Origin: Bacteroidota bacterium
GTDB lineage: Bacteria; Bacteroidota; Bacteroidia; NS11-12g; UBA955
NCBI GenBank assembly: GCA_018333525.1
Contig: JAGXTF010000088.1
Span: forward strand, 32,324-96,323
DNA: 64,000 nt
Direction: 5' to 3'
Position numbers and translations under genes: made by a program. Shown here piece by piece: positions 1 through 64,000 of the stretch. The notes beneath the pieces were generated by a model. The model had not been told where the DNA came from. It ran no database searches and worked only from the letters and a program-made list of their open reading frames with translations. The stretch's first letter is position 1. Every line of letters starts with the position of its first letter.

Positions 1-1042
1 GCCAAACATCCATTCCACCGCTCAGGTATCCTTTGATATTCGAAAATCCAACACGGGTAAGTCTTACAATGCTCTCTCTTTCCTTACCCGCTTCGGCAAC
101 TATCACTATTTTTCTATCCAAATCAAAAAGTGTGGCAGCCCAAATGGCATATTGGCCATTCAAGCCAATATTGATTGCTCCCGGAATAAAGCCAATCTCG
201 TACAAGTCGGGAATTCTGGAATCCAATACCAATGCACCGGCTTTTATTTCATTATCAAATGCAGCCAAATCCAAACCTTTGGCTTCTTTTAAGATGTCAT
301 CTATCAGGCTGTAACCGTTTTTGTTTAACGAGGCATCTTCAAAAAAGTAGGAAGGGGGTGCTGCAATTCCATCGGTTACAACTTCAATGAATTTATTTTT
401 GTCCATTGCCTGAAGGGCATAATTGCTCTGTTTTTCCTTTCCGATAGTGCTGGCTTTTTCAGGGCCCAAACTCTTGCCACAAGCACTTCCGGGGCCATGT
501 CCTGGATATACCAGAATATGGTCATCCAGTTTCAGGATTTTATTATGCAAAGACTCATATAGCATTCCGGCCATGTCTTGCATAGACATATGAAGTCCCG
601 CCTGACAAAGGTCTGGTCGGCCAACATCTCCAACGAACAGCGTATCACCGGTGAAAACTGCTCTCGCATCTCCGTTCTCATCCTTTAACAGATAACAGCT
701 GCTTTCCGGAGTATGGCCCGGTGTGTGTAAAACCTGCAACTGGGTATTCCCTAAATTAAAAATGTCATTGTCATGCGCAACAATACATTCAAAACCACAT
801 TCTGCATTGGGGCCAAAAACAATGGTAGCGCCGGTTGCTTTTGCCATGTCCAGATGCCCGCTCACAAAGTCAGCATGAAAATGGGTTTCAAAAATATACT
901 TGATTTTCGCGCCCCGTTCACTAGCCATCTTCACATATATCTCGTAATCGCGGATGGGATCAATTACCGCAGCTTCGCCTTCACTTTCCACATAGTACGA
1001 TGCCTGTGCCAGGCAATTGGTGTATATCTGTTCAATATGCAT
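1..1042 (-). CDS. MBL-fold hydrolase / rhodanese fusion, persulfide dioxygenase-like (3' end outside window)
   Basis: The ATG is at 1042 on the minus strand and the frame is open to base 1, so the C-terminus is missing. The N-terminal metallo-beta-lactamase domain shows ETHFHADFVSGH, PGHTPESSCYLL, FTGDTLFVGDVGRPDL and YPGHGPGSACGKS, the iron-binding pattern of ETHE1-like persulfide dioxygenases. It is followed by a rhodanese domain (ALVLDSRIPDLYEIGFIPGA..., then NIKGYLSGGMDVW at the edge). Bacteroidota homologues usually carry one or two rhodanese modules, so about 100-150 residues are probably missing. The likely role is cytoplasmic oxidation of glutathione or protein persulfides to sulfite. 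It diverges from a TauE/SafE exporter 121 bp away, which fits a sulfide-detoxification pair. A TAATTTTG (-7-like) box lies at 1057-1050, but no good -33 box was found. The family is secure; the substrate is inferred. Confidence 0.88.
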   Translation of the reverse strand, partial: MHIEQIYTNCLAQASYYVESEGEAAVIDPIRDYEIYVKMASERGAKIKYIFETHFHADFVSGHLDMAKATGATIVFGPNAECGFECIVAHDNDIFNLGNTQLQVLHTPGHTPESSCYLLKDENGDARAVFTGDTLFVGDVGRPDLCQAGLHMSMQDMAGMLYESLHNKILKLDDHILVYPGHGPGSACGKSLGPEKASTIGKEKQSNYALQAMDKNKFIEVVTDGIAAPPSYFFEDASLNKNGYSLIDDILKEAKGLDLAAFDNEIKAGALVLDSRIPDLYEIGFIPGAINIGLNGQYAIWAATLFDLDRKIVIVAEAGKERESIVRLTRVGFSNIKGYLSGGMDVW

Positions 1043-1163
1043 GAATTTACAAAATTACGCAGCAGATTTCACTTTTTAAAAGACAATTATCTCGCTTTGG
1101 CCGTAGGCAGGTAATTTTAAGACTACTGCTTACCACAGACTCAGATTTCCTTTCTTTGCATTT

Positions 1164-1904
1164 TTGAAAGACGCGAGTATTATTTTATTCCTTTTGGCTG
1201 CATTATTCTCAGAAATTCTGGGAACAGTAGGAGGCTTTGGCTCTTCTGTTTTTTTTATTCCAATTGCTAACTTTTTTCTGGATTTTCAGAGTGTTTTGGG
1301 CATTACGGCTCTATTTCATGTGGTAAGTAATATTTCTAAAATTTATCTTTTTCGCAATCAGTTTGATTGGAAAATTATCTTGTGGATAGGGTTGCCTTCT
1401 GTAATCCTTGTTATTCTGGGAGCCTTGTTGAGCGCGGCATGGGGAAGCCATTTACTGCAATTGATTTTAGGTATATTTTTATGCATATTTTCAATATTTT
1501 TTTTAATAAAACCAAATCTTACACTAAAACCAAAGCGGTTGAATATGGTTGGCTACGGGGGACTCGCCGGATTTTTAGCCGGGTTAATTGGTACGGGTGG
1601 CGCTATTCGCGGTTTGATGCTGAGTTCTTTAGGCATTTCCAAAGAATTATTTGTGGGCACTTCAGCAGTTATTGATTTTGGCGTGGATCTTTCCAGAACC
1701 GTGGTTTATGGATTGGAAGGGTTTATACATTTACATGATATGGTTTACATTGCCGGACTATTTGTAGTGGCATTTTTGGGGAGTTATATTGGGAAATTAA
1801 TCATCGATAGAATGAAGCGGGAATGGTTCCACCGCGTAGTATTGATTTTCGTTTTTTTCAGCGGATTGGCTATGATGGTGAAATACTTTAATCCAACACT
1901 ATGA
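1164..1904 (+). CDS. TauE/SafE family sulfite/anion exporter
   Basis: A 246-residue, almost wholly hydrophobic protein with about eight membrane segments. It has the two-fold repeat typical of TauE/SafE permeases: GTVGGFGSSVFFIP near the N-terminus and GLAGFLAGLIGTGGAIRG in the middle. The start is TTG (1164), since no ATG lies near the first transmembrane segment; the length fits the family. The family exports small sulfur anions such as sulfite or sulfoacetate. Sitting head-to-head with a persulfide dioxygenase/rhodanese gene, it could remove the sulfite which that enzyme makes. The substrate assignment is contextual only. Its stop overlaps the next ATG (ATGA), implying translational coupling. 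Confidence 0.85.
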   Translation: MKDASIILFLLAALFSEILGTVGGFGSSVFFIPIANFFLDFQSVLGITALFHVVSNISKIYLFRNQFDWKIILWIGLPSVILVILGALLSAAWGSHLLQLILGIFLCIFSIFFLIKPNLTLKPKRLNMVGYGGLAGFLAGLIGTGGAIRGLMLSSLGISKELFVGTSAVIDFGVDLSRTVVYGLEGFIHLHDMVYIAGLFVVAFLGSYIGKLIIDRMKREWFHRVVLIFVFFSGLAMMVKYFNPTL

Positions 1905-2806
1905 ATATAGTTGAAACTGCAATAGAAAAGGATCCCGGGTGTTTCCAAATTGCGGAAATAAGGGTAAATAATTCCAGTTGGATGTATTTATACAGCAACC
2001 AACATATCAATACATTTTTAAATGCAAAAGTACTATTATTCGGTATGCCGGTATTTCCGGAATTACATACTGAATTGGGGTGGATGGAATGCATTACCGA
2101 CTTTGCAACAGCAAATGGATTTCAAAAAATTATCGGCCCTCTGGAAGGAAATACCTGGAATGATTACAGATTCGGTTACACATCAGACAAGGCACTGTTC
2201 CTCACAGATGTGAGCAATCACCATTCGTTTGTAGAGGGTTTATTGAATTCCGGGTTTCTACCGAAATTCCATTATTTTTCATCCAAACTTACATCCAAAG
2301 AAATAAAATCTCCGTTTATAACAGGTCGTAGTTTTTTTGAAAATGAATTACAAGTAGAGGAATTGGATAAGGAAGATATTTTAAAATTGCTGCCGGATTT
2401 GTATTCGCCTGTATGCAACATCTTTTCTGATAATTTATTTTACAGTCCGTTAAGTAAGGATAATTTTTATTCAAAATATCAGAAACTGGTAGAAATATTG
2501 TTGCCAGGAGATTTGTTTTTGGTACGGGATAAGCAGGATATAGTTGGGTTTTGCCTGAGTTTGCGAGATTTACTGAACCCCCATCAAAATGGAATGATAG
2601 TGAAAACCATAGGAAGAATATCAGATAAAAAATATGCTGGATTGGGAGCATGGATTTCTGAAATTATTTACAAAAAATTTGTAAGTAGCAATTATGAATA
2701 TATGATACACGCCTTTATGCATGAAGATAATAATTCTCTGAGAATTTCGAAATTCTATCAGGGTGAAATTATAAAGAAATACGCCATTTATGAAAAAGAC
2801 ATTTAA
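1901..2806 (+). CDS. GNAT-like acetyltransferase-fold protein, function unknown
   Basis: A 301-residue soluble protein starting inside the stop of the TauE gene. I do not recognise a named family with certainty. The layout resembles YghO-like GNAT proteins: an N-terminal segment with IIGPLEGNTWNDYRFGY (a GPL...W..YRF motif), then NHHSFVEGLLNSGF (the 'short-range relative' pattern used by N-acyltransferase-like proteins), and a C-terminal half with KTIGRISDKKYAGLGAWISE and a run resembling an acyl-CoA-binding helix. There is no signal peptide or membrane segment. It overlaps the next gene by 17 bp, so the three genes probably form one transcript. Substrate unknown. Confidence 0.6.
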   Translation: MNIVETAIEKDPGCFQIAEIRVNNSSWMYLYSNQHINTFLNAKVLLFGMPVFPELHTELGWMECITDFATANGFQKIIGPLEGNTWNDYRFGYTSDKALFLTDVSNHHSFVEGLLNSGFLPKFHYFSSKLTSKEIKSPFITGRSFFENELQVEELDKEDILKLLPDLYSPVCNIFSDNLFYSPLSKDNFYSKYQKLVEILLPGDLFLVRDKQDIVGFCLSLRDLLNPHQNGMIVKTIGRISDKKYAGLGAWISEIIYKKFVSSNYEYMIHAFMHEDNNSLRISKFYQGEIIKKYAIYEKDI

Positions 2807-3383
2807 AATAGCCTTGCTTATTCTGGTTGCAGGATTGCTGGCCGCATACTTTCTTGCTCCTTTCGGCAAAAGTGGTATTGACGATAAGAAATCCGTAGAA
2901 TATTCCATGCAAATAAATGTATCCAGAGATTCCGCCTGGAAATATTTAAGTAACAGCAATTCTGCAAGGGAATGGAGTGTGTTTGTACATCATATTTCTA
3001 CACTAAATGCAACTGAAGTACCAGATGGAAAACCAGGAAGCAAAAGGCGATGCTTTTGTCGCGAAGATGAAACCGGACGTAGGTGGGATGAACAGATTCT
3101 GTCTGTTCAGCAAGATAGTTTTCGAACCATCAGTATAGAAAATATGGTAAAATTTCCGATGACTGCAAATCATTTGGAAACACAACAGATTTATAAATCC
3201 ATTTCTGAAAATAAATGTGAAATAACCCTTCGATTATATTACATCGGTAATAATTTCTCTTTTTGGGATGGATTAAAAACAAGAGCTGCAGCTTATACCA
3301 TACAATCTATTTTCAGAAGAAATCTGGAAAATATGAAAGAGATTTTGGAGGGGAGGAAACGCAAATACGAATGGAAAGAATAG
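2790..3383 (+). CDS. Membrane-anchored SRPBCC (START-like) protein
   Basis: 197 residues. An N-terminal hydrophobic anchor (KIALLILVAGLLAAYFLAPF, about residues 6-25) precedes a polyketide-cyclase/START-like fold: the SMQINVSRDSAWKYLSNSNSAREWSVFV region is typical of SRPBCC proteins, and the long amphipathic C-terminal helix (IQSIFRRNLENMKEILEG) closes the fold. These domains bind hydrophobic ligands, but none can be named here. The ATG at 2790 overlaps the upstream gene by 17 bp. It is the last gene of the TauE, GNAT-like, SRPBCC set and converges on the fic gene. Confidence 0.72.
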   Translation: MKKTFKIALLILVAGLLAAYFLAPFGKSGIDDKKSVEYSMQINVSRDSAWKYLSNSNSAREWSVFVHHISTLNATEVPDGKPGSKRRCFCREDETGRRWDEQILSVQQDSFRTISIENMVKFPMTANHLETQQIYKSISENKCEITLRLYYIGNNFSFWDGLKTRAAAYTIQSIFRRNLENMKEILEGRKRKYEWKE

Positions 3384-3385
3384 CC

Positions 3386-3416
3386 AAGGCCCCTTTGGCG
3401 GAGCCATTGGGGCCTT
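3386..3416. terminator. Hairpin between convergent genes
   Basis: AAGGCCCC (3386-3393) pairs with GGGGCCTT (3409-3416), and an inner TGGC/GCCA pair extends the structure. It lies directly after the SRPBCC stop and reaches into the stop codon of the opposing fic gene. There is no T-tract on either strand, so bidirectional termination is plausible rather than shown. Confidence 0.4.
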
Positions 3417-4476
3417 AACGCGGCTCCAAAATAGACAGGTATTTCTGAATAGATTCTATTTCAGTTTCTACAATAAATTGGAGGAACTTTGTTTTATTTC
3501 CGTCCCTTTGTGCAGCTTCCAAAGCATCATAATATTGCAATCTGCTTTTGGAATCACCTTTGATATTGGCAATAACATAGCCTTCTCTCAATAACAGAAG
3601 ATTCATGATAAGCCTGGCTGTGCGACCGTTTCCATCCACAAATGGATGGATGGTTACCAGTCTTTCATGCATTTCTGCAGCCAGAATAATCGGATGCAAT
3701 TGTGCTTGGTTGCTCAGGTACCATTCAAAATATTCTTCCATTTTTTTGGGAACCAAAAATGGCTGAACCGGAACAAATTCACTTCCACCTATATTCACCT
3801 GCACATTTCTGTATTTGCCGGCGTTGGCATTGTCTATTCCACGCAATACCAATTGGTGTACCTGTAACAATTTGGAAGCATTTAGCGGGTTGTTTTTCGA
3901 AATTAGATCAAGTACAAAGGCTATTGCATCGCTGTGGTTTATGGCTTCCAGATGCTCGCGCATGCTTTTTCCTGAAATGGTGAGGCCTTTGTTTACCACC
4001 AAATCTGTTTCTCTCAGTGTCAGGGTATTTCCTTCAATTTTATTGCTCTGAAAAGTATATTCCAATTCGAGCGCTTCCACAATTTTCCTGCTGTTCAGGT
4101 GTCGCAGATGGTGCAGCTTTTTTTTCAAAGCATCTGCTTTTTTTAGCAGGGCTTTCATTCCATGTGGCATGGAATAGGCATCCGAAGTTTGCAGCTTTTG
4201 AATTTCACTTTCTGCAAGCAATAATGCTTCCATGGCATGCGGCTCATCGCGCAGTTCATATAATATCCGGCTACCCGCCCAGCGTACGAGAAGGTCTTTG
4301 GAATCGAGATCCAATAACTCTGCAATTAGCAATACCTGTTTTTTATTTGGGATCCGCTTTCCGCTTTCAAAACGACTGTATAAAGCCGCATCTATACCAA
4401 GCCCAATGGCAATTTCGCGAGAGAGCTTGCAGGCTTTTGTGCGCTGTTTTGCGATATGGGTGGCAAAGGGATTCAT
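3415..4476 (-). CDS. Fic family protein with N-terminal HTH (self-inhibited AMP transferase)
   Basis: 353 residues from the ATG at 4476; a TTG eight codons upstream is less likely. Residues about 5-64 form an XRE-type helix-turn-helix (IAIGLGIDAALYSRFESGKR). Residues 144-149 (SNKIEG) match the inhibitory-helix motif (S/T)xxxE(G/N). Residues 277-288 are HPFVDGNGRTAR, a complete Fic core with catalytic His and the anion-binding loop. Fic enzymes usually transfer AMP to a hydroxyl of a target protein. The inhibitory motif in cis makes this a class II-type enzyme that needs no separate antitoxin, and none is adjacent. The HTH suggests autoregulation. The target is unknown. A strong promoter match lies just upstream. 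Confidence 0.9.
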   Translation of the reverse strand: MNPFATHIAKQRTKACKLSREIAIGLGIDAALYSRFESGKRIPNKKQVLLIAELLDLDSKDLLVRWAGSRILYELRDEPHAMEALLLAESEIQKLQTSDAYSMPHGMKALLKKADALKKKLHHLRHLNSRKIVEALELEYTFQSNKIEGNTLTLRETDLVVNKGLTISGKSMREHLEAINHSDAIAFVLDLISKNNPLNASKLLQVHQLVLRGIDNANAGKYRNVQVNIGGSEFVPVQPFLVPKKMEEYFEWYLSNQAQLHPIILAAEMHERLVTIHPFVDGNGRTARLIMNLLLLREGYVIANIKGDSKSRLQYYDALEAAQRDGNKTKFLQFIVETEIESIQKYLSILEPR

Positions 4477-4497
4477 GATAGACAAAAAACAACATGA

Positions 4498-4529
4498 CAA
4501 AAATAGTCAATTTATTTCGCATTGCCAAA
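4498..4529 (-). promoter_or_regulatory. Bacteroidota-type promoter for fic
   Basis: On the minus strand: TTTG (4529-4526), 20 bp, then TATTTTTG (4505-4498). This matches the -33 TTTG / -7 TAnnTTTG consensus of the Bacteroidota housekeeping sigma factor. The expected start of transcription is 10-15 bp before the fic ATG at 4476. Confidence 0.55.
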
Positions 4530-4603
4530 CATACCCGAAAATGGCTATTTAGAAATATTAATAAAGTTTAAAGATGTTTTTAGAATGTATCGCGAAAAAG
4601 GAT

Positions 4604-6871
4604 TTAAGCACCCACACCCTTGCGAATCAGGTTCAAAGCTCCGCCGGCTTTAAACCATTCGATTTGCTGTGCATTGTACGTATGATTTACCTGAATTGTT
4701 TCGCTGCTTCCGTCTTTGTGATGCAATACCAGCGACATGGATTTTCCTTCTTCAAAAGTGGTAAGTCCAATTACATCTATAATATCCCATTCCTGGAATT
4801 TATCGTAATCATTTTTATCGGCAAAAGTCAATGCCAGCATGCCTTGTTTTTTCAAATTGGTTTCATGAATTCTGGCAAAAGATTTTACCAGAATTACGCG
4901 CACTCCCAAAAATCTGGGTTCCATAGCTGCATGCTCTCTGCTGCTGCCTTCTCCATAATTTTCTTCACCCACCACAATGCTGAATTCACCAGCCGCTTTG
5001 TAAATGCGCTGTACTGCCGGAACACTTCCATATTCCCCGTTCAATTGATTCAAAACATTATCGGTTTTATCATTAAATGCGTTAACTGCACCTATCAACA
5101 TATTGTTGCTGATATTATCCAAATGTCCGCGGTATTTCAACCAGGGACCAGCCATGGAAATATGGTCGGTAGTGCATTTTCCTTTTGCTTTTAACAACAA
5201 TCGCAAGCCTTTGATATCGCTACCTTCCCACTTCGCAAATGGGGCCAGTAATTGTAATCTGTCACTCGTAGGACTTACCAAAACTTCCACTTTACTTCCG
5301 TCTTCTGCAGGAGCCTGGTATCCGGCATCCTCCACGGAGAAGCCTTTTGCAGGCATTTCAAAACCTGTCGGTTCATCCAGTTTCACCTGTTCTCCTTTAT
5401 TGTTTTCCAGGGTATCAGTAAGAGGATTAAAAGCCAGTGTTCCAGCAATTGCCAATGCGGTTACAATTTCAGGACTCGCAACAAATGCATGGGTATTTGG
5501 ATTCCCGTCGTTTCGTTTGCTGAAGTTTCGGTTAAAGGAGGTGATAATGCTGTTTTTGCGAGTTGGATCATCCGTATGTCGCGCCCATTGGCCGATACAA
5601 GGTCCACATGCATTAGCCAGAACTACCCCGCCGATTTTATCAAATTCAGCCAAATATCCGTCGCGTTGCACGGTATAACGCACCTGCTCACTTCCCGGAG
5701 TAATAGTGAATTCTGATTTTGCTTTTAATCCTTTTTCTGCTGCCTGTTTTGCAAGAGATGCTGAACGGCTGATATCTTCATAACTGCTGTTGGTGCAGGA
5801 TCCTATCAACCCCACTTCCAATTTCTCAGGCCATCCGTTTTCTTTTACGGCTGCAGCAAATTTGCTGATTGGCCATGCCAAATCCGGTGTAAACGGACCA
5901 TTCACATGGGGTTCTAATTCCGATAAATTAATTTCAATTACTTCATCAAAATATTGTTCCGGATTCATATAAACCGCAGCGTCTCCTACGAGATGTTCAT
6001 GAATGGCATCCGCCATATCCGCAATATCCGCGCGATCTGTTCCACGCAGGTATTCACTCATTTTAACATCGTAACCGAATATGGAAGTAGTTGCTCCAAT
6101 CTCAGCACCCATGTTACAAATGGTACCTTTTCCGGTACAACTGATACTTTCGGCGCCAGGGCCAAAATATTCCACTATTTTATTGGTACCGCCTTTTACT
6201 GTAAGAATTCCGGCAACCTTTAATATCACATCTTTTGCGCTGGTCCATCCATTCATTTTGCCGGTTAGTTTTACGCCGATAATTTTTGGGAAAAGCAATT
6301 CCCAGGCAAATCCCGCCATAACATCGCTTGCATCAGCCCCACCTACGCCTATTGCAACCATTCCGAGTCCACCTGCATTAACCGTATGCGAATCCGTACC
6401 AATCATCATTCCTCCTGGAAAAGCATAATTTTCCAATACCACCTGGTGAATGATTCCCGCACCCGGTTTCCAGAATCCAATTCCATATTTGTTGGAAACG
6501 GATGAAAGGAAATCGAATACTTCTTTATTCTTATCCAATGCAGATGCAAGATCCGCGCTGGCACCATCTTTTGCCTGAATTAAGTGGTCGCAATGCACGG
6601 TACTTGGTACTGCCACTTTTGGCCTTCCACTCTGCATAAATTGCAACAAAGCCATTTGCGCAGTGGCGTCCTGCATGGCAACGCGATCTGGTGCGAAATC
6701 TACATAAGATTTACCTCTTACAAATTCATGGTTCACATCCCCATTCCAAAGGTGGGAATACAAAATTTTCTCAGTAAGTGTTAATGGTTTGCCAAGAATA
6801 TTGCGCGCAGCATCAATTCTGGAAGGCATTTTGGAATAAACGGAACGGATGAGATCGATATCGAAAGCCAT
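4604..6871 (-). CDS. acn: Aconitate hydratase
   Basis: 755 residues, full length for the mitochondrial-type aconitases common in Bacteroidota. It converts citrate to isocitrate via cis-aconitate in the cytoplasmic TCA cycle. The [4Fe-4S] ligands are visible: [11 protein letters not shown] supplies the first Cys, and [11 protein letters not shown] the C-x2-C pair. Other signatures are [37 protein letters not shown] and the C-terminal swivel domain with [19 protein letters not shown]. The ATG at 6871 begins the conserved [16 protein letters not shown]. It is a single-gene unit, divergent from the large surface protein. No oddities. Confidence 0.97.
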
Positions 6872-7246
6872 AATCTGCCGCGAAATTCGGTAATTTCAAC
6901 CAAAATCCCCAGCATCATTTGCAAATAATCATGGGCTATAATTTTCTGAATTCCATATTTTAAAAAAATGCGAATTTTCATAGGAACGAAATGCAATCGA
7001 ATCTGCTTCTTTGAGATAAATTCAATCAGGTATTAAAAAGAAAATCCCAGGTGAAAATGTGAAAACAATATTTAATAAAAAACTTAAACGCTTAATATTT
7101 CAGATAATATTTTTAATAAAATAAAAATGCAGAAGCCCTTGTTCCCAAATACTGAACGTACATTAGACAAAACTTCTTTGCAAACTTCAAAATCTATTTT
7201 AATTTAATTAATCTACTGTTAATTCACACTTGTGGGTGAAATTCAA

Positions 7247-7278
7247 TTGCGGATTCCTGTCAGAATTGTGTAAGTTTG
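7247..7278 (+). promoter_or_regulatory. Probable promoter of the 2365-residue surface protein
   Basis: TTG (7247-7249), 21 bp, then TAAGTTTG (7271-7278), matching the Bacteroidota -33/-7 pattern at the long end of the allowed spacing. It would give a leader of about 55 nt. Confidence 0.4.
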
Positions 7279-7289
7279 AGAAAAATGCC

Positions 7290-7328
7290 GGGGTAAATCA
7301 GACACAGCGTTGTATCATTTTTTACCCC
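7290..7328 (+). promoter_or_regulatory. 5'-leader hairpin before the surface protein gene
   Basis: GGGGTAAA (7290-7297) pairs perfectly with TTTACCCC (7321-7328) around a 23-nt loop, ending 13 bp before the ATG. It could protect or modulate the very long message. No function is demonstrated. Confidence 0.3.
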
Positions 7329-7341
7329 AAAATATGCGCCT

Positions 7342-10300
7342 ATGAACAAAATATTTACAACCCTGATTGCATCCCTTTCATTCTTTACTTCCCAACTACA
7401 TGCAAGCGTTCCGCCCGTAGCGCAATTCAATGCCAGCTCATACAGCGGTTGCGCCCCATTAACTGTAACTTTCTACAATTCCAGTTCCGGAAACGGAAGT
7501 TATAACTGGACTTTCGGCGACCCTGGTAGCGGCCCTGCTGATAGCAGCCAGGCGTGCAGTCCAACCCACACATTCATCAATCCCGGTACTTATACGGTTA
7601 CGATGAATTATTTTCTGAACAACACCACCTACACCGCTACTGCTACGATTACGGTTTATCCCAAACCCAATCCTTCCATTGCAGGAATGGACACCATTTG
7701 TGATGGATCCACTACTACCTACACAGCCAGCGGGATGACAGGTTCCGGATTTTTCTGGACCATCAATGGCGGAACTATAGTAGGACCAAATAATAACAAT
7801 ACCGTAAGTGTATTGTGGCCCACACCGGGAACGGGTTCCCTCACCGTAACGGAAACTACAGTAAACGGTTGTTCCAATAGTAAAACCATTAATGTTTTGG
7901 TAGCCAGCCAGCCCCGAATAGGTAATTTTTGTCACCAGACAGGAGGGAGTTCCGGTAACCAACCGGATAAAGACCGCAAAGATTGTCTCTGCGCATTTAA
8001 TCTGAATACCCTGTTTGCAATTGACAATACGAGTCAGTTGTTTAACCCTGCACTTTACAATTTTCAATGGACGGTTACCGGCTCAGGATCGCTTTTTAGC
8101 GGTCAGGGCACCAATACTGCCGTGATTCAGGTAGGCGCAGGACCAACCGTTACCGTTACTCTGGTGGTTTGGAATGATTTCGGTTGCACCGATACACAAA
8201 CCTGCATATTTGATGTTTGCCCTTCACCAACAGCTAGCTTTAAAGCTGATACTGCATGTCAGGGTGGAACAACCCATTTCAATGCATCTGCTTCTACCAT
8301 ACTTTCACAACTCACCACATTTAACTGGGATTTTGGGGATTATTCTACCGCTACTACAACCACCCCAATTACCAGTCATTTGTATGCAACTCCGGGAATT
8401 TATACCGTAAAATTGCGCGTTAAAAATGCGAGTGGTTGTACCGATGATACCACCATAAAAGTTCTTGTAAATAGTGGTACTCCACCTCCAATTCTTTGCC
8501 CGGGAACCGTTTGCCACAATACCAAACATTGTTATTCAACGCCGTATTATCCGGGTGCTACATACACCTGGACTGTTACAGGTGAGGATACTTTTGCGCT
8601 GAGCTCCAATGACACCGGTATTTGTGTAACCTGGGGCGATGGGCCCTTGGGAAATATAACTTTGGTTGTAACCGGCGGACCTTATTCCTGTGGATACAAT
8701 TCCATCGATATACCTATTTTCCCGAAAGACCTTGAAATTACTGGCCCGGATACGGTTTGTTCCGGGGCTACGGTGAATTATCAGGTACCTCTAATTCCCG
8801 GTAGTTGTTATAGCTGGATGCCCGTGAATCCGAATATTCAGGTAAGTTCCAATGCCGGTAACCAAATTTCTGTACAAGTGCCATTTAATTTTGTTGGCAC
8901 ATTTAATATCATCGCAGATGTTCGGAATGAAATTACATGTTGCGATGGAAAAGATACATTTACAGTTGTGGTACAAGGTCCAATTGTTTTGGATACCATT
9001 CAGGCAGTTTGCGAATATTCAACCCAAACTTATACCGCAAATGTTCCCGTAACATGGACAGTTTATAACGGAACCATAAATGCTTCATCTCCAACGAGTA
9101 TTAATATTACATGGGGAGGTGCAAGTATTGGTACCATTCACGCTGCGGCAATCAATCCCAATTTGGTTTGCAACAATACCATTGTTGCACAAGTGCAACT
9201 GGTACCATTACCGCCAAATCCTGCAATTAACGGACCTACCATGGTTTGCGTTGGAAAACCAGCGAATTACAATTATATCACATCCCCTGCAATCGCTGGT
9301 TCCAATTGGTCAATCACACCGTTTGCATCGCATACACCGATAAATAATACCGACAATGTGGTTTTTGCAACACCTGGCAATTACACCATTACGGTGAATT
9401 ATTTTAATATCAATTACAATAATTCCGGAACTTTTAATTGCTATTCTACATCAGTATTAAACGTGTTGGTTGTAGATACTCTTTGCCCTGTAATTTCCGG
9501 CCTCGGAAATACCTGCATTGGTTCCACACAAACCTATACTTTATCTTCCAATCCGGGAGGAATATGGCAATGGCAAATTATAGGCGGTCAAATTATTTCT
9601 TCTACACCAACAAGCATTACCATACAATGGGGAAATATCAATCAGGGACAGGTGAATATTCAAAACTCATTGTGTTCCGGTTTCTGCAGCAAATTGGTAA
9701 ATATTAATGCAATTCCGGTTGGATTAATCGTAGTTTCAGATTCTACTTGTAAAGGAGATTCTGTAAAATTAACAGGCCCTCCGGGTTATACATATTCGTG
9801 GAATACAGGTGCTACAACTCAAAGTATTTGGGCAACATCCACAGGTTTGTATAGTCTCGCAATTACACAATTAGGTTGTACAGCAACATTGAATTACAAT
9901 TTAAATCCAATGCCAAAAAAGCCAAAGCCAAATGTGTATTTAAATTACAATTGTATGATTGCTCCAAACACTCCAATTCCTTTTCAGATTATGGCAACCC
10001 AAAATCCGAACTGGAGTTATTCCTGGAGTCCGCAAACTGCAATTCCTGCAAATAGTGATACCAATTATTTGCATTATACTACCGTTCAAAATAGCACGCA
10101 TACCGTAATTGTTACCAATCAATTCGGATGCAAAGACACAGCTTCAATTACAGTTACTGGACCATGTATTGATACGGTAATTTGTTTGAATCCTCCTTGT
10201 CCTCCGCCTTGCACCTGCAATGCTACTTATACAGTAAATTATAATCCGTGCACCGGATATTTTTCCATAACACCAATAACCGGTGGACCATATTCCGGAT

Positions 10301-13300
10301 ATTATTGGAATTTCGGAGATGGAGATTACAGCAATTATGCTTCACCCCAGCACTGGTTTTCAACAACAGGTAACCATACGGTTACGGTTGCAGTTTGGTG
10401 CGGATGTAACTGGGTTTCACAAACGGTTGTAATTAATGTTCCATACATTATTCGTCCAAGACTAAAACACAGTTTCCCATTTTCCTGTAATTACAATACC
10501 ATTAAATTGGAATATAAAACAGGTGCAAGTACAGTACTTGGTGTTGGCCTGAGTTATCAGATTAATTGGGGTGACGGACCTACGACTTCTATTTCGGGAT
10601 TACCGCAAAACCATACATATACAAGCGCGGGAACTTATATAATTTCATATACCGTAAATGCAGTTTCACCACCTTGTTCTAAGACCGTTTACGATACTGT
10701 TACCATACTTCCGTTTCAAGCCGATTTTGGTTTTTGTGATAGTGGTTGTGTAGGGCAGGCGGTTCAATTTTATGACAAGAGCACTTCATGGTCGCCAATT
10801 GTAGGCTGGTACTGGACATTTGGCGATGGATTCAACTCCAATCTGCAAAGTCCATTTCATATTTATAATGCAGTTGGACCTTATACTGTAACGCTGGTAA
10901 TAACCAATTTCCAGGGCTGTAAAGACACCGTAAGTTACACCATAAATATTACTACTTTTAATGCGGGAACTCTTGCATTTACAGTAAATGGATCTCCTGC
11001 TACCGGCAATGTATTTAAAATATGCGATGGTGGATTTGTAACTGCTACTGCAGCAAATGTTCCTTCATGGACTTATTCCTGGAATAATGGTGCATTTATT
11101 TACAAGGATACCTTCAGAACCAGCGGTGTTTATTATGTGGTAATTGCAAATGGAGATGGTTGTACAGACACACTAGGGCCGTTTACGGTTATTGTTAATC
11201 CAAATCCAAATGCAACCATTCTTGCGGCTGACAGTGTTTGTGCAACAGGGAATCTCACCTTAAATGCATTGAACGGATTGGGATATTCTTACAATTGGAA
11301 TATCAATAATGGTGCATTTACAGATACATTTAATCCATCTACTTTCTATAGTTTACCCGCAGGTGCATATAACGTGGTACTCACCATTACCAATGCATTC
11401 GGATGCAAAGCAGCAGACACGGCAAATATGATTTTAATGCCTGTTCCGGTTGTTACTGTTTCCCCAAATTTCATTGCTTTTTGTCAGGGAAATACTGCAG
11501 CGCTCACAGCAACGGTAACGGGCTCTTATTTAAATCCAATTCAATGGAATAATGGAGATACAGGAATGACAACCGTGGCTTATACCCAGGGACTTTATAC
11601 GGCCACGGCAACGGATTGGTTTGGTTGTGTGGGAAGCGGCAGCAGTTATGTAGTAGTAAATCCGCTTCCGGATTTGAGCAATATTCCAAAAGGATGTTAT
11701 AAAATATGTAAAAATCAGGGACCGGTAAAAGTGTGTGGTCCAATTCCATTATTGGGCGAAGCATTTAATTACAATTGGACACAAAACGGAAATCCTTTCA
11801 GCACCAATCAAAGTGTTGCGATCACTGCAAATGGAACTTATCAGTTAATAGTTACAAATACCATTACAGGATGTACGGATACTTCTGATATTTTTGATAT
11901 TCAATTCGTTCCCGGGCCATCAGCGGTTATTGGTTCGCCTACACCGAATCCAACTATTTGCAAAGGTTCGCAGGCATGCATTACCATTGTTGTACAAAAT
12001 CCCGATCCGGATATTATTTACAATTGGTATGTAGACGGAGATCCGCTGCCAATTGAAACGTCAGATACCATCATTATTTGCACTCCCGGAATTTATATTT
12101 TGGAAGCATTTAAAAGCAATTGTTGCAAAGCATATGATACTATAATAATTGAAGAAGGAGATTGTTGTTTTGATGTTAAAGATCCAAACTTTCATTTAAT
12201 TCAGGATAGTACGGTTTATACTACAACTCAATGGTGGGACGGTAAATATTATGTTGCAGGTCGTGTTTACGTTCGCAATAAAGCAGTGCTGGACATGACT
12301 ACCATTGATGTGGTTTTTGACCGGGATGGTGAAATTATTTTTGAAGATAGTTCTGTTATTCGTGCAAATAATAGTGTATTCCGACCATGTGATATGCACG
12401 ATGTTTGGGTTGGATTTACCTTTAAAGACAGCAGCAGCGGATTCATACACAGCAATACATACAAGAATGCAAAACATGCAATAGATGTGAATACTAAAGG
12501 TCCGGAAGGAGTGAAAATCACGGACAATGTATTTACAGATTGCCATATCGGCGTGCGAATCAACAGGGGTTCCAGAATTTACAACCAGGGAATTACGAAT
12601 AATTCTTTTGTGATTTCTGATTATGATTTTACCATTAATACACTATATCCGAATTACGATTATTTTGGAATAAAACTGGAAAGTGTGAGAATGGATGAAA
12701 TTGTTTCGCAAAACCAATTCAGGAATAGCGACAGAACGCAACAAAACAATAAATTTTATGGTATTTATATGCTGCGATCCCTTGCAAATCTGAGTGAAAA
12801 TAAATTCACCAATATGTACAGAAGTTTTGATGTTGTTTCTAATATCGGTTTGGTGAATATCGAAAATAACGAAATTGAAAAAGACTTTCAGGGCAAGTTC
12901 CCGAGTGATGTTCAGATACGCCTCACCAATTGTACACTGCCAACTTTGATATACGCCAATGAATTGCGGAATTCAGATAATAAATGGGCTCGAACTACAG
13001 GTATTTATGCCGATGTGATGAATGGAATGAATATCCGCGATAACAACATCAAAGGTTTTGATATCGGTATCTGGACGCGCAGAACTACAAATTCTGTGGT
13101 GAATGAAAACGATATCGACCTCAGCGGGGATATTGGAATTTTGGATACCGCAAGTAAAAATATCGATATCAATTGCAACATTGTTCGCATGAAAGATTGT
13201 GTGGTGAAATTCCCGAATACTTGCAACGCAATTGGAATTTATATGCAACAGGGTGATAGCATGAATGATATTTATACCAATTGTGTATTTGATACCCGAC

Positions 13301-14439
13301 GTGCAATTATGGTTCAACGAATGACCGGAACTGCCACTATTCCGCGAATTGTAAATAACTACTTGTACAATTACCAATATGCAGGTGTTGCTTCCATCAA
13401 TCACTTTGGAGACATTGGCGGAGTAGGGCGCGATGGAAGAAATACTTTTACCAGTAACAATGCCGGAGGAGGTGCATTTGATATTACCGCCGTTGGTGGA
13501 ATCGTAAATCAACGCTGTAATTTTGGTATTATTCAAACTGCTGGTACAGTAAATTCAAATCCTTGTCCGGGCTTAACTATGTACAACAGCTCGGCAGCCT
13601 GCGGTCATCAGATTGTAAATCCCAAATATTATAAATTAAATCAATGGGATATTTGCGATCAGTATTTTGGTAAAAGTGCAATCATAATTATTGAACATGA
13701 TGGTGGACATGATTGGGGTGTAGACAAAGGTAAAATTGCGACCATACAACTGGCAACATTGCAAAAGCAGGAAGTTATGTTGGTAGCAATGGTGCTTTCA
13801 GAAGAAAAAGATAAAAATAATTTTGATCTCTGGATGAATCGAATTCGCAATGAAAAATTGCTTACCAGTTTTGAAATTCATTGGTTGGAATGCCAATGGA
13901 ACTACGACAATGCGAGTACGAATGTCGCAATTCAGAAATTATCATCCTTTGCAGTTGCAAATGAAGAAGAACAGCAACAAAAAGATATATGGATGACCAT
14001 CTGGAATGCAGAAATAAGCGATAGAATCGATGCCGCTGCATTTGCCAATATGGCATTAATTGACAATAGCAATACCTCACAATCTTCGCTGGCGAGGGAT
14101 GTTATGCAAAGTGCCAATGGAGATAAAGATCACAAATTTGCAGTACCATTTGTGGAACCGGAACCAGAAATTGCCGGCAACCTGAATGATGCGTTTATTC
14201 ATTTAATTCCGAACCCTGCAAGTGAAAAAGTAAATGTGGAATTCAGAATCAAAGGAAGTGGGGAAGCGCAGGTGAACTTGTATGATGCAGTAGGAAATAA
14301 AATCGACCGCCAGGCCATGCAACTCACCCAGGGCCGCTACCAGTTCGACCTCCGAAACCTTTCACCAGGATTATATTTGGTTTCTGTGCTCGATACCGAG
14401 ACGCAGGAAAAACATGTGGCAAAATTAATTGTTGAATAA
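7342..14439 (+). CDS. Giant PKD / parallel beta-helix surface protein with T9SS type A sorting domain
   Basis: 2365 residues with signal peptide (IFTTLIASLSFFTSQLHAS). The first ~1600 residues are a long array of PKD and Ig-like modules, with repeated YNWTFGDPGSG, WDFGDYST, YYWNFGDGDY and WYWTFGDGFNSN cores, each followed by a GxYTVTL strand, and many Cys pairs. Around residues 1630-2080 the sequence changes to short turns rich in Asn (ITDNVFTDCHIGVRINRG, IRDNNIKGFDIGIWTRR, VNENDIDLSGDIGI), the pattern of a right-handed parallel beta-helix (PbH1). The last ~80 residues (LIPNPASEKVNVEF...GLYLVSVLD...KLIVE) are a type A T9SS C-terminal domain, so it should cross the outer membrane and be anchored or released. 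Likely an adhesin, or a polysaccharide-binding protein if the beta-helix is not catalytic. A perfect terminator follows. Confidence 0.9.
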   Translation: MNKIFTTLIASLSFFTSQLHASVPPVAQFNASSYSGCAPLTVTFYNSSSGNGSYNWTFGDPGSGPADSSQACSPTHTFINPGTYTVTMNYFLNNTTYTATATITVYPKPNPSIAGMDTICDGSTTTYTASGMTGSGFFWTINGGTIVGPNNNNTVSVLWPTPGTGSLTVTETTVNGCSNSKTINVLVASQPRIGNFCHQTGGSSGNQPDKDRKDCLCAFNLNTLFAIDNTSQLFNPALYNFQWTVTGSGSLFSGQGTNTAVIQVGAGPTVTVTLVVWNDFGCTDTQTCIFDVCPSPTASFKADTACQGGTTHFNASASTILSQLTTFNWDFGDYSTATTTTPITSHLYATPGIYTVKLRVKNASGCTDDTTIKVLVNSGTPPPILCPGTVCHNTKHCYSTPYYPGATYTWTVTGEDTFALSSNDTGICVTWGDGPLGNITLVVTGGPYSCGYNSIDIPIFPKDLEITGPDTVCSGATVNYQVPLIPGSCYSWMPVNPNIQVSSNAGNQISVQVPFNFVGTFNIIADVRNEITCCDGKDTFTVVVQGPIVLDTIQAVCEYSTQTYTANVPVTWTVYNGTINASSPTSINITWGGASIGTIHAAAINPNLVCNNTIVAQVQLVPLPPNPAINGPTMVCVGKPANYNYITSPAIAGSNWSITPFASHTPINNTDNVVFATPGNYTITVNYFNINYNNSGTFNCYSTSVLNVLVVDTLCPVISGLGNTCIGSTQTYTLSSNPGGIWQWQIIGGQIISSTPTSITIQWGNINQGQVNIQNSLCSGFCSKLVNINAIPVGLIVVSDSTCKGDSVKLTGPPGYTYSWNTGATTQSIWATSTGLYSLAITQLGCTATLNYNLNPMPKKPKPNVYLNYNCMIAPNTPIPFQIMATQNPNWSYSWSPQTAIPANSDTNYLHYTTVQNSTHTVIVTNQFGCKDTASITVTGPCIDTVICLNPPCPPPCTCNATYTVNYNPCTGYFSITPITGGPYSGYYWNFGDGDYSNYASPQHWFSTTGNHTVTVAVWCGCNWVSQTVVINVPYIIRPRLKHSFPFSCNYNTIKLEYKTGASTVLGVGLSYQINWGDGPTTSISGLPQNHTYTSAGTYIISYTVNAVSPPCSKTVYDTVTILPFQADFGFCDSGCVGQAVQFYDKSTSWSPIVGWYWTFGDGFNSNLQSPFHIYNAVGPYTVTLVITNFQGCKDTVSYTINITTFNAGTLAFTVNGSPATGNVFKICDGGFVTATAANVPSWTYSWNNGAFIYKDTFRTSGVYYVVIANGDGCTDTLGPFTVIVNPNPNATILAADSVCATGNLTLNALNGLGYSYNWNINNGAFTDTFNPSTFYSLPAGAYNVVLTITNAFGCKAADTANMILMPVPVVTVSPNFIAFCQGNTAALTATVTGSYLNPIQWNNGDTGMTTVAYTQGLYTATATDWFGCVGSGSSYVVVNPLPDLSNIPKGCYKICKNQGPVKVCGPIPLLGEAFNYNWTQNGNPFSTNQSVAITANGTYQLIVTNTITGCTDTSDIFDIQFVPGPSAVIGSPTPNPTICKGSQACITIVVQNPDPDIIYNWYVDGDPLPIETSDTIIICTPGIYILEAFKSNCCKAYDTIIIEEGDCCFDVKDPNFHLIQDSTVYTTTQWWDGKYYVAGRVYVRNKAVLDMTTIDVVFDRDGEIIFEDSSVIRANNSVFRPCDMHDVWVGFTFKDSSSGFIHSNTYKNAKHAIDVNTKGPEGVKITDNVFTDCHIGVRINRGSRIYNQGITNNSFVISDYDFTINTLYPNYDYFGIKLESVRMDEIVSQNQFRNSDRTQQNNKFYGIYMLRSLANLSENKFTNMYRSFDVVSNIGLVNIENNEIEKDFQGKFPSDVQIRLTNCTLPTLIYANELRNSDNKWARTTGIYADVMNGMNIRDNNIKGFDIGIWTRRTTNSVVNENDIDLSGDIGILDTASKNIDINCNIVRMKDCVVKFPNTCNAIGIYMQQGDSMNDIYTNCVFDTRRAIMVQRMTGTATIPRIVNNYLYNYQYAGVASINHFGDIGGVGRDGRNTFTSNNAGGGAFDITAVGGIVNQRCNFGIIQTAGTVNSNPCPGLTMYNSSAACGHQIVNPKYYKLNQWDICDQYFGKSAIIIIEHDGGHDWGVDKGKIATIQLATLQKQEVMLVAMVLSEEKDKNNFDLWMNRIRNEKLLTSFEIHWLECQWNYDNASTNVAIQKLSSFAVANEEEQQQKDIWMTIWNAEISDRIDAAAFANMALIDNSNTSQSSLARDVMQSANGDKDHKFAVPFVEPEPEIAGNLNDAFIHLIPNPASEKVNVEFRIKGSGEAQVNLYDAVGNKIDRQAMQLTQGRYQFDLRNLSPGLYLVSVLDTETQEKHVAKLIVE

Positions 14440-14443
14440 CAAA

Positions 14444-14480
14444 AAAGAGGGCGATTATTTCGCCCTCTTTCTTTTATTTT
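14444..14480 (+). terminator. Rho-independent terminator
   Basis: AAAGAGGGCG (14444-14453) pairs perfectly with CGCCCTCTTT (14461-14470) around ATTATTT, followed by CTTTTATTTT. It lies five bases after the surface-protein stop. Confidence 0.88.
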
Positions 14481-14539
14481 ATAATAATTGTTTCATTTTA
14501 TATTAATAGGAATAATGAATGAAAAAAAAGCAATTATAT

Positions 14540-14760
14540 TTTTTATTATATTTTGTTATCACTTTTTGACTTGATGCAAAAAGTAACCAAAAAGATTAAG
14601 GCTGCCATGCGTTAAAGTCCCACGCTTGCTTGTAGCGGAAAGCCCGTCCGTACCGGCACAGGCGGACCATCGGCGATCTTCTCCCATTCGGTGGAAGCTC
14701 CCTCAATTTTTTGCCCCTGATACCAACGCTTAGGAACTCCAACGCATGGAGACCAATCGT
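14540..14760. repeat. GC-rich noncoding element bounded by inverted repeats
   Basis: Within AT-rich spacer, a GC-richer block contains CCATGCGTT (14605-14613) and its exact reverse complement AACGCATGG (14741-14749), 127 bp apart. The frames through it look random and no start or RBS fits. The adjoining TTGACTTGATGCAAAAAGTAACC text is of a kind I associate with dispersed Bacteroidota intergenic repeats; that is from memory and unverified. Possibly a remnant of a small mobile element. Confidence 0.4.
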
Positions 14761-14909
14761 CCTATTAATAAAAATAAATTTATTGAAATTATTTTTTATT
14801 AATATATAAATGGGTTTGGTTATTTTATTGGAAATAGAATTAATTCCACTTTCATCTTTGTACTGAACCAATGATAAAATGAGAGATTAATTTAATTTGT
14901 GAAAATAAT

Positions 14910-15053
14910 GTTGCAACCCGGTGATGGCCCTCCCGGAGAAAAAGCGTAGAAAAACAAGATGATGGATTTGTGTGAGGGGGCGGCCCGGCGACAGCAAGGG
15001 CGCGGGAAGCCGATTCAGTTTTTGTCAAATAGTGAGTTTTATTGTTGCAACCC
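14910..15053. repeat. GC-rich 134-bp unit flanked by 10-bp direct repeats
   Basis: GTTGCAACCC occurs at 14910-14919 and again at 15044-15053. The sequence between is much richer in G and C (GTGAGGGGGCGGCCCGGCG and similar) than its surroundings. A minus-strand frame of 69 codons crosses it but looks like no protein. It resembles an inserted dispersed repeat with a target duplication, or a duplicated end. Confidence 0.4.
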
Positions 15054-15100
15054 TTCGACAAAAACCTTAGCGGCGTGGTAAATCCAAATCGTAGTTTTTT

Positions 15101-15160
15101 AGCTTTTTATCCGAGGGCCTAGCCTTTGGTTCCACCTTTGGGCAATGCCAAAGGTGGTAA
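15101..15160. repeat. Dispersed hairpin repeat, copy 1
   Basis: 60 bp that match 39608-39667 at 54 of 60 positions. The core is a perfect 10-bp hairpin, CCACCTTTGG (15132-15141) / CCAAAGGTGG (15148-15157), with loop GCAATG. The two copies differ by a compensatory base-pair change in the stem (C-G here, A-T in copy 2). Confidence 0.7.
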
Positions 15161-15303
15161 AATTAAATTCAAACCAGCGCGATTGGTACTCATGCTTCAT
15201 CAGGTACAACCATGAAAACTCCAACCGTATCCATTATCGCGTAATACAAAAAACCTGGAATTCTTAATCACTTGTTACATTCAATCTCAAAATGAGCAGC
15301 AAA

Positions 15304-15355
15304 GTTTTGAATATTCAAATGCAATGAATATCATTGATGTATCAACATTCAAAAC
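15304..15355 (+). promoter_or_regulatory. Inverted repeat upstream of delta-60 repeat gene
   Basis: GTTTTGAAT (15304-15312) pairs with ATTCAAAAC (15347-15355). The left arm also lies within a perfect palindrome, TTTGAATATTCAAA. It ends 12 bp before the ATG at 15368. It may be an operator or leader structure; no known site is recognised. Confidence 0.3.
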
Positions 15356-15367
15356 ACGTACTAATTC

Positions 15368-16930
15368 ATGAAAAATCTTATTCTTGCATTTATTTGCTTC
15401 ACCCTGTTTTACAACAATGACCTCATGGCGCAGCCACCGGCTGGTACTCTTGACAAGACTTTTGGTGGAACAGGTATTGTGATCAAATCTCTGGGCACAT
15501 ATTCCGATGCTGCTGTTTCAGCGATTATTCAACCATCCGATGGAAAAATCCTGATTTGCGGGTATTCGGATACCGATGTGGGAGCCAACGTGATGGTTGC
15601 AAGATTTAACCTCGATGGAACCCTGGACAAAACATTTAATGGTACTGGTAAAATCATTACACCGGTTATGGTTTCCAATGATGATTTGGCAAATGCAATT
15701 GATGTGCAAAGTGATGGCAAAATTGTAGTAGGGGGGTATGCCTATAACGCTACGGGGCAATTCGATTTTCTTGCATTGAGATATACAACCTCCGGTGCAT
15801 TGGATAATACTTTTAATGGCAAAGGATACAATACCATTTCTTTTGGTTTGGCTACAAGTACCAGGCTGTCTGCAATTGCCATTCGACCCGATGGTAAAAT
15901 CATTCTCGGTGGTATTGTGGATTCCATAAAAAATTATTTTGCCTTCGCCAGGTTAAAAACAGACGGGACATTGGATCCTACATTTCACAGCGATGGAAAA
16001 TTTACTCTCCCCATAAGCCATCCGGGAACTGAAATGGGGAAAATTGTTTTACAATCTGATGGGAAAATTGTGGCGGCAGGCCATGGGTCCGCTTCTGCTA
16101 TTCTTGTACGGCTGAAACCGGATGGCAATTTGGATTCAAGCTTTGGAGTCAAAGGCACAAGCATGATTAAACTCGGAACTTCCCTTACTGAAATCTTTGG
16201 TTTGGCTATGCAGGCAGATGGAAAATTTGTAGTTGCCGGAGATATTACTGCCAGTTCAAAATATTCCGCAATGGTGGCCAGGTATAAATCAAATGGAACA
16301 TTAGACAGCACGTTTGGAACAAATGGTGTATACAGCACCAATTATGGCGCTTCCACCTATGATATGTTTCAAAGTATAGCCATTCAATCTGATGGAAAAA
16401 TAGTGTCTTGCGGGTTCACTTTTCCGGGAAATTATGCGGATATGGCATTGTTGCGATTGAATAGCAATGGCAGTGTAGATACTTCTTTTAGCAGCGATGG
16501 AAAAGTAGTTACTTCTGTGAGCGGTGATGATGATTTTGCAAACTGTATTTTGATCCAAAAAGATGGCAAAATTTTGGCTGTAGGGTACGATTTTAATGGA
16601 TTTTTTTACGATGTATCTTTGGTGAGATATTTACCCGTTTTTACTTTAGGGAAAATAGATCTGCATCAAATGAACGGTCAGGCATTTGTTTATCCCAATG
16701 CCATTCAAAAAAGCGCCACACTGAGATATGAGTTGTTTAATGAAACCTTACTTGGTATTAAACTATTCGATATGCAGGGAAAAGAAATTTCAGTACTTCT
16801 CAAAGCCGAATTGCAAAATGCAGGGGTACATGAAATTCCTGTGATTCTGCCTGACGATCTGGCCCAGGGAAATTATGTGGTTGTTCTGGAATCGAACTCG
16901 GACAGAATCGCCATTAAAATTCAGAAATAG
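15368..16930 (+). CDS. Delta-60 repeat protein with T9SS type A sorting domain
   Basis: 520 residues. The signal peptide (LILAFICFTLFYNNDLMAQ) is followed by seven delta-60 repeats, each starting G-x-LD-x-TF and ending QxDGKIxxxG: GTLDKTFGGTG, GTLDKTFNGTG, GALDNTFNGKG, GTLDPTFHSDG, GNLDSSFGVKG, GTLDSTFGTNG and GSVDTSFSSDG. Such repeats fold into a beta-propeller-like structure of unknown activity. The C-terminal ~85 residues (AFVYPNAIQKSATLRYEL...IAIKIQK) look like a somewhat diverged type A T9SS sorting domain. It is predicted to be a secreted surface protein. The gene is preceded by a long repeat-bearing spacer and is probably transcribed alone. Confidence 0.85.
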   Translation: MKNLILAFICFTLFYNNDLMAQPPAGTLDKTFGGTGIVIKSLGTYSDAAVSAIIQPSDGKILICGYSDTDVGANVMVARFNLDGTLDKTFNGTGKIITPVMVSNDDLANAIDVQSDGKIVVGGYAYNATGQFDFLALRYTTSGALDNTFNGKGYNTISFGLATSTRLSAIAIRPDGKIILGGIVDSIKNYFAFARLKTDGTLDPTFHSDGKFTLPISHPGTEMGKIVLQSDGKIVAAGHGSASAILVRLKPDGNLDSSFGVKGTSMIKLGTSLTEIFGLAMQADGKFVVAGDITASSKYSAMVARYKSNGTLDSTFGTNGVYSTNYGASTYDMFQSIAIQSDGKIVSCGFTFPGNYADMALLRLNSNGSVDTSFSSDGKVVTSVSGDDDFANCILIQKDGKILAVGYDFNGFFYDVSLVRYLPVFTLGKIDLHQMNGQAFVYPNAIQKSATLRYELFNETLLGIKLFDMQGKEISVLLKAELQNAGVHEIPVILPDDLAQGNYVVVLESNSDRIAIKIQK

Positions 16931-16941
16931 GAACTGAACGA

Positions 16942-16992
16942 AAGCGGTTGGTGCTATTTCTTTGCGCGCCGAGACGAGACCATCAACCGCTT
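16942..16992. other. Long-loop inverted repeat downstream of delta-60 gene
   Basis: AAGCGGTTGGTG (16942-16953) pairs with CATCAACCGCTT (16981-16992), 12 bp including one G-T wobble, around a 27-nt GC-rich loop. It begins 12 bp after the stop. There is no T-tract, so it is not a standard intrinsic terminator. Confidence 0.3.
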
Positions 16993-17049
16993 CCGCCTAA
17001 CCCCAATTGAGGGATATTTAGAATATTATTGTATACCATCTAAATATTC

Positions 17050-17979
17050 TTGCGCACATTTCCAATTCTTTTGATTATCGCCATTTCTGCCAGTGGTTGT
17101 GCTACTCTGTTCAATTCAAAAAAGCAGCATATCAAAATCATTGCCGGAGATGAAATTAATAAAATTTACGTCGATACCCAAAGAGCGAGAGCATTAGATT
17201 CCATCACCTATCTGGTAAAACGCGGTAAACAACCAATTAAGCTAACTATCTATACAGACAGCGGCATTTTTTTGGATAGTATAAATGCAAAAAATTCCAC
17301 CATGTTTTGGCTGAATATTTTTAACGATGGAATTGGATTCATACCCGATTGGAAAAATCCAAAACGATATGGATTTCGAAAATATAACACAGTAGAATAC
17401 GCAAATAATAAAATCAAAATACATAAATATAACAGTTTTACATACGGAGATATTCGTTTCAATCTCAGCTTCCCTTTCATCAATTCCATATATACCAATC
17501 AAACTGATACCACAAAAGGAAAGCAAACCGGTTGTTGGGGCATTGAAGGTGGCCTGGATTATTTCATTAACCGCAACAATTATCTGAGCTGCAATATGGG
17601 CTCGGCAAGTACATTATTTCTGGGTTTACCGCATGCTTTACATGGAGAATTTTCAGAATATTTCACCAATTATTTTCAATTGAAATACATGCATCGACTT
17701 CAAAATACAGAAATTGGTATTGGTGTACATTTGGCAAATAATGTATACCAAATGGACAACACAGGCCCATCCAACAAATTGTATCCATACAGAATAAATA
17801 AAGGATTTGGCCCCAATTTATCTATTCAAAAAAAAATAACCGGACGTTTTTATCTCGGTGCGCTATACCAACCCAATTTATTTCGAATGGAAAGAAATAC
17901 AACATTTGAGTACGGTCATTTTCTGAGTTTTTATTTTGGTTGGCATTTTCCAACCGGATTTAATTTGCCGTATTTTTGA
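17050..17979 (+). CDS. Lipoprotein with beta-strand-rich C-terminus, unknown function
   Basis: 309 residues from a TTG at 17050; an in-frame stop lies just upstream and no ATG serves better. The signal peptide ends in ISASGC, with the lipobox Cys at residue 17. The region to ~residue 115 resembles the N-terminal part of small Bacteroidota lipoproteins. The rest consists of alternating hydrophobic strands with aromatic girdles (NYFQLKYMHRLQNTEIGIGVHL, FYLGALYQPNLFRM, FGWHFPTGFNLPYF) and ends in Phe, typical of outer-membrane beta-barrels. I know no functional family for it. Probably outer-membrane. Confidence 0.65.
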   Translation: MRTFPILLIIAISASGCATLFNSKKQHIKIIAGDEINKIYVDTQRARALDSITYLVKRGKQPIKLTIYTDSGIFLDSINAKNSTMFWLNIFNDGIGFIPDWKNPKRYGFRKYNTVEYANNKIKIHKYNSFTYGDIRFNLSFPFINSIYTNQTDTTKGKQTGCWGIEGGLDYFINRNNYLSCNMGSASTLFLGLPHALHGEFSEYFTNYFQLKYMHRLQNTEIGIGVHLANNVYQMDNTGPSNKLYPYRINKGFGPNLSIQKKITGRFYLGALYQPNLFRMERNTTFEYGHFLSFYFGWHFPTGFNLPYF

Positions 17980-18003
17980 ATTTCACTGTTCCACCTATTT
18001 TTG
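17975..18003 (+). promoter_or_regulatory. Promoter abutting the TfoX-N gene
   Basis: TTTG (17975-17978), 17 bp, then TATTTTTG (17996-18003). The -7 box ends only four bases before the ATG at 18008, so transcription would start at or very near the start codon, predicting a leaderless message. Confidence 0.42.
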
Positions 18004-18007
18004 CATA

Positions 18008-18346
18008 ATGGCCTATAACCAAATTCTGGCGAGCCGCATCCGGGCGAGATTTGCCGCCCTTTCCAATGTGGAAGAAAAAGAAATGATGGGAGGTCTCACT
18101 TTCATGTATAACGGGAAAATGTGTGTCGGCGTCATTCAGGATGAAATGATGTGCCGTATAAATCCGGAACTGCATGACAAAGTAATCCAACAATCCGGTT
18201 GCAGAACCATGGATTTTACCAAACGACCCATGCGCGGATATGTAATGGTAAACGAAAGCGGTATGCAAAGCCATGCCAATTTTGAATACTGGATTGGGTT
18301 GTGTCTGGATTTTAATCAAAAAGCAAAATCCTCCAAACGCAAATAA
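18008..18346 (+). CDS. TfoX N-terminal domain protein
   Basis: 112 residues from the ATG at 18008; an open frame extends 24 codons further upstream, but that part overlaps the preceding gene and is not protein-like. The whole protein is one TfoX-N (Sxy) domain: MAYNQILASRIRARFAAL, then EKEMMGGLTFMYNGKMCVGV, MCRINPE and the MDFTKRPMRGYVMV segment. In gamma-proteobacteria the domain belongs to competence regulators. In Bacteroidota, stand-alone copies are common and of unknown role. No competence genes are nearby. Confidence 0.85.
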   Translation: MAYNQILASRIRARFAALSNVEEKEMMGGLTFMYNGKMCVGVIQDEMMCRINPELHDKVIQQSGCRTMDFTKRPMRGYVMVNESGMQSHANFEYWIGLCLDFNQKAKSSKRK

Positions 18347-18462
18347 AAATATACAGGCAAAAAAAAACTATTATTTCTTGTTGTCTATGATCTGCGATTT
18401 TTACAAGCAATATGTCTGTTTTCCGCATTAAACCTTTTCCATTTTTTTGCATCTAAGGCATT

Positions 18463-19689
18463 ATGCGCAAAACCTTACTCCTGTTTTTATCCGTTTTTTT
18501 TCTGCAATTTTCTCATGCACAAAGTCCAGAAATTACAAGCTGGATTTTAAATACCGACAGTTCAAAAGGATATAACAATATTCTTTCCAATGTGCAAATG
18601 GTTCAATATTCCGCCAATAATGTTTACGTAAGCTCCACCTGTATTCCCGGATATGATATTGGCCCATGGGCGGGGAATCCCAATACACCTGCCAACCAGA
18701 ATTTTGTATTTAAAATAACCCGTAATCCACAAAAAAATACCGGTACTTTAATTGCCACAAATCTTGGTCACATCGGTATATGGACTAATGGTGTGTCCAT
18801 TTTTAATCCCAAAGATGCAATGAGTTATAACAACCAAGGTGTTTGGAATCAAAATGCCATAGTGGTGGAAGGTCCTTCCTTTGATGATTGTCTGGGGCAT
18901 CCGGCGCCAAATGGGGAATATCACCACCATTTAAATCCCACCTGTTTGTATAATGATTCCAATGCAACGGTACATTCTCCAATTATTGGTTTCGCATTCG
19001 ATGGATTTCCAATTTATGGTGCATATGGGTATTCTGATACGCAGGGAGGTGGCGGTATTCGGAGAATGCAGAGCAGTTATCACAAAAGAAATATCACCAA
19101 AAGAACCACCTTGCCGGGTGGTGCCGCTGCATCTTCCGCAGGGCCGGATGTTTCAGGCACTTATCCGATAGGATATTATATAGAAGATTTCGAATACATA
19201 AAAGGTTCAGGAGATCTGGATGAACACAATGGCAGATTCTGCAAGACACCGGAATATCCCCAGGGTATGTATTGCTATTTTGTTACACTGGATAGCAACC
19301 TGATTGCAGAATATCCATATGTTCTTGGTACAACTTATTATGGAACTGTGCAGTCCGGAAATACCGGCCCGGGCAGCGGGCACAATACCATAAGTGAATC
19401 GGTTACTGTGTACAATGGTACCAATCAAACCCGGATGCCGGAATCGAATGCCATGCGATTATTTCCGAATCCGGCTGGTGAAAAAGTTGTGTTGTGGTTG
19501 GAAAATGGGATGCCAAGTAACCTGAAACTGGAATTGCGAAATTCCTCTGGGACACTTGTATTTTCTCAAGATTTCATTCAGCCTATGGTGAGCAATACTT
19601 TGGATCTTAAAGAACTTGCACCGGGCATGTATCACTTAAGCGTTTTTTCAGGATCTATGCGCTGGAACAGGACTTTGCAGATACAATAA
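18463..19689 (+). CDS. YHYH domain protein with T9SS type A sorting domain
   Basis: 408 residues. The signal peptide ends at FSHAQ (about residue 20). The central region is the YHYH domain: WTNGVSIFNPKDAMSYNNQGVW, the DDCLGHPAPNGEYHHHLNP segment (Y153 followed by H154-156), GFAFDGFPIYG, and CKTPEYPQGMYCYFVTLD. Such proteins are secreted; their biochemical role is not established, and the His cluster suggests metal binding. The C-terminal ~80 residues (LFPNPAGEKVVLWLE...GMYHLSVFSG) are a T9SS sorting domain. Single-gene unit. Confidence 0.87.
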   Translation: MRKTLLLFLSVFFLQFSHAQSPEITSWILNTDSSKGYNNILSNVQMVQYSANNVYVSSTCIPGYDIGPWAGNPNTPANQNFVFKITRNPQKNTGTLIATNLGHIGIWTNGVSIFNPKDAMSYNNQGVWNQNAIVVEGPSFDDCLGHPAPNGEYHHHLNPTCLYNDSNATVHSPIIGFAFDGFPIYGAYGYSDTQGGGGIRRMQSSYHKRNITKRTTLPGGAAASSAGPDVSGTYPIGYYIEDFEYIKGSGDLDEHNGRFCKTPEYPQGMYCYFVTLDSNLIAEYPYVLGTTYYGTVQSGNTGPGSGHNTISESVTVYNGTNQTRMPESNAMRLFPNPAGEKVVLWLENGMPSNLKLELRNSSGTLVFSQDFIQPMVSNTLDLKELAPGMYHLSVFSGSMRWNRTLQIQ

Positions 19690-19724
19690 ATCACCGGCTA
19701 ACTACAATCAGGGTTAGATGACTG

Positions 19725-19757
19725 CCGAAAAAAACATTTCGGATAAATTTGTCGGAA
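19725..19757 (+). promoter_or_regulatory. Two overlapping palindromes over the rrf2 promoter
   Basis: CCGAAA-N6-TTTCGG (19725-19742) is a perfect inverted repeat. TTCGGATAAATTTGTCGGAA (19738-19757) is a second palindrome with 8 of 10 pairs matching, and it covers the -33 box. They are candidate operators for the Rrf2 protein encoded just downstream (autoregulation). No footprinting-based consensus is being claimed. Confidence 0.4.
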
Positions 19758-19778
19758 AAGAAAATATGATTATTTTTG
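19748..19778 (+). promoter_or_regulatory. Promoter of the rrf2-cco operon
   Basis: TTTG (19748-19751), 19 bp, then TATTTTTG (19771-19778), an excellent match to the Bacteroidota promoter, 17 bp before the rrf2 ATG. Confidence 0.6.
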
Positions 19779-19794
19779 CCGCCGCAATTACCCT

Positions 19795-20229
19795 ATGTTT
19801 TCTAAATCCTGTGAATACGGAATTAAGGCAATCATCTATATTGCTAACCAGTCTTTGCAAAAAAGAAGGGTAAAATTGCAGGACATTATTGGGGAAGTTG
19901 GATCCCCTGAAGCTTTTACAGCAAAAATCTTACAGGAACTTGCCAGAAATAAAATTATTATTTCGCATACCGGACCATATGGCGGGTTTGAAATGGATGT
20001 GAAGAATATGAAAAAGGTACGATTAAGTGAAATTGTATATGCAATAGACGGAGATGCCATTTATAATGGCTGCGGGCTGGGTTTAACCGCCTGCTCAGCA
20101 TCACAGCCTTGTCCCATACACCATAAATTTGTTAAAGTAAGAAATGAGCTGAAAATAATGCTCGAAACAACTACCATATATGACCTGGCAGTAGGGCACA
20201 AAAATGCCGCTACCTTTTTGAGACGATAA
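19795..20229 (+). CDS. Rrf2 family transcriptional regulator, probably Fe-S
   Basis: 144 residues. An N-terminal winged helix begins with the family signature FSKSCEYGIKAIIYIA and continues with LQDIIGEVGSPEAFTAKIL. Three cysteines at residues 93, 100 and 106 (spacing x6 and x5) sit where NsrR and IscR bind their cluster, so an oxygen- or nitric-oxide-labile Fe-S cluster is likely. The spacing differs from the x5/x5 of IscR. It is the first gene of a unit encoding a terminal oxidase and a truncated haemoglobin, which fits a redox- or NO-responsive local regulator. Palindromes overlap its promoter. Confidence 0.9.
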   Translation: MFSKSCEYGIKAIIYIANQSLQKRRVKLQDIIGEVGSPEAFTAKILQELARNKIIISHTGPYGGFEMDVKNMKKVRLSEIVYAIDGDAIYNGCGLGLTACSASQPCPIHHKFVKVRNELKIMLETTTIYDLAVGHKNAATFLRR

Positions 20230-20278
20230 AAAAATTTGACCACATTTAAGACAATAAAGTCCGAAATATAAAAATCAA

Positions 20279-22036
20279 ATGGAAAGTAGAAATTTATGGG
20301 GAGAATCAGGAATCTGGATTACCGTCCTGTTAATTGTGATTCCCGTTTTGGCGGCAACCATCATTATGGTTGTAAAAGCCGTTGTAACGCTAAACAAATA
20401 TCTGCGAGAACAAGAGTTGGAGAAATTCAGGAAATATGTCAAGGAATTAAAGCCTGACGAACTTGAAAAATTGGAACGAAGGAAAAAAGAACTCGAATTT
20501 GAGCTCAGCCACAATGAACTCAGTGGTGATGCCACACCAAAAGACAGCAGAGGACTAATAGACTATGTTGACGAGGTTGCCGAACTCCGTTTTGTAGAAA
20601 CCAAAAAGAAAAGTCAGCCACGGCCATCTATTGATCCTGTACTAACCAGACTTATTCTCTGGTATATCGGATGTGCCACATTCTGGCTGTTGTTTGGTAC
20701 CACCATTGGAGAATATCTTGGAATTAAATTTTCAGCGCCTGATATAGATCATTACAGTTGGTTGAGTTTTGGCCGCCTGAGACCTGTTCATACCAATGCC
20801 GTTTTTTGGGGCTGGGCATCGCTGGCCATGGTGGGGCTTGCTTATTATGTGGTTCCAAGGGTTAGCAATGTGCAGATATACAGCATTCGATTGGGTTATC
20901 GAACCTTGATTTTAATAAACCTGTCTGTGATTTTGGGAAGTATTTTTTTAATGGCAGGAATCAATAATGGAGGTGGAGAATACCGGGAATACATATGGCC
21001 GATAATGGTATTGTTCGGAACAGGAATTATTCTGTCTTTGTATAATTTTTATAAAACCATTGCAAAAAGAAATACAAAAGAAATTTATGTGTCCAATTGG
21101 TATGTGATAGCGGCCATGATGTTTTTGTTGGTTATTGCAGTAGTAGCATATTGGCCGGGGTGGCAGAATGGCCTTGGAGAAACCATTGTACAGGGATATT
21201 ATATGCATCAGGGAGTTGGTATGTGGTTTATGTTATTCAATCTCGGATTGATGTATTATTTTCTTCCGCAGCAATTAAATAAACCTATTTATTCTTACAG
21301 TCTGGGAATACTTGCTTTCTGGACACAAATTCTTTTTTATACGCTTATAGGAACGCACCATTTTATATTTAGCGCCATACCCTGGTGGATGCAGACCATA
21401 GCAATTGTAGGTAGCGCAGGAATGATAATACCGGTAGTTGCAGGAACCACAAATTATCTGATGACGTTTAAAGGATCCTGGAGAAAATTATCCGGTAGTT
21501 ATACCCTTCCTTTTTATCTCATTGGTATTATCTTCTATTTTACAGGTTCTCTGCAAGGAACTGCAGAGGCATTCCGTTTTACGAATCTCGTCTGGCATTT
21601 TACTGATTTCACGGTAGCGCATTCTCACCTAACCATGTATGGCATTATCACATTTATGTTATGGGCATTTGTATACACCATTGTCCCCAGACTTACTGGT
21701 AAAGAACCTCCGCAGATTTTAGTCGGTGCGCATTTCTGGCTGGCATTAATCGGCTTGTTGTTTTATACGATTCCATTAATGGTTGGTTCCACATTACGGG
21801 GCATGATGTGGATGGATGGAAAGCCTTTTATAGACAGTGTGGAGTTGATGGCGCCTTTCTGGTTGTGGCGTGCAATTGGAGGTACATTAATGTGGCTTTC
21901 CCATATTCTTTTTGCATACAATGTCTATGTAATGATAAAGAAAAAAGATACCAAAAAAATACCCAAATCATCGAAAGAAATATTAAAGATGAAAATGGAA
22001 TTGGAAATGGAAAATCAAGTGGAAATAATTAAATAA
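20279..22036 (+). CDS. ccoN: cbb3-type (C-family) haem-copper oxidase subunit I, N-terminally extended
   Basis: 585 residues, about 110 more than a typical CcoN. Residues 12-36 are an extra membrane helix and ~40-80 a highly charged coiled coil. Twelve canonical helices follow. Ligands seen: H171 (RPVHTN, low-spin haem), H310 (YMHQGVG, CuB), H360-H361 (GTHHF, CuB), H448 and H450 (AHSH, haem b3 and b). Y354, six residues before H360, matches the His-crosslinked tyrosine of cbb3 oxidases. From H310 on, spacing equals Pseudomonas stutzeri CcoN numbering plus 103 throughout. The conserved Glu (323 there) is Q426 here. The Tyr favours oxygen reduction over NO reduction. Cotranscribed with rrf2 (49-bp gap) and with the cytochrome gene 6 bp on. 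Confidence 0.88.
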   Translation: MESRNLWGESGIWITVLLIVIPVLAATIIMVVKAVVTLNKYLREQELEKFRKYVKELKPDELEKLERRKKELEFELSHNELSGDATPKDSRGLIDYVDEVAELRFVETKKKSQPRPSIDPVLTRLILWYIGCATFWLLFGTTIGEYLGIKFSAPDIDHYSWLSFGRLRPVHTNAVFWGWASLAMVGLAYYVVPRVSNVQIYSIRLGYRTLILINLSVILGSIFLMAGINNGGGEYREYIWPIMVLFGTGIILSLYNFYKTIAKRNTKEIYVSNWYVIAAMMFLLVIAVVAYWPGWQNGLGETIVQGYYMHQGVGMWFMLFNLGLMYYFLPQQLNKPIYSYSLGILAFWTQILFYTLIGTHHFIFSAIPWWMQTIAIVGSAGMIIPVVAGTTNYLMTFKGSWRKLSGSYTLPFYLIGIIFYFTGSLQGTAEAFRFTNLVWHFTDFTVAHSHLTMYGIITFMLWAFVYTIVPRLTGKEPPQILVGAHFWLALIGLLFYTIPLMVGSTLRGMMWMDGKPFIDSVELMAPFWLWRAIGGTLMWLSHILFAYNVYVMIKKKDTKKIPKSSKEILKMKMELEMENQVEIIK

Positions 22037-22042
22037 AATCGC

Positions 22043-23032
22043 ATGCATTTTTTTGATGATCATAAAAAACTTTTCAGGATGGCACTTGGCCTGTTCCTGG
22101 GGCTCACCATAATAATTGCAGTTATTCCTGCATTAAAAAATCAGGCAAATAATGCACCGCTGCCAAATTCAGAACCGCTTAGCAAAGCAGCTGAAGAAGG
22201 CAAAAAAATATTTATCGCAAATGGTTGTGTGGCCTGCCACACCCAACAGGTGAGAAATGTGGATATGGATAAAACCTGGGGAAACAGACCCGGAATTGCA
22301 GCAGATTATGCAGCCAATACCAGAATAGATTTTTGGAGGAATACAGCCACTCTCATGGGCACTGAAAGAACCGGACCGGACCTGACAAATATAGGTATAC
22401 GGCAACCTGGAAAAGAGTGGAATCTCTTGCATTTATACCAACCACGTGCGGTGGTGAACAAATCCATCATGCCTGCTTATCCCTGGTTGTTTGATGTAAA
22501 AAAAGAATTGGTAACGGGCGATGTGGAATTGATAGTACCGGATGAATTTAGAAAAGGTGTAACCGGTAAAATTGTGGCCACCACCGATGCTTTAAACCTC
22601 CTTGCATATTTGCAGAGTTTGAAACAAACGCCGTTGCCACAAGGTATGCAAGAGAGTGAATTTTTATATAAAAAGAAAAGTGAAGTTCCCTCAGCTTCCG
22701 GTGCAGATAAACTGCCCGACGGAAAAATGGTTTATGCAAATAATTGTCAAAGCTGTCACCAGGAAAATGGGGAAGGTCTAAAGGGTGCATTTCCACCATT
22801 AAAAGGAAGCAAAATTGTGCACGGAAATGATCTGGAATTGTATGTTACGATTATCATGAAAGGTTATGATGCAAGAGAGGAATATGCTTCCATGGGAGCA
22901 ATTGGAACCATCAACCATTTTACACCGGAAGATGTGGCTGCACTGATCAATTTTGAAAGAAGCAGTTGGGGAAACAATGGAAAAAAAGTGAGTGCCGCTG
23001 AAGTAAAAAAAATTATGGAAACCCTCAAATAA
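22043..23032 (+). CDS. ccoO: CcoO-like membrane cytochrome c fused to a second cytochrome c domain
   Basis: 329 residues. Anchor helix at 12-30. Domain 1 is CcoO-like: C62-VA-C65-H66, the ERTGPDLTNIGIR segment, LYQPRAVVNKS and axial M143 in SIMPAYPWL. A linker (~150-225) leads to a class I cytochrome c domain with C235-QS-C238-H239 and GAFPPLKGS. Canonical cbb3 enzymes use a mono-haem CcoO plus a separate di-haem CcoP; here one subunit carries one CcoO-type haem and one CcoP-like haem, and no ccoP or ccoQ follows. It is periplasmic and passes electrons from a soluble donor to CcoN. The gene lies 6 bp behind ccoN. Confidence 0.88.
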   Translation: MHFFDDHKKLFRMALGLFLGLTIIIAVIPALKNQANNAPLPNSEPLSKAAEEGKKIFIANGCVACHTQQVRNVDMDKTWGNRPGIAADYAANTRIDFWRNTATLMGTERTGPDLTNIGIRQPGKEWNLLHLYQPRAVVNKSIMPAYPWLFDVKKELVTGDVELIVPDEFRKGVTGKIVATTDALNLLAYLQSLKQTPLPQGMQESEFLYKKKSEVPSASGADKLPDGKMVYANNCQSCHQENGEGLKGAFPPLKGSKIVHGNDLELYVTIIMKGYDAREEYASMGAIGTINHFTPEDVAALINFERSSWGNNGKKVSAAEVKKIMETLK

Positions 23033-23048
23033 ATAAAATAATTTACTG

Positions 23049-23312
23049 ATGAAACGCGGAATATTAATTGTTTTTTTTGCAGTGCTTTCACAGCATTTTG
23101 CACTCTCATGCGATGCCTGTGAGAAACAGCAGCCAGCCATCACCCGTGGGATTACACATGGTAACGGACCTAATAACAACTGGGACTGGGTGATTGTGAT
23201 TGTTATGGTGGTTATTACTTTGGTAACCCTTTGTTTTTCAATATGGTATTTAATAAGGCCGGGTGAAAATCAATCCCGACATATCAAAAGAACCATTCTG
23301 AACTTGCAATAA
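23049..23312 (+). CDS. Small membrane protein of the oxidase operon, CxxC motif
   Basis: 87 residues. It has an N-terminal signal peptide or helix (GILIVFFAVLSQHFALS), then SCDACEKQQP, a short hydrophilic stretch, one strong membrane helix (VIVIVMVVITLVTLCFSIWYLI) and a basic tail. The family is not recognised. By position it could stand in for a CcoQ/CcoH-like small subunit or a metal/haem-insertion factor, with the CDAC pair facing the periplasm. It lies 16 bp behind ccoO and 9 bp before the next gene. Confidence 0.7.
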   Translation: MKRGILIVFFAVLSQHFALSCDACEKQQPAITRGITHGNGPNNNWDWVIVIVMVVITLVTLCFSIWYLIRPGENQSRHIKRTILNLQ

Positions 23313-23321
23313 TTAATTATT

Positions 23322-23729
23322 ATGAATAAAGAAAAAAGCACAATCTATCTTTTTGTAGATGACGATGCACAGCCTATTGCCGAATTGGTCACACCTGTAC
23401 AATTTGAACTGGATACCAGAAAATTAACCGATGGGGAACATACACTTAAGATTGTTGGAAAATCTCCTACAGGAAGGGAGGGAATAAAAAAAATAAAATT
23501 CATGGTTCGGAATGGTCCTGCAATTGATTTGTCAGGAATTAAAGAAAATGATGTCGTAGATGGTGTCATCCCATTAATGGTAAATGCCTACGATAAAGGA
23601 AATCAGAACAATTTCAATATTGTTGGCAGTGAAACTCCTCAGAATGTACCCAACTGGCTGTGGATTTTGCTGGTTGCTTTTCTGGGTTGGGCAGTTTTTT
23701 ATACCATTACTAATTTTAATTTATCATGA
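23322..23729 (+). CDS. Tail-anchored Ig-like protein of the oxidase operon
   Basis: 135 residues, no signal peptide. Residues ~5-105 are strand-rich, like an Ig/fibronectin fold (VTPVQFELDTRKLTDGEHTL, VDGVIPLMVNAYDKG). One C-terminal helix (PNWLWILLVAFLGWAVFYTI, ~112-131) anchors it. I know no named family. With no cleavable signal, the domain would sit in the cytoplasm unless the helix inserts the other way. Its operon position suggests an accessory subunit or assembly factor of the oxidase. Its stop overlaps the next start (ATGA). Confidence 0.68.
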   Translation: MNKEKSTIYLFVDDDAQPIAELVTPVQFELDTRKLTDGEHTLKIVGKSPTGREGIKKIKFMVRNGPAIDLSGIKENDVVDGVIPLMVNAYDKGNQNNFNIVGSETPQNVPNWLWILLVAFLGWAVFYTITNFNLS

Positions 23730-24133
23730 TGTATTACAGAAATACAAAAAGAGAAATAATTTGTTTGGATGATATTAAAGAACTGGTGGATTCCTTCTAT
23801 TCTAAAGTTCGTGAAGATGAGGTTTTGAGTCATATTTTTAATGATCGCATTCAGAATCGCTGGCCGGAACATCTCGAAAAAATGTACCTTTTTTGGCAAA
23901 CGGTATTGCTTGAAGAACACACTTATCTCGGGAGTCCATTTTTACCGCATGCGCAACTTCCTGTTGGTATAGAGCATTTTAACCGTTGGATGGAATTGTT
24001 TAATAAAACGGTGGATGAGAGATTCGCAGGAATTACAGCTACAAAAGCCAAATGGCAGGCAGAAAGAATGGCTGAAATGTTTCATTCCAAAATTGAATTC
24101 TACAAAAACCATCATCTAAAACCTTTGAAATAA
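23726..24133 (+). CDS. Group III truncated haemoglobin
   Basis: 135 residues, full length. The sequence follows the trHb3 pattern: DIKELVDSFYSKVREDEVLSHIFND (A-B helices), KMYLFWQTVLL (E helix), then PHAQLPVGIEHFNRWMELF, which carries the proximal His and the EHFxRW signature. It is cytoplasmic. Proposed functions of the group are oxygen or nitric-oxide handling and peroxide chemistry. Its ATG overlaps the stop of the Ig-like gene, so it belongs to the oxidase operon. It may protect the oxidase from NO or report oxygen/NO levels together with the Rrf2 regulator. Confidence 0.9.
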   Translation: MMYYRNTKREIICLDDIKELVDSFYSKVREDEVLSHIFNDRIQNRWPEHLEKMYLFWQTVLLEEHTYLGSPFLPHAQLPVGIEHFNRWMELFNKTVDERFAGITATKAKWQAERMAEMFHSKIEFYKNHHLKPLK

Positions 24134-24151
24134 AAAAAGCGCATTTATTTA

Positions 24152-24173
24152 TGCAGTTTCATTAAAAACTGCA
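24152..24173 (+). terminator. Weak stem-loop at the end of the oxidase operon
   Basis: TGCAGTTT / AAACTGCA (8 bp) with a 6-nt loop, 18 bp after the trHb stop. No T-tract follows, so termination is only possible. Confidence 0.25.
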
Positions 24174-24314
24174 AAAGTTATACTACGTCAAACCAGGCAC
24201 GTTAACCGTTGACAAACATTCCGGAATTATCCTGAGATGGGTAATCAAGTCAATACCAGTCTTTCTGACAATTCCATGACGAACCAATTGCTTAAATTCG
24301 AGTCTTATCATTGA

Positions 24315-27300
24315 ATGTCAAGGTTTTATTATTTATTTTTTATTGTTTTTTTTATTTTTAGTTCATCCAAAACTTTTGGTCAATGCACAATTGAAGGACC
24401 AAGGAATGGTTGTGTAAATGATATAATTACCTATACCATTAAATCTTCCGCTGCGCCTGCTTCATATAGTTGGAATTTTGGCACTTATGGAAATAGCAGC
24501 AATGCAGCTCCGAGTATTAAGGTTACGGCTACCGGATCCGTTACCATTACCTGCGAAATTACCATGTCAAACGGCAGCAAATGTAAAGACACCCATTTGT
24601 TAATGATTCAACCCAATCCGGTAGGAAAACTCGCCATAGATCCATCTTCCAATTTATGCGCGAATGGAAATCGTGTTTGTTTGAAAGATGCAAGTACAAA
24701 AGGTGCGGCTGATATTGAAAAAATAATTGTGTTGTGGTTTGACGGAAGTACATCCAAAACGCAAAAACCTTTGGGATTGATGTGTCGTTCCTTTTCGGGT
24801 GCAGGCACATATTCCTACAACCTGGAAGTGGCAGATGCTTTCGGATGCAAACACAATTCCACAGCAACTGTTACCATCAATCCATCACCTAAAATTCAGG
24901 GAAAATATTCATCCATCCCATATTGTGATTCAGTGCAGTTTTGTTTTGATGGTCTTACGAATGGCGGTACAACCGGAATTACATATGAATGGTATAACAA
25001 TCCCGGAAAATCTGTTATATCCACTAGTAACGTCATTTGTAAAACATATAAAGCAGGTGAATACGGTTCGTTTAAATGCAAAGTAACCAACAGTTTTGGA
25101 TGCCCGGATTCCTTTTATTTTTATGGCAGCGCACCGGTGCGAAAAATTGTGGCTAAAATAAGCGGAAGAAAATTTTGCAAAAAAGATATGACGCCATCCA
25201 ATGCATTTTTTGCATCCAATGAATTTTTAAATTGGTACATCAATGGAAAGCTAATGGGTACGTATGATACGCTTCCATTAAAAATGATTTCCCATGGCTG
25301 GAATTATGTGAAAGGCGAGCAGCTTCCACCATGCAAAGGAGTGGTATACGATTCTTTTTATGTAACAGATGTAACAGCATCAGGAATTGCATTTAATAAC
25401 GTACGGGCAAAAGTTATTGATACCGTTTTTTTTCTGGATGTTGGAAGTTATTCCCCGGGTACAAAAATTTACAGATTATGGAGTTTTAATGACGACGAGG
25501 CTGATTCCTGCACCACATCTATAAAACAGAATTTAAATCCATGGCAAAATTGCAACTACAGTTATGATAGTTTGGCCAGACATTATTACCATAAAAAGAA
25601 ATGTTTTGAAGCAAATTTATATGTTTATGATAGTGTTTCAGGTTGCTATGATGATACCACGATTGAAGTGTATCGATATGATTATTGCAACGAGCTGATT
25701 TCGCCGGAGATAGTCTGTTTGGGGGATCCGGTTATATTTAGTATGACAAAAGCGGCATATTATAAGGCGGGGACTTTAAATTTTCTTTATACCGATACAG
25801 GTAATCCGCGAAATGTATATACGTTGAAACCCTCACCTGTTTTATTTTATACGTACAGTTCCGTTGGATATAAAAGTCCCATTTTTAAGCGCTTTTATTA
25901 TGATGAAATTGTATGGAAAGACAGTGCCGGAAAAATAGTAATTGACAGCATGAGAAAGGACGGTTGGGTTTCAGATACTTTTTTTAATGGCGTGTTGGTG
26001 AAATACAGGCCAAATGCCTCCTTCTCTCTTGTAAAACCGGGTCTCTGCCCACCATGGAAAACAACGCTTAAATTCATGGCCAGTACCTGGGAGGATCCGG
26101 ATACCATGGTGGTGAATTGGGGAGATACCATAGAATATTTCACCAATTATTCCGGGAAATTAGGCTATCTGGACAGTTTAAAGCACCAATATAAAAAGCC
26201 CGGTATTTATGATATCAGCGTGAAACTGAAGCCTAAACAAGGGTGCACCAATGAGTATTTTGGATTTTTGGGAATTGGCACCCATATGAATTTTACACCT
26301 GAATTAAATTGCAACTGGCGGAGGGTGAAGTTTAATGAAAGCGTAAAAATGTATGGGGATACCAATGAAATTCAGACTGACTCCAATGAATTATTCTGGG
26401 ATTTTGGAAATGGTACTTATGGAGTTGGTTCGGATCCGATTGCCAAATATTCCAAAACTGGCACATATAAAGTCACCTTAAAATATCTGAAAAAAGGTGG
26501 TTGCAGCGATTCATTTTCCCGGGATATTACGCTTAGCGGTCCGGTTGCTGCAATGAAAAATGCGCCAATTATTTATTGCAGCGAATTGCATACGTTTTAT
26601 GATTCTTCTTACATGAGTGGAGTTACAAATGGCGATTTTATTACCAAAAGAATTTGGAATTTTGGCGATGGCACTGCCGATCTTTTTGGGACCAGTATTT
26701 CTCATATTTATCCAACAGGTGGAACCTATGTAATTCGTTTGGTTGTGCAAACCAACAAAGGTTGCAGCGATACCATTTATCAATCTTTAAAAGTATTGGG
26801 ACCTGAAGTTTACGCGAAAATAGGCACCGATAGTTCGGGATGTCCTCCACTGTATATTCGGTTTGATAATTATTCTAAACAATGCGGCAATTATATCTGG
26901 CAGTTTGGAGATCCTATGAATAACATTTATTCCACGCATGCAGATACATCCGTGAGTTTTACTTACACCAAACCCGGTGTTTATTTTGCCAAATTAATTG
27001 GTGGCGATAGTTTTTTTAACCCAAATACCGGCAACCGGTATTTTTGTTCTGCTACCTATCCCAAAACAGGGGATAGCGCGCTGATGATAGTGGTATACCC
27101 AAATGCAATTACCGATTTTGAAATGCCGGATTCTGTATGTCCGAAAATGACATTTGAAATTAAGAATACCAGCCCTGTTCCTGTAAAAGAGTATACCTGG
27201 AAATTACCAAATTACACTCAAAATAATATTCCTTTTGGCAGTATTTATTACAGATTTGAAGATACCGGAACCTATGCTATCGGCGCATTTCCACAATTGG

Positions 27301-27893
27301 ATACTTCCTATAAATTCTGTCCGGATTCTGCATGGAAAAAATTAAAGGTGGTACAGCATTTTACTTCATTTGTGCATGATTGTAAAAAGAGTCATGCACC
27401 GGCCATTCATTTTAAAAATACTTCAGTTCCACAATCGGATATTTACCGGTGGACGGAAATGAATCCAGTAGATTCTTCACAAAAAGACCTGGCATATTCC
27501 AGGGATATCAATCTCCAGTATAATTTAGATACGGGGAAACATATTGTTTGCCTGAATACCACCGATTCTGCCTATTGTTATTATCGTTCCTGCACCACGC
27601 TGATTGTAAAGAATTATTTGGCCATTGCCAATGTATTTACTCCGGGAACGGATGGTTTTAACGATGTTTATAAAGTTCCATTTGACGGGTATCAGGATTT
27701 TGAAATGAAAATTTTCAATCGGTATGGGGAGCGGATATTTTATACCACCAATCCAAAAATATATTGGAATGGGAAGGTGGAAAACAAAGGTGCAGAGCTG
27801 CCTTCAGGCACGTATTTTTACCAAATAACCTTCAAAGAAGAATGTCATAAAGAAAAAACCATGATCAATGGTTCTGTGAATTTGTTGCGGTAA
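24315..27893 (+). CDS. PKD-domain protein with T9SS type B (gliding-type) sorting domain
   Basis: 1192 residues. Signal peptide YYLFFIVFFIFSSSKTFGQ. Several PKD or PKD-like modules are visible: YSWNFGTYGNSS near the N-terminus, LFWDFGNGTYG, RIWNFGDGTAD and YIWQFGDPMNN further on, separated by less regular strand-rich regions with many Cys and Tyr. The last ~90 residues (IANVFTPGTDGFNDVYKVP, MKIFNRYGERIFYT, YWNGKVENKGAELPSGTYFYQI, ending VNLLR) are the type B C-terminal domain used by SprB-like adhesins. Type B cargo usually needs a PorP/SprF partner; none is adjacent. It is predicted to be a cell-surface adhesin. The start is ATG 24315. Confidence 0.9.
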   Translation: MSRFYYLFFIVFFIFSSSKTFGQCTIEGPRNGCVNDIITYTIKSSAAPASYSWNFGTYGNSSNAAPSIKVTATGSVTITCEITMSNGSKCKDTHLLMIQPNPVGKLAIDPSSNLCANGNRVCLKDASTKGAADIEKIIVLWFDGSTSKTQKPLGLMCRSFSGAGTYSYNLEVADAFGCKHNSTATVTINPSPKIQGKYSSIPYCDSVQFCFDGLTNGGTTGITYEWYNNPGKSVISTSNVICKTYKAGEYGSFKCKVTNSFGCPDSFYFYGSAPVRKIVAKISGRKFCKKDMTPSNAFFASNEFLNWYINGKLMGTYDTLPLKMISHGWNYVKGEQLPPCKGVVYDSFYVTDVTASGIAFNNVRAKVIDTVFFLDVGSYSPGTKIYRLWSFNDDEADSCTTSIKQNLNPWQNCNYSYDSLARHYYHKKKCFEANLYVYDSVSGCYDDTTIEVYRYDYCNELISPEIVCLGDPVIFSMTKAAYYKAGTLNFLYTDTGNPRNVYTLKPSPVLFYTYSSVGYKSPIFKRFYYDEIVWKDSAGKIVIDSMRKDGWVSDTFFNGVLVKYRPNASFSLVKPGLCPPWKTTLKFMASTWEDPDTMVVNWGDTIEYFTNYSGKLGYLDSLKHQYKKPGIYDISVKLKPKQGCTNEYFGFLGIGTHMNFTPELNCNWRRVKFNESVKMYGDTNEIQTDSNELFWDFGNGTYGVGSDPIAKYSKTGTYKVTLKYLKKGGCSDSFSRDITLSGPVAAMKNAPIIYCSELHTFYDSSYMSGVTNGDFITKRIWNFGDGTADLFGTSISHIYPTGGTYVIRLVVQTNKGCSDTIYQSLKVLGPEVYAKIGTDSSGCPPLYIRFDNYSKQCGNYIWQFGDPMNNIYSTHADTSVSFTYTKPGVYFAKLIGGDSFFNPNTGNRYFCSATYPKTGDSALMIVVYPNAITDFEMPDSVCPKMTFEIKNTSPVPVKEYTWKLPNYTQNNIPFGSIYYRFEDTGTYAIGAFPQLDTSYKFCPDSAWKKLKVVQHFTSFVHDCKKSHAPAIHFKNTSVPQSDIYRWTEMNPVDSSQKDLAYSRDINLQYNLDTGKHIVCLNTTDSAYCYYRSCTTLIVKNYLAIANVFTPGTDGFNDVYKVPFDGYQDFEMKIFNRYGERIFYTTNPKIYWNGKVENKGAELPSGTYFYQITFKEECHKEKTMINGSVNLLR

Positions 27894-28030
27894 TTATTGC
27901 GTGAAATTACAATTATGGTGTTCAACAATTTCTATTATAAACAATCTTAAGTTCCGATATTTTATTTCTGGATTTTGCATCTTTTTTACTGTATGTTATT
28001 TTTCATTTATTGAGCTATTATATCAACATT

Positions 28031-28526
28031 CGACCCTTTCAGGGTCGCTGTACTTCTATGTAGAGAGTGTTTAAGAACATTCGAATCCTTCGGATTCGTT
28101 TCCATTCATTTCATGTATTGTTTTCTTAATCCTGAAGGGATTACATGTCCTTAAAAAAAATAAGTACCTCCGGCGTTCGACCCCTCCAGGGTCGGGAAAT
28201 CAGAGCAATGCTGTTCCAGCATTGTGCGACCCCTTCGGGGTCGCTGTCTTTTTACGTAGAGAGTTTTTAAGTACATTCGCATCTTCCGGATTAATTTACT
28301 TGAATTGCATGTATTATTTTCTTAATCCCGAAGGGATTATATGTCCTTAAAAAATAAAAGTTCATGGCTTTCGACCCGGAAAGGGTCGCATCTTCTACTT
28401 GTTGAGCAAAAAGAACATTCGAATCTTCCGGATTAATTTACGTGAATTGCATGTATTGTTTTCTTAATCCCGAAGGAATTCCATACTCTAAAAAAAACAA
28501 TATCGCATCCGACCCTGTAGGGGTCG
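28031..28526. repeat. REP-like composite palindromic repeat array
   Basis: Three palindrome types recur in fixed order. Type A is CGACCC...GGGTCG (28031-28047, 28178-28194, 28227-28243, 28372-28388, 28510-28526). Type B is CGAATCC/GGATTCG-like (28082, 28278, 28420). Type C is AATCCCGAAGGGATT-like (28128, 28324, 28466). B-to-C spacing is exactly 46 bp in all three composite units; A-to-B is 51, 51 and 48 bp. Each unit ends in a CCTTAAAAAA-like tail. No gene is present. It resembles REP/BIME clusters moved by RAYT transposases, but no transposase lies in the window. Confidence 0.75.
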
Positions 28527-28568
28527 CACAATGCTAACCCCGGGTCCCATCCCGGGGTTAGCATTGTG
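28527..28568. repeat. Perfect 18-bp hairpin
   Basis: CACAATGCTAACCCCGGG (28527-28544) pairs exactly with CCCGGGGTTAGCATTGTG (28551-28568) around TCCCAT. It directly follows the last type A palindrome. A smaller relative, CAATGCTG/CAGCATTG, lies at 28206-28224. It is a REP-like palindrome, possibly also a transcription stop. Confidence 0.7.
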
Positions 28569-28760
28569 TTATGATTTGTTTGGCGATTTTTTTGCAGCGG
28601 TAGCAAAAAAAATGACAAACAATGAAACGAACATGGTTTAAAAAGCTGCAATTAGAAATAGGTTAAATGAAGAAAAAACAGAAAATGATAACAGCAATAT
28701 ATCTACAGCGGTATAATCATTTATATTTTATTCCGACGCTGTAAGGACCCCATATTCCCA

Positions 28761-28784
28761 AACCCCGGGTTTCAACCCGTGGTT
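28761..28784. repeat. Related palindrome AACCCCGGGTT / AACCCGTGGTT
   Basis: An 11-bp stem with one mismatch and a 2-nt loop (28761-28771 / 28774-28784), followed by CGCAATGC. It shares the AACCCCGGG core with the 18-bp hairpin at 28527, so it looks like a single, more decayed member of the same class. The rest of 28569-28983 is AT-rich with no gene. Confidence 0.5.
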
Positions 28785-28947
28785 CGCAATGCACCAGAGC
28801 TCTCCACACACCTGAATTATTACTGAATCATTTCTTAACTGTTGTATAAACAAAAACATACTGTGATGTGTAACAGGTAACACAATAATATTTCTGTAAT
28901 CAAGTCTTAATGAATTGATAAGACAAGGAACAAATGCCGGTATCAAT

Positions 28948-28965
28948 GGGCAAATACATTTGCCC
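28948..28965 (+). promoter_or_regulatory. Palindrome GGGCAAAT-AC-ATTTGCCC before the phytase-like gene
   Basis: A perfect 8-bp inverted repeat with a 2-nt spacer, ending 18 bp before the ATG at 28984. The tight spacer fits a protein-binding operator or a short leader hairpin. No regulator is identified. Confidence 0.35.
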
Positions 28966-28983
28966 CGCTTAATTCAAACAAAT

Positions 28984-31900
28984 ATGAAAAGACAAGTTCC
29001 TTCCCTGATCCTATGTTTTATGTGTATGCTTGGCATACATGTAAAAGCACAGATTAATCTGCTGCAGGATTACAAAAACAATTATTCCGCTAACATCGGA
29101 ACCTTTCAAAACGTCAAATTTCGCGAAAGCGGATTCTCCGGCATGTTCCCAATTGCCGGTACTAACGGAAAAGAATTCTGGATCTGTTCAGATCGCGGAG
29201 TGAACATCGACGCCGCAAATGCAAATCCTTCTACTTGCCGCCCTACCTACGACAAAATTTTCTCCTTTCCTTCTTATGCACCAAAAATTCACCGCATCAG
29301 ATTGAACGGAGATTCTTTGCAAATCATTCAGACCATAAGCATCAAACGTCCTTCAGGTACTGGTGCAACAGGTGTTTTAAATCCGGATGGATTTGGAAGT
29401 ACATCTACAGAAAAAGCATCCACAGATACCGTATTAAATTGCGCCAATTTTAATTCCAAAATTGCTGCCAAAGATATTTGGGGTATGGATGCCGAAGGCC
29501 TTGTTGTAGATAAAGATGGCAATTTCTGGATATGCGAAGAAAATGGTCCTACCATCTGGAAATTAAATAAAAATGGTGTTTTAATAAAACGTTTTACGCC
29601 ATACGCCAATCTTTCCGGTGCACAGGCACAGGATGTTCAAATAGATGAAGTATTTAAATACAGAAAAAACAACCGCGGTTTTGAAGGAATTGCATTGGCT
29701 CCAAATGGAAAAATATATGCAATTATTCAAAGTCCTTTGTTGTATCCAACCCAATCGGTAGGTGAAAGCACAAGAATACATCGCATCTTGGAAATTGATC
29801 CTACCAACAATTCTACCAAAATGTATGCGTATTTAAATGATGGAATTATTGGCGCATCAGGTTCCAACCAAATTCGCCTCAAAGATTGGAAAATAGGAGA
29901 TATGGCTGCAATTAATGACAGTACTTTTCTTGTATTGGAAGCTGCATCGCGCGGTACTTCCGATTACAGAAGAATTTATCAAATCAATATTAATAGTGCA
30001 ACCGCAGTTTCCTCCGGCTTATATGGTTCGTCAACTTTAGAAGGCCTTGCAGATGCAAGTGGCCTTGCCACTTATGGAATTGTTCCGGTGAAGAAAACAC
30101 TTTTTATGGATCTGGATGCAAATGGCTGGCCATCCACTCTGGAAAAAGCAGAAGGATTGGCAATCATTAACGACAGCACCATCGCCATTTGTAATGACAA
30201 CGATTATGGTCAGATTTCAATTGGAGAAAATGGAATTGCAACAGCAACTTCAGTGGTAGGACATGTCTTAAAATATGGATTAAAAGGCAGCAATAAATTG
30301 CAGAATTTAAAATACAGCGGTCCGGTTTTATTTCAGGGAGTTTCTGCTCAAAACAGCAGCCAGAGTCCCTACATTTTGCCAGCAGAAGCGGGTTCAAATT
30401 ATACTGCAATACTCACTGCGGGGGATAATGTAAATGGATATAAAATGGCTGGGATTCCAGATGGAATTGGCGCGTTTGACAATAACAACGGAACATTTAC
30501 AGTGCTTTTAAACCATGAACTTGGCAACACTTCCGGTATTACCCGCGCTCATGGTTCAACAGGTGCTTTTATTTCAAAATGGAATATCAATAAATCGGAT
30601 TTGTCTGTTAATTCCGGTGAAGATTTAATTAAAAATGTAAATCTTTGGAACTCAGGATCATCTTCTTATACACAGTATGGCTATTCCAATCCATCCACAC
30701 TTGCCAGATTTAACAGATTTTGTTCCGCAGATTTACCTGCCTCTTCTGCATTTTATAATGAAGCAACAGGTTTTGGAACACAGGAATTAATTTATTTAAA
30801 TGGTGAAGAAGCCGGTAACGAGGGACGTGGATTCGCGCATATTGCTTCAGGTACCAATGCAGGAACTACATGGGAACTTCCAAGACTCGGAAAATTTTCG
30901 TGGGAAAATGCACTTGCAAATCCTGCAACCGGAAATAAAACGGTTGTTGCAGGAACGGATGATGCAACTCCAGGTCAGATTTATTTTTATATCGGAACCA
31001 AAACAAATTCAGGTAATGAGATCGAAAAAGCCGGTCTTACCAATGGCAAATTATTTGGTCCGGTTGTTTCAGGAATGCCAAACGAATCCAGCGGATCATT
31101 TGCTTCTCCTGGAACAACTTTTACAATGGCAGACCTCGGAAACGTGGAGAATATTACAGGCGCAACTTTGGAAAGCAATAGCAATTCTGCAGGCGTAACA
31201 CGTTTTCTGAGACCGGAAGACGGAGTCTGGGATCCTATGCATCCAAGCGATTTTTATTTTGTCACTACAAATGGATTCGGAAGCCCAAGCCGACTTTGGA
31301 AAATGCATTTTTCTGATTTGGATGATTTAACAAAAGGAGGCACTATTACCGCTGTTTTAGATGGCACTGAAGGACAGCAAATGATGGACAATATTGGTAT
31401 AGATAATTCAGGACATATTTTTATTCAGGAAGATGTAGGAAACAACAGCCACAATGGAAAAATTTGGGAATACAATATCCAAACCGATAGTTTGAAAGTC
31501 GTTGGAATACATGATTCCACCAGATTTCAAAACGGTGGAACAAATTTTCTTACCCAGGATGAAGAAGCATCTGGAATTGTAGATGTTCAAAAAATTCTGG
31601 GTCCGGGTTGGTTCATATTAGACGATCAGGCACATTACGGCATTTCCGGTGAAGTAGTGCAGGGTGGCCAATTGCTCGCATTTTTTAATAAATCTACTTT
31701 TGATGCAAATCCGGAAGCCAATGCTACCGGAAATTCCAACCAAATTTTAGACGGAGATATTACTCCTTCCGTTTCGGATTATACCGATTTTGGAAATGTA
31801 AATCCGGGAGAAAATACCAACAGAACATTTGTATTGGAAAACAAAGGAACCGGTAACCTTTTGGTTACAAAACTTGAAATAATAGGTACAGGTTCGGCGG

Positions 31901-32763
31901 CATTTTCCACTCCCGGATTGCCTTCATTGCCATGGAATATTGCAGGTGGAGGTTCGCAATCTTTTACCATTCAATATGCCCCTGTTTCTATTACAACTTC
32001 AAATGCAATGGTAAAAATAACTACCAATGATATTGACGAAGATGTTTACAATTTCGCAATCAAAGGGAATGGTGTATGTACTGCATATACCACCAATATT
32101 TCTGTGAGTCCTGAATATCCGGTTGCCGGTCAAAACCAATACACTATTTATTTGGGATACGGTGCGCAAACTGTAGAATTGGCTGCTGCACCTGTTGGAA
32201 GTTTTGCTCCATTTACTTATACCTGGTCCAATGCGGCAACAACTTCAAATACCACAGTAGGTCCAACTTCAACAACCAATTATTCTGTTGTTGTAACCAA
32301 CAAGTATGGCTGTACTTCTGCAACTTCCCAAACCATTTATGTAATGGATGTGCGCGATGGGAATAAAGACAAATTGTTTATTTGCCACAACGGACATACT
32401 TCTACAGTTTCTATCAACGCAATTCCTACCCATCTTGCACACGGAGACAAACTGGGAACCTGCGATAACAACGGTCCTGCTCCTATGAAAATGGATGAGG
32501 CTACTGAAACTTTTGCGCACTTGTTCCCAAATCCTGCAAGTGATATGGTGAGTATAGAAATGCATTTGGAATCAGCTTCCACGATAAACATTTCTATTTC
32601 AGATATCAGCGGAAAAATGCTGGAACAGAAGCAAATGAATGCAACTGAAAGTGGTACCCTCACTTACGGTATTTCTACTTCCAATCTACCCAATGGAATT
32701 TATTTCGTGTCCATTTCCAACGGAATACTTTCTGAGAAAATCAAATTAGTAGTAGTTCACTAA
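28984..32763 (+). CDS. Secreted phytase-like / PhoX-like (DUF839) fusion with T9SS sorting domain
   Basis: 1259 residues from the ATG at 28984, where the signal peptide begins (MKRQVPSLILCFMCMLGIHVKAQ); an upstream in-frame start adds only non-signal residues. Residues ~40-430 resemble the esterase-like phytase beta-propeller (GFSGMFPIAGTNGKEFWICSDRG, DAEGLVVDKDGNFWICEENG). Residues ~460-880 resemble PhoX/DUF839 phosphatases (IPDGIGAFDNNNGTFTVLLNHE, LRPEDGVWDPMHPSDFYFVT, IFIQEDVGNN). Then come a choice-of-anchor/ASPM-Hydin-like Ig domain (FGNVNPGENTNRTFVLENKG), an Ig-like module, and a type A T9SS domain (LFPNPASDMVSIEM). Likely an extracellular phosphoesterase that acquires phosphate; the activity is inferred. 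A strong terminator follows. Confidence 0.85.
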   Translation: MKRQVPSLILCFMCMLGIHVKAQINLLQDYKNNYSANIGTFQNVKFRESGFSGMFPIAGTNGKEFWICSDRGVNIDAANANPSTCRPTYDKIFSFPSYAPKIHRIRLNGDSLQIIQTISIKRPSGTGATGVLNPDGFGSTSTEKASTDTVLNCANFNSKIAAKDIWGMDAEGLVVDKDGNFWICEENGPTIWKLNKNGVLIKRFTPYANLSGAQAQDVQIDEVFKYRKNNRGFEGIALAPNGKIYAIIQSPLLYPTQSVGESTRIHRILEIDPTNNSTKMYAYLNDGIIGASGSNQIRLKDWKIGDMAAINDSTFLVLEAASRGTSDYRRIYQININSATAVSSGLYGSSTLEGLADASGLATYGIVPVKKTLFMDLDANGWPSTLEKAEGLAIINDSTIAICNDNDYGQISIGENGIATATSVVGHVLKYGLKGSNKLQNLKYSGPVLFQGVSAQNSSQSPYILPAEAGSNYTAILTAGDNVNGYKMAGIPDGIGAFDNNNGTFTVLLNHELGNTSGITRAHGSTGAFISKWNINKSDLSVNSGEDLIKNVNLWNSGSSSYTQYGYSNPSTLARFNRFCSADLPASSAFYNEATGFGTQELIYLNGEEAGNEGRGFAHIASGTNAGTTWELPRLGKFSWENALANPATGNKTVVAGTDDATPGQIYFYIGTKTNSGNEIEKAGLTNGKLFGPVVSGMPNESSGSFASPGTTFTMADLGNVENITGATLESNSNSAGVTRFLRPEDGVWDPMHPSDFYFVTTNGFGSPSRLWKMHFSDLDDLTKGGTITAVLDGTEGQQMMDNIGIDNSGHIFIQEDVGNNSHNGKIWEYNIQTDSLKVVGIHDSTRFQNGGTNFLTQDEEASGIVDVQKILGPGWFILDDQAHYGISGEVVQGGQLLAFFNKSTFDANPEANATGNSNQILDGDITPSVSDYTDFGNVNPGENTNRTFVLENKGTGNLLVTKLEIIGTGSAAFSTPGLPSLPWNIAGGGSQSFTIQYAPVSITTSNAMVKITTNDIDEDVYNFAIKGNGVCTAYTTNISVSPEYPVAGQNQYTIYLGYGAQTVELAAAPVGSFAPFTYTWSNAATTSNTTVGPTSTTNYSVVVTNKYGCTSATSQTIYVMDVRDGNKDKLFICHNGHTSTVSINAIPTHLAHGDKLGTCDNNGPAPMKMDEATETFAHLFPNPASDMVSIEMHLESASTINISISDISGKMLEQKQMNATESGTLTYGISTSNLPNGIYFVSISNGILSEKIKLVVVH

Positions 32764-32781
32764 AAGGGTTGTAATCTGGAG

Positions 32782-32809
32782 AAAAGGGCGCGAAAGTGCC
32801 CTTTTTTTT
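32782..32809 (+). terminator. Rho-independent terminator with GAAA tetraloop
   Basis: AAAAGGGCGC pairs with GTGCCCTTTT (one G-T wobble) around GAAA, followed by a run of T to 32809. It separates the phytase-like gene from ruvC. Confidence 0.85.
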
Positions 32810-32826
32810 ATTCCTATATTTGCCGC

Positions 32827-33393
32827 TTGCAACAACCCCGCATTATCCTTGGCATCGACCCCGGAACCAACCTTTTAGGCTACGGTATCGTAGAAATTCG
32901 TGCCGATAAAATGAAATTGTTGGGTGTGGGTGTGGTGCGCCTTGCCAAACTGGAAGATCATGGTGAAAAACTACTTCATATTTTCGAAAAAATTACCGGT
33001 CTTGTAGATGGATTTCAGGCCACAGAAGTTGCTATTGAAGCACCATTTTATGGCAAAAATGTGCAGAGTATGCTCAAACTGGGAAGGGCACAGGGTGTTG
33101 CAATTGCCGCTGCCATGAGCCGTGGTTTAAAGGTTTATGAATACTCCCCCAAAAAAATAAAACAGAGCGTTACCGGAAATGGAAATGCCAGCAAAGAACA
33201 GGTAGCTGCCATGTTAAATAATATCATTCAGTTTGAAGATGTTCCGGAAACCACCGATGCAACGGATGCGGTAGCCGCTGCCATATGCCATTATTTCCAA
33301 CTCAACCCTAAATTATTCGGTGCCAAAAGCGATAAAGGCGGTTGGAAAAAATTCATTTCCGACAATCCGGATAAAATAAAAGGCCTGAAATAA
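32827..33393 (+). CDS. ruvC: Crossover junction endodeoxyribonuclease RuvC
   Basis: 188 residues from a TTG at 32827, which gives the conserved RIILGIDPGTNLLGYGI start with catalytic D11. The other acidic residues are in VAIEAPFYGKN and TDATDAVAAAICHY, and SPKKIKQSVTGNGNASKEQV is the usual basic DNA-contact segment. It resolves Holliday junctions in recombination repair. The C-terminus is ~15 residues longer than in E. coli and basic. A TATATTTG box (32815-32822) lies four bases before the start, just after the terminator, suggesting a separate and nearly leaderless transcript; no matching -33 box is seen. Confidence 0.95.
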   Translation: MQQPRIILGIDPGTNLLGYGIVEIRADKMKLLGVGVVRLAKLEDHGEKLLHIFEKITGLVDGFQATEVAIEAPFYGKNVQSMLKLGRAQGVAIAAAMSRGLKVYEYSPKKIKQSVTGNGNASKEQVAAMLNNIIQFEDVPETTDATDAVAAAICHYFQLNPKLFGAKSDKGGWKKFISDNPDKIKGLK

Positions 33394-33408
33394 CCAGCTT
33401 CCAATTAT

Positions 33409-36400
33409 TTATTTTAACACAACTGGATATATCGTATTTCCTTTTTCAGAAATAACTTCAAGCAAATAAGGAGCTCTTGGCAATTGCGCCACAGAAATAG
33501 AAGTACTCGCTTTTTCAGCCGTTCCTGTAAGTATTGTTTTTCCTGTGATATCTCTCAAAATATACTGCAATTTTAAACCGTCTTTTATATCTATATAAAT
33601 GGTATTTTCTGCAGGATTTGGATAAATGGTAATGCCATTATTTTTTATTTCAGTTATGCCGGAGAACTTGGCTTCCACTTGTTGGGTAATGCCGCAGGCA
33701 CAACCCTGTTGGCTCCAGGCTTGCAATTTTGCAGTAAATACTCCATTGGAATTATATCGGTGAAAAGGCTGTGCCAAATTACTTGTATCACCATCGCCAA
33801 AATCCCAATGGTATCTTTTTAATCCGGTATTTTTTGGTTTGAAATTAAATCCATTATTGCCTGCGGTAACATCAAAATCCGAGGTGAATGTACATTCTGG
33901 CAATTCATAAATAGTTACCTGATTTACCTTGTTATTGCCACAACCATTATTATAAGTGCCAATGAGATTTACGTTAAAAGTTCGGGTAATTCCGGGCGCA
34001 TATAAATGCCAGGCATCTGTTCCAAAACTACCGGTATTGTCTCCGTAATTCCATTCAAAATTGATGGTGTCTTTTCCAGCAGATTTATTAATAAAAAAGG
34101 CGGTATCTCCATCACATTCATTGCTGGTAATAAAGTCAACAGTGGGCTTTGTTTTTACCGTTGCTTTGGCAGAAATGGTTTTGTTGCAGGTAGAGGTTTT
34201 CAATGTATATAATACATTATAATTCCCGGCGTTTGTATATGTATAAGATGGTAATTTCCCCGTTTTTGTAACACCATTTCCCAAATCCCACTGAATACTT
34301 GGTGTTTCGGTACTGCTAAATGTATAATTCAATGTGGAGGAGTCCCCAAGACAAACAGGTATAATTGAAAGACTTCCATCCAGTGTGCCCATTACAATAG
34401 TTTTGTATTTGGTTGCATAACAACCCAAAGTATCGCCTAAAGTATAGCCAATAGTTCTTTGGGTTGAGTCTCCGCTATTAAAAACAAAGGTGTCTTTATT
34501 TATTGGATTAAATGTGCCGAGATGCCACTGATTCCATTCTTTTCCTGCGCTGGATGTTCCACCGGATATTAATATGACATCCGTATTTTTGCAATTGTTT
34601 TTCCATGTAAAATCCGGTTTGGGATTGGGAAGTATTTTTACTTTTCTCATTGCAGTGTCACTGCAATTTCCGTAGGGATAAGTGGCTTCCAGAATGATAT
34701 TGTAAATGCCTGCAGTGGTTAGAGAATTGTTTTTTGGTTCAAATCCGGAATAGGTGCTGTTGTCCGGGAAATACCATTTAAATGCAACTGTTTTATTAAC
34801 AGTATCCGTAAAATTTCGAACCCGCAAAGGCCTGTTTTCACATACATCTTTTAATACCGTAAAATCCGGTTTTGGCCCTTCTAAAATGGTGAGCATTTGT
34901 TTGGTAATGCTCCAGCACCCGCCCATATAATATGCTTTTAAAGTGACTTCATAATCTGCTGCAACGGGAAATTTTGTAGTAAAATCTTTAAGCGTATCAA
35001 CCACTGCACCGGGATTTAAATACCAGTAATAATGCAAGGCTATTTTACTATCCGCATTAACAGTATTGTTTACAAACTTATAGGAATTATTGCTTTCACA
35101 TGCACTGTCAAATGGCCGTGTAAATGCGGGTTTTGGCAAATAATTGACTGTAATATACATGCTGTCTTCAAATATTTTACCGCATGTATTGGTAGTTAAT
35201 TTTACATGAAAACTTCCGGTATTATTAAATTTATAGGTCCAGGATCTTTGTGTGGATGTGTCTTTGTGATCCACTTTCCAGGCTACAATTCTGCTGTTAT
35301 CACCGTAAGAACTCAATGTGGCATTTACCGGCGCGCCATTGCACAACAAGCCCGGTGCTTTAATACCATGGGAAAGGTCCACCGTTTTTACAGAAGTGTC
35401 TTCCACATTTACTGCCTTCCAGGCTTTATAAGTATAATCCAACTCATAAGAGCAACTGCCATAAAGGTCCTTTGCCGCTTTTATTGCACCCTTCATGGCG
35501 TCTTTAAATGTAGCCGAGGGAGTGATATAATAGAAATAACTTCTGTAAGTAATTTGAACAGCTTTCCAATGGCCAAGACCGGATAATTTATATGCATAAC
35601 TGAATTCATTGGTTGCAGTATCTCCGTTTACCATGAGATAAAACCAATAATTCTGAACCCCGCCGCTTCCATGGCATCCTTTCGGAAAATACTGACCACC
35701 ATAAGCTTTCGGATCATTGAATTTATGCGGATTTCTCATGTACCGAATTCCGTTCGAACCGGTCCAAACTTTTTCTCCCAGATACCAGTTTGCCGTTGCG
35801 CTGTCATTTACAAATTCGGTCATATGTCCACTGATATCTGCAAAACTTTCATGCAATGCACAGGCTTCTCCACTGTATAGCAGACCTGCATTTTCATCTG
35901 CAATTCCATGTCCGAATTCATGTCCTACAACATCCAAAGATGCACATGGGCCAACGCCGGAAGAAGAACCAACTAAAAATGTGGCAAAATTGCTTCCCAA
36001 ATTCCAAAATGCATTTCCGGATCCGGATGTCGCAACCGATAATATTACACCACCTTTACTGTCGTAACTTTTCCGGTTAAAGAAAATTTTCATGAAATCG
36101 CTTACCAGTTCTGCTGCGTAATGTATATCGCCACCAATTTTTTGTGAAGAATTATTCCAATAATTATCCGCGTCAAAATAATCGGTTCCAGCAGTATTGC
36201 GGTAAGTTTCTATATTGCGTTTGGTTTTTTCGCGCAAACGAAAACTGTCTTTCATGATAAAATCAGTGGTAAAATTTTTTACTCCTTCATAATGGGTATT
36301 TGCTTTTCCTGCAGAGTCTGAATGTATTTCCAGTTGTATGGTACGAAACATTTTACCCGTTGCAGCATCTACCAAAACCTGTTCGTGTAAATATGGATTT

Positions 36401-37011
36401 TCCAGGGCAACTTCCACTGCGTAACAATAAATCAAAGGAGTTTTACCATCATAACTTTCCGGATAAGAATAATAATCCGTTATGGTTTTGGGATACCAGG
36501 TGGCATCCGGATCATTTTTAATGAACTTTATTTCGCGTTCTTTTTCCGGATTTTCCCAACGGAATTTCACCCCGCTACCAAATGATGCAATCACCAGATC
36601 TCTTGCAGCAGTGGGGGATGTAGCAGGTTGGTTGTTCTCAAAACGATTGAAATATTCTCCATTAAAAGATTCTACAATTCCATTTTTTATATGCACGATT
36701 AACATGGAATGCAATACTTCCACACCCCGGTAATATTGCTTGTATTTGTTATGCGTAAATCCGATTTCATCTTTTTCAGAACGATACAAAACGAAGGTAC
36801 TTCCCTCCGGTAATTGGTATTGGGAATTCAGCCAGATAAAAAAGTCATTTTCTGAAATTGGTGTTTCCGAACTAACCTCTGCATAACGTGGCAATCCGGT
36901 TCTGCTGTCGTGCATCAGTTCAAATAATTTTACCTGATTTTGTCCAAACAAAGATTCTTTGGGAATCAGAAACAAAATACTGGATAAAACAAATGAGTAA
37001 ATTTTTCTCAT
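33409..37011 (-). CDS. M4 family (thermolysin-type) metalloprotease with PKD domains and T9SS sorting domain
   Basis: 1200 residues from the ATG at 37011, which starts the signal peptide (MRKIYSFVLSSILFLIPKES). Residues ~25-220 are an FTP propeptide (GFTHNKYKQYYRGVEV) plus pro-domain. The M4 catalytic domain has HEFGH at ~364-368 and the third zinc ligand in ALHESFADISGH. After ~residue 570 come several PKD-like modules (FKWYFPDNST, IQWDLGNGV, FEWNYGDNTGSF, YHWDFGDGDTSN). The C-terminus (ITIYPNPAENTIYIDI...YPVVLK) is a type A T9SS domain. Predicted to be a secreted zinc endopeptidase for protein degradation. Monocistronic; a promoter lies just upstream. Confidence 0.93.
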   Translation of the reverse strand: MRKIYSFVLSSILFLIPKESLFGQNQVKLFELMHDSRTGLPRYAEVSSETPISENDFFIWLNSQYQLPEGSTFVLYRSEKDEIGFTHNKYKQYYRGVEVLHSMLIVHIKNGIVESFNGEYFNRFENNQPATSPTAARDLVIASFGSGVKFRWENPEKEREIKFIKNDPDATWYPKTITDYYSYPESYDGKTPLIYCYAVEVALENPYLHEQVLVDAATGKMFRTIQLEIHSDSAGKANTHYEGVKNFTTDFIMKDSFRLREKTKRNIETYRNTAGTDYFDADNYWNNSSQKIGGDIHYAAELVSDFMKIFFNRKSYDSKGGVILSVATSGSGNAFWNLGSNFATFLVGSSSGVGPCASLDVVGHEFGHGIADENAGLLYSGEACALHESFADISGHMTEFVNDSATANWYLGEKVWTGSNGIRYMRNPHKFNDPKAYGGQYFPKGCHGSGGVQNYWFYLMVNGDTATNEFSYAYKLSGLGHWKAVQITYRSYFYYITPSATFKDAMKGAIKAAKDLYGSCSYELDYTYKAWKAVNVEDTSVKTVDLSHGIKAPGLLCNGAPVNATLSSYGDNSRIVAWKVDHKDTSTQRSWTYKFNNTGSFHVKLTTNTCGKIFEDSMYITVNYLPKPAFTRPFDSACESNNSYKFVNNTVNADSKIALHYYWYLNPGAVVDTLKDFTTKFPVAADYEVTLKAYYMGGCWSITKQMLTILEGPKPDFTVLKDVCENRPLRVRNFTDTVNKTVAFKWYFPDNSTYSGFEPKNNSLTTAGIYNIILEATYPYGNCSDTAMRKVKILPNPKPDFTWKNNCKNTDVILISGGTSSAGKEWNQWHLGTFNPINKDTFVFNSGDSTQRTIGYTLGDTLGCYATKYKTIVMGTLDGSLSIIPVCLGDSSTLNYTFSSTETPSIQWDLGNGVTKTGKLPSYTYTNAGNYNVLYTLKTSTCNKTISAKATVKTKPTVDFITSNECDGDTAFFINKSAGKDTINFEWNYGDNTGSFGTDAWHLYAPGITRTFNVNLIGTYNNGCGNNKVNQVTIYELPECTFTSDFDVTAGNNGFNFKPKNTGLKRYHWDFGDGDTSNLAQPFHRYNSNGVFTAKLQAWSQQGCACGITQQVEAKFSGITEIKNNGITIYPNPAENTIYIDIKDGLKLQYILRDITGKTILTGTAEKASTSISVAQLPRAPYLLEVISEKGNTIYPVVLK

Positions 37012-37034
37012 AGTGGGTGGAAATAGGTGTTTAA

Positions 37035-37065
37035 CAAATATAAGTTTTAGGCATGGTTTTTCCAA
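37035..37065 (-). promoter_or_regulatory. Promoter of the M4 protease gene
   Basis: On the minus strand: TTG (37065-37063), 20 bp, TATATTTG (37042-37035). It lies 24 bp before the protease ATG, which also supports that start over the upstream in-frame ones. Confidence 0.5.
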
Positions 37066-37128
37066 TAGCATCGACCATTGCAATTATGCCACATATAAGA
37101 CACCTTTTTAGGGAAAAGGTTGCATGTT

Positions 37129-38901
37129 TTACATGCGCTCTACTACTTCAATTCCCAGAAGTTGCAGGCTGTTTTTAAGTGCTGTGGAAGTCATTTCCGC
37201 GAGTTGAAGTCTCAAACTGCGTTTCTGTACATCTGTTTCCTTTAAAAAGGTCAACTCGTTATACAAGCGGTTGAACGATTTAGCCAGATCCAGACAAAAA
37301 TGGCACAACACTGCAGGGGAGTAGGATTTACAAGCATCTTCCACTGCTGCGGGCATTCTGCTCAAAACCTGAATGACTTCTTTCTCCGGAGCCATCAGGG
37401 TATCTCCGGGCTGTTCCAGCTTCCAGGATTCACCGGCCTGTTTTAAAATGCTCTGAATTCTGGCATAGGTATATAAAACAAATGGTCCAGTGTCACCCTG
37501 AAAATCAATGCTTTCCTGCGGGTTAAACAACATCCTCTTTTTTGGATCCACTTTTAGAATGTAGAATTTCAATGCAGCCATCCCCAGTTTTTCATAAAGT
37601 TCGTTCAGTTCAAAATTCTGCATGCCTTCTGTTTTACCAAGTTCCAAGGTTTTCTGCTTGGCAGTTTCATGCATTTCCTGCATCAGATCATCGGCATCCA
37701 CCACGGTTCCCTCTCTGCTCTTCATTTTGCCATGAGGAAGATCTACCATTCCATAACTTAAATGATGCATTCCTGCTGCATATTCCCTGCCCAGTTTTTT
37801 CATGATCAGAAATAAAACCTTGAAATGGTAATCCTGCTCATTTCCAACCACATATATACTTATTTGTACTTTGTGTTGCTGGTATTTCAAATCGGCAGTG
37901 CCCAGGTCCTGTGTCATATATACACTGGTGCCATCACTGCGCAATAATAATTTTTGATCCAGTCCTTCTTCAGTAAGATCTATCCAAACACTGCCATCGG
38001 GTTTTTGAAAGAAAACATTTTTATTCAACCCTTCGGTAATGATATCTTTTCCGAGTTTATAGGTATCACTTTCATGGTAAATCACATCGAAATTGACACC
38101 CAATCTGTGGTATGTAAGTTCAAATCCGGAATAAACCCAACTGTTCATTTCCTGCCACAGGGCTATGGTATCTGGATTTCCGGATTCCCAACTGCGCAAC
38201 ATTTCCTGCGCCTCCAGAATTAGAGGTGCATTTTTTTCGGCAGCTTCCTGTTCCATACCTCCGGCAACAAGTGTATCTATTTCAGCTTTATAATGTTTGT
38301 CGAATTCTACATAATATTTCCCAACCAGATGATCTCCTTTGATGCCTGAAGTCTCCGGTGTTTCTCCGTTTCCAAATTTCTTCCAGGCCAACATGCTTTT
38401 ACAAATATGTATTCCTCGATCGTTAATCAGATTGGCTTTCACAACCTCAAATCCATTGGCTTTCATGATTTCTGCAACACTGTAGCCAAGTAAATTGTTG
38501 CGAACATGTCCCAGGTGCAAAGGCTTATTGGTATTGGGAGAGGAATATTCTACCATTACCGTGCTGCCGGTTTGGTTGCTTGAAAATCCAAATTTCGGAT
38601 TATGTTGGTTGTCTTTTAAATATTGCAACCAGACTGTATCATTGGTAACCAGATTTAAAAATCCCTTAACCACATTAAAACTTTCCAGTGGCGCTCCTTT
38701 TGATGTCAGGTAATCTCCAATGGCACTGGCTGTTTCCTCCGGTTTCTTTTTGCTAAATCGCAACAATGGAAAAACAACATAAGTAAAATCTCCCGCAAAA
38801 TCTGCATTGGTTTCTTCCAACTTGACTTCTTCAGGTTCATGTTGAAATAATTCTTTTACTGCTTCCCGTATAGAATTTGCGAGTACCTGTTCAATTTCCA
38901 T
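37129..38901 (-). CDS. argS: Arginine-tRNA ligase
   Basis: 590 residues, normal length. Class I aminoacyl-tRNA synthetase. An N-terminal Add-1 domain that recognises the tRNA D-loop (~1-110) leads to the ATP-binding HLGH motif (NKPLHLGHVRNNLLGYSVAEI), the ArgRS-typical VKANLINDRGIHICKSML and LRSDGTSVYMTQDLGTA, and a C-terminal DALR anticodon-binding domain ending SLQLLGIEVVERM. The KMSKS site appears as KMKSREG, a variant common in ArgRS. It charges tRNA-Arg in the cytoplasm. It lies alone between the protease and the SRPBCC gene, all on the minus strand. Confidence 0.97.
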   Translation of the reverse strand: MEIEQVLANSIREAVKELFQHEPEEVKLEETNADFAGDFTYVVFPLLRFSKKKPEETASAIGDYLTSKGAPLESFNVVKGFLNLVTNDTVWLQYLKDNQHNPKFGFSSNQTGSTVMVEYSSPNTNKPLHLGHVRNNLLGYSVAEIMKANGFEVVKANLINDRGIHICKSMLAWKKFGNGETPETSGIKGDHLVGKYYVEFDKHYKAEIDTLVAGGMEQEAAEKNAPLILEAQEMLRSWESGNPDTIALWQEMNSWVYSGFELTYHRLGVNFDVIYHESDTYKLGKDIITEGLNKNVFFQKPDGSVWIDLTEEGLDQKLLLRSDGTSVYMTQDLGTADLKYQQHKVQISIYVVGNEQDYHFKVLFLIMKKLGREYAAGMHHLSYGMVDLPHGKMKSREGTVVDADDLMQEMHETAKQKTLELGKTEGMQNFELNELYEKLGMAALKFYILKVDPKKRMLFNPQESIDFQGDTGPFVLYTYARIQSILKQAGESWKLEQPGDTLMAPEKEVIQVLSRMPAAVEDACKSYSPAVLCHFCLDLAKSFNRLYNELTFLKETDVQKRSLRLQLAEMTSTALKNSLQLLGIEVVERM

Positions 38902-39001
38902 AAACAGCGCAAAAATACAATACTAAAGCAGGTCTTCATAATTAGAATTAAAAGGAATGCACAACTACTGCGCCAGTTGGGGATTGTTGCAGAATGCGGA
39001 T

Positions 39002-39424
39002 TTAAAATTCAGCCTGTGCGCTGAGCTTCTTATCAAACATATCTTTCATCGGTTCCCAATAATATTGCTTCCAGCCATCGCGTATCGATTCAAATTTTTC
39101 TGCAGGAACCCCATAATGGGTAAATTGCATTTCCGTTCCATTATCATTAGGAAAAAATTCGAATTTAACTTCTGACACATGGTCCTCAGGCCAGCCTTCT
39201 TCATGGGCAATCCACGTTTTCATGATTCGTTTGAAAGGTACCAGTTCCATGATATGACCCTGGATATATCCGTCATAAGAGCTGTAACTCTCCCCTGGTT
39301 TATCGCCAATAATAGACTCCGATTGGGTGAATTCGCTGTGTAAAGCGCTGTCCATTATCGCGTTGTAAACCTCTTCAGGAGTGGCGGAAAATTGCACCTT
39401 CTGATTGATCTCCATGGTTTTCAT
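39002..39424 (-). CDS. SRPBCC / AHSA1-like domain protein
   Basis: 140 residues. Typical AHSA1-type START fold: EINQKVQFSATPEEVYNAIMDSALHSEFT at the front, GYIQGHIMELVPFKRIMKTW, VKFEFFPNDNGTEMQFTHYGVP and a long final helix (GWKQYYWEPMKDMF). No signal peptide. A good Shine-Dalgarno (AAGGAG) sits eight bases before the ATG at 39424, which is unusual in this AT-rich Bacteroidota genome and fixes the start. Ligand or client unknown. Confidence 0.87.
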   Translation of the reverse strand: MKTMEINQKVQFSATPEEVYNAIMDSALHSEFTQSESIIGDKPGESYSSYDGYIQGHIMELVPFKRIMKTWIAHEEGWPEDHVSEVKFEFFPNDNGTEMQFTHYGVPAEKFESIRDGWKQYYWEPMKDMFDKKLSAQAEF

Positions 39425-39607
39425 AAATAACTCCTTTTTGGACTATCAAAGTTATACAAATATTCCATTAATACAAGAGCAAATATGTTCAGGATTTATC
39501 TGCCTCTTGCGGGTATTGTGCGCTACCGGATAATAATGAAACTTTGATTTATTATCGAAAAATTTAATGGAATTATTAATTTTAAAATACAGTTAATAAT
39601 TGCTTTC

Positions 39608-39667
39608 AGCTTTTTATTCGAGGGCCTAGCCTTTGGTCCAACCTTTGGGCGATGCCAAAGGTTGAAA
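39608..39667. repeat. Dispersed hairpin repeat, copy 2
   Basis: Matches 15101-15160 at 54 of 60 positions. The stem CAACCTTTGG (39639-39648) / CCAAAGGTTG (39655-39664), with loop GCGATG, is perfect despite two stem substitutions relative to copy 1, because they compensate each other. It lies in the 290-bp spacer between the SRPBCC gene and rlmH, which holds no gene. Confidence 0.7.
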
Positions 39668-39714
39668 ATACATTTGTCTAAAATGGTAAAAGATAAATTT
39701 CGAAAGGCTTGATT

Positions 39715-40173
39715 TTATATGTGATGGTAACCACTCCCTTTATTAATTTCAAAAGCCCGGTATATTTGTTCCACCAAAACCAGCCTGGCCAGATGGTGTG
39801 GCAACGTAAAATCCGTAAGGCGAATACTGTTGTATTTATCCAATAGCTCTTTAGAAAAACCATGTGCCCCTCCTATGGCAAATACCAGTCTTCCCCGGGA
39901 TTGCGATAGCTTTTTCTCGATAAAATTTGAAAAAGGAATGCTCTGCATACTTTCCCCATTTTCATCACATAAAATTAAAATATCACCGGTTTTTATTGCC
40001 TTTAAAATGTTTTCGGATTCTTTGACTTTTTGCAATTCCGGATCCCTGGTTCTTGCGGCTGGTATTAATTCCAGTTGCAGTTTAAATGGGCCCGAAGTGC
40101 GCTGAATATATTTATTGCAGAGAGAATCTATTTCTTTATCCGGATGGTTTTCTATGGCCAGAATAGTTATCAA
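39715..40173 (-). CDS. rlmH: 23S rRNA (pseudouridine1915-N3)-methyltransferase RlmH
   Basis: 152 residues, full length. SPOUT-class methyltransferase: the trefoil knot shows ILCDENGESMQSIPFSNFI, FAIGGAHGFSKELL (SAM-binding IGG loop) and the C-terminal LARLVLVEQIYRAFEI...GSGYHH, which is nearly invariant in the family. It methylates pseudouridine 1915 in helix 69 of 23S rRNA using S-adenosylmethionine. It lies 30 bp downstream of the OmpA lipoprotein on the same strand. Confidence 0.96.
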   Translation of the reverse strand: MITILAIENHPDKEIDSLCNKYIQRTSGPFKLQLELIPAARTRDPELQKVKESENILKAIKTGDILILCDENGESMQSIPFSNFIEKKLSQSRGRLVFAIGGAHGFSKELLDKYNSIRLTDFTLPHHLARLVLVEQIYRAFEINKGSGYHHI

Positions 40174-40203
40174 TTGGCTATATCCGAAAATAAAATTCTT
40201 AAA

Positions 40204-41163
40204 TTAATTGGAATTTAAAATATCCAGAATTTTATCCAATCGGGGGGTGAGAATGATTTCGGTTCTTCTGTTTAAAGATCGTCCGTCCGGAGTATCATTG
40301 CTCGCCACAGGCTGTGTTTCACCTCTGCCGGATGCCGTAATTCGGTTGCTGTTCATTTTGCCTTCTTCTGTCAAAATTCTAATAATGCTGGTTGCACGCA
40401 ACACACTTAAATCCCAATTGTCTTTAATTTTTTCAGAATTCATCGGTTTATTGTCTGTATGCCCTTCCACGCTTACCTGCACATCTGGTTTCTGATTCAA
40501 TGCTACCGCCAGTTTCACCAGTGCTTCCTTTCCCTTGGGGTCTACAGCAATGCTGCCGCTTTTAAACAATAATTTTTCTGCCATGCTCACATATACTTTT
40601 CCATTTCTGTTTTCCACTTTTATATCCAATGCATCAAAACCACTTAGTGCTTTGGTGATTTCATCTTTCAATGCTTTTACCGCACTGTCTTTATTGTTGA
40701 GCTCGCGCTCCAGATTTTTTACTCTGGTACTGGTTTTTTCAAGTTCATTGCGCAACTTTTCTACATTAATTCGCTCCAGTTCCACCCTGGCCAGCGCATT
40801 ATTCAATTCAATTTCCTTGTTCTGCAGCATTTTGTTTTTTGCTTCCAGTTCTTCAGCCAGTTTTCTTTTCTGTTCGTCCAACTGATTGCCCAAACTCTGA
40901 ATGAATGCCTCATTTTCAGCCAGTTCATTATGGCATAAATTCAAACTGTCGGTGAGCAATGCTACTTGTTTTTCCAGTGCTGTGCGTCTGCCATCGAGTT
41001 CGGCAATTTGGTTTAACTGGCCTGCACTCAGAGTTTCACAATCTTTTAATTTATTATTCAGCTTTTGTTCCGAAATACTTTTCGCAGTTTCCAGCTCTTT
41101 GTACTTTTTCATCGATACACAGGAAACCATCGAAACTCCAAGCGCAATCCACCATAATTTCAT
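40204..41163 (-). CDS. OmpA-family lipoprotein with long coiled coil
   Basis: 319 residues. The signal peptide ends in the lipobox VSMVSC (Cys at ~15). Residues ~20-165 form a continuous coiled coil rich in Glu, Lys and Leu (ELEAKNKMLQNKEIELNNAL, ELEKTSTRVKNLERELNNKD). Residues ~190-310 are an OmpA-C peptidoglycan-binding domain: KLLFKSGSIAVDPKGKEAL, VEGHTDNKPM, LSVLRATSIIRIL, ITASGRGETQPVASN and SLNRRTEIILTP. It should tether the outer membrane to the cell wall. A TAATTTTG box ends four bases before the ATG, hinting at a leaderless transcript, without a -33 match. Confidence 0.9.
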   Translation of the reverse strand: MKLWWIALGVSMVSCVSMKKYKELETAKSISEQKLNNKLKDCETLSAGQLNQIAELDGRRTALEKQVALLTDSLNLCHNELAENEAFIQSLGNQLDEQKRKLAEELEAKNKMLQNKEIELNNALARVELERINVEKLRNELEKTSTRVKNLERELNNKDSAVKALKDEITKALSGFDALDIKVENRNGKVYVSMAEKLLFKSGSIAVDPKGKEALVKLAVALNQKPDVQVSVEGHTDNKPMNSEKIKDNWDLSVLRATSIIRILTEEGKMNSNRITASGRGETQPVASNDTPDGRSLNRRTEIILTPRLDKILDILNSN

Positions 41164-41240
41164 GCTTCAAAATTATTCTGAACATGGCAACTTGGTGTAT
41201 TTGCTTTTTCACATGTGCAGACATTTGGACATTTCGGCTG

Positions 41241-41657
41241 CTAGTATAGATTTTCTCTACGCCAGCTGCAAGGCTCCAGGGTGAATTTATCTTCCTTAAC
41301 AACCCCGTGCCCGTTGACATTGGAGCTCACCGGGCCATAAACGGTATACATGAATTGAATTCCGGATTTTAATACCAAAGTGGAACTGTCTTTTACCGGA
41401 ATGGTTATGGTTTTCAAAGTATTCCAGTGATTAATGATGGTATTTCCCCGTTTTTCTACCGTTTTGGCAGAAATGGTAACCCGCAATTCCACGTCTTTGA
41501 TATTGATGAAAACGATGGTGGAATTGGTATCCTTACAATCCGTATTGGATACTGGAATCACATGTTGCGTGGGGGATGGATTGCCCAACTTCTTTTTAGA
41601 ACCACATCCAAATGTTACGATGAATAGGGTAAACAGGAGGAAGGAAATTGTTCTCAT
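41241..41657 (-). CDS. Small lipoprotein, unknown function
   Basis: 138 residues. Signal peptide SFLLFTLFIVTFGC with the lipobox Cys at residue 18, followed by a Lys/Pro-rich linker and a strand-rich domain of about 100 residues (VELRVTISAKTVEKRG, TLKTITIPVKDSSTLVLKSG). Two Cys beyond the lipobox (in SNTDCKD and EPCSW) might form a disulfide. No family recognised. Same strand as, and 77 bp upstream of, the OmpA lipoprotein gene. Confidence 0.65.
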   Translation of the reverse strand: MRTISFLLFTLFIVTFGCGSKKKLGNPSPTQHVIPVSNTDCKDTNSTIVFINIKDVELRVTISAKTVEKRGNTIINHWNTLKTITIPVKDSSTLVLKSGIQFMYTVYGPVSSNVNGHGVVKEDKFTLEPCSWRRENLY

Positions 41658-41723
41658 AGATTCAAACTTACAAATTTTTCAAATGGCACCACCAAATTTT
41701 TACATTGGTATCGAAAGGCCTTA

Positions 41724-44171
41724 TTAAAAATCCAATTTGTAATAAAATAATGGAAGTAATCCCAACTGATATTCCTGACGATTGTAAGGGGCATCCGAAG
41801 TATAGGAATATTTCAATATGTTTTTTCTGTTGGTTACATTGACAATATCAATTGCAAATTCATGGGTTACTTTTTTCGCATTTATTTTATAGGAAACCCT
41901 TAAATCCAAACGCTGGTATGCACTGCCGAATCTCAATGTATTTTTTGCCGCATCCACCTCTACATATTCTCTTGCCCTGCGCGACCCCAAAGTGTCCATC
42001 GGAGAATATCTTCTGGCTCCGGCCATGGTGAGTTTACCCCCGGCATTCAATATCCCCGATTTACCAACTTTCCATTCTTTTGCCACCAGGGCATTAAATG
42101 CATAATTGGTGTTAAAATCAGAGTTTCTTTCTACTCCGTCACTTCCTGTATATTTTGCATCAAACAAACTAAGTGTGGTTATATAATAATAACCGTGAGT
42201 AAAGAATTTTTCCAACGTAAATTCTACCCCGTAATTTTTTCCTGTTCCGGTATTTTGTAATGTATCCGGGAAAAATCTACTAAAGCCGCTTCCTGTATTT
42301 GCGAGACTAAATGAGCTCTTCTTAACTTCAACCGGAATATTGCTCAATTGCTGGTAATAGGTTTCAATTTTAATGCGTTTGTCTTTTCTGAAATTCAAAT
42401 CATAACCCAATACAAAATGATTGCTTTTTGTCATTCCCATATTTAAATTATGCGGTTTTGTATTTCCCGGTAAAATAAAGAAATACGTATATGCAGGTTG
42501 AATCTGGCTGTGGACGCCAATTCCAAGATTCAGTGATTGTTGTTTATTCAATTGATATCGTATTCCTAATCTGGGTTGTACATATTGTGCATGGGTATAT
42601 TTCATTCCGGATTTATTGTCGGAAATACTGAAAATCTGAGAGGTGACACCTGCGCATACAATCCATGCTGCAGTTGGCTTCCATCGCAATTGAAAATAGG
42701 GTTGCAACATCAAACCATTTCCATTGGAATTCCACCTGGTGGACCACTGCCAGTATTTTGCATTGCCACTGGAATCAAAATTTAATGCACTGTCACGGAA
42801 CAAATAAGTATAGCGGGTAATTTGTGCACCATAACGCAATGACGTTTGGCTGCTTATTTTGGAGTTGATAAATAAATTGGTTCCGGTAGATTGAATTCTG
42901 AAACGGTAATTTAAATTCGGTACCAGTGAATCTAATACATATTTATAAAATACATCTCCCTTTTTTTCGAATGTATCAATAGCATGCCGGAATACCAATT
43001 GATGTGCGGCATTCACTTCCTGGCTGCTGGAGGCCACGGTAGCGCGGAAATAACTCCGTGTATTCAGGTTCCACATAAATGTTCCGCCAATAACTCCCAT
43101 TTTAGAACCAAATTTTTGATCGCGATCGTCATCGCCATACAGTTCACTATTGCTTTCGGTTTTATCGCTGATTATAATATTGATTTTACTGCTTCCGCCG
43201 ATACCAAAAAAGGATAAATTTCCTTTATTTTTTAATGGGAAATTCAATTTAAATGATGCATCCTGGTATTGAGGAACGGCATCTGTTCCGATTTTAATAT
43301 TTAATGCGCTGAACATGGCAAGTGTGGAATAGCGATAGGTAAATAAATACGACGCCTTGCTTTTATTGCTAAACGGCCCCTCAGCCATTAAATCCCATCC
43401 CAAAAATCCAAATTGTGTACTGTATTCGCGTTTTTTATTGTTGCCACTTCGCATTTTTAAGTCAAATGCACCTGCAGTGGAATTCCCATATTCTGCTGGA
43501 AAAGCACCGGTAAAGAAATCACTGTTCGCCAGAATTTTATTGTTGATAATGGAAACAGGTCCACCGGTAGTTCCGGGAATGGCGAAATGGTTGGGATTGG
43601 GAATATCAATTCCTTCCAGTCGCCACAATACTCCTTGCGGGCTGTTGCCCCGCACTACAATATCATTTCTGGAATCGTCGGCTCCCTGTACGCCTGCAAA
43701 ATTGCTCGCCATTCTGGCCGGATCCCCTCTACTTCCCGCAAATCGGTCGGTTTCATCCACGGTAAACAAACGAGCGCTAACCACGGCATTTTCATTATTG
43801 GTTTGGCCTTGTTTTGCTTTAATGGAAATAGTAACCTGATTTATTGCCAGGATTTCTTCTTCCATTTCAATATTCAGAATTACTTCCTTTGCTGATGTTA
43901 TTACAACATTATTTAAGATAATCGGTTTGTAGTTTTTAGCGGTAACCTGCAGGTCTGTTCTTCCCAGGGAAATATTTTCCATGTGAAACTCTCCGTTTAC
44001 ATCTGTAATGGTATATCTTCCGACATCTGCGCCAGCGGAAACAACCATTATTTTGGCAGCAGCCATCGGTTGGTGACTTTCTTTATCGCTAACAGTTCCG
44101 CGAATATTCTGGTATTGTGACCAGCAATTCATGGTCAGGCTTAGAAAAATGACAAATAAAAATGACTTCAT
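41724..44171 (-). CDS. TonB-dependent receptor with carboxypeptidase-like regulatory domain
   Basis: 815 residues from the ATG at 44171, which begins the signal peptide (MKSFLFVIFLSLTMNCWSQ); an earlier in-frame start lacks signal character. Residues ~22-105 are a CarboxypepD_reg-like domain (RGTVSDKESHQPMAAAKI, TDVNGEFHMENISLG). The plug follows (ASNFAGVQGADDSRNDIVVRG, SPQGVLWRLEGIDIPNPNHF), then a beta-barrel ending in FYYKLDF with a terminal Phe. These receptors import large or scarce nutrients across the outer membrane using TonB. No SusD partner is adjacent, so the substrate is open; the plug type resembles receptors often annotated as carboxypeptidase-regulatory-like. Confidence 0.92.
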   Translation of the reverse strand: MKSFLFVIFLSLTMNCWSQYQNIRGTVSDKESHQPMAAAKIMVVSAGADVGRYTITDVNGEFHMENISLGRTDLQVTAKNYKPIILNNVVITSAKEVILNIEMEEEILAINQVTISIKAKQGQTNNENAVVSARLFTVDETDRFAGSRGDPARMASNFAGVQGADDSRNDIVVRGNSPQGVLWRLEGIDIPNPNHFAIPGTTGGPVSIINNKILANSDFFTGAFPAEYGNSTAGAFDLKMRSGNNKKREYSTQFGFLGWDLMAEGPFSNKSKASYLFTYRYSTLAMFSALNIKIGTDAVPQYQDASFKLNFPLKNKGNLSFFGIGGSSKINIIISDKTESNSELYGDDDRDQKFGSKMGVIGGTFMWNLNTRSYFRATVASSSQEVNAAHQLVFRHAIDTFEKKGDVFYKYVLDSLVPNLNYRFRIQSTGTNLFINSKISSQTSLRYGAQITRYTYLFRDSALNFDSSGNAKYWQWSTRWNSNGNGLMLQPYFQLRWKPTAAWIVCAGVTSQIFSISDNKSGMKYTHAQYVQPRLGIRYQLNKQQSLNLGIGVHSQIQPAYTYFFILPGNTKPHNLNMGMTKSNHFVLGYDLNFRKDKRIKIETYYQQLSNIPVEVKKSSFSLANTGSGFSRFFPDTLQNTGTGKNYGVEFTLEKFFTHGYYYITTLSLFDAKYTGSDGVERNSDFNTNYAFNALVAKEWKVGKSGILNAGGKLTMAGARRYSPMDTLGSRRAREYVEVDAAKNTLRFGSAYQRLDLRVSYKINAKKVTHEFAIDIVNVTNRKNILKYSYTSDAPYNRQEYQLGLLPLFYYKLDF

Positions 44172-44755
44172 GGCAAGATTATAGAAGCGAATTAAACAGC
44201 AAAAATTGGATCCAGATTGCAATTTTATCTACAATATAGAACCACACTGCTAATGTGAACGGAAAATCGCAAATGTGTATTTTAATTAAAAAAGATTTGT
44301 GAATTTCACTTCATGAATTCATTTATCTGCGAAATACACGGATACTTATCAGCTTACTAATCATAAAGTGCAATAAAATAAACGCCGAATGGCTATAATG
44401 CGCCAACAAATCCGGACTGGTCAGTAAATGCCATTATTATTATTATTATTTCTAATATTGAGAGATTTAATTATAATAATTACTGGTATATGATCCGGTA
44501 TTATTAAAGAAGCAGCCTGTGTAATTTGCATCAAATGTTTTGGAATAATGCGCCATGGGAAGGATACATTTTTGCCAATTATTATGAGAAACGTTTCAGC
44601 CAAACGTCAATCCTATACCGGGTTTCTTAATAATTTCAAATGAAATTTACTGTAGAATAGGAAACGATTAAATTTTATGGTATCGACAATTCAAGACTCA
44701 TCACGTCCGAAGATAAGTATTATTTACAATCGAGATGACAAGGCTTACCTTATGG
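44172..44755. other. Intergenic region with (ATT)6 microsatellite
   Basis: 584 bp, very AT-rich, no credible gene; short minus-strand frames run through low-complexity Asn codons. (ATT)6 lies at 44433-44450, and the text ATAATGCGCCA occurs twice (about 44395 and 44546). It should include the promoter of the TonB receptor gene (CCAATTTTTGC near 44190 is a weak -7 match). Confidence 0.5.
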
Positions 44756-47569
44756 TTAAACAACCACTTCTTTATATTTTCCTTTACTCTTGCGAATATT
44801 ACATGCCACTACCTTGTATTCAGGGCACATGGCTTCACTATCCGTAACGCTGCTGGTGATATCATTCATCCGCATTTCCGGAAAATGGAAAGTGCTGCTC
44901 AAAATTCCGGGTTTTACATCCGTGGTAATTCTCGCTTTTATATCCACTTTTCCCCTGGCACTTATTACACAAACCATATCGGATTCCTGAATTCCATGTT
45001 TTTCTGCATCTGCAGGATTAATTAACAAAACATCTTCTGTTAAAATTTCTGCATTTTTGGTTCTGCGTGTCATCGTTCCGCAGTTATAATGTTCCAGCTC
45101 TCTGTTAGTGGTAATGATATACGGAAATTCGGCACCATTTTTTACAATTTCTTCGCTCTCTCTCCAATCAGCAGACATGAATTTTCCTCTGCCTCTTTTG
45201 AAGGTTTCCAAATGTAAAATTTCAGTATCTGTGCCATCGGCAGCAACAGGCCATTGTTTGCCGTTCTCACCCAATTCATCCCATTTCACGCCTGCAAAAA
45301 ATGGTACAATTTGAGCAATTTCCTGCAACAAATTATCGGGATCATAGTCGGCCTGATCATAACCCATTCGGTTCATAATATCCGCAATAATTTGTCCGTC
45401 TGGCTTGGTGCCTTCCAGAGGCTCAACCACTTTTTGAACTCTTTGAATTCTGCGCTCGCCATTGGTAAATGTCCCGCTCTTTTCCAAAAAAGAAGCAGCA
45501 GGCAAAACCACATGTGCATATTTACAGGTTTCAGTTAAAAATATTTCCTGAACTACCAGCAAATCCAATTTTTGCAATGCTGCAATTACGTGGTTGGTAT
45601 TTGGATCTGTCTGCGCAAGATCTTCTCCCATCAACCACATCGCTTTTAATTTATCATTCAAGGCAGCATTATACATCTGTGGAATTTTATACCCCACATA
45701 ATTTGGAAGTTTTACTCCATAAAATTTCTCGTATTTCTCATGATTTTCAGGCAGTGTTACATCCAGATATCCTGCACCCTGGTGGGGTTGGCATCCCATG
45801 TCTGCCGCACCTTGTACGTTGTTTTGTCCGCGCAATGGATTTACGCCAACACCGCGTCTTCCAATATTGCCCGTAATCATTGCAAGGTCTGCAATTTGCA
45901 TTACGGTATAAGTACCTTGTGAATGTTCGGTTACTCCCAATCCGTGAAAACTCATGGCATTAGGTGCAGTTGCATAAGCAATGGCAGCATCGCGAACCAG
46001 ATTTCTGTCCACTCCGGTTATGCGTTCCATTTCTGCTACATCCAATCCTAAAATATGTTCTTTAAAAGCCTCATATCCCTCAGTTCGAAGTTCAATAAAA
46101 CTCTTGTCTTCCAAACCTTCTTTTACAATATAATGCAGCATCATATTGAGCAATGCTACGTTGGTGCCGGGTCTTAATTGTAAATGGTATTTTGCGTATT
46201 TCGCCATTTCCGTGCGGCGCGGATCTATTACAATTGCCGTATTTTTCATGGCAAATTGTTTCAGTTTTGCACCGGTTACAGGATGTCCATCGGTAGGATT
46301 TGCACCAATTATCATAATTAAATTGGTGTATTTTAAATCTATGATGGAATTGGTAGCAGCACCGGTTCCAAACGTGCGCTGCAATCCAAGTGCAGTGGGA
46401 GAGTGGCATACTCTTGCACAGCTGTCAATATTATTGGTTCCAATTACCGCGCGAATGAATTTTTGCATGATATAATTCTCTTCATTCGTACATCTTGCAC
46501 TGCTGATTCCCGCTATATAATCAGGACCAAAATCTTTCTTAATGGAATTTAATTTATTTGCAATAAAATCATAAGCTTCATCCCAACTTGCGGGCACCAG
46601 TTCGCCATTTTTACGAATCAGTGGAGTTCTCAATCTGTCAGGATGGTTATAAAAACCGAAGGCAAATCTGCCTTTCAAACAAGTATGGCCTTCGTTTACT
46701 TCGGCATCATAGGGTGCCTGAATACTTTTAATTTCACCGTTAATGGTGGCCACATCCAAATTACAACCAACACCGCAATAGGTACAGATAGTTCTGGTTT
46801 TTTCGGTATTCGCAATGCTCTTACTTTCAAAAACATCGCTAATGGCACTGGTCGGACATGCTTGCGCGCAGGCCCCACAACTCACACAATCGCTCTCAAA
46901 AAAATTAACCTCAGATCCTTTTACAATATGGCTGTCAAACCCTCTGCCGGCCATACTCAAAACAAATTGACCCTGAACTTCATCACAGGCTCTGACACAG
47001 CGAAAACAGTTAATGCATTTGCTCATGTCCGTAGTCATGTACGGATGACTCAGGTCTTTTTTGCGTTCAAGGTGGGTTTTCCCCTCAGGATAGCGCACAT
47101 CGCGCACTCCAACTTTAGCGGCAACGCTTTGTAATTCGCAATTGTTATTTACTTCACAGGTAAGGCAATCCAGCGGATGGTCCGTTAGCACCAATTCCAC
47201 AATATTCTTGCGGAGTTTCTGTATTCTTTTGCTATTTGGATAAATCCATGTATCCGCAGTAACCGGAGTATGGCAACTGGCCTGACTTCGCACTGCACCA
47301 TTCTCGTGCAGGGCTACATCTACGCTGCACACACGGCAACTTCCAAATGGCTCCAGATTTGGGGCATCACACAATGTAGGTACCAGGTCATTACCCAGAT
47401 TGCGTTTGATAAATTGCAAAATCGTTTCACCATCGTGAATGTCATACGCTTTGCCATCAATAAACGCTTTCTTAATGTCTGTATTGGACTGGTTCCCATT
47501 GGGTGTGCCGGAACCCGTTTCTCGCGCTTCCGGGCGATTGTTGTTATTTGTTCTAAGATCAAAAGTCAT
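44756..47569 (-). CDS. fdhF: NAD-linked formate dehydrogenase, alpha (molybdopterin) subunit
   Basis: 937 residues. Domains in order: NuoG-like 2Fe-2S domain (~35-110, CDAPNLEPFGSCRVC); His/Cys cluster (DHPLDCLTCEVNNNCELQ); two 4Fe-4S clusters (CINCFRCVRACDE and CVSCGACAQACP); the Mo-bis-MGD catalytic domain starting with the CTYCGVGCNLDV cluster; and the C-terminal molydop-binding domain (ELEHYNCGTMTRRTKNAEIL). The metal ligand is Cys (CARVCHSPTALG), not selenocysteine. It oxidises formate to CO2 in the cytoplasm and passes electrons to a NuoE/NuoF-type diaphorase; that partner is encoded at 53.3-55.0 kb. The iron-sulfur-rich N-terminus marks the Fds-type soluble enzyme. Confidence 0.93.
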   Translation of the reverse strand: MTFDLRTNNNNRPEARETGSGTPNGNQSNTDIKKAFIDGKAYDIHDGETILQFIKRNLGNDLVPTLCDAPNLEPFGSCRVCSVDVALHENGAVRSQASCHTPVTADTWIYPNSKRIQKLRKNIVELVLTDHPLDCLTCEVNNNCELQSVAAKVGVRDVRYPEGKTHLERKKDLSHPYMTTDMSKCINCFRCVRACDEVQGQFVLSMAGRGFDSHIVKGSEVNFFESDCVSCGACAQACPTSAISDVFESKSIANTEKTRTICTYCGVGCNLDVATINGEIKSIQAPYDAEVNEGHTCLKGRFAFGFYNHPDRLRTPLIRKNGELVPASWDEAYDFIANKLNSIKKDFGPDYIAGISSARCTNEENYIMQKFIRAVIGTNNIDSCARVCHSPTALGLQRTFGTGAATNSIIDLKYTNLIMIIGANPTDGHPVTGAKLKQFAMKNTAIVIDPRRTEMAKYAKYHLQLRPGTNVALLNMMLHYIVKEGLEDKSFIELRTEGYEAFKEHILGLDVAEMERITGVDRNLVRDAAIAYATAPNAMSFHGLGVTEHSQGTYTVMQIADLAMITGNIGRRGVGVNPLRGQNNVQGAADMGCQPHQGAGYLDVTLPENHEKYEKFYGVKLPNYVGYKIPQMYNAALNDKLKAMWLMGEDLAQTDPNTNHVIAALQKLDLLVVQEIFLTETCKYAHVVLPAASFLEKSGTFTNGERRIQRVQKVVEPLEGTKPDGQIIADIMNRMGYDQADYDPDNLLQEIAQIVPFFAGVKWDELGENGKQWPVAADGTDTEILHLETFKRGRGKFMSADWRESEEIVKNGAEFPYIITTNRELEHYNCGTMTRRTKNAEILTEDVLLINPADAEKHGIQESDMVCVISARGKVDIKARITTDVKPGILSSTFHFPEMRMNDITSSVTDSEAMCPEYKVVACNIRKSKGKYKEVVV

Positions 47570-47740
47570 GTCGCAGACTGCTTCTGACCGTGCAAGTTAG
47601 CATTATTTATGGCAGTCTCCAACAATATTTATTCATGTCTGTGAAACCTGAACCGGCGGCCATAACACAGGATTGAATTACTTTTGTAGCTAAATGAGCC
47701 ATTCCGGTATTTTATTTCACACAAAAAATATTTTTCCCTT

Positions 47741-48949
47741 TTGACCTTCGACGATTTTGATTTCAACTACGACTTGCTCGACGGCCTCGATGCCATGGGC
47801 TTTTTTCAACCAACTCCCATACAGCAGGAAGCAATACCTTTAATTCTCGAAGGCCGCGACCTCATTGGCTGTGCCCAAACCGGGACCGGAAAAACTGCCG
47901 CATTTTTATTGCCAATACTCAATAAACTTTCCGATGATCCAAGTGAAAATACAGATACCTTAATAGTTGTTCCTACCAGAGAATTGGCTATTCAAATCGA
48001 CCAGGCACTTCAAGGGTTTTCCTATTACACAGGTGTTAGCTCCGCGCTGATTTATGGCGGTGGTGATGGTATTGATTTTGAAAAAGAGAAAAAAGCTTTA
48101 AAACACGGAGCAAATATTATCATTGCTACTCCCGGAAGATTGATGTCGCATCTCAACATGGATAATGTGAAATTTCAATCCCTGAAACACCTCATTCTGG
48201 ATGAAGCAGATCGAATGCTCAATATGGGTTTTATTGATGATATTCTCAAAATAATCACCTTTCTTCCAACTGACAGGCAGACCATACTTTTCTCGGCTAC
48301 CATGCCACCGAAAATCAGAGATCTGGCCAAAAAAATCCTTATCAATCCGGCAGAAATAAATCTCGCTTTATCCAAGCCTGCTGAAGGAGTCACACAATCG
48401 GCATATTTGATTTATGAGGCTAACAAACAGCAACTTGCCGAAATTATTTTAAAGGATACCAAATACAAATGCGTAATTGTTTTTGCCTCCACCAAACAAA
48501 AAGTGAAGGAGTTGGAAAGGGATTTAAGACGACTTAAAGTGCACGCAAAATCTATTCATTCCGATTTGGAACAAACTGAAAGGGAAACTGTGATGCTGGA
48601 TTTCAAGAATAAAAAATTACCGGTATTGGTAGCCACAGATATTGTTTCGCGTGGAATTGATATTGATGATATTGATCTGGTAATTAATTACGATGTTCCC
48701 AGAGATGCAGAAGATTATGTGCATCGCGTAGGGCGCACTGCCAGAGCGGATTCCAAAGGTGAAGCTATTACTTTTATTTCCGAACGGGACCACCATGCAT
48801 TTTCCCAGATTGAAAAATTAATCGGATATTCTGTAGAGAAAAAAGATTTACCTCCGAATATTCCCAAAGGACCTGATTATGCACCAGGCATTAAAAATCA
48901 AGGTGGGAATTCCAAAGGCAAAAAAAATTGGAACCGTAAAAAAAGATAA
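47741..48949 (+). CDS. DEAD-box RNA helicase
   Basis: 402 residues from a TTG at 47741 (FDDFDFNYDLLDGLDAMGFFQPTPIQQEAIP is the conserved Q-motif region). Motifs: AQTGTGKT (I), PTRELAIQ (Ia), TPGRL, DEADRMLN (II), SATMP (III), IVFASTK (IV), VATDIVSRGIDI (V) and HRVGRTARAD (VI). The C-terminal tail is short and basic (KGKKNWNRKKR), the RhlE-like build common in Bacteroidota. It unwinds structured RNA in decay or ribosome assembly. It diverges from fdhF and converges on the radical SAM gene. Confidence 0.94.
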   Translation: MTFDDFDFNYDLLDGLDAMGFFQPTPIQQEAIPLILEGRDLIGCAQTGTGKTAAFLLPILNKLSDDPSENTDTLIVVPTRELAIQIDQALQGFSYYTGVSSALIYGGGDGIDFEKEKKALKHGANIIIATPGRLMSHLNMDNVKFQSLKHLILDEADRMLNMGFIDDILKIITFLPTDRQTILFSATMPPKIRDLAKKILINPAEINLALSKPAEGVTQSAYLIYEANKQQLAEIILKDTKYKCVIVFASTKQKVKELERDLRRLKVHAKSIHSDLEQTERETVMLDFKNKKLPVLVATDIVSRGIDIDDIDLVINYDVPRDAEDYVHRVGRTARADSKGEAITFISERDHHAFSQIEKLIGYSVEKKDLPPNIPKGPDYAPGIKNQGGNSKGKKNWNRKKR

Positions 48950-48966
48950 AATTAACTTCACCTTCT

Positions 48967-50046
48967 CTAAAATAATTTTATTTGTGTTAATTCCGGATTT
49001 CGAAAATGCGAATAATTAAATTCAGGCCATTTTCTTCCCTCAAAAAAACGATCTCTGCTCTGGGTAAATAATTGCTTTGCAATTTCCGCTACCGGCCCGT
49101 CACCTTTCATTCTGGTGCCAAATCTGCTGTCGTTTAATTTGCCCTGATGTACCTGTGAAATTTGATTCAGAATTTTGTTCTTTTTTAATGGATGTTCCTG
49201 TTCCAGCCATTCAGAAAATATTTCACCAATTTGTCCGTTTAATCTAACCATGGTATAGCCGGCAGAAAGAGCTCCTGCCTCTGCTGCGGCTTCCAGTATA
49301 TTCGGAATTTCGTGCATATTTAAACCGGGAATTATAGGTGCATTCATCACGCCTGCAGGAATTCCATTTTCTGTCAATACACGTATGGTTTGTAACCTGT
49401 TTTTTGTTGTGCTGGTTCTGGGTTCCATACTTTTGCGCAAGGCTTCATCCATACTTGTAATACTCACAAAAACGCCTGTTAAACCCAGCTCTGCAAGTGG
49501 TTTCAACAAATCCAGATCCCGCAGAACCAAACTGTTTTTGGTAATAATTCCAACCGGATGCCTGAATTCTAAAAAGACCTCCAGCAATTGTCTGGTAATT
49601 TTTAATTTGCGTTCTATAGGCTGGTAACAATCGGTATTACCGCTCAAACTTATGGCTTTGGGTACATAATTTTTACGGCTCAAATATTCCCGAAGTCGTT
49701 TTGGAGCATCGGGTTTTGCCATAATCTGCTGTTCAAAATCAAGGCCTGCACTATATCCCCAATAAGTATGGCTGTTACGCGCATAACAGTAAACACAACC
49801 ATGTTCGCATCCCTGGTATGGGTTTAAACTGAATTCCATTCCTACATCCGGACTATCCACTTTATTCACTACAGTTTTTGGATATTCCATGTGAATATGA
49901 CTCAACCGCTTTTCTAACTCAGGCATTTCATCCAAACCCTCAGGAAAATCCTGCACCAGTCTTTGTTTGGCAAATGGATTATGGGTATTGAATCCTGCTC
50001 CGCGCATTTTCTTTTTATCCCCGTTGTTAAGGTTTTTATCATCCAT
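48967..50046 (-). CDS. PA0069-family radical SAM protein
   Basis: 359 residues. The radical SAM cluster is CEHGCVYCYARNSHTYWGYS (C-x3-C-x2-C), preceded by MEFSLNPYQG. Downstream segments SGNTDCYQPIERKLKITRQLLE, PVGIITKNSLVLRDLDLLKPL and SITSMDEALRKSMEPRTS match the PA0069/Rv2578c family, whose substrate is unknown; some members resemble spore photoproduct lyase. The enzyme should generate a 5'-deoxyadenosyl radical. Convergent with the helicase gene (18 bp between stops). No partner gene is obvious. Confidence 0.9.
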   Translation of the reverse strand: MDDKNLNNGDKKKMRGAGFNTHNPFAKQRLVQDFPEGLDEMPELEKRLSHIHMEYPKTVVNKVDSPDVGMEFSLNPYQGCEHGCVYCYARNSHTYWGYSAGLDFEQQIMAKPDAPKRLREYLSRKNYVPKAISLSGNTDCYQPIERKLKITRQLLEVFLEFRHPVGIITKNSLVLRDLDLLKPLAELGLTGVFVSITSMDEALRKSMEPRTSTTKNRLQTIRVLTENGIPAGVMNAPIIPGLNMHEIPNILEAAAEAGALSAGYTMVRLNGQIGEIFSEWLEQEHPLKKNKILNQISQVHQGKLNDSRFGTRMKGDGPVAEIAKQLFTQSRDRFFEGRKWPEFNYSHFRNPELTQIKLF

Positions 50047-50097
50047 TTGTCCCTAATATAGGAAATATTGCATGAATTCTATATTCTTGCATCACAG

Positions 50098-50451
50098 ATG
50101 AAACCAATTTTATTTGTCACCGGAATTCTGATAATTTCCACATTTTCCTGTAAAAAAAACAGTGCGGAAATAAAGGATTGCGACAAGAATAATTATGGAA
50201 CTATTACCATTAATTTTAGCAGTACAGTGTATAGGCATAGTATTTTAATCACCTATCCCGGTTCGGGAAATTCCAGAGAAAAAATAGTGGCAAAAGGTGT
50301 TGCTTCGGATACTGTGCATCTTGCTCCGAATGCAAATAATTACCCGGTAAACGTGAGCAGCATAGATGATTTTGGTGCCGCAATAGAGCAAAAAACCGAA
50401 TTTGCAACCATCACAAAATGTGGGGAAGTGAAATTTAGTTTTAACTTTTAA
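50098..50451 (+). CDS. Small lipoprotein, unknown function
   Basis: 117 residues from the ATG at 50098; a TTG ten codons earlier would spoil the signal peptide. Signal LFVTGILIISTFSC with lipobox Cys, then KKN. The mature part is a ~95-residue strand-rich domain (YGTITINFSSTVYRHSILITYP, NANNYPVNVSSIDDFG) with two Cys. No family recognised. The next gene starts 10 bp on, so the two are probably cotranscribed. Confidence 0.65.
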   Translation: MKPILFVTGILIISTFSCKKNSAEIKDCDKNNYGTITINFSSTVYRHSILITYPGSGNSREKIVAKGVASDTVHLAPNANNYPVNVSSIDDFGAAIEQKTEFATITKCGEVKFSFNF

Positions 50452-50461
50452 ATCCAAGGAC

Positions 50462-50869
50462 ATGAACTTTTTTGAAGACTTGCTTTTTACCCAGTATTAC
50501 GAATTAAGATCCAAAGGAAAATCAACAGCAAGTGCAAAAAATACAGGAATATTATTATTATCCGTACTCATACTTTTGGTTTTAATTACTATTTTTATGG
50601 TAATCAATGCGTTTGGAATTTTAAATAATATTTCCACACCGTGGAATGGAAAATATATAGGAAAGTTACTCGGTATTGTCTTTCTGGCTCTGTGTTTTGG
50701 GGCTATTTATCTCTTTTATGGGAATCCGGTGAAATACGATAAAATCATTCAAAAATATGAGCAATATTCAGAGGAAGAACAAAACCTGATTTATAAAACC
50801 GGAATGAAAAAATTTCTCATTCTTTTTAGCGTATTATTAATGCTGATTGTAGTATTCGCATTCTTTTAA
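50462..50869 (+). CDS. Three-helix membrane protein, unknown function
   Basis: 135 residues. An N-terminal soluble segment (NFFEDLLFTQYYELRSKGKS) precedes three membrane helices: GILLLSVLILLVLITIFMVI, IGKLLGIVFLALCFGAIYLF and KKFLILFSVLLMLIVVFAFF, with a charged loop (QKYEQYSEEEQN) between the last two. No recognised family. It is paired with the small lipoprotein gene upstream; the tandem array follows directly after it. Confidence 0.65.
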   Translation: MNFFEDLLFTQYYELRSKGKSTASAKNTGILLLSVLILLVLITIFMVINAFGILNNISTPWNGKYIGKLLGIVFLALCFGAIYLFYGNPVKYDKIIQKYEQYSEEEQNLIYKTGMKKFLILFSVLLMLIVVFAFF

Positions 50870-50897
50870 ATTTGTCCTCCACATCTCCCCATCCAAC

Positions 50898-51069
50898 TAT
50901 CCTTGCTATCCAACTATCCTTGCTATCCAACTATCCTTGCTATCCAACTATTCTCGCTAACCTGCTATTCTCGCTATCCTTGCTAATATGCTATTCTCGC
51001 TATGCTTGCTAACAGGCTATCCTCGCTATCCTTGCTAACACGCTATTCTCGCTAACCCGCTATATTCGC
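50898..51069. repeat. Degenerate 8/9-bp tandem array
   Basis: Twenty head-to-tail monomers without gaps: twelve 9-mers like TATCCTTGC or TATTCTCGC and eight 8-mers like TATCCAAC or TAACACGC. All begin TA and end in C. A 17-bp higher-order unit (9+8) is regular for the first four repeats and then degrades. It starts 28 bp after the membrane-protein stop and ends three bases before the ATG of the SDR gene, occupying the entire promoter/leader region. Monomer lengths are not multiples of three. Confidence 0.85.
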
Positions 51070-51072
51070 ACC

Positions 51073-51900
51073 ATGAATAAAATCTGGCTGGTTACGGGGG
51101 TTTCAGGAGGATTGGGAAGATCCATAGCTCAGGCTGCTGCAAATGCAGGAAATACGGTGTATGGAACATTGCGAAATACCCGGCAAATTTCCGATTTTGA
51201 AAATCTGGTTCCGGGCAAAACCCATGCCGTACTTCTGGATGTAAATCATCAGGAAGATGCAGAAAGAATTGTTCAGGATATTCTGCAAAATCATGGAGAT
51301 ATACATGTATTGGTAAACAATGCAGGTTATGGATTATTTGGCGCTATAGAAGAGGTAACCATGGATGAAGCACGCAAACAAATGGAAACCAATTTTTTTG
51401 CGGCCCTGAATTTGTGCAAATTGGTCATTCCCAATATGCGTAGCCGTGGAAATGGAAATATTGTACAAATTTCTTCCATTGCGGGTTTTCGCGGAACTGA
51501 AGGTTTGGGAATTTACAATGCTAGCAAATTTGCACTCGAAGGGTTTTCACAAGCCATGGCCAAAGAATTGGCACCACATGGAATTTATGTAACGCTCGCT
51601 GAACCAGGTCCTTTCCGCACCTTATGGGCAGGACAAAGCAGTATTCGCAGTCAAAAAATAATGCCGGAATATGCCCATACCGCCGGTGCCAGAATCAGAG
51701 CCATTCATACCTATTCCGGAACCCAGCCGGGGGATCCGGATAAAGCTGCAGAAGTCATTTTGCGTGCCATTTCAAGTGAAAACCCTCCATTGCATTTGCC
51801 TTTAGGTGCCTTGGCTATTGAAGGATTTCGGGAAAAAATGAAAGCGATTGAATCGGATATTAGCAATTGGGAAAAACTTAGCCGGGCAACTGAGTTCTAA
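51073..51900 (+). CDS. Short-chain dehydrogenase/reductase (SDR)
   Basis: 275 residues. Classical SDR: cofactor loop TGVSGGLG (residues ~8-15), NNAGYG, the ISSIAG serine, and YNASKFALEGFSQA with the catalytic Tyr and Lys. ATLRNTRQ after beta-2 suggests NADP preference, by analogy with SDRs having Arg there. The C-terminal extension (HTYSGTQPGDPDKAAEVILRAI) is typical of the oxidoreductase group acting on small carbonyls; the substrate is unknown. The tandem array abuts the start codon, so its expression signals are unusual. Convergent with the GDPD gene. Confidence 0.92.
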   Translation: MNKIWLVTGVSGGLGRSIAQAAANAGNTVYGTLRNTRQISDFENLVPGKTHAVLLDVNHQEDAERIVQDILQNHGDIHVLVNNAGYGLFGAIEEVTMDEARKQMETNFFAALNLCKLVIPNMRSRGNGNIVQISSIAGFRGTEGLGIYNASKFALEGFSQAMAKELAPHGIYVTLAEPGPFRTLWAGQSSIRSQKIMPEYAHTAGARIRAIHTYSGTQPGDPDKAAEVILRAISSENPPLHLPLGALAIEGFREKMKAIESDISNWEKLSRATEF

Positions 51901-51949
51901 TCCCGGAATTCACATTTCTTGTTTTGTATTTTGAATCAATGAAATTGAA

Positions 51950-52756
51950 TTATAAATCGAATTGGATATAATCAACCCCCTTTTGTTGCCAATATTCCAA
52001 TTCTTGGGTATTGTTTAAATTCCAAACACTAATTTGTAAACCCTTTTTATGAAGGAGAGCGATATAATCATCGGTGAGTTGTTCGTCCGCATGCAATTTG
52101 AAGGATATCCCATGTACCTTTTCTTTTAAACAGATTAGCATTCCACGCTCTAAATCTCCAAAAACCCGAAGAAAAGTTTTCATTTCCGGAGCAGTCTTTT
52201 TGCCCCAATTCAAAACAGAAACCAGATCGGATTCCAACAAAATATGAGAAGAAAAATGATACTTGTTTCCCAACCTAGCTACTTCCTCTGCTTCAGTGCG
52301 CATCATACCTTCAATTCCAGCACTGTTTATACTGCAAGGAATCCAACCTTTCAAATCCACAATTAAGTATTTGTCTGGATATTTTGTACTCATGTATGCG
52401 ATTAAATCCTCTAACCTGTTATAAAATAATTCATCCTTATTGCAATTTTGAATGGTTTTTATTTCTGCATCCCTGGTTTCAGGAAAGCAGTTTATGGTTG
52501 TTTCACAATTTTCTACTTCTACATTATGAGACAACCAGATGGTACCATCTTTACTAATTTGGATATCTATTTCGACTCCATCCGTTTTTTTCAAAGCTTC
52601 AGTACTTCCATAAATTGTATTTTCCCTCAATAATCCAGTTCGGCCGCCTCGATGGGCTATGGCTAATGATTTTCCGGTTAATGGTGAGTCTTTGTAGTAA
52701 ACTACTTTCTTGCAAGAAAATAAAACGAACAATAAAATCAAATATCTATAAGCCAT
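51950..52756 (-). CDS. Glycerophosphodiester phosphodiesterase lipoprotein
   Basis: 268 residues from the ATG at 52756; the signal YLILLFVLFSC has its lipobox Cys near residue 14. GDPD TIM-barrel motifs: SLAIAHRGGRTGLLRENT (catalytic His/Arg and metal Glu), GVEIDIQISKDGTIWLSHN (metal ligands and second His), DKYLIVDLKGW, and GISFKLHADEQ near the end, with VWNLNNTQELEYWQQKGVDY closing the barrel. It hydrolyses glycerophosphodiesters to glycerol-3-phosphate and an alcohol, here in the periplasm. It starts 5 bp beyond the stop of the upstream barrel protein. Confidence 0.9.
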   Translation of the reverse strand: MAYRYLILLFVLFSCKKVVYYKDSPLTGKSLAIAHRGGRTGLLRENTIYGSTEALKKTDGVEIDIQISKDGTIWLSHNVEVENCETTINCFPETRDAEIKTIQNCNKDELFYNRLEDLIAYMSTKYPDKYLIVDLKGWIPCSINSAGIEGMMRTEAEEVARLGNKYHFSSHILLESDLVSVLNWGKKTAPEMKTFLRVFGDLERGMLICLKEKVHGISFKLHADEQLTDDYIALLHKKGLQISVWNLNNTQELEYWQQKGVDYIQFDL

Positions 52757-52760
52757 TTTC

Positions 52761-53255
52761 TTAATATGAATAGGTCCAACTAAGTGCAAAGGAAGGAAGC
52801 CAATTTCGAGGCCAGCCGACTTCTGTAAATGTTTTTCTTTTGTAAAAAATTACATTGTTAAATGCATATCCTCCGGATAAACGAATTCCTGAATTTTTAG
52901 AAATATATAGATCATACCTTATTAAAGGCGCAATAGATAGATTAACAAAATGGTTAAATTTATTTTCGAAATTCCACAGAGTACTTCGAACTCCATAGGA
53001 AATTGGGATTATTTTTTTGCTACTTTCTTTTAATTTATTTCTGGTAAATATTCCGGCACTAATACTAAAAGTATGTTGATCTTTCCATTGAAAAGGCTGA
53101 ATCCCGGCAGAAAACTCCAACGTTTTTCGAGTTGAAATTGGCAACTCTATTCCCGTGTGTAAGCATTCCAAATAGCCAAGCCCGGTGAAAAAAGTCTGTC
53201 CAATAATTTTCTTTTCTCCAGTTAGCAAAAGCAACAGTATAAAACAGTATTTCAT
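52761..53255 (-). CDS. Small outer-membrane beta-barrel-like protein
   Basis: 164 residues from the ATG at 53255 (TTG three codons earlier is possible). Signal peptide YCFILLLLLTGEKKIIGQ, then alternating strands (TLEFSAGIQPFQW, HTFSISAGIFTRNK, FVNLSIAPLIRYDLYIS, SGIRLSGGYAFNN) and an aromatic C-terminus (FALSWTYSY), the pattern of an 8-strand outer-membrane barrel. No family recognised. Probably cotranscribed with the GDPD gene. Confidence 0.65.
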   Translation of the reverse strand: MKYCFILLLLLTGEKKIIGQTFFTGLGYLECLHTGIELPISTRKTLEFSAGIQPFQWKDQHTFSISAGIFTRNKLKESSKKIIPISYGVRSTLWNFENKFNHFVNLSIAPLIRYDLYISKNSGIRLSGGYAFNNVIFYKRKTFTEVGWPRNWLPSFALSWTYSY

Positions 53256-53328
53256 GGAATGCAATCAATACAACTTTGCAGCACATTGCCCCCAAGCATT
53301 TAATTTTAGGTAACCGTAATTTATTTCT

Positions 53329-54981
53329 TTATGTAAGGAATTCCTTCAATTCTGCATCAAAATATTGCAACGCATTTTTAATCGGCAAAGGCAGTCCTCC
53401 ACCCAGCGCACAAAGACTTCCAATCTCCATGGTATTTAATAAATCATCCAGCAAATCGCGTTCAATTTTGTAATTTTCTTCGATTGCTTTTTCAAACATT
53501 TCTTTTCCTCTGGTACTTCCAAGCCTGCATGGGAAGCACTTTCCACAACTTTCATGTGCCGTAAATTCAAATAAATGTTTGATATATTTTACCAGTGGAA
53601 ATTCGTTTGGAATACAAACAACGGATGCATGTCCCAATAAAAATCCCCCTTGTTGAAAGCTCTCAAAATCTACAGTAAGTGAATCGATTTTGTCTACCGG
53701 AACCAGCCCACCTAGCGGTCCACCTATGTGCATGGCTTTTATGTCTTTTTTAAAGCCGCCGCCCATTTGGTCAATTACATGACGCAATGGAGTGCCCATA
53801 TCCACTTCATATATTCCGGGATTTTTAAAAAATCCATCCAGCGAAATCAATTTAGTTCCGGTACTTCTTCCCCTTCCAATTGTCGCAAATTTTTCTCCGC
53901 CTTCCCGCAAAATCCATGGAACACAAGCCAATGTTTCAACGTTATTTACAACAGTTGGTTTGTTAAACAAACCTACCTGAGCGGGAAAAGGAGGGCGCAC
54001 ACGAACTTCTGGGCGTTGGCCTTCTATAGAATTTAATAGTGCAGTTTCTTCGCCGCAGATATAGGCTCCCTGCGCACGAATAATTTTAAATTCAAAATCA
54101 AATCCACTGCCATGAATGTTATTTCCCAAATGTCCGGCATCATGTAATTCTTTGATGGCCGCTTCGCATACATCAATGCTTTCCGGATATTCTCCGCGTA
54201 TATATAAAACGCCCCAATTTGCTCCAATGATGTAACCGGTAATCATCATTCCGAGCAACACGGAATGTGGTCTTTGCTCCAATAAAAATCTGTCTGAATA
54301 AGCACCGGGATCTCCTTCATCCGCATTGCAAACAACAAATTTGGTAGAGCCGGCTGTGTTTTTACAGGTTTCAAGTTTTATTCCCATTGGAAAACCTGCA
54401 CCACCTCTGCCTCGTACTCCGGATTTTTTAATTTCTTCAAGAAGTGCGTTCTGATCTTTTTGCAAGGCGGATTTCCATAAAGCATAAAAAGAAGAAAGGT
54501 CATTGAAAGGTTCCAGCAAAACAGGAGTTCCGAAATGGCCGGTATTGTAAGTATCTACGGCAGTTCTGCTGCCTTTTTTGATGTCGCTTATTTTTTCAAT
54601 ATCTGCACCACTGTAATTGTAACCATTGGTATGGAAGGCACTATTTTCATGACACCTTCCCAGACAATACATACTCCCGATTTCATCTTTTCCGTATTGA
54701 GCACCCAGCTTTTCTTTCAAAGCATCCTGGGTTCCTGCAGTTAAACAGGCTGAGCCATCACATACATAAACTTTTTTGCCTTTATTTTCCGCCCTTGTAA
54801 AATCGTAAAAACTCGCAGATCCATAGGTATTTGCTTTGCCAACAAGAAAAGCATCTGCCAGTTGTTCCAATTCTTCTACGGTAGGTGTTCCGCCAGATTT
54901 TCTGGCAAGAATTCCGATTTCTTCAAACAGGTTTTCCTGCAAACCTTTTCTTCCGGAAAGTTCACTGAGATTCTTCGACAT
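53329..54981 (-). CDS. NuoE/NuoF-fused diaphorase subunit of NAD-dependent formate dehydrogenase
   Basis: 550 residues. The N-terminal ~140 residues are a NuoE-like thioredoxin-fold 2Fe-2S domain (VCDGSACLTAG and MYCLGRCHENSAF supply four Cys). The NuoF domain follows: GRGGAGFPMGIKLETCK (FMN/NADH loop), CNADEGDPGAYSDRFLLEQ, GEETALLNSIEGQRPEVR, and the 4Fe-4S site ESCGKCFPCRLGS. This is the HoxF/FdsB-type build. Complex I clusters carry NuoE and NuoF as separate genes beside nuoG, which is not the case here. With fdhF 5.8 kb away on the same strand, it most likely transfers formate electrons to NAD+. It could also serve an electron-bifurcating hydrogenase, but no hydrogenase gene is present. 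Confidence 0.88.
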   Translation of the reverse strand: MSKNLSELSGRKGLQENLFEEIGILARKSGGTPTVEELEQLADAFLVGKANTYGSASFYDFTRAENKGKKVYVCDGSACLTAGTQDALKEKLGAQYGKDEIGSMYCLGRCHENSAFHTNGYNYSGADIEKISDIKKGSRTAVDTYNTGHFGTPVLLEPFNDLSSFYALWKSALQKDQNALLEEIKKSGVRGRGGAGFPMGIKLETCKNTAGSTKFVVCNADEGDPGAYSDRFLLEQRPHSVLLGMMITGYIIGANWGVLYIRGEYPESIDVCEAAIKELHDAGHLGNNIHGSGFDFEFKIIRAQGAYICGEETALLNSIEGQRPEVRVRPPFPAQVGLFNKPTVVNNVETLACVPWILREGGEKFATIGRGRSTGTKLISLDGFFKNPGIYEVDMGTPLRHVIDQMGGGFKKDIKAMHIGGPLGGLVPVDKIDSLTVDFESFQQGGFLLGHASVVCIPNEFPLVKYIKHLFEFTAHESCGKCFPCRLGSTRGKEMFEKAIEENYKIERDLLDDLLNTMEIGSLCALGGGLPLPIKNALQYFDAELKEFLT

Positions 54982-55047
54982 CTGCTTTCAAAATTAAAGC
55001 AATAGCGAGAGAATGGAAATAAAAATTAAAATGAAAACGAAATGGTA

Positions 55048-56601
55048 CTATTCACCCACAATCGGGTGCCCGTCGGAATCCTGAAATTCAAGCCTGGTAA
55101 CATGAAACGAAATTTCGGGTTGCAATCTGAGCCAGCGGCGGTATTTTCTCCACCATCGCATACGAAGCGAAGGGAATCCGTGTTTGATATAGGAAATAAC
55201 CATGGGATGTGCGCGCAACGTCAGGTTGCGGTGGTTCATATTTTCCCATAAATAAACCACATTATTTTCAAGCCTGTCCAGTAATTGAACACTATTTTCA
55301 ATTCTACCTGTGCCATTGCAACTTGGACAAATTTCAGTGGTGGTAATTTCCACTTGGGGTCGCACCCTTTCTCTGGTAATTTGAACCAAACCAAATTTAC
55401 TCATGGGCAAAATGGTATGCCTCGCCTTATCATTTTTCATGGCGATGCGCAATTCATGGTACAATTGATTGCGGTGTTTCTGGTCTTTCATATCGATGAA
55501 ATCCACCACAATAATTCCTCCCATATCTCGCAAACGTATTTGCCTTGCAATCTCTTCTACCGCTTCCAGGTTCACTTTCAACACATTCTCTTCCCTGTTT
55601 TTAGGATCGAATGAGGTGTTGCCGCTATTTACATCAATTACATGCAGTGCTTCGGTATGTTCTATTACGAGATACGCGCCACCACTAAATGGTACACTCT
55701 TGCCAAAGGAAGATTTTATCTGCCTGTTTACGCCATAATGCTCAAAAATGGCAGACTTGCCCTGGTGCAATTTCAACAATTTCTCACTTTGAGGAGAAAT
55801 GCGCTGCAGATACAGTTTTACCTCGTTCAAAAGATCGTTGTCATTCACAACTACCTGAGAAAAGGTGTCATTAAAAATATCGCGTAAAATGGTTTGTAAA
55901 CGGTTGCCCTCGCCCAAGACAAGAGATGCGGTGTTGGCATTTTTCAACTGTTTTACCAGTGAGTCCCATTTCTTCAACAGGTTGCGCAGATCTGTATCCA
56001 GATCCTGAATATCTACACCTTCAGCAACGGTGCGGATAATAACACCGAAATTATTTGGTTTCAGGCTGGATGCCAGGTCTTTCAGGCGTTTTTTCTCTGA
56101 AGGGCTGCCAATTTTTCTGCTTATGCTGATTTGATTGGAAAATGGAACCAGTACAAAATATCGGCCTGCCAGGCTGATATCGCAACTGATTTTGGGCCCT
56201 TTATTGGCAATTGGTTCTTTCAGAATTTGAACCAAAACCCTTTCACCGGATTTAAAAGCCTGGGTAATTTTGCCTGTTTTTACGGTTTGTGCTTCCAGCG
56301 TAAAACGCTCCATGTCAAAGGGTTTTCCTTTGGCATCCATCACCATTCTGGTGAATTTTTTAAGCGAATTTACGTTGGGACCGAGGTCAAAATATGTAAG
56401 AAAACCATCCTTCTCCGCACCTATATCTACAAAGGCGGCATTGAGCGCCGGAGAAATTTTTTTAATCTTACCCAGGTAAAAGTCACCTACCTGAAACGAG
56501 GAATCTACCGGTTCACGGTGCAATTCCGTAAGTTTTTTACCTGTTAATAAGGCAATTTCAATACCCGACGAATTTTTGTTAATGATTAATTCGTTGGACA
56601 A
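55048..56601 (-). CDS. rng: Ribonuclease G/E family endoribonuclease
   Basis: 517 residues, RNase G size (no long RNase E tail). An S1-like RNA-binding domain (~35-125, GDFYLGKIKKISPALNAAFVDIG, DGFLTYFDLGP) precedes the DNase I-like catalytic region with IIVVDFIDMKD (Asp metal ligands) and the Zn-link CPSCNGTGRI. The ATG start gives the conserved MSNELIIN. It processes rRNA and decays mRNA in the cytoplasm. It is followed by the diaphorase gene and preceded by the 29-residue basic protein gene, 22 bp away, in the conserved Bacteroidota order HU, TPR, basic peptide, rng. Confidence 0.95.
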   Translation of the reverse strand: MSNELIINKNSSGIEIALLTGKKLTELHREPVDSSFQVGDFYLGKIKKISPALNAAFVDIGAEKDGFLTYFDLGPNVNSLKKFTRMVMDAKGKPFDMERFTLEAQTVKTGKITQAFKSGERVLVQILKEPIANKGPKISCDISLAGRYFVLVPFSNQISISRKIGSPSEKKRLKDLASSLKPNNFGVIIRTVAEGVDIQDLDTDLRNLLKKWDSLVKQLKNANTASLVLGEGNRLQTILRDIFNDTFSQVVVNDNDLLNEVKLYLQRISPQSEKLLKLHQGKSAIFEHYGVNRQIKSSFGKSVPFSGGAYLVIEHTEALHVIDVNSGNTSFDPKNREENVLKVNLEAVEEIARQIRLRDMGGIIVVDFIDMKDQKHRNQLYHELRIAMKNDKARHTILPMSKFGLVQITRERVRPQVEITTTEICPSCNGTGRIENSVQLLDRLENNVVYLWENMNHRNLTLRAHPMVISYIKHGFPSLRMRWWRKYRRWLRLQPEISFHVTRLEFQDSDGHPIVGE

Positions 56602-56623
56602 TACAGAGGTCGCTTAGAAGTGA

Positions 56624-56713
56624 TTACCTTTTTTTGTGTCTGTTCTTTCTCAGACGCTTCTTGCGTTTGTGTGTCGCAATCTTATGACGTTTTCTTTTTT
56701 TACCGCTTGGCAT
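56624..56713 (-). CDS. 29-residue basic protein (AURKAIP1/COX24-domain, bTHX-like)
   Basis: A complete 90-bp gene easily missed because of its size. The peptide begins MPSGKKRKRHKIATHKRKKR and ends LRKNRHKKR; over half the residues are Lys, Arg or His. Near-identical peptides occur throughout Bacteroidota between rng and HU/TPR genes and are annotated as AURKAIP1/COX24-domain or Thx-like small-subunit ribosomal proteins. It probably binds 16S rRNA; the ribosomal role is inferred from composition and family. The gene lies 13 bp after the TPR stop and 22 bp before rng. Confidence 0.9.
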   Translation of the reverse strand: MPSGKKRKRHKIATHKRKKRLRKNRHKKR

Positions 56714-56726
56714 ATCTTAAATATCT

Positions 56727-57533
56727 TTATTTGTTTTTCTGGTTTCTTTCGGCCTTGATCGCAAGATCTCTATATGTTTTAGAGTTCTCCCGATCTCCCA
56801 TCTGCCCGTAGATGTCGCTCAGTTGAAACAACCATACCGGATTTTGGGGCTGCAAAGATATTAATTTTTCACATTTCGCCACCGCTTTTTTCCATTGGCC
56901 TGATTTCCGAAGCAATCCCAAATGGATAAAATGGGTTTCCACATTGTTGCTGTCGATGGCCAAAGTTTCGCGTAAAACGCCCAGAAACTTCATGGGTTCA
57001 TTCTCGTACTCGCTGATATAAGTGATAAGCGCATTTCTCAATGGTACATTGTTTGGATTCATTTCCATTCCCCTGTCTATAAGCGTTTTGCCTCTTTGCA
57101 TTAAATAATCGCTGATCAATGGATAATCTCTGAATTCTGCGCCACCAAAAACCAGGTTGCGCGCAGCACTGGTAATATTATCCTGAGTGGGATTCTTTTC
57201 CGCGATATCAGCCTCCAGCGTAGCACTTAGTGGTTCTATCCCGCTTTCGGCAGACCACTTCCACAAAGCACGAAGGGTATCTTCGGAAACCTTTTCAGGA
57301 CTTATCCGAATATTTCGGGCAACAAAATCAGTAGGACGGACTTCTTTGAAAATTTCGTCTAAAAATTCTTCCCGGCTCACAGGTTTGTGAATTCCGGTAA
57401 CACCAGCCATAGGCCTATTCGCGGATTTTGCAGGTTCCGCGGTGGATGAAAGCCATAAACTGCGAATAAGCATAACAGATACCAGCGTAGCTATCCCTAA
57501 AACAATCGCGATATGAGTTCGATTCTGAATCAC
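56727..57533 (-). CDS. Membrane-anchored TPR protein
   Basis: 268 residues. An N-terminal anchor helix (HIAIVLGIATLVSVMLIRSLWL) is followed by a linker, a helical region (~60-150) and two to three TPR units at the C-terminus (NVPLRNALITYISEYENEPM, NVETHFIHLGLLRKSGQWKKA, NPVWLFQLSDIYGQMGDREN). TPR arrays mediate protein-protein contacts; partner unknown. It lies between HU and the basic peptide/rng genes in what looks like a single transcript, an arrangement typical of the phylum. Confidence 0.8.
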   Translation of the reverse strand: MIQNRTHIAIVLGIATLVSVMLIRSLWLSSTAEPAKSANRPMAGVTGIHKPVSREEFLDEIFKEVRPTDFVARNIRISPEKVSEDTLRALWKWSAESGIEPLSATLEADIAEKNPTQDNITSAARNLVFGGAEFRDYPLISDYLMQRGKTLIDRGMEMNPNNVPLRNALITYISEYENEPMKFLGVLRETLAIDSNNVETHFIHLGLLRKSGQWKKAVAKCEKLISLQPQNPVWLFQLSDIYGQMGDRENSKTYRDLAIKAERNQKNK

Positions 57534-57572
57534 ATCGCAAAGGTAATAGATTAAAACTGCTGGTATTTTTGC

Positions 57573-57881
57573 TTATTTCCCTTTAACACGGGCGCTTAGC
57601 TCCTTGCTGGATTTTACTTGTCCTGCAAATTCCTTCGCCGGCTTAAATCGCGCCACAAAATGCGCAGGTACAACCAAACTGGTGTTGCGCTTAATGTTTC
57701 TGGCCACTTTGGTTTCTCTTTTCTTTAACTCGAATGTTCCAAATCCACGCAAGTAAATATTGTTGCCATTCACCATAGAATTTTTAACAACAACAAAAAA
57801 GTTGTCCAAAGTGTCTGCGATTGCCGTCTTTTCAAGCCCTGTGCGAACGGCTATCTCGTTTACAATCTCGGATTTAGTCAT
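57573..57881 (-). CDS. HU family DNA-binding protein
   Basis: 102 residues. HU/IHF fold: TKSEIVNEIAVRTGLEKTAIADTLDNFF (helices 1-2), NIYLRGFGTFELKKRETKVARNI (beta-arm base), FVARFKPAKEF, then a Lys-rich tail of 10-15 residues longer than classical HU (VKSSKELSARVKGK). It is a nucleoid-associated, DNA-bending protein. It starts only 43 bp from the divergent mutY, so the two promoters must overlap or extend into coding sequence. Confidence 0.94.
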   Translation of the reverse strand: MTKSEIVNEIAVRTGLEKTAIADTLDNFFVVVKNSMVNGNNIYLRGFGTFELKKRETKVARNIKRNTSLVVPAHFVARFKPAKEFAGQVKSSKELSARVKGK

Positions 57882-57924
57882 AAATACTCTGCTAAGTAAA
57901 AAAAATTATTTTGATTATTGCGTT

Positions 57925-58980
57925 GTGGAGTTTCAATCTTTATTCGCGAAATTAATAGCAGACTACCGAATCAACGCTCGGTTTTTGCCTTGGAGAACGA
58001 GTCGTGACCCCTATCAAATATGGGTTTCAGAGGTAATATTACAGCAGACAAAAGTATTGCAGGGACAGGATTATTTTATGACATTTCTCAGATATTTCCC
58101 CGATGTTTTTTCTCTTGCCGATGCTCCAGAGGATCAAGTACTTAAAGTTTGGGAAGGCCTCGGTTATTATAGCCGTGCAATTAACATGCACCATAGTGCC
58201 AAATTCATTGTAGAGCAGCTCAAGGGCAGATTCCCCGATGATTTTGACGGAATTCGCAAGCTAAAAGGTGTTGGAGATTACACGGCAGCGGCAATTTCTT
58301 CCATTGCCTTTGATTTGCCTCATGCAGCTGTGGATGGCAATGTAAAACGCGTCGCCTCCAGATTGTTCGGAATCCGGGAACCAATCGACAAACCCGCTGG
58401 GGTAAAACAAATTACCGAATTGCTAAATGAAATAATCCAATATTATTCACCCGGTGAGTTTAATCAGGCAATCATGGAATTGGGTGCATTGATCTGCACA
58501 CCCAAAAACCCGGATTGCAGAAGATGCCCCATGCAGGAACATTGTTTTGCATTTGCCAATAACCTGCAAAAATCTCTTCCAGTGGTAACACCAAAGAAAA
58601 AGCCTGTAAACATGCATATAGAATTTCTTTTTTTGGAATCTAAGGGTAAAACCTGGTTGCATAAAAGAGACAAAAATGGAATTTGGAAAGGGCTATTTGA
58701 ATTCCCCGCCAAAATTGTAAACCACCTTTCTGAAACACCGCCTGTCTGGATGATGGAATTCCTAGATAATAGCGATGTTTCAAAGGTTTTGGGGCATAGG
58801 GATTATGTACATAAACTGACACACAGAACAATTTTTGCAAGATTTTGGCATTTATCAGGAAAGCCCTCTAATATTGTGAAACAAAATCAAACGTATACAG
58901 AATTAAAAACTACAGAAATCAGCGGTTTCCCGGTACATCGGCTTATGCTGAAATACTTGGGTGATAACCGGATGATTTAA
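57925..58980 (+). CDS. mutY: A/G-specific adenine DNA glycosylase MutY
   Basis: 351 residues from a GTG at 57925. The open frame continues upstream through hu on the opposite strand, but that stretch is not MutY-like. Motifs: LPWRTSRDPYQIWVSEVILQQT (catalytic Glu and substrate pocket), LKGVGDYTAAAISSIAF (helix-hairpin-helix and catalytic Asp region), AAVDGNVKRVASRL, the 4Fe-4S site CTPKNPDCRRCPMQEHC (C-x6-C-x2-C-x5-C), and a C-terminal NUDIX-like 8-oxoG recognition domain ending LMLKYLG. It removes A mispaired with 8-oxoG. First gene of mutY, ssb, gldE, gldD, a classic Bacteroidota order. Confidence 0.94.
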   Translation: MEFQSLFAKLIADYRINARFLPWRTSRDPYQIWVSEVILQQTKVLQGQDYFMTFLRYFPDVFSLADAPEDQVLKVWEGLGYYSRAINMHHSAKFIVEQLKGRFPDDFDGIRKLKGVGDYTAAAISSIAFDLPHAAVDGNVKRVASRLFGIREPIDKPAGVKQITELLNEIIQYYSPGEFNQAIMELGALICTPKNPDCRRCPMQEHCFAFANNLQKSLPVVTPKKKPVNMHIEFLFLESKGKTWLHKRDKNGIWKGLFEFPAKIVNHLSETPPVWMMEFLDNSDVSKVLGHRDYVHKLTHRTIFARFWHLSGKPSNIVKQNQTYTELKTTEISGFPVHRLMLKYLGDNRMI

Positions 58981-58994
58981 CGAAAGGAACAAAA

Positions 58995-59447
58995 ATGATT
59001 AACAAAGTAATTTTACTGGGAAGACTGGGCAAAGACCCACAAGTGAAGCAACTGGACAATGGCCGTGTGGTGTGTAATGTAACACTGGCCACCAATGATT
59101 ATTATACCGATAAAGACGGAAACCGAAAGGAAAGCACAGAATGGCACAATCTTGAAATTTGGGACAATCAGGCACGTACTGCCGAAAGGTTTCTCAAAAA
59201 AGGAAGCATCATTTATGTGGAAGGGAAAATCAGAACAGATAAGTATGTGGACCCTGAAGGACAAGAGCGCCAAATAAAAAAGATCAGAGTACTTAATATG
59301 CAAATGATGGGCGCCATGGCGCGACCTGAAGGTGAAAATCAACGCAGTTACAGCCCAACCAGCAACCAGCCGGTTTTTGAAAATCGTTCAGAAAATGCGG
59401 ATGATAATCAGAATGATGACAATGTTGATGACGACCTGCCATTTTAA
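58995..59447 (+). CDS. ssb: Single-stranded DNA-binding protein
   Basis: 150 residues. OB fold ~1-110: MINKVILLGRLGKDPQVKQL, VVCNVTLATNDYY, WHNLEIWDNQARTAERFLKKG, IYVEGKIRTDKY. It is followed by a disordered Asn/Ser/Pro-rich linker and the acidic tip DDDLPF that binds repair and replication partners. It starts 14 bp after mutY, with a purine-rich AAAGGAAC ahead of the ATG. Confidence 0.96.
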   Translation: MINKVILLGRLGKDPQVKQLDNGRVVCNVTLATNDYYTDKDGNRKESTEWHNLEIWDNQARTAERFLKKGSIIYVEGKIRTDKYVDPEGQERQIKKIRVLNMQMMGAMARPEGENQRSYSPTSNQPVFENRSENADDNQNDDNVDDDLPF

Positions 59448-59638
59448 ATTAAAATCGTAAATTTAATTTTGTAATTATTTCCAATTCAAATTCTTAGAAT
59501 TAATGTTTTTGAAGATGAAAATAATCCAAAAAGTAAAGAAAATTATTGATCAAATTCTCGTTGTAAAATTATACATGCCCACAGAACCCAAAACGTATTC
59601 CATAACAAAATTCCGGAAACATATAATTCCAATCAACC

Positions 59639-60988
59639 ATGGATGATACCGGTCCGGTCGGAGTTTTAGCTGTTTCCTCTGTATTCAGAAGCCTGGATGG
59701 TGCTGCTATTTCATCATTGCTTTTATTGGGGCTATTCATGCTAATCTGCCTGTTACTATCTGCAATTTGTTCCTCAGCAGAAAATGCTTTTTTTTCTCAT
59801 CGCGAAAGTGATTTGGAAGTGTTGCGTGGAAGCAAGCAAACAACTTCAAGAAATATTATTTATCTCCTTACTTATCCAAAGCATTTGCTCGCAACCATTT
59901 TGGTGGTGAATAGTCTGAGCATTGTTTCGTTTGTAGTACTCTCTACATTCTTCATGCATACCCTGCTCGATATTGAGAACCACCCCGTTTTGCGTTTTTT
60001 TATTGAAGCAATTGTGGTAACCTTGTTAATCCTCATATTTGGCGAAGTAATGCCAAAAGTTTATGCTACCCAGCATTATAAAAAATCCGCAGCTTTTCTC
60101 AGTTATCCCATGCGTGTTTTTATGTTTTTGTTTTGGCCTTTTACCAATTTGCTGGTTCGCGTTACCGGATTTTTGGAAAAACGCGTCAAACAAAAAGCAC
60201 CCGAATTAACGCCGGAAGAATTGAGCCATGCTATTGATATTGCCGCGGATAAAGAAGATGCGGAACAAGAAAAAGAAATATTAAAGGGAATCGTAAATAT
60301 CGGTCAAACTCAGGTGAGTCAGATAATGCGTTCGCGCATGGATGTTGCCGCAATAGATGATTCTCTGAATTACCACGAAGTGCTGCAAGAAATACGCAAA
60401 CACAGGTTTTCCAGAATGCCCGTTTATCATGAGAAATTCGACAATATAACCGGAGTTCTTCACATGAAGGATATTATGCCATATCTGGCGGAAAATGCAG
60501 ATTTCAATTGGCAGAAATTTCAACGGCAGGCTTTTTTTGTCCCGGAAAATAAAATGATTGACGATTTGTTGCATGAATTTCGGGTAAGCAGAACCCACCT
60601 CGCGGTGGTGGTTGACGAATATGGCGGATGTAACGGAATTGTTACCCTCGAAGATATCCTGGAGGAGGTTTTTGGTGAAATGCAGGATGAATTTGATGAT
60701 GAAACCCAACAATACAGCAGGTTGGATGAAGACACTTACTTGTTTGAAGCCAAGGTTCCACTGGTGGATTTTTTGCGTATTGTACATTTACCGGTAACCT
60801 TTTTTGATGAAGTAAATCAGGAAACCGATACATTGGGTGGGTTAGTTACAGAAATCGCCGGAAAAATTCCTATTCAGGGAGAAGAAATTAATTATAAGAA
60901 TTTATCGTTTTATATTGATGCTGCAGATATCCGAAAAATCACAAGAGTGAAAATAAAAATTCAGAAACAAACGGAGAGTAATGATTAG
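59639..60988 (+). CDS. gldE: Gliding motility-associated protein GldE (CNNM/CorC family)
   Basis: 449 residues. An N-terminal DUF21/CNNM membrane domain (helices around SSLLLLGLFMLICLLLSAICSS, LLATILVVNSLSIVSFVVLS, FFIEAIVVTLLILIFGEVMP and YPMRVFMFLFWPFTNLLV; AENAFFSHRESDLE) is followed by two CBS domains (VSQIMRSRMDVAAIDDS, TGVLHMKDIMPYL, THLAVVVDEYGGCNGIVTLE) and a CorC/HlyC C-terminal domain (EDTYLFEAKVPLVDFLRI). GldE works with GldD in T9SS/gliding. The 191-bp gap from ssb contains no gene. The assignment to GldE rests on the ssb-gldE-gldD order. Confidence 0.9.
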   Translation: MDDTGPVGVLAVSSVFRSLDGAAISSLLLLGLFMLICLLLSAICSSAENAFFSHRESDLEVLRGSKQTTSRNIIYLLTYPKHLLATILVVNSLSIVSFVVLSTFFMHTLLDIENHPVLRFFIEAIVVTLLILIFGEVMPKVYATQHYKKSAAFLSYPMRVFMFLFWPFTNLLVRVTGFLEKRVKQKAPELTPEELSHAIDIAADKEDAEQEKEILKGIVNIGQTQVSQIMRSRMDVAAIDDSLNYHEVLQEIRKHRFSRMPVYHEKFDNITGVLHMKDIMPYLAENADFNWQKFQRQAFFVPENKMIDDLLHEFRVSRTHLAVVVDEYGGCNGIVTLEDILEEVFGEMQDEFDDETQQYSRLDEDTYLFEAKVPLVDFLRIVHLPVTFFDEVNQETDTLGGLVTEIAGKIPIQGEEINYKNLSFYIDAADIRKITRVKIKIQKQTESND

Positions 60989-61120
60989 AAATGAAATCAA
61001 TACATATTTGAAAGTAACCGAATATGGTTGTTTTTCTAATTTCAGAAATAAGTCACTTTTCAGGACTATTCAGGTTTTTTAACTGTTAATTGAATCGAAA
61101 ATGGAATCTAAAAAAGTTCA

Positions 61121-61720
61121 ATGCATAAAATTTTAAACCTGCGATATTTAATTGGAATTACCACAACCATATTCCTTTTTTCATGTGGAGGAGATAACTA
61201 TGTGCCCAAGCCGCGCGCATATCCCAGAATCTATTTACCTGAAAAAAAATACTACGTTTTCGACACTTCCTTTTGCCCTTATACTTTTGAAATTCCGGAA
61301 TATTCCAAAATGGAGAAAGATACCAATACGGGCTATACGCCGGAATTGACATGGTTCAATTTGAATTTCAAACCCTTTGGGGCAACGCTACATATCACGC
61401 ATTACAATTTCACATCCTGGGCGTTTTATGATTCTCTGGTTTCTGATTCCAGAAAGCTTGTAAACAAGCACCTTTTAAAAGCCAATGATATTCTGGAAGA
61501 ACCTATTTCAAGCGTAAATCCAAACCTGCATGGGGTGATTTTTAGAATCGAAGGCAATACGGCGACCAATTACAATTTTTATGTTACCGACAGTGTCAGA
61601 AATTTCTTTCGGGGAGCATTATATTTTAACAGAATTACGAATCAGGACAGCATAGCTCCTGTATATCAATTCATCAAAACGGATGTGGAACATCTGATTA
61701 AAACCTTTAAATGGAAATAA
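61121..61720 (+). CDS. gldD: Gliding motility lipoprotein GldD
   Basis: 199 residues. The signal peptide ends TTTIFLFSC with the lipobox Cys at residue 22, followed by the GldD hallmark GGDNYVPKPRAYPRIYLPEK and LTWFNLNFKPFGATLHITHY, FYVTDSVRNFFRGALYFN and a final DVEHLIKTFKWK. GldD is an outer- or inner-membrane-associated lipoprotein required for gliding and T9SS function in Flavobacterium. It lies 132 bp behind gldE; the porE-like gene overlaps its stop. Confidence 0.94.
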   Translation: MHKILNLRYLIGITTTIFLFSCGGDNYVPKPRAYPRIYLPEKKYYVFDTSFCPYTFEIPEYSKMEKDTNTGYTPELTWFNLNFKPFGATLHITHYNFTSWAFYDSLVSDSRKLVNKHLLKANDILEEPISSVNPNLHGVIFRIEGNTATNYNFYVTDSVRNFFRGALYFNRITNQDSIAPVYQFIKTDVEHLIKTFKWK

Positions 61721-63651
61721 TGGTACGTTTTTGGCGATATCTATCCAATATGAGAATTACGGTTCTTACTATCCTCTTGTTTTTCACGGCTTCCCTGCAG
61801 GCCCAGAGTCGCAATGCGAAAGCGCAAAAGTACTTTAATGCGGCTATCAAGGAATATGATATGGGTAAAAGTAAAGAAGCACTTTCCCTATTAAATAAAG
61901 CCATTAAAAAGGATCCTAATTTTAGCAATGCTTATGCATTTCTGGCAGAGATATATGAAAGAAAAAATGATTCTGTACAGGCAATTCGAAACCATAGGAT
62001 GGCCATTAAAACGGATCCGGTATATCAATATAATTATTATATTTTTTCTAAATATTTATTTAGTCTGGGCCGTTATGACGAAGCGGAAAACCTGCTTAAA
62101 TTATTTGATTCCGTTCCAAAAATGAAGGGCTTTGATCCCAAAAGGGATGCGGCGAGAGAGCGCACACAGGAAAATGTGGTTAAGCTTAAAGAGAGCTGTA
62201 AAATTGCAAGAGAGGATACCCGGAATATTGCGGATTTGCATATTCAAAATATGGGTCCAAATATCAATACCACAGATTGGGAATATTGGCCGGGAATGAC
62301 CATAGACGGTAAATTCTTTTTGTTTACCAAAATGATTAATGGGCAGGAAGATTTTTATATCAGCACAAATGATAATGAGAAGTGGTCGAAGGCAATTCCA
62401 TTGCCCGGAAAAATAAATACCCTGAACAACGAAGGGACCACCTCTGTAAGTGCCGATGGACGTTATATATTTTACACAGTTTGCAATCAGGATGGTTTTG
62501 GCAGTTGTGATATTTATTACAGCATCTACAACGCCGCAGATAATTCCTGGAGCCGAAGAGGCAATTTGGGTAAGGTAATCAATACACAATTTTGGGATGC
62601 ACAACCCGCGTTGAGTGCCGACGGCAGAACATTGATTTTCGCAAGTGCCAGACCCGGAGGTTACGGTGGTAAAGACCTCTGGACCAGCAAATTTGCAAAC
62701 GGAGTTTGGTCAGAACCTAAAAATCTGGGACCGGCAATAAATACTTCTGAGGATGATGAAGCCCCATATCTGCATTACGATGGAAAGACCCTGTATTTTG
62801 CCAGTACCGGCCATCCCGGATTTGGCCAACATGATTTGTTTATCAGCAAAAGAAATCCGGATGGTTCCTGGAACAAACCGGTAAATATGGGTAAAGGAAT
62901 TAACACTACGGGCGACGATTTGGGAATGTACGTAGACCGAAAAGGTCAAAAAGCCTATTTTGTTTCTACCAGAGAAGGTGGATTTGGAGGGCCGGATATT
63001 TACAGTTTTGAATTGAGTCCGGAAAAAAAACCGGAACCGGTGAGCTTTGTAGTTGGAAATATTTTTGATGATGAAAATAGAAAAGAATTACCTTCTAAAA
63101 TAGAAATTGTTAATCTGTTAAATAATGAAGTTATTTTTACGGATAGTACGTCTTATTTTTTTACTACTCTGGAACCCGGGAAAAATTATGCCTTGAATGC
63201 ATACAGACAAGGATATATTTTTTACTCCGCAAATTTCCAACCCACCGTTGCTTCTCTTGATTCGCCATACACAGTAAACGCTTATTTGAAAAAACTAAAA
63301 AACAATGAAACCGTTGTATTGCGTAACATCTTTTTTGATGTAGATAAATTTGATTTAAAACAGGAGAGTTTTGTAGAGTTGGAAACGGTAGTAAATCTGC
63401 TTCGGAATAATCCCGCAATTAAAATTGAAATCAGCGGCCATACTGACAATACCGGTAGCGAAGAACACAATATTGTGCTCAGTGAAAACCGCGCTAAATC
63501 CGTTCAGAATTATTTGATATCCAAAGGAATTTCAGCTAAAAGAATAATAGCAAAAGGCTTCGGCTCCAGGAACAATATTGATGATAACAATACCGAAAAA
63601 GGCAGAGCCAACAATCGTCGCATTGAAATGCGAATTATTAGTGTGGAATAA
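61720..63651 (+). CDS. PorE-like T9SS protein: TPR, PD40 propeller, CRD and OmpA domains
   Basis: 643 residues from the ATG at 61720, overlapping the gldD stop (TAATG); ATGs at 61711 and 61750 are also possible. Signal peptide ITVLTILLFFTASLQAQ, without a lipobox Cys, whereas P. gingivalis PorE is a lipoprotein. Domains: TPRs (~30-125, AIKEYDMGKSKEALSLLNKA), a WD40-like PD40 propeller (~175-430, with GKFFLFTKMINGQEDFYI, LSADGRTLIFASARPGGYGG, YDGKTLYFASTGHPGFGQHD), a CarboxypepD-like domain (~445-525) and OmpA-C (~530-643, VDKFDLKQESFVELE, ISGHTDNTG, NRAKSVQNYLISKGI). This is the PorE order, and the protein should link T9SS to peptidoglycan. Coupled to gldD. Could also be a general OmpA/PD40 protein. 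Confidence 0.85.
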   Translation: MVRFWRYLSNMRITVLTILLFFTASLQAQSRNAKAQKYFNAAIKEYDMGKSKEALSLLNKAIKKDPNFSNAYAFLAEIYERKNDSVQAIRNHRMAIKTDPVYQYNYYIFSKYLFSLGRYDEAENLLKLFDSVPKMKGFDPKRDAARERTQENVVKLKESCKIAREDTRNIADLHIQNMGPNINTTDWEYWPGMTIDGKFFLFTKMINGQEDFYISTNDNEKWSKAIPLPGKINTLNNEGTTSVSADGRYIFYTVCNQDGFGSCDIYYSIYNAADNSWSRRGNLGKVINTQFWDAQPALSADGRTLIFASARPGGYGGKDLWTSKFANGVWSEPKNLGPAINTSEDDEAPYLHYDGKTLYFASTGHPGFGQHDLFISKRNPDGSWNKPVNMGKGINTTGDDLGMYVDRKGQKAYFVSTREGGFGGPDIYSFELSPEKKPEPVSFVVGNIFDDENRKELPSKIEIVNLLNNEVIFTDSTSYFFTTLEPGKNYALNAYRQGYIFYSANFQPTVASLDSPYTVNAYLKKLKNNETVVLRNIFFDVDKFDLKQESFVELETVVNLLRNNPAIKIEISGHTDNTGSEEHNIVLSENRAKSVQNYLISKGISAKRIIAKGFGSRNNIDDNNTEKGRANNRRIEMRIISVE

Positions 63652-63698
63652 ATAAATATTTATTTTTAGGGATTACAGCTATTTTGCAATTTTTACCT

Positions 63699-64000
63699 AT
63701 GGCAGATAACCTTACACCCAAAGACGAAAAACGAATTAAGCGGGCATTTCAAAATAAGAAATGGCCTGATATCGCCAGTACCATGAGCTGGAGTATTTTC
63801 AAAATCATGGCCGAATTTGTAGATGGATATCAAAACCTGGCGCGAATTGGACCATGTGTGAGCATATTTGGTTCAGCGCGCACCCAGCCGGGACACAGGC
63901 ATTATATTCTTGCCGAAGAAATTGCATTTAAACTGGCACAGGCGGGTCTGGGGATTATCACAGGTGGTGGGCCGGGTATTATGGAAGCAGCCAATAAAGG
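63699..64000 (+). CDS. LOG-family (TIGR00730) nucleotide phosphoribohydrolase, 3' end outside window
   Basis: The first 100 residues from the ATG at 63699; the frame is open to the edge. IGPCVSIFGSARTQPGHRHYILAEEIAFKLA and LGIITGGGPGIMEAANKG match the start of the Rossmann-like lysine decarboxylase/LOG fold. Family members cleave nucleoside 5'-monophosphates such as cytokinin ribotides; the bacterial role is often nucleotide salvage. The PGGxGTxxE catalytic motif would lie beyond the window. It lies 47 bp after the porE-like gene and is possibly cotranscribed. Confidence 0.88.
   Translation, partial: MADNLTPKDEKRIKRAFQNKKWPDIASTMSWSIFKIMAEFVDGYQNLARIGPCVSIFGSARTQPGHRHYILAEEIAFKLAQAGLGIITGGGPGIMEAANK

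Follow-up and report, generated by a model that had tools for sequence, protein, structure and literature searches.

Canonical cbb3 oxidases are composed of CcoNOQP or, in Bacteroidota, of a CcoNO fusion with CcoP. The accessible part of a 2022 review presents cbb3-type oxidases as the sole enzymes reported in the C family (PMC8780969). An excerpt of another paper names an 'unknown group' of Muntyan et al. 2015 and describes a glutamate in the active centre as mandatory for authentic cbb3 enzymes (PMC5492636). The window studied here (the whole stretch of 64,000 nucleotides that was analysed) carries a run of six genes built around a CcoN-like protein. On balance, we consider that the six genes specify a haem-copper terminal reductase of the C family that falls outside the canonical cbb3 clade. 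It is likely an O2 reductase supplied by cytochrome c and made when NO or iron-sulphur damage would disable its own Rrf2 repressor. The tight packing described in the original prediction was recovered: all the open reading frames lie where they had been placed, with gaps of 49, 6, 16 and 9 bp followed by a 4-bp overlap. Pfam searches bore out the Rrf2 protein, the CcoN-like COX1 protein, FixO with a second cytochrome c and the bacterial globin. The features are:

19736..19759, no strand: O1, proposed Rrf2 operator, an inverted repeat before rrf2
19795..20229, + strand: Rrf2-family regulator gene (PF02082, 2.5e-20)
20242..20265, no strand: O2, proposed second operator, weak in the window, directly before ccoN (agreement with O1 in relatives)
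20279..22036, + strand: gene for the CcoN-like catalytic subunit, with an N-terminal extra helix and a coiled stretch (PF00115, 2.2e-82)
22043..23032, + strand: gene for CcoO with a fused C-terminal cytochrome c (FixO 4.9e-25, Cytochrom_C 1.6e-16)
23049..23312, + strand: gene for an 87-aa protein, in the ccoQ gene position (position; tail and CxxC conservation)
23322..23729, + strand: gene for a 135-aa protein with the CcoP layout but no cytochrome c (domain-sharing homologues)
23726..24133, + strand: group III truncated haemoglobin gene (Bac_globin, 2ig3 match)

A search of the genome contig collection identified 246 contig stretches encoding a relative of the cluster, and counts per locus were taken on the 80 loci that were kept and read. 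The gene order across Bacteroidota, proposed earlier as a check, was conserved: the small genes follow ccoO, the 87-aa gene in 77/80 loci and the 135-aa gene in 76/80. This recurrence, together with the 246 stretches, places the cluster far beyond chance. A scan of the phylum was positive in 8/296 genomes, the window's own genome counted in; the matches in G134 and G255 were dropped as long unrelated proteins. Plasmid records gave 418 matches to CcoN, none of them at 60% identity or more. Among the titles and abstract openings listed by a literature search on the gene combinations, none described the operon.

CcoN scored 251.8 bits against the ccoN model TIGR00780, below its cut-off of 583.15. 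In the final tree (32 rows, with long branches for the NorB of the window's genome, the Aestuarium NorB, the window genome's own qNOR and L092), the cluster-type sequences formed a fully supported clade (100/100), outside both canonical cbb3 (9 rows, 100/100) and the NO reductases (5 rows, 96/97). Such a tree had been proposed as a check, and separation from the nine canonical rows agrees with the earlier view of a module distinct from canonical cbb3. Both the separate clade and the TIGR00780 score argue against membership of the canonical clade. The same clades were found in an earlier tree with 3 canonical and 3 NOR rows, whose bootstrap was unsettled; the first tree (37 rows, mixture model) was discarded for its saturated branch lengths. 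L125 and L134 were left out of the final tree. The reading frame of L125, judged by eye, resembles a B-family (ba3-type) oxidase, and this locus was therefore rejected as a canonical CcoN.

The metal-binding histidines (haem, CuB) and the cross-linking, catalytic tyrosine are kept in 81/81 cluster-type CcoN sequences, throughout which Tyr354, Tyr420, Gln426, Glu430 and Gln350 are invariant, Gln350 lying one helix turn from Tyr354. S240, H243 and T215 (P. stutzeri numbering), which we take to be K-path residues of canonical cbb3, are replaced. Active-site glutamates have established roles in NO reductases; both of these positions are non-acidic in cluster CcoN, and the catalytic tyrosine is absent from the NorB and qNOR rows, so that the cluster protein does not show the combination typical of the NOR class (active-site glutamates, no tyrosine). 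Because the tyrosine is kept and the NOR glutamates are absent, the residues favour O2 as the substrate. At the position of P. stutzeri E323, glutamine was found in 81/81 sequences, in 6/6 further homologues and in 3/3 proteobacterial rows, as opposed to glutamate in 9/9 canonical cbb3 rows; we take E323 to be the mandatory glutamate named in the excerpt of PMC5492636, and it is missing from cluster CcoN.

The identification of the haemoglobin as a group III protein was confirmed by its best solved relative, the group III truncated haemoglobin 2ig3 (5.5e-13), presumably Campylobacter Ctb; the Bac_globin score was 29.8 bits (cut-off 21). On a Hymenobacter plasmid, 3.4 kb separate a group III truncated haemoglobin gene from a canonical cbb3 operon. 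Neighbours were counted in the 65 long loci, which extend at least 7 kb beyond the ccoN start. A truncated haemoglobin gene was found near the operon in 44 of them, hemerythrin in 34, the RIC repair protein in 29 and any of the three in 51. The proximity of these genes in relatives gives the oxidase a NO-stress context. RIC adjoins the operon in two genomes of other classes (L107 and L109). No hemerythrin or RIC gene stands beside the operon in the window, and the RIC gene of the same genome adjoins NorBC on another contig.

This genome also has canonical cbb3 genes, located on contig C89: a CcoNO fusion, ccoP (FixP_N), ccoG and ccoS, preceded by a heavy-metal P-type ATPase gene and accompanied by a ccoH-like gene recognised by eye, with no NCBIfam match. 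By eye and alignment, one further protein of the genome was recognised as qNOR-like and two others as a NorBC-like pair. Canonical CcoN is absent from 5/58 carriers of the cluster, and in none of these five does a ccoG match exceed the cut-off (those in G294 score just 34 and 19 bits). Cultured strains that carry the cluster but no canonical cbb3 include Paradesertivirga mongoliensis KCTC 52859 and Chitinophaga chungangae MAH-28. ccoS, searched for in 10 genomes, is absent from those five and present in the five others. As far as gene content goes, these five carriers fit the description of the module as self-contained.

An unlikely alternative is that the cluster encodes mainly a NO reductase on a cbb3-like scaffold, converting NO to N2O with electrons from cytochrome c beside the haemoglobin and repair proteins. 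The NO-stress neighbours of relatives and the replacement of the canonical glutamate at the E323 position would fit this explanation, as would the reduction of NO by P. stutzeri cbb3, stated in the accessible part of the review (PMC8780969). Furthermore, 23/50 carriers have no haem-copper oxidase besides aa3, canonical cbb3 and the cluster oxidase, and this set includes 5 of the 11 NirK carriers among the 50. Such NirK carriers would suit a NO reductase and count against an O2 reductase, as does the fact that the tyrosine is also kept by cbb3, itself able to reduce NO. The invariant Tyr354, missing from the NorB and qNOR rows, and the loss of both NOR glutamates speak against this alternative. 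NirK is not enriched among carriers (12/58 versus 47/296, p 0.44), and the window's own genome is already equipped with the qNOR-like and NorBC-like proteins.

The next alternative, also improbable, is a low-oxygen cbb3 isozyme whose Rrf2 protein senses iron-sulphur status or O2, NO having no special part. The O2-type residues of CcoN are consistent with it, and 14/65 long loci, several of them from Kaistella and other Weeksellaceae, have neither truncated haemoglobin nor hemerythrin nor RIC; the haemoglobin gene near the canonical operon of the Hymenobacter plasmid points the same way. Such an isozyme accounts poorly for the 51/65 long loci with at least one of the three NO-related genes and for RIC next to the operon in the two genomes of other classes. 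An O2 reductase tied to NO stress remains the reading that we prefer.

The regulator scored 75.4 bits against the Rrf2 superfamily model TIGR00738 (cut-off 73.3), and the cysteine triad C-x6-C-x5-C is present in the window and in 66/69 best Rrf2 matches of relatives, in line with the Cys3 Rrf2 regulator originally described. It fell short of the NsrR equivalog (25.3 bits, cut-off 182) and, with 42.8 bits, far short of the IscR model; a PDB search with the Rrf2 protein gave no match. The proposed operator O1 overlaps TTTG-N19-TATTTTTG, read by eye, which we take to be the Bacteroidota-type promoter motif. Within 160 bp before rrf2, the best inverted repeat pairs at 10-11 of 11 positions in 15/62 regions versus 6/310 shuffles, and 14/15 of these strong repeats start 37-68 bp upstream of rrf2; the window copy pairs at just 8/11, no better than shuffles. 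In 28/61 regions of relatives, O1 matches O2 at no fewer than 19 of 24 bases, versus 5/305 shuffles; in the window the two agree at 16/24, within its own shuffle range of 15-17. The genome contains one O1-like site with up to 3 mismatches (reversed control: 0), and no other operator site indicating a wider Rrf2 regulon was found there. From these sequences, the regulator looks dedicated to the oxidase module.

CcoO has two c-type haem sites (CXXCH) in the window protein and in 77/80 relatives. The 87-aa protein has a signal-like N-terminus, a CxxC motif, a single helix and a PGE...HIK tail; CxxC is present in 77/77 copies from the 80 loci, and four homologues from other classes keep the tail and miss the CxxC. 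A profile search with it found no match to FixQ. The statement that the small proteins match no family does not hold for the 135-aa protein, which combines an Ig-like domain with a FixP_N-like helix. Five homologues from genomes of other classes (L100-L104; 270-277 aa) carry the same two parts followed by a cytochrome c (Cytochrome_CBB3), and in 5/5 the FixP_N match covers almost identical columns of the profile. A profile comparison with canonical CcoP gave 1.9e-11 over helix and cytochrome, and a weak E of 0.062 for the helix only. The match of the window protein to FixP_N is weak (E 0.076), and all FixP_N matches of the family fall below the Pfam cut-off. The cytochrome c of the long homologues resembles cytochrome c552 and the tails of NirK more closely than it does CcoP. 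CXXCH was found in 0/76 copies from the 80 loci and is present in the five long homologues. The predicted structure is of moderate quality (pLDDT 70) and loosely Ig-like, and a fold search with this model gave no match at E 0.001. Several public records label the protein 'cytochrome C' despite the absent haem motif. The small genes could be unrelated membrane proteins read as CcoP and CcoQ from position alone, as the weak FixP_N match of the window protein, the sub-cut-off family matches and the missing FixQ match would allow, but this is very improbable given the five homologues uniting Ig-like domain, helix and cytochrome c in a single chain and the 1.9e-11 match to CcoP. The 135-aa gene thus appears to encode a CcoP-layout subunit minus its cytochrome c, likely the third subunit, and with the 87-aa gene in the ccoQ slot, the claim of an oxidase without ccoP and ccoQ is largely overturned.

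We propose that the Rrf2 protein holds an iron-sulphur cluster and binds O1 and O2, from which NO would release it. A soluble cytochrome c may hand electrons to CcoO, first to the haem c of its C-terminal part and next to the N-terminal one; from there they would move via haem b to the haem b3-CuB centre, where O2 would be reduced with Tyr354. NO would be reduced as a secondary activity, one that has been reported for cbb3. The predicted haem b:c ratio is 2:2. Proton entry may be re-routed, S240, H243 and T215 being replaced and Gln350 standing beside Tyr354. The 135-aa protein would have lost its cytochrome and retained just the structural helix part of CcoP, the 87-aa CxxC protein may aid metal or haem insertion, and the haemoglobin could bind or remove NO. 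Collectively, the cluster probably encodes a nitrosative-stress-responsive O2 reductase with a NO-reducing side activity, and the enzyme is likely to work on its own as a terminal oxidase that NO stress induces. Only tentatively, the sequences raise the possibility of a separate kind of C-family reductase: independent of CcoG and CcoS, fed by cytochrome c and dedicated to NO stress, with glutamine for the active-centre glutamate, proton entry re-routed via an invariant glutamine, an Ig-domain CcoP that has ceded its haem to CcoO, and an Rrf2 switch of its own. The clade offers natural variants with which the purpose of the glutamate, CcoP, CcoG and the proton path can be tested, and it suggests a possible way for some Bacteroidota to go on respiring despite NO stress. 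It also corrects the annotation of the 135-aa protein, a 'cytochrome C' in public records that has no haem motif.

Similarly to canonical cbb3, the cluster has a COX1-family subunit with the metal ligands and the tyrosine position, a CcoO and the order N-O-(Q position)-(CcoP layout). It differs in its separate clade, in glutamine for glutamate at the E323 position, in its changed K-path residues, in the extra cytochrome c on CcoO with none on the third subunit, and in carriers that lack ccoG and ccoS. The non-canonical C-family proteins of Proteobacteria (S. meliloti L092, C. metallidurans L091 and P. aminovorans L096) share the glutamine at the E323 position, a glutamate four residues on and the tyrosine, and no CcoP-like gene was found in the stretches read for L091 and L092. 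They have no settled place in the tree, are 30-33% identical over the full alignment, carry leucine instead of glutamine at position 350, and showed no Ig-helix subunit in the 7-kb stretches. cNOR and qNOR belong to the same superfamily as cluster CcoN, whose relatives share their NO context, but they form a separate clade, whereas cluster CcoN has the tyrosine and is devoid of the NOR glutamates. Unlike the group III truncated haemoglobin of PDB 2ig3, the cluster haemoglobin shares its gene run with an oxidase and an Rrf2 regulator.

The cluster comprises six genes, and their positions in the window were borne out exactly.

19795..24133, + strand: rrf2, ccoN, ccoO-cytochrome c, 87-aa gene, 135-aa gene and truncated haemoglobin (tHb) gene

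Among the six window proteins, Pfam and NCBIfam named Rrf2, COX1/ccoN-like, FixO plus cytochrome c and bacterial globin. All matches of the two small proteins (87 and 135 aa) were sub-threshold, those of the 135-aa protein being to FixP_N (E 0.076) and Big_7. The best solved relative of the globin is 2ig3, a group III haemoglobin, as predicted. One scan of genome contigs identified 246 stretches encoding a CcoN relative; locus counts refer to the best 80 of these, several contigs being short. Record names placed 77 of the 80 in Bacteroidota, the others being L024 ('bacterium'), L029 ('Verrucomicrobia') and L036 ('Algicola'). The gene order recurred across the phylum: all 80 of these loci had ccoO, 77 had the 87-aa gene, 76 the 135-aa gene, 69 an rrf2 and 49 a tHb. 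The 135-aa profile gave 10 matches among 296 evenly sampled genomes of the phylum, 2 of which were dropped as unrelated long proteins; the cluster is therefore patchily distributed, in about 3% of the phylum.

The original prediction described an oxidase without ccoP or ccoQ, accompanied by two orphan membrane proteins. Five genomes of the same phylum outside the window's class (other-class genomes G074, G274, G294, G250 and G224) encode a 270-277 aa homologue of the 135-aa protein, made of an Ig-like domain, a helix and a cytochrome c, the first two common to the window protein. Cytochrome_CBB3 and Cytochrom_C were above Pfam cut-offs in all five; FixP_N matched all five over nearly identical profile columns, below cut-off (E 0.006 to 2.1), and 6/14 short-form members (best E 0.013). 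Profile comparison of the other-class homologues with three canonical CcoP proteins gave 1.9e-11 over helix and cytochrome, and only 0.062 for the helix alone; compared with CcoP, their cytochrome was nearer cytochrome c552. By these domain and profile matches the 135-aa protein has a CcoP layout, with the cytochrome absent from the window copy, and we infer that the cytochrome was lost from window-type proteins rather than gained in other classes. The claim that ccoP is lacking was thus not upheld, though the window copy has no cytochrome; 'orphan' holds for the lack of above-threshold family matches, but not for the 135-aa protein with its homologues in five genomes.

The 87-aa gene follows ccoO and precedes the 135-aa gene, the place of fixQ in the canonical R. 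etli operon, and its product did not match FixQ. Its product has a CxxC in 77/77 copies (best 80 of 246 loci), absent from four aligned other-class homologues; no homologue was called in the fifth other-class genome. CcoN is short in 39 of the same 80 loci, of middle length in 4 and long in 37, the long form having a second N-terminal helix and a coiled unit, and other-class CcoN (471-478 aa) is without the N-terminal extension. Because other-class homologues with the cytochrome have neither CxxC nor CcoN extension, the cytochrome-free third subunit, CxxC and extension co-occur; G194, from the window's class, also fits. Elsewhere in the window's own genome, a small CPxC-plus-helix protein resembling the 87-aa protein in build (L089:15179-15481, contig C118) adjoins aa3 oxidase and SCO-like genes.

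Canonical CcoN and ccoG were present in 53/58 genomes with the cluster (carriers), ccoG being above cut-off in 52 and represented in G298 by two partial matches below cut-off. INDEPENDENCE from canonical cbb3 was seen in 5/58 carriers (G308, G319, G324, G250 and G294), where both were missing; G294 gave ccoG matches of 34 and 19 bits only. In a search of 10 genomes, ccoS was not found in these five and was present in the remaining five. Completeness is 97% for G250 and 99% for G294, the others being named isolates; an extra 558-aa haem-copper oxidase (HCO) of G250 looks B-family by eye. Gene content thus supports the predicted self-contained module. Besides the cluster, the window's own genome encodes an aa3 oxidase and a canonical CcoNO set, together with a qNOR-like protein and a pair resembling NorBC. 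For 50 carriers, HCO classes were assigned from bit scores and frame lengths among the matches listed, compared with each genome's total; in 23/50 carriers every HCO among these matches was of the aa3, canonical cbb3 or cluster type, and five of the 23 had NirK.

Upstream of rrf2, the best inverted repeat had 10-11 of 11 positions paired in 15/62 regions vs 6/310 shuffles, and a candidate site before ccoN resembled it (at least 19/24 identical in 28/61 regions vs 5/305 shuffles). A single consensus, allowed up to 3 mismatches, matched ten sites in eight carrier genomes, all of them at the operon by contig and coordinates. The window's candidate site was unique in its own genome; its copies of both sites were no better than shuffles. 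We propose these sites as predicted Rrf2 operators.

The commonest neighbour clusters within 7.5 kb, each named from one representative, were hemerythrin (35), the repair protein RIC/ScdA (30) and a 2Fe-2S protein (25) among the best 80 of 246 loci. In the 65 loci with at least 7 kb after the ccoN start, tHb was found anywhere in the stretch in 44, hemerythrin in 34 and RIC in 29; 51 had at least one of the three and 14 none. RIC also adjoins the operon outside the window's class, in L107 (TIGR03652 above cut-off) and L109 (ScdA_N plus Hemerythrin, with DUF2249 and COX1-like/NnrS-like proteins). NirK enrichment was not found (above cut-off in 12/58 carriers vs 47/296 in the phylum sample, p 0.44). 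A role as O2 reductase under nitrosative stress is likely for the cluster enzyme; the chief rival is that NO reduction would be its main job. PMC8780969 reports that P. stutzeri cbb3 reduces NO.

Several other proteins were observed. In the own genome, a NorB-like protein (L088:4989-6320, contig C6) adjoins a NorC-like cytochrome, RIC (above cut-off) and a Crp-like regulator; no His or Glu aligned at its usual helix VI positions (SMVGAWNQ vs HLWVEATWE in NorB), and it is possibly an atypical NO reductase (NOR). A 575-aa haem-copper protein without the usual active-site Tyr by eye (G274:C4:72878-74161, L134) shares its contig with the operon and two NirK genes. A 149-aa membrane protein without a Pfam match lies near the operon in 14/80 loci (L065:11830-12279 and 13 further loci; best 80 of 246), and a Hymenobacter plasmid encodes a group III truncated haemoglobin close to a canonical cbb3 operon (L094:81-470).

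The family (CcoN of the cluster and its relatives) was counted over 81 rows, with P. stutzeri residue numbers from the 3mk7 alignment. All His ligands, Tyr354 (Y251) and Tyr420 (Y317) are conserved family-wide, with Glu430 present, Ala at H243, Gln350 at L247 and Met at T215; Gly occupies S240 in 80/81 rows, and Thr at 215 is retained in five other-class rows. In a 32-row tree, to which long-branch warnings apply, the family (100/100), canonical cbb3 (100/100) and NOR (96/97) formed separate clades, in line with the predicted distinctness from canonical cbb3; proteobacterial non-canonical rows had no settled place. According to PMC8780969, cbb3-type enzymes are the only ones reported in the C family; PMC5492636 mentions an 'unknown group' described by Muntyan et al. 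2015. Within the C family, the cluster enzyme is a new variant at subfamily level.

Proteobacterial non-canonical CcoN starts with a CcoS-like stretch by eye (L091:2911-4500 and L096:2815-4362), and the S. meliloti non-canonical CcoO (L092:4350-6014, 554 aa) has extra cytochrome c domains, its gene being followed by those of a 74-aa helix protein and TauE/SafE. Compared with known systems, canonical cbb3 has Glu at 426 in nine rows, whereas the family has Gln426 at the E323 position; the active-centre Glu described as mandatory for authentic cbb3 enzymes in the available part of PMC5492636 is, in our reading, E323. Gln426 and Glu430 also occur in three proteobacterial non-canonical rows, but Gln350 does not. 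The Tyr kept by the family is missing from the NorB and qNOR rows, and the window's CcoN is non-acidic at the two positions of their NOR glutamates.
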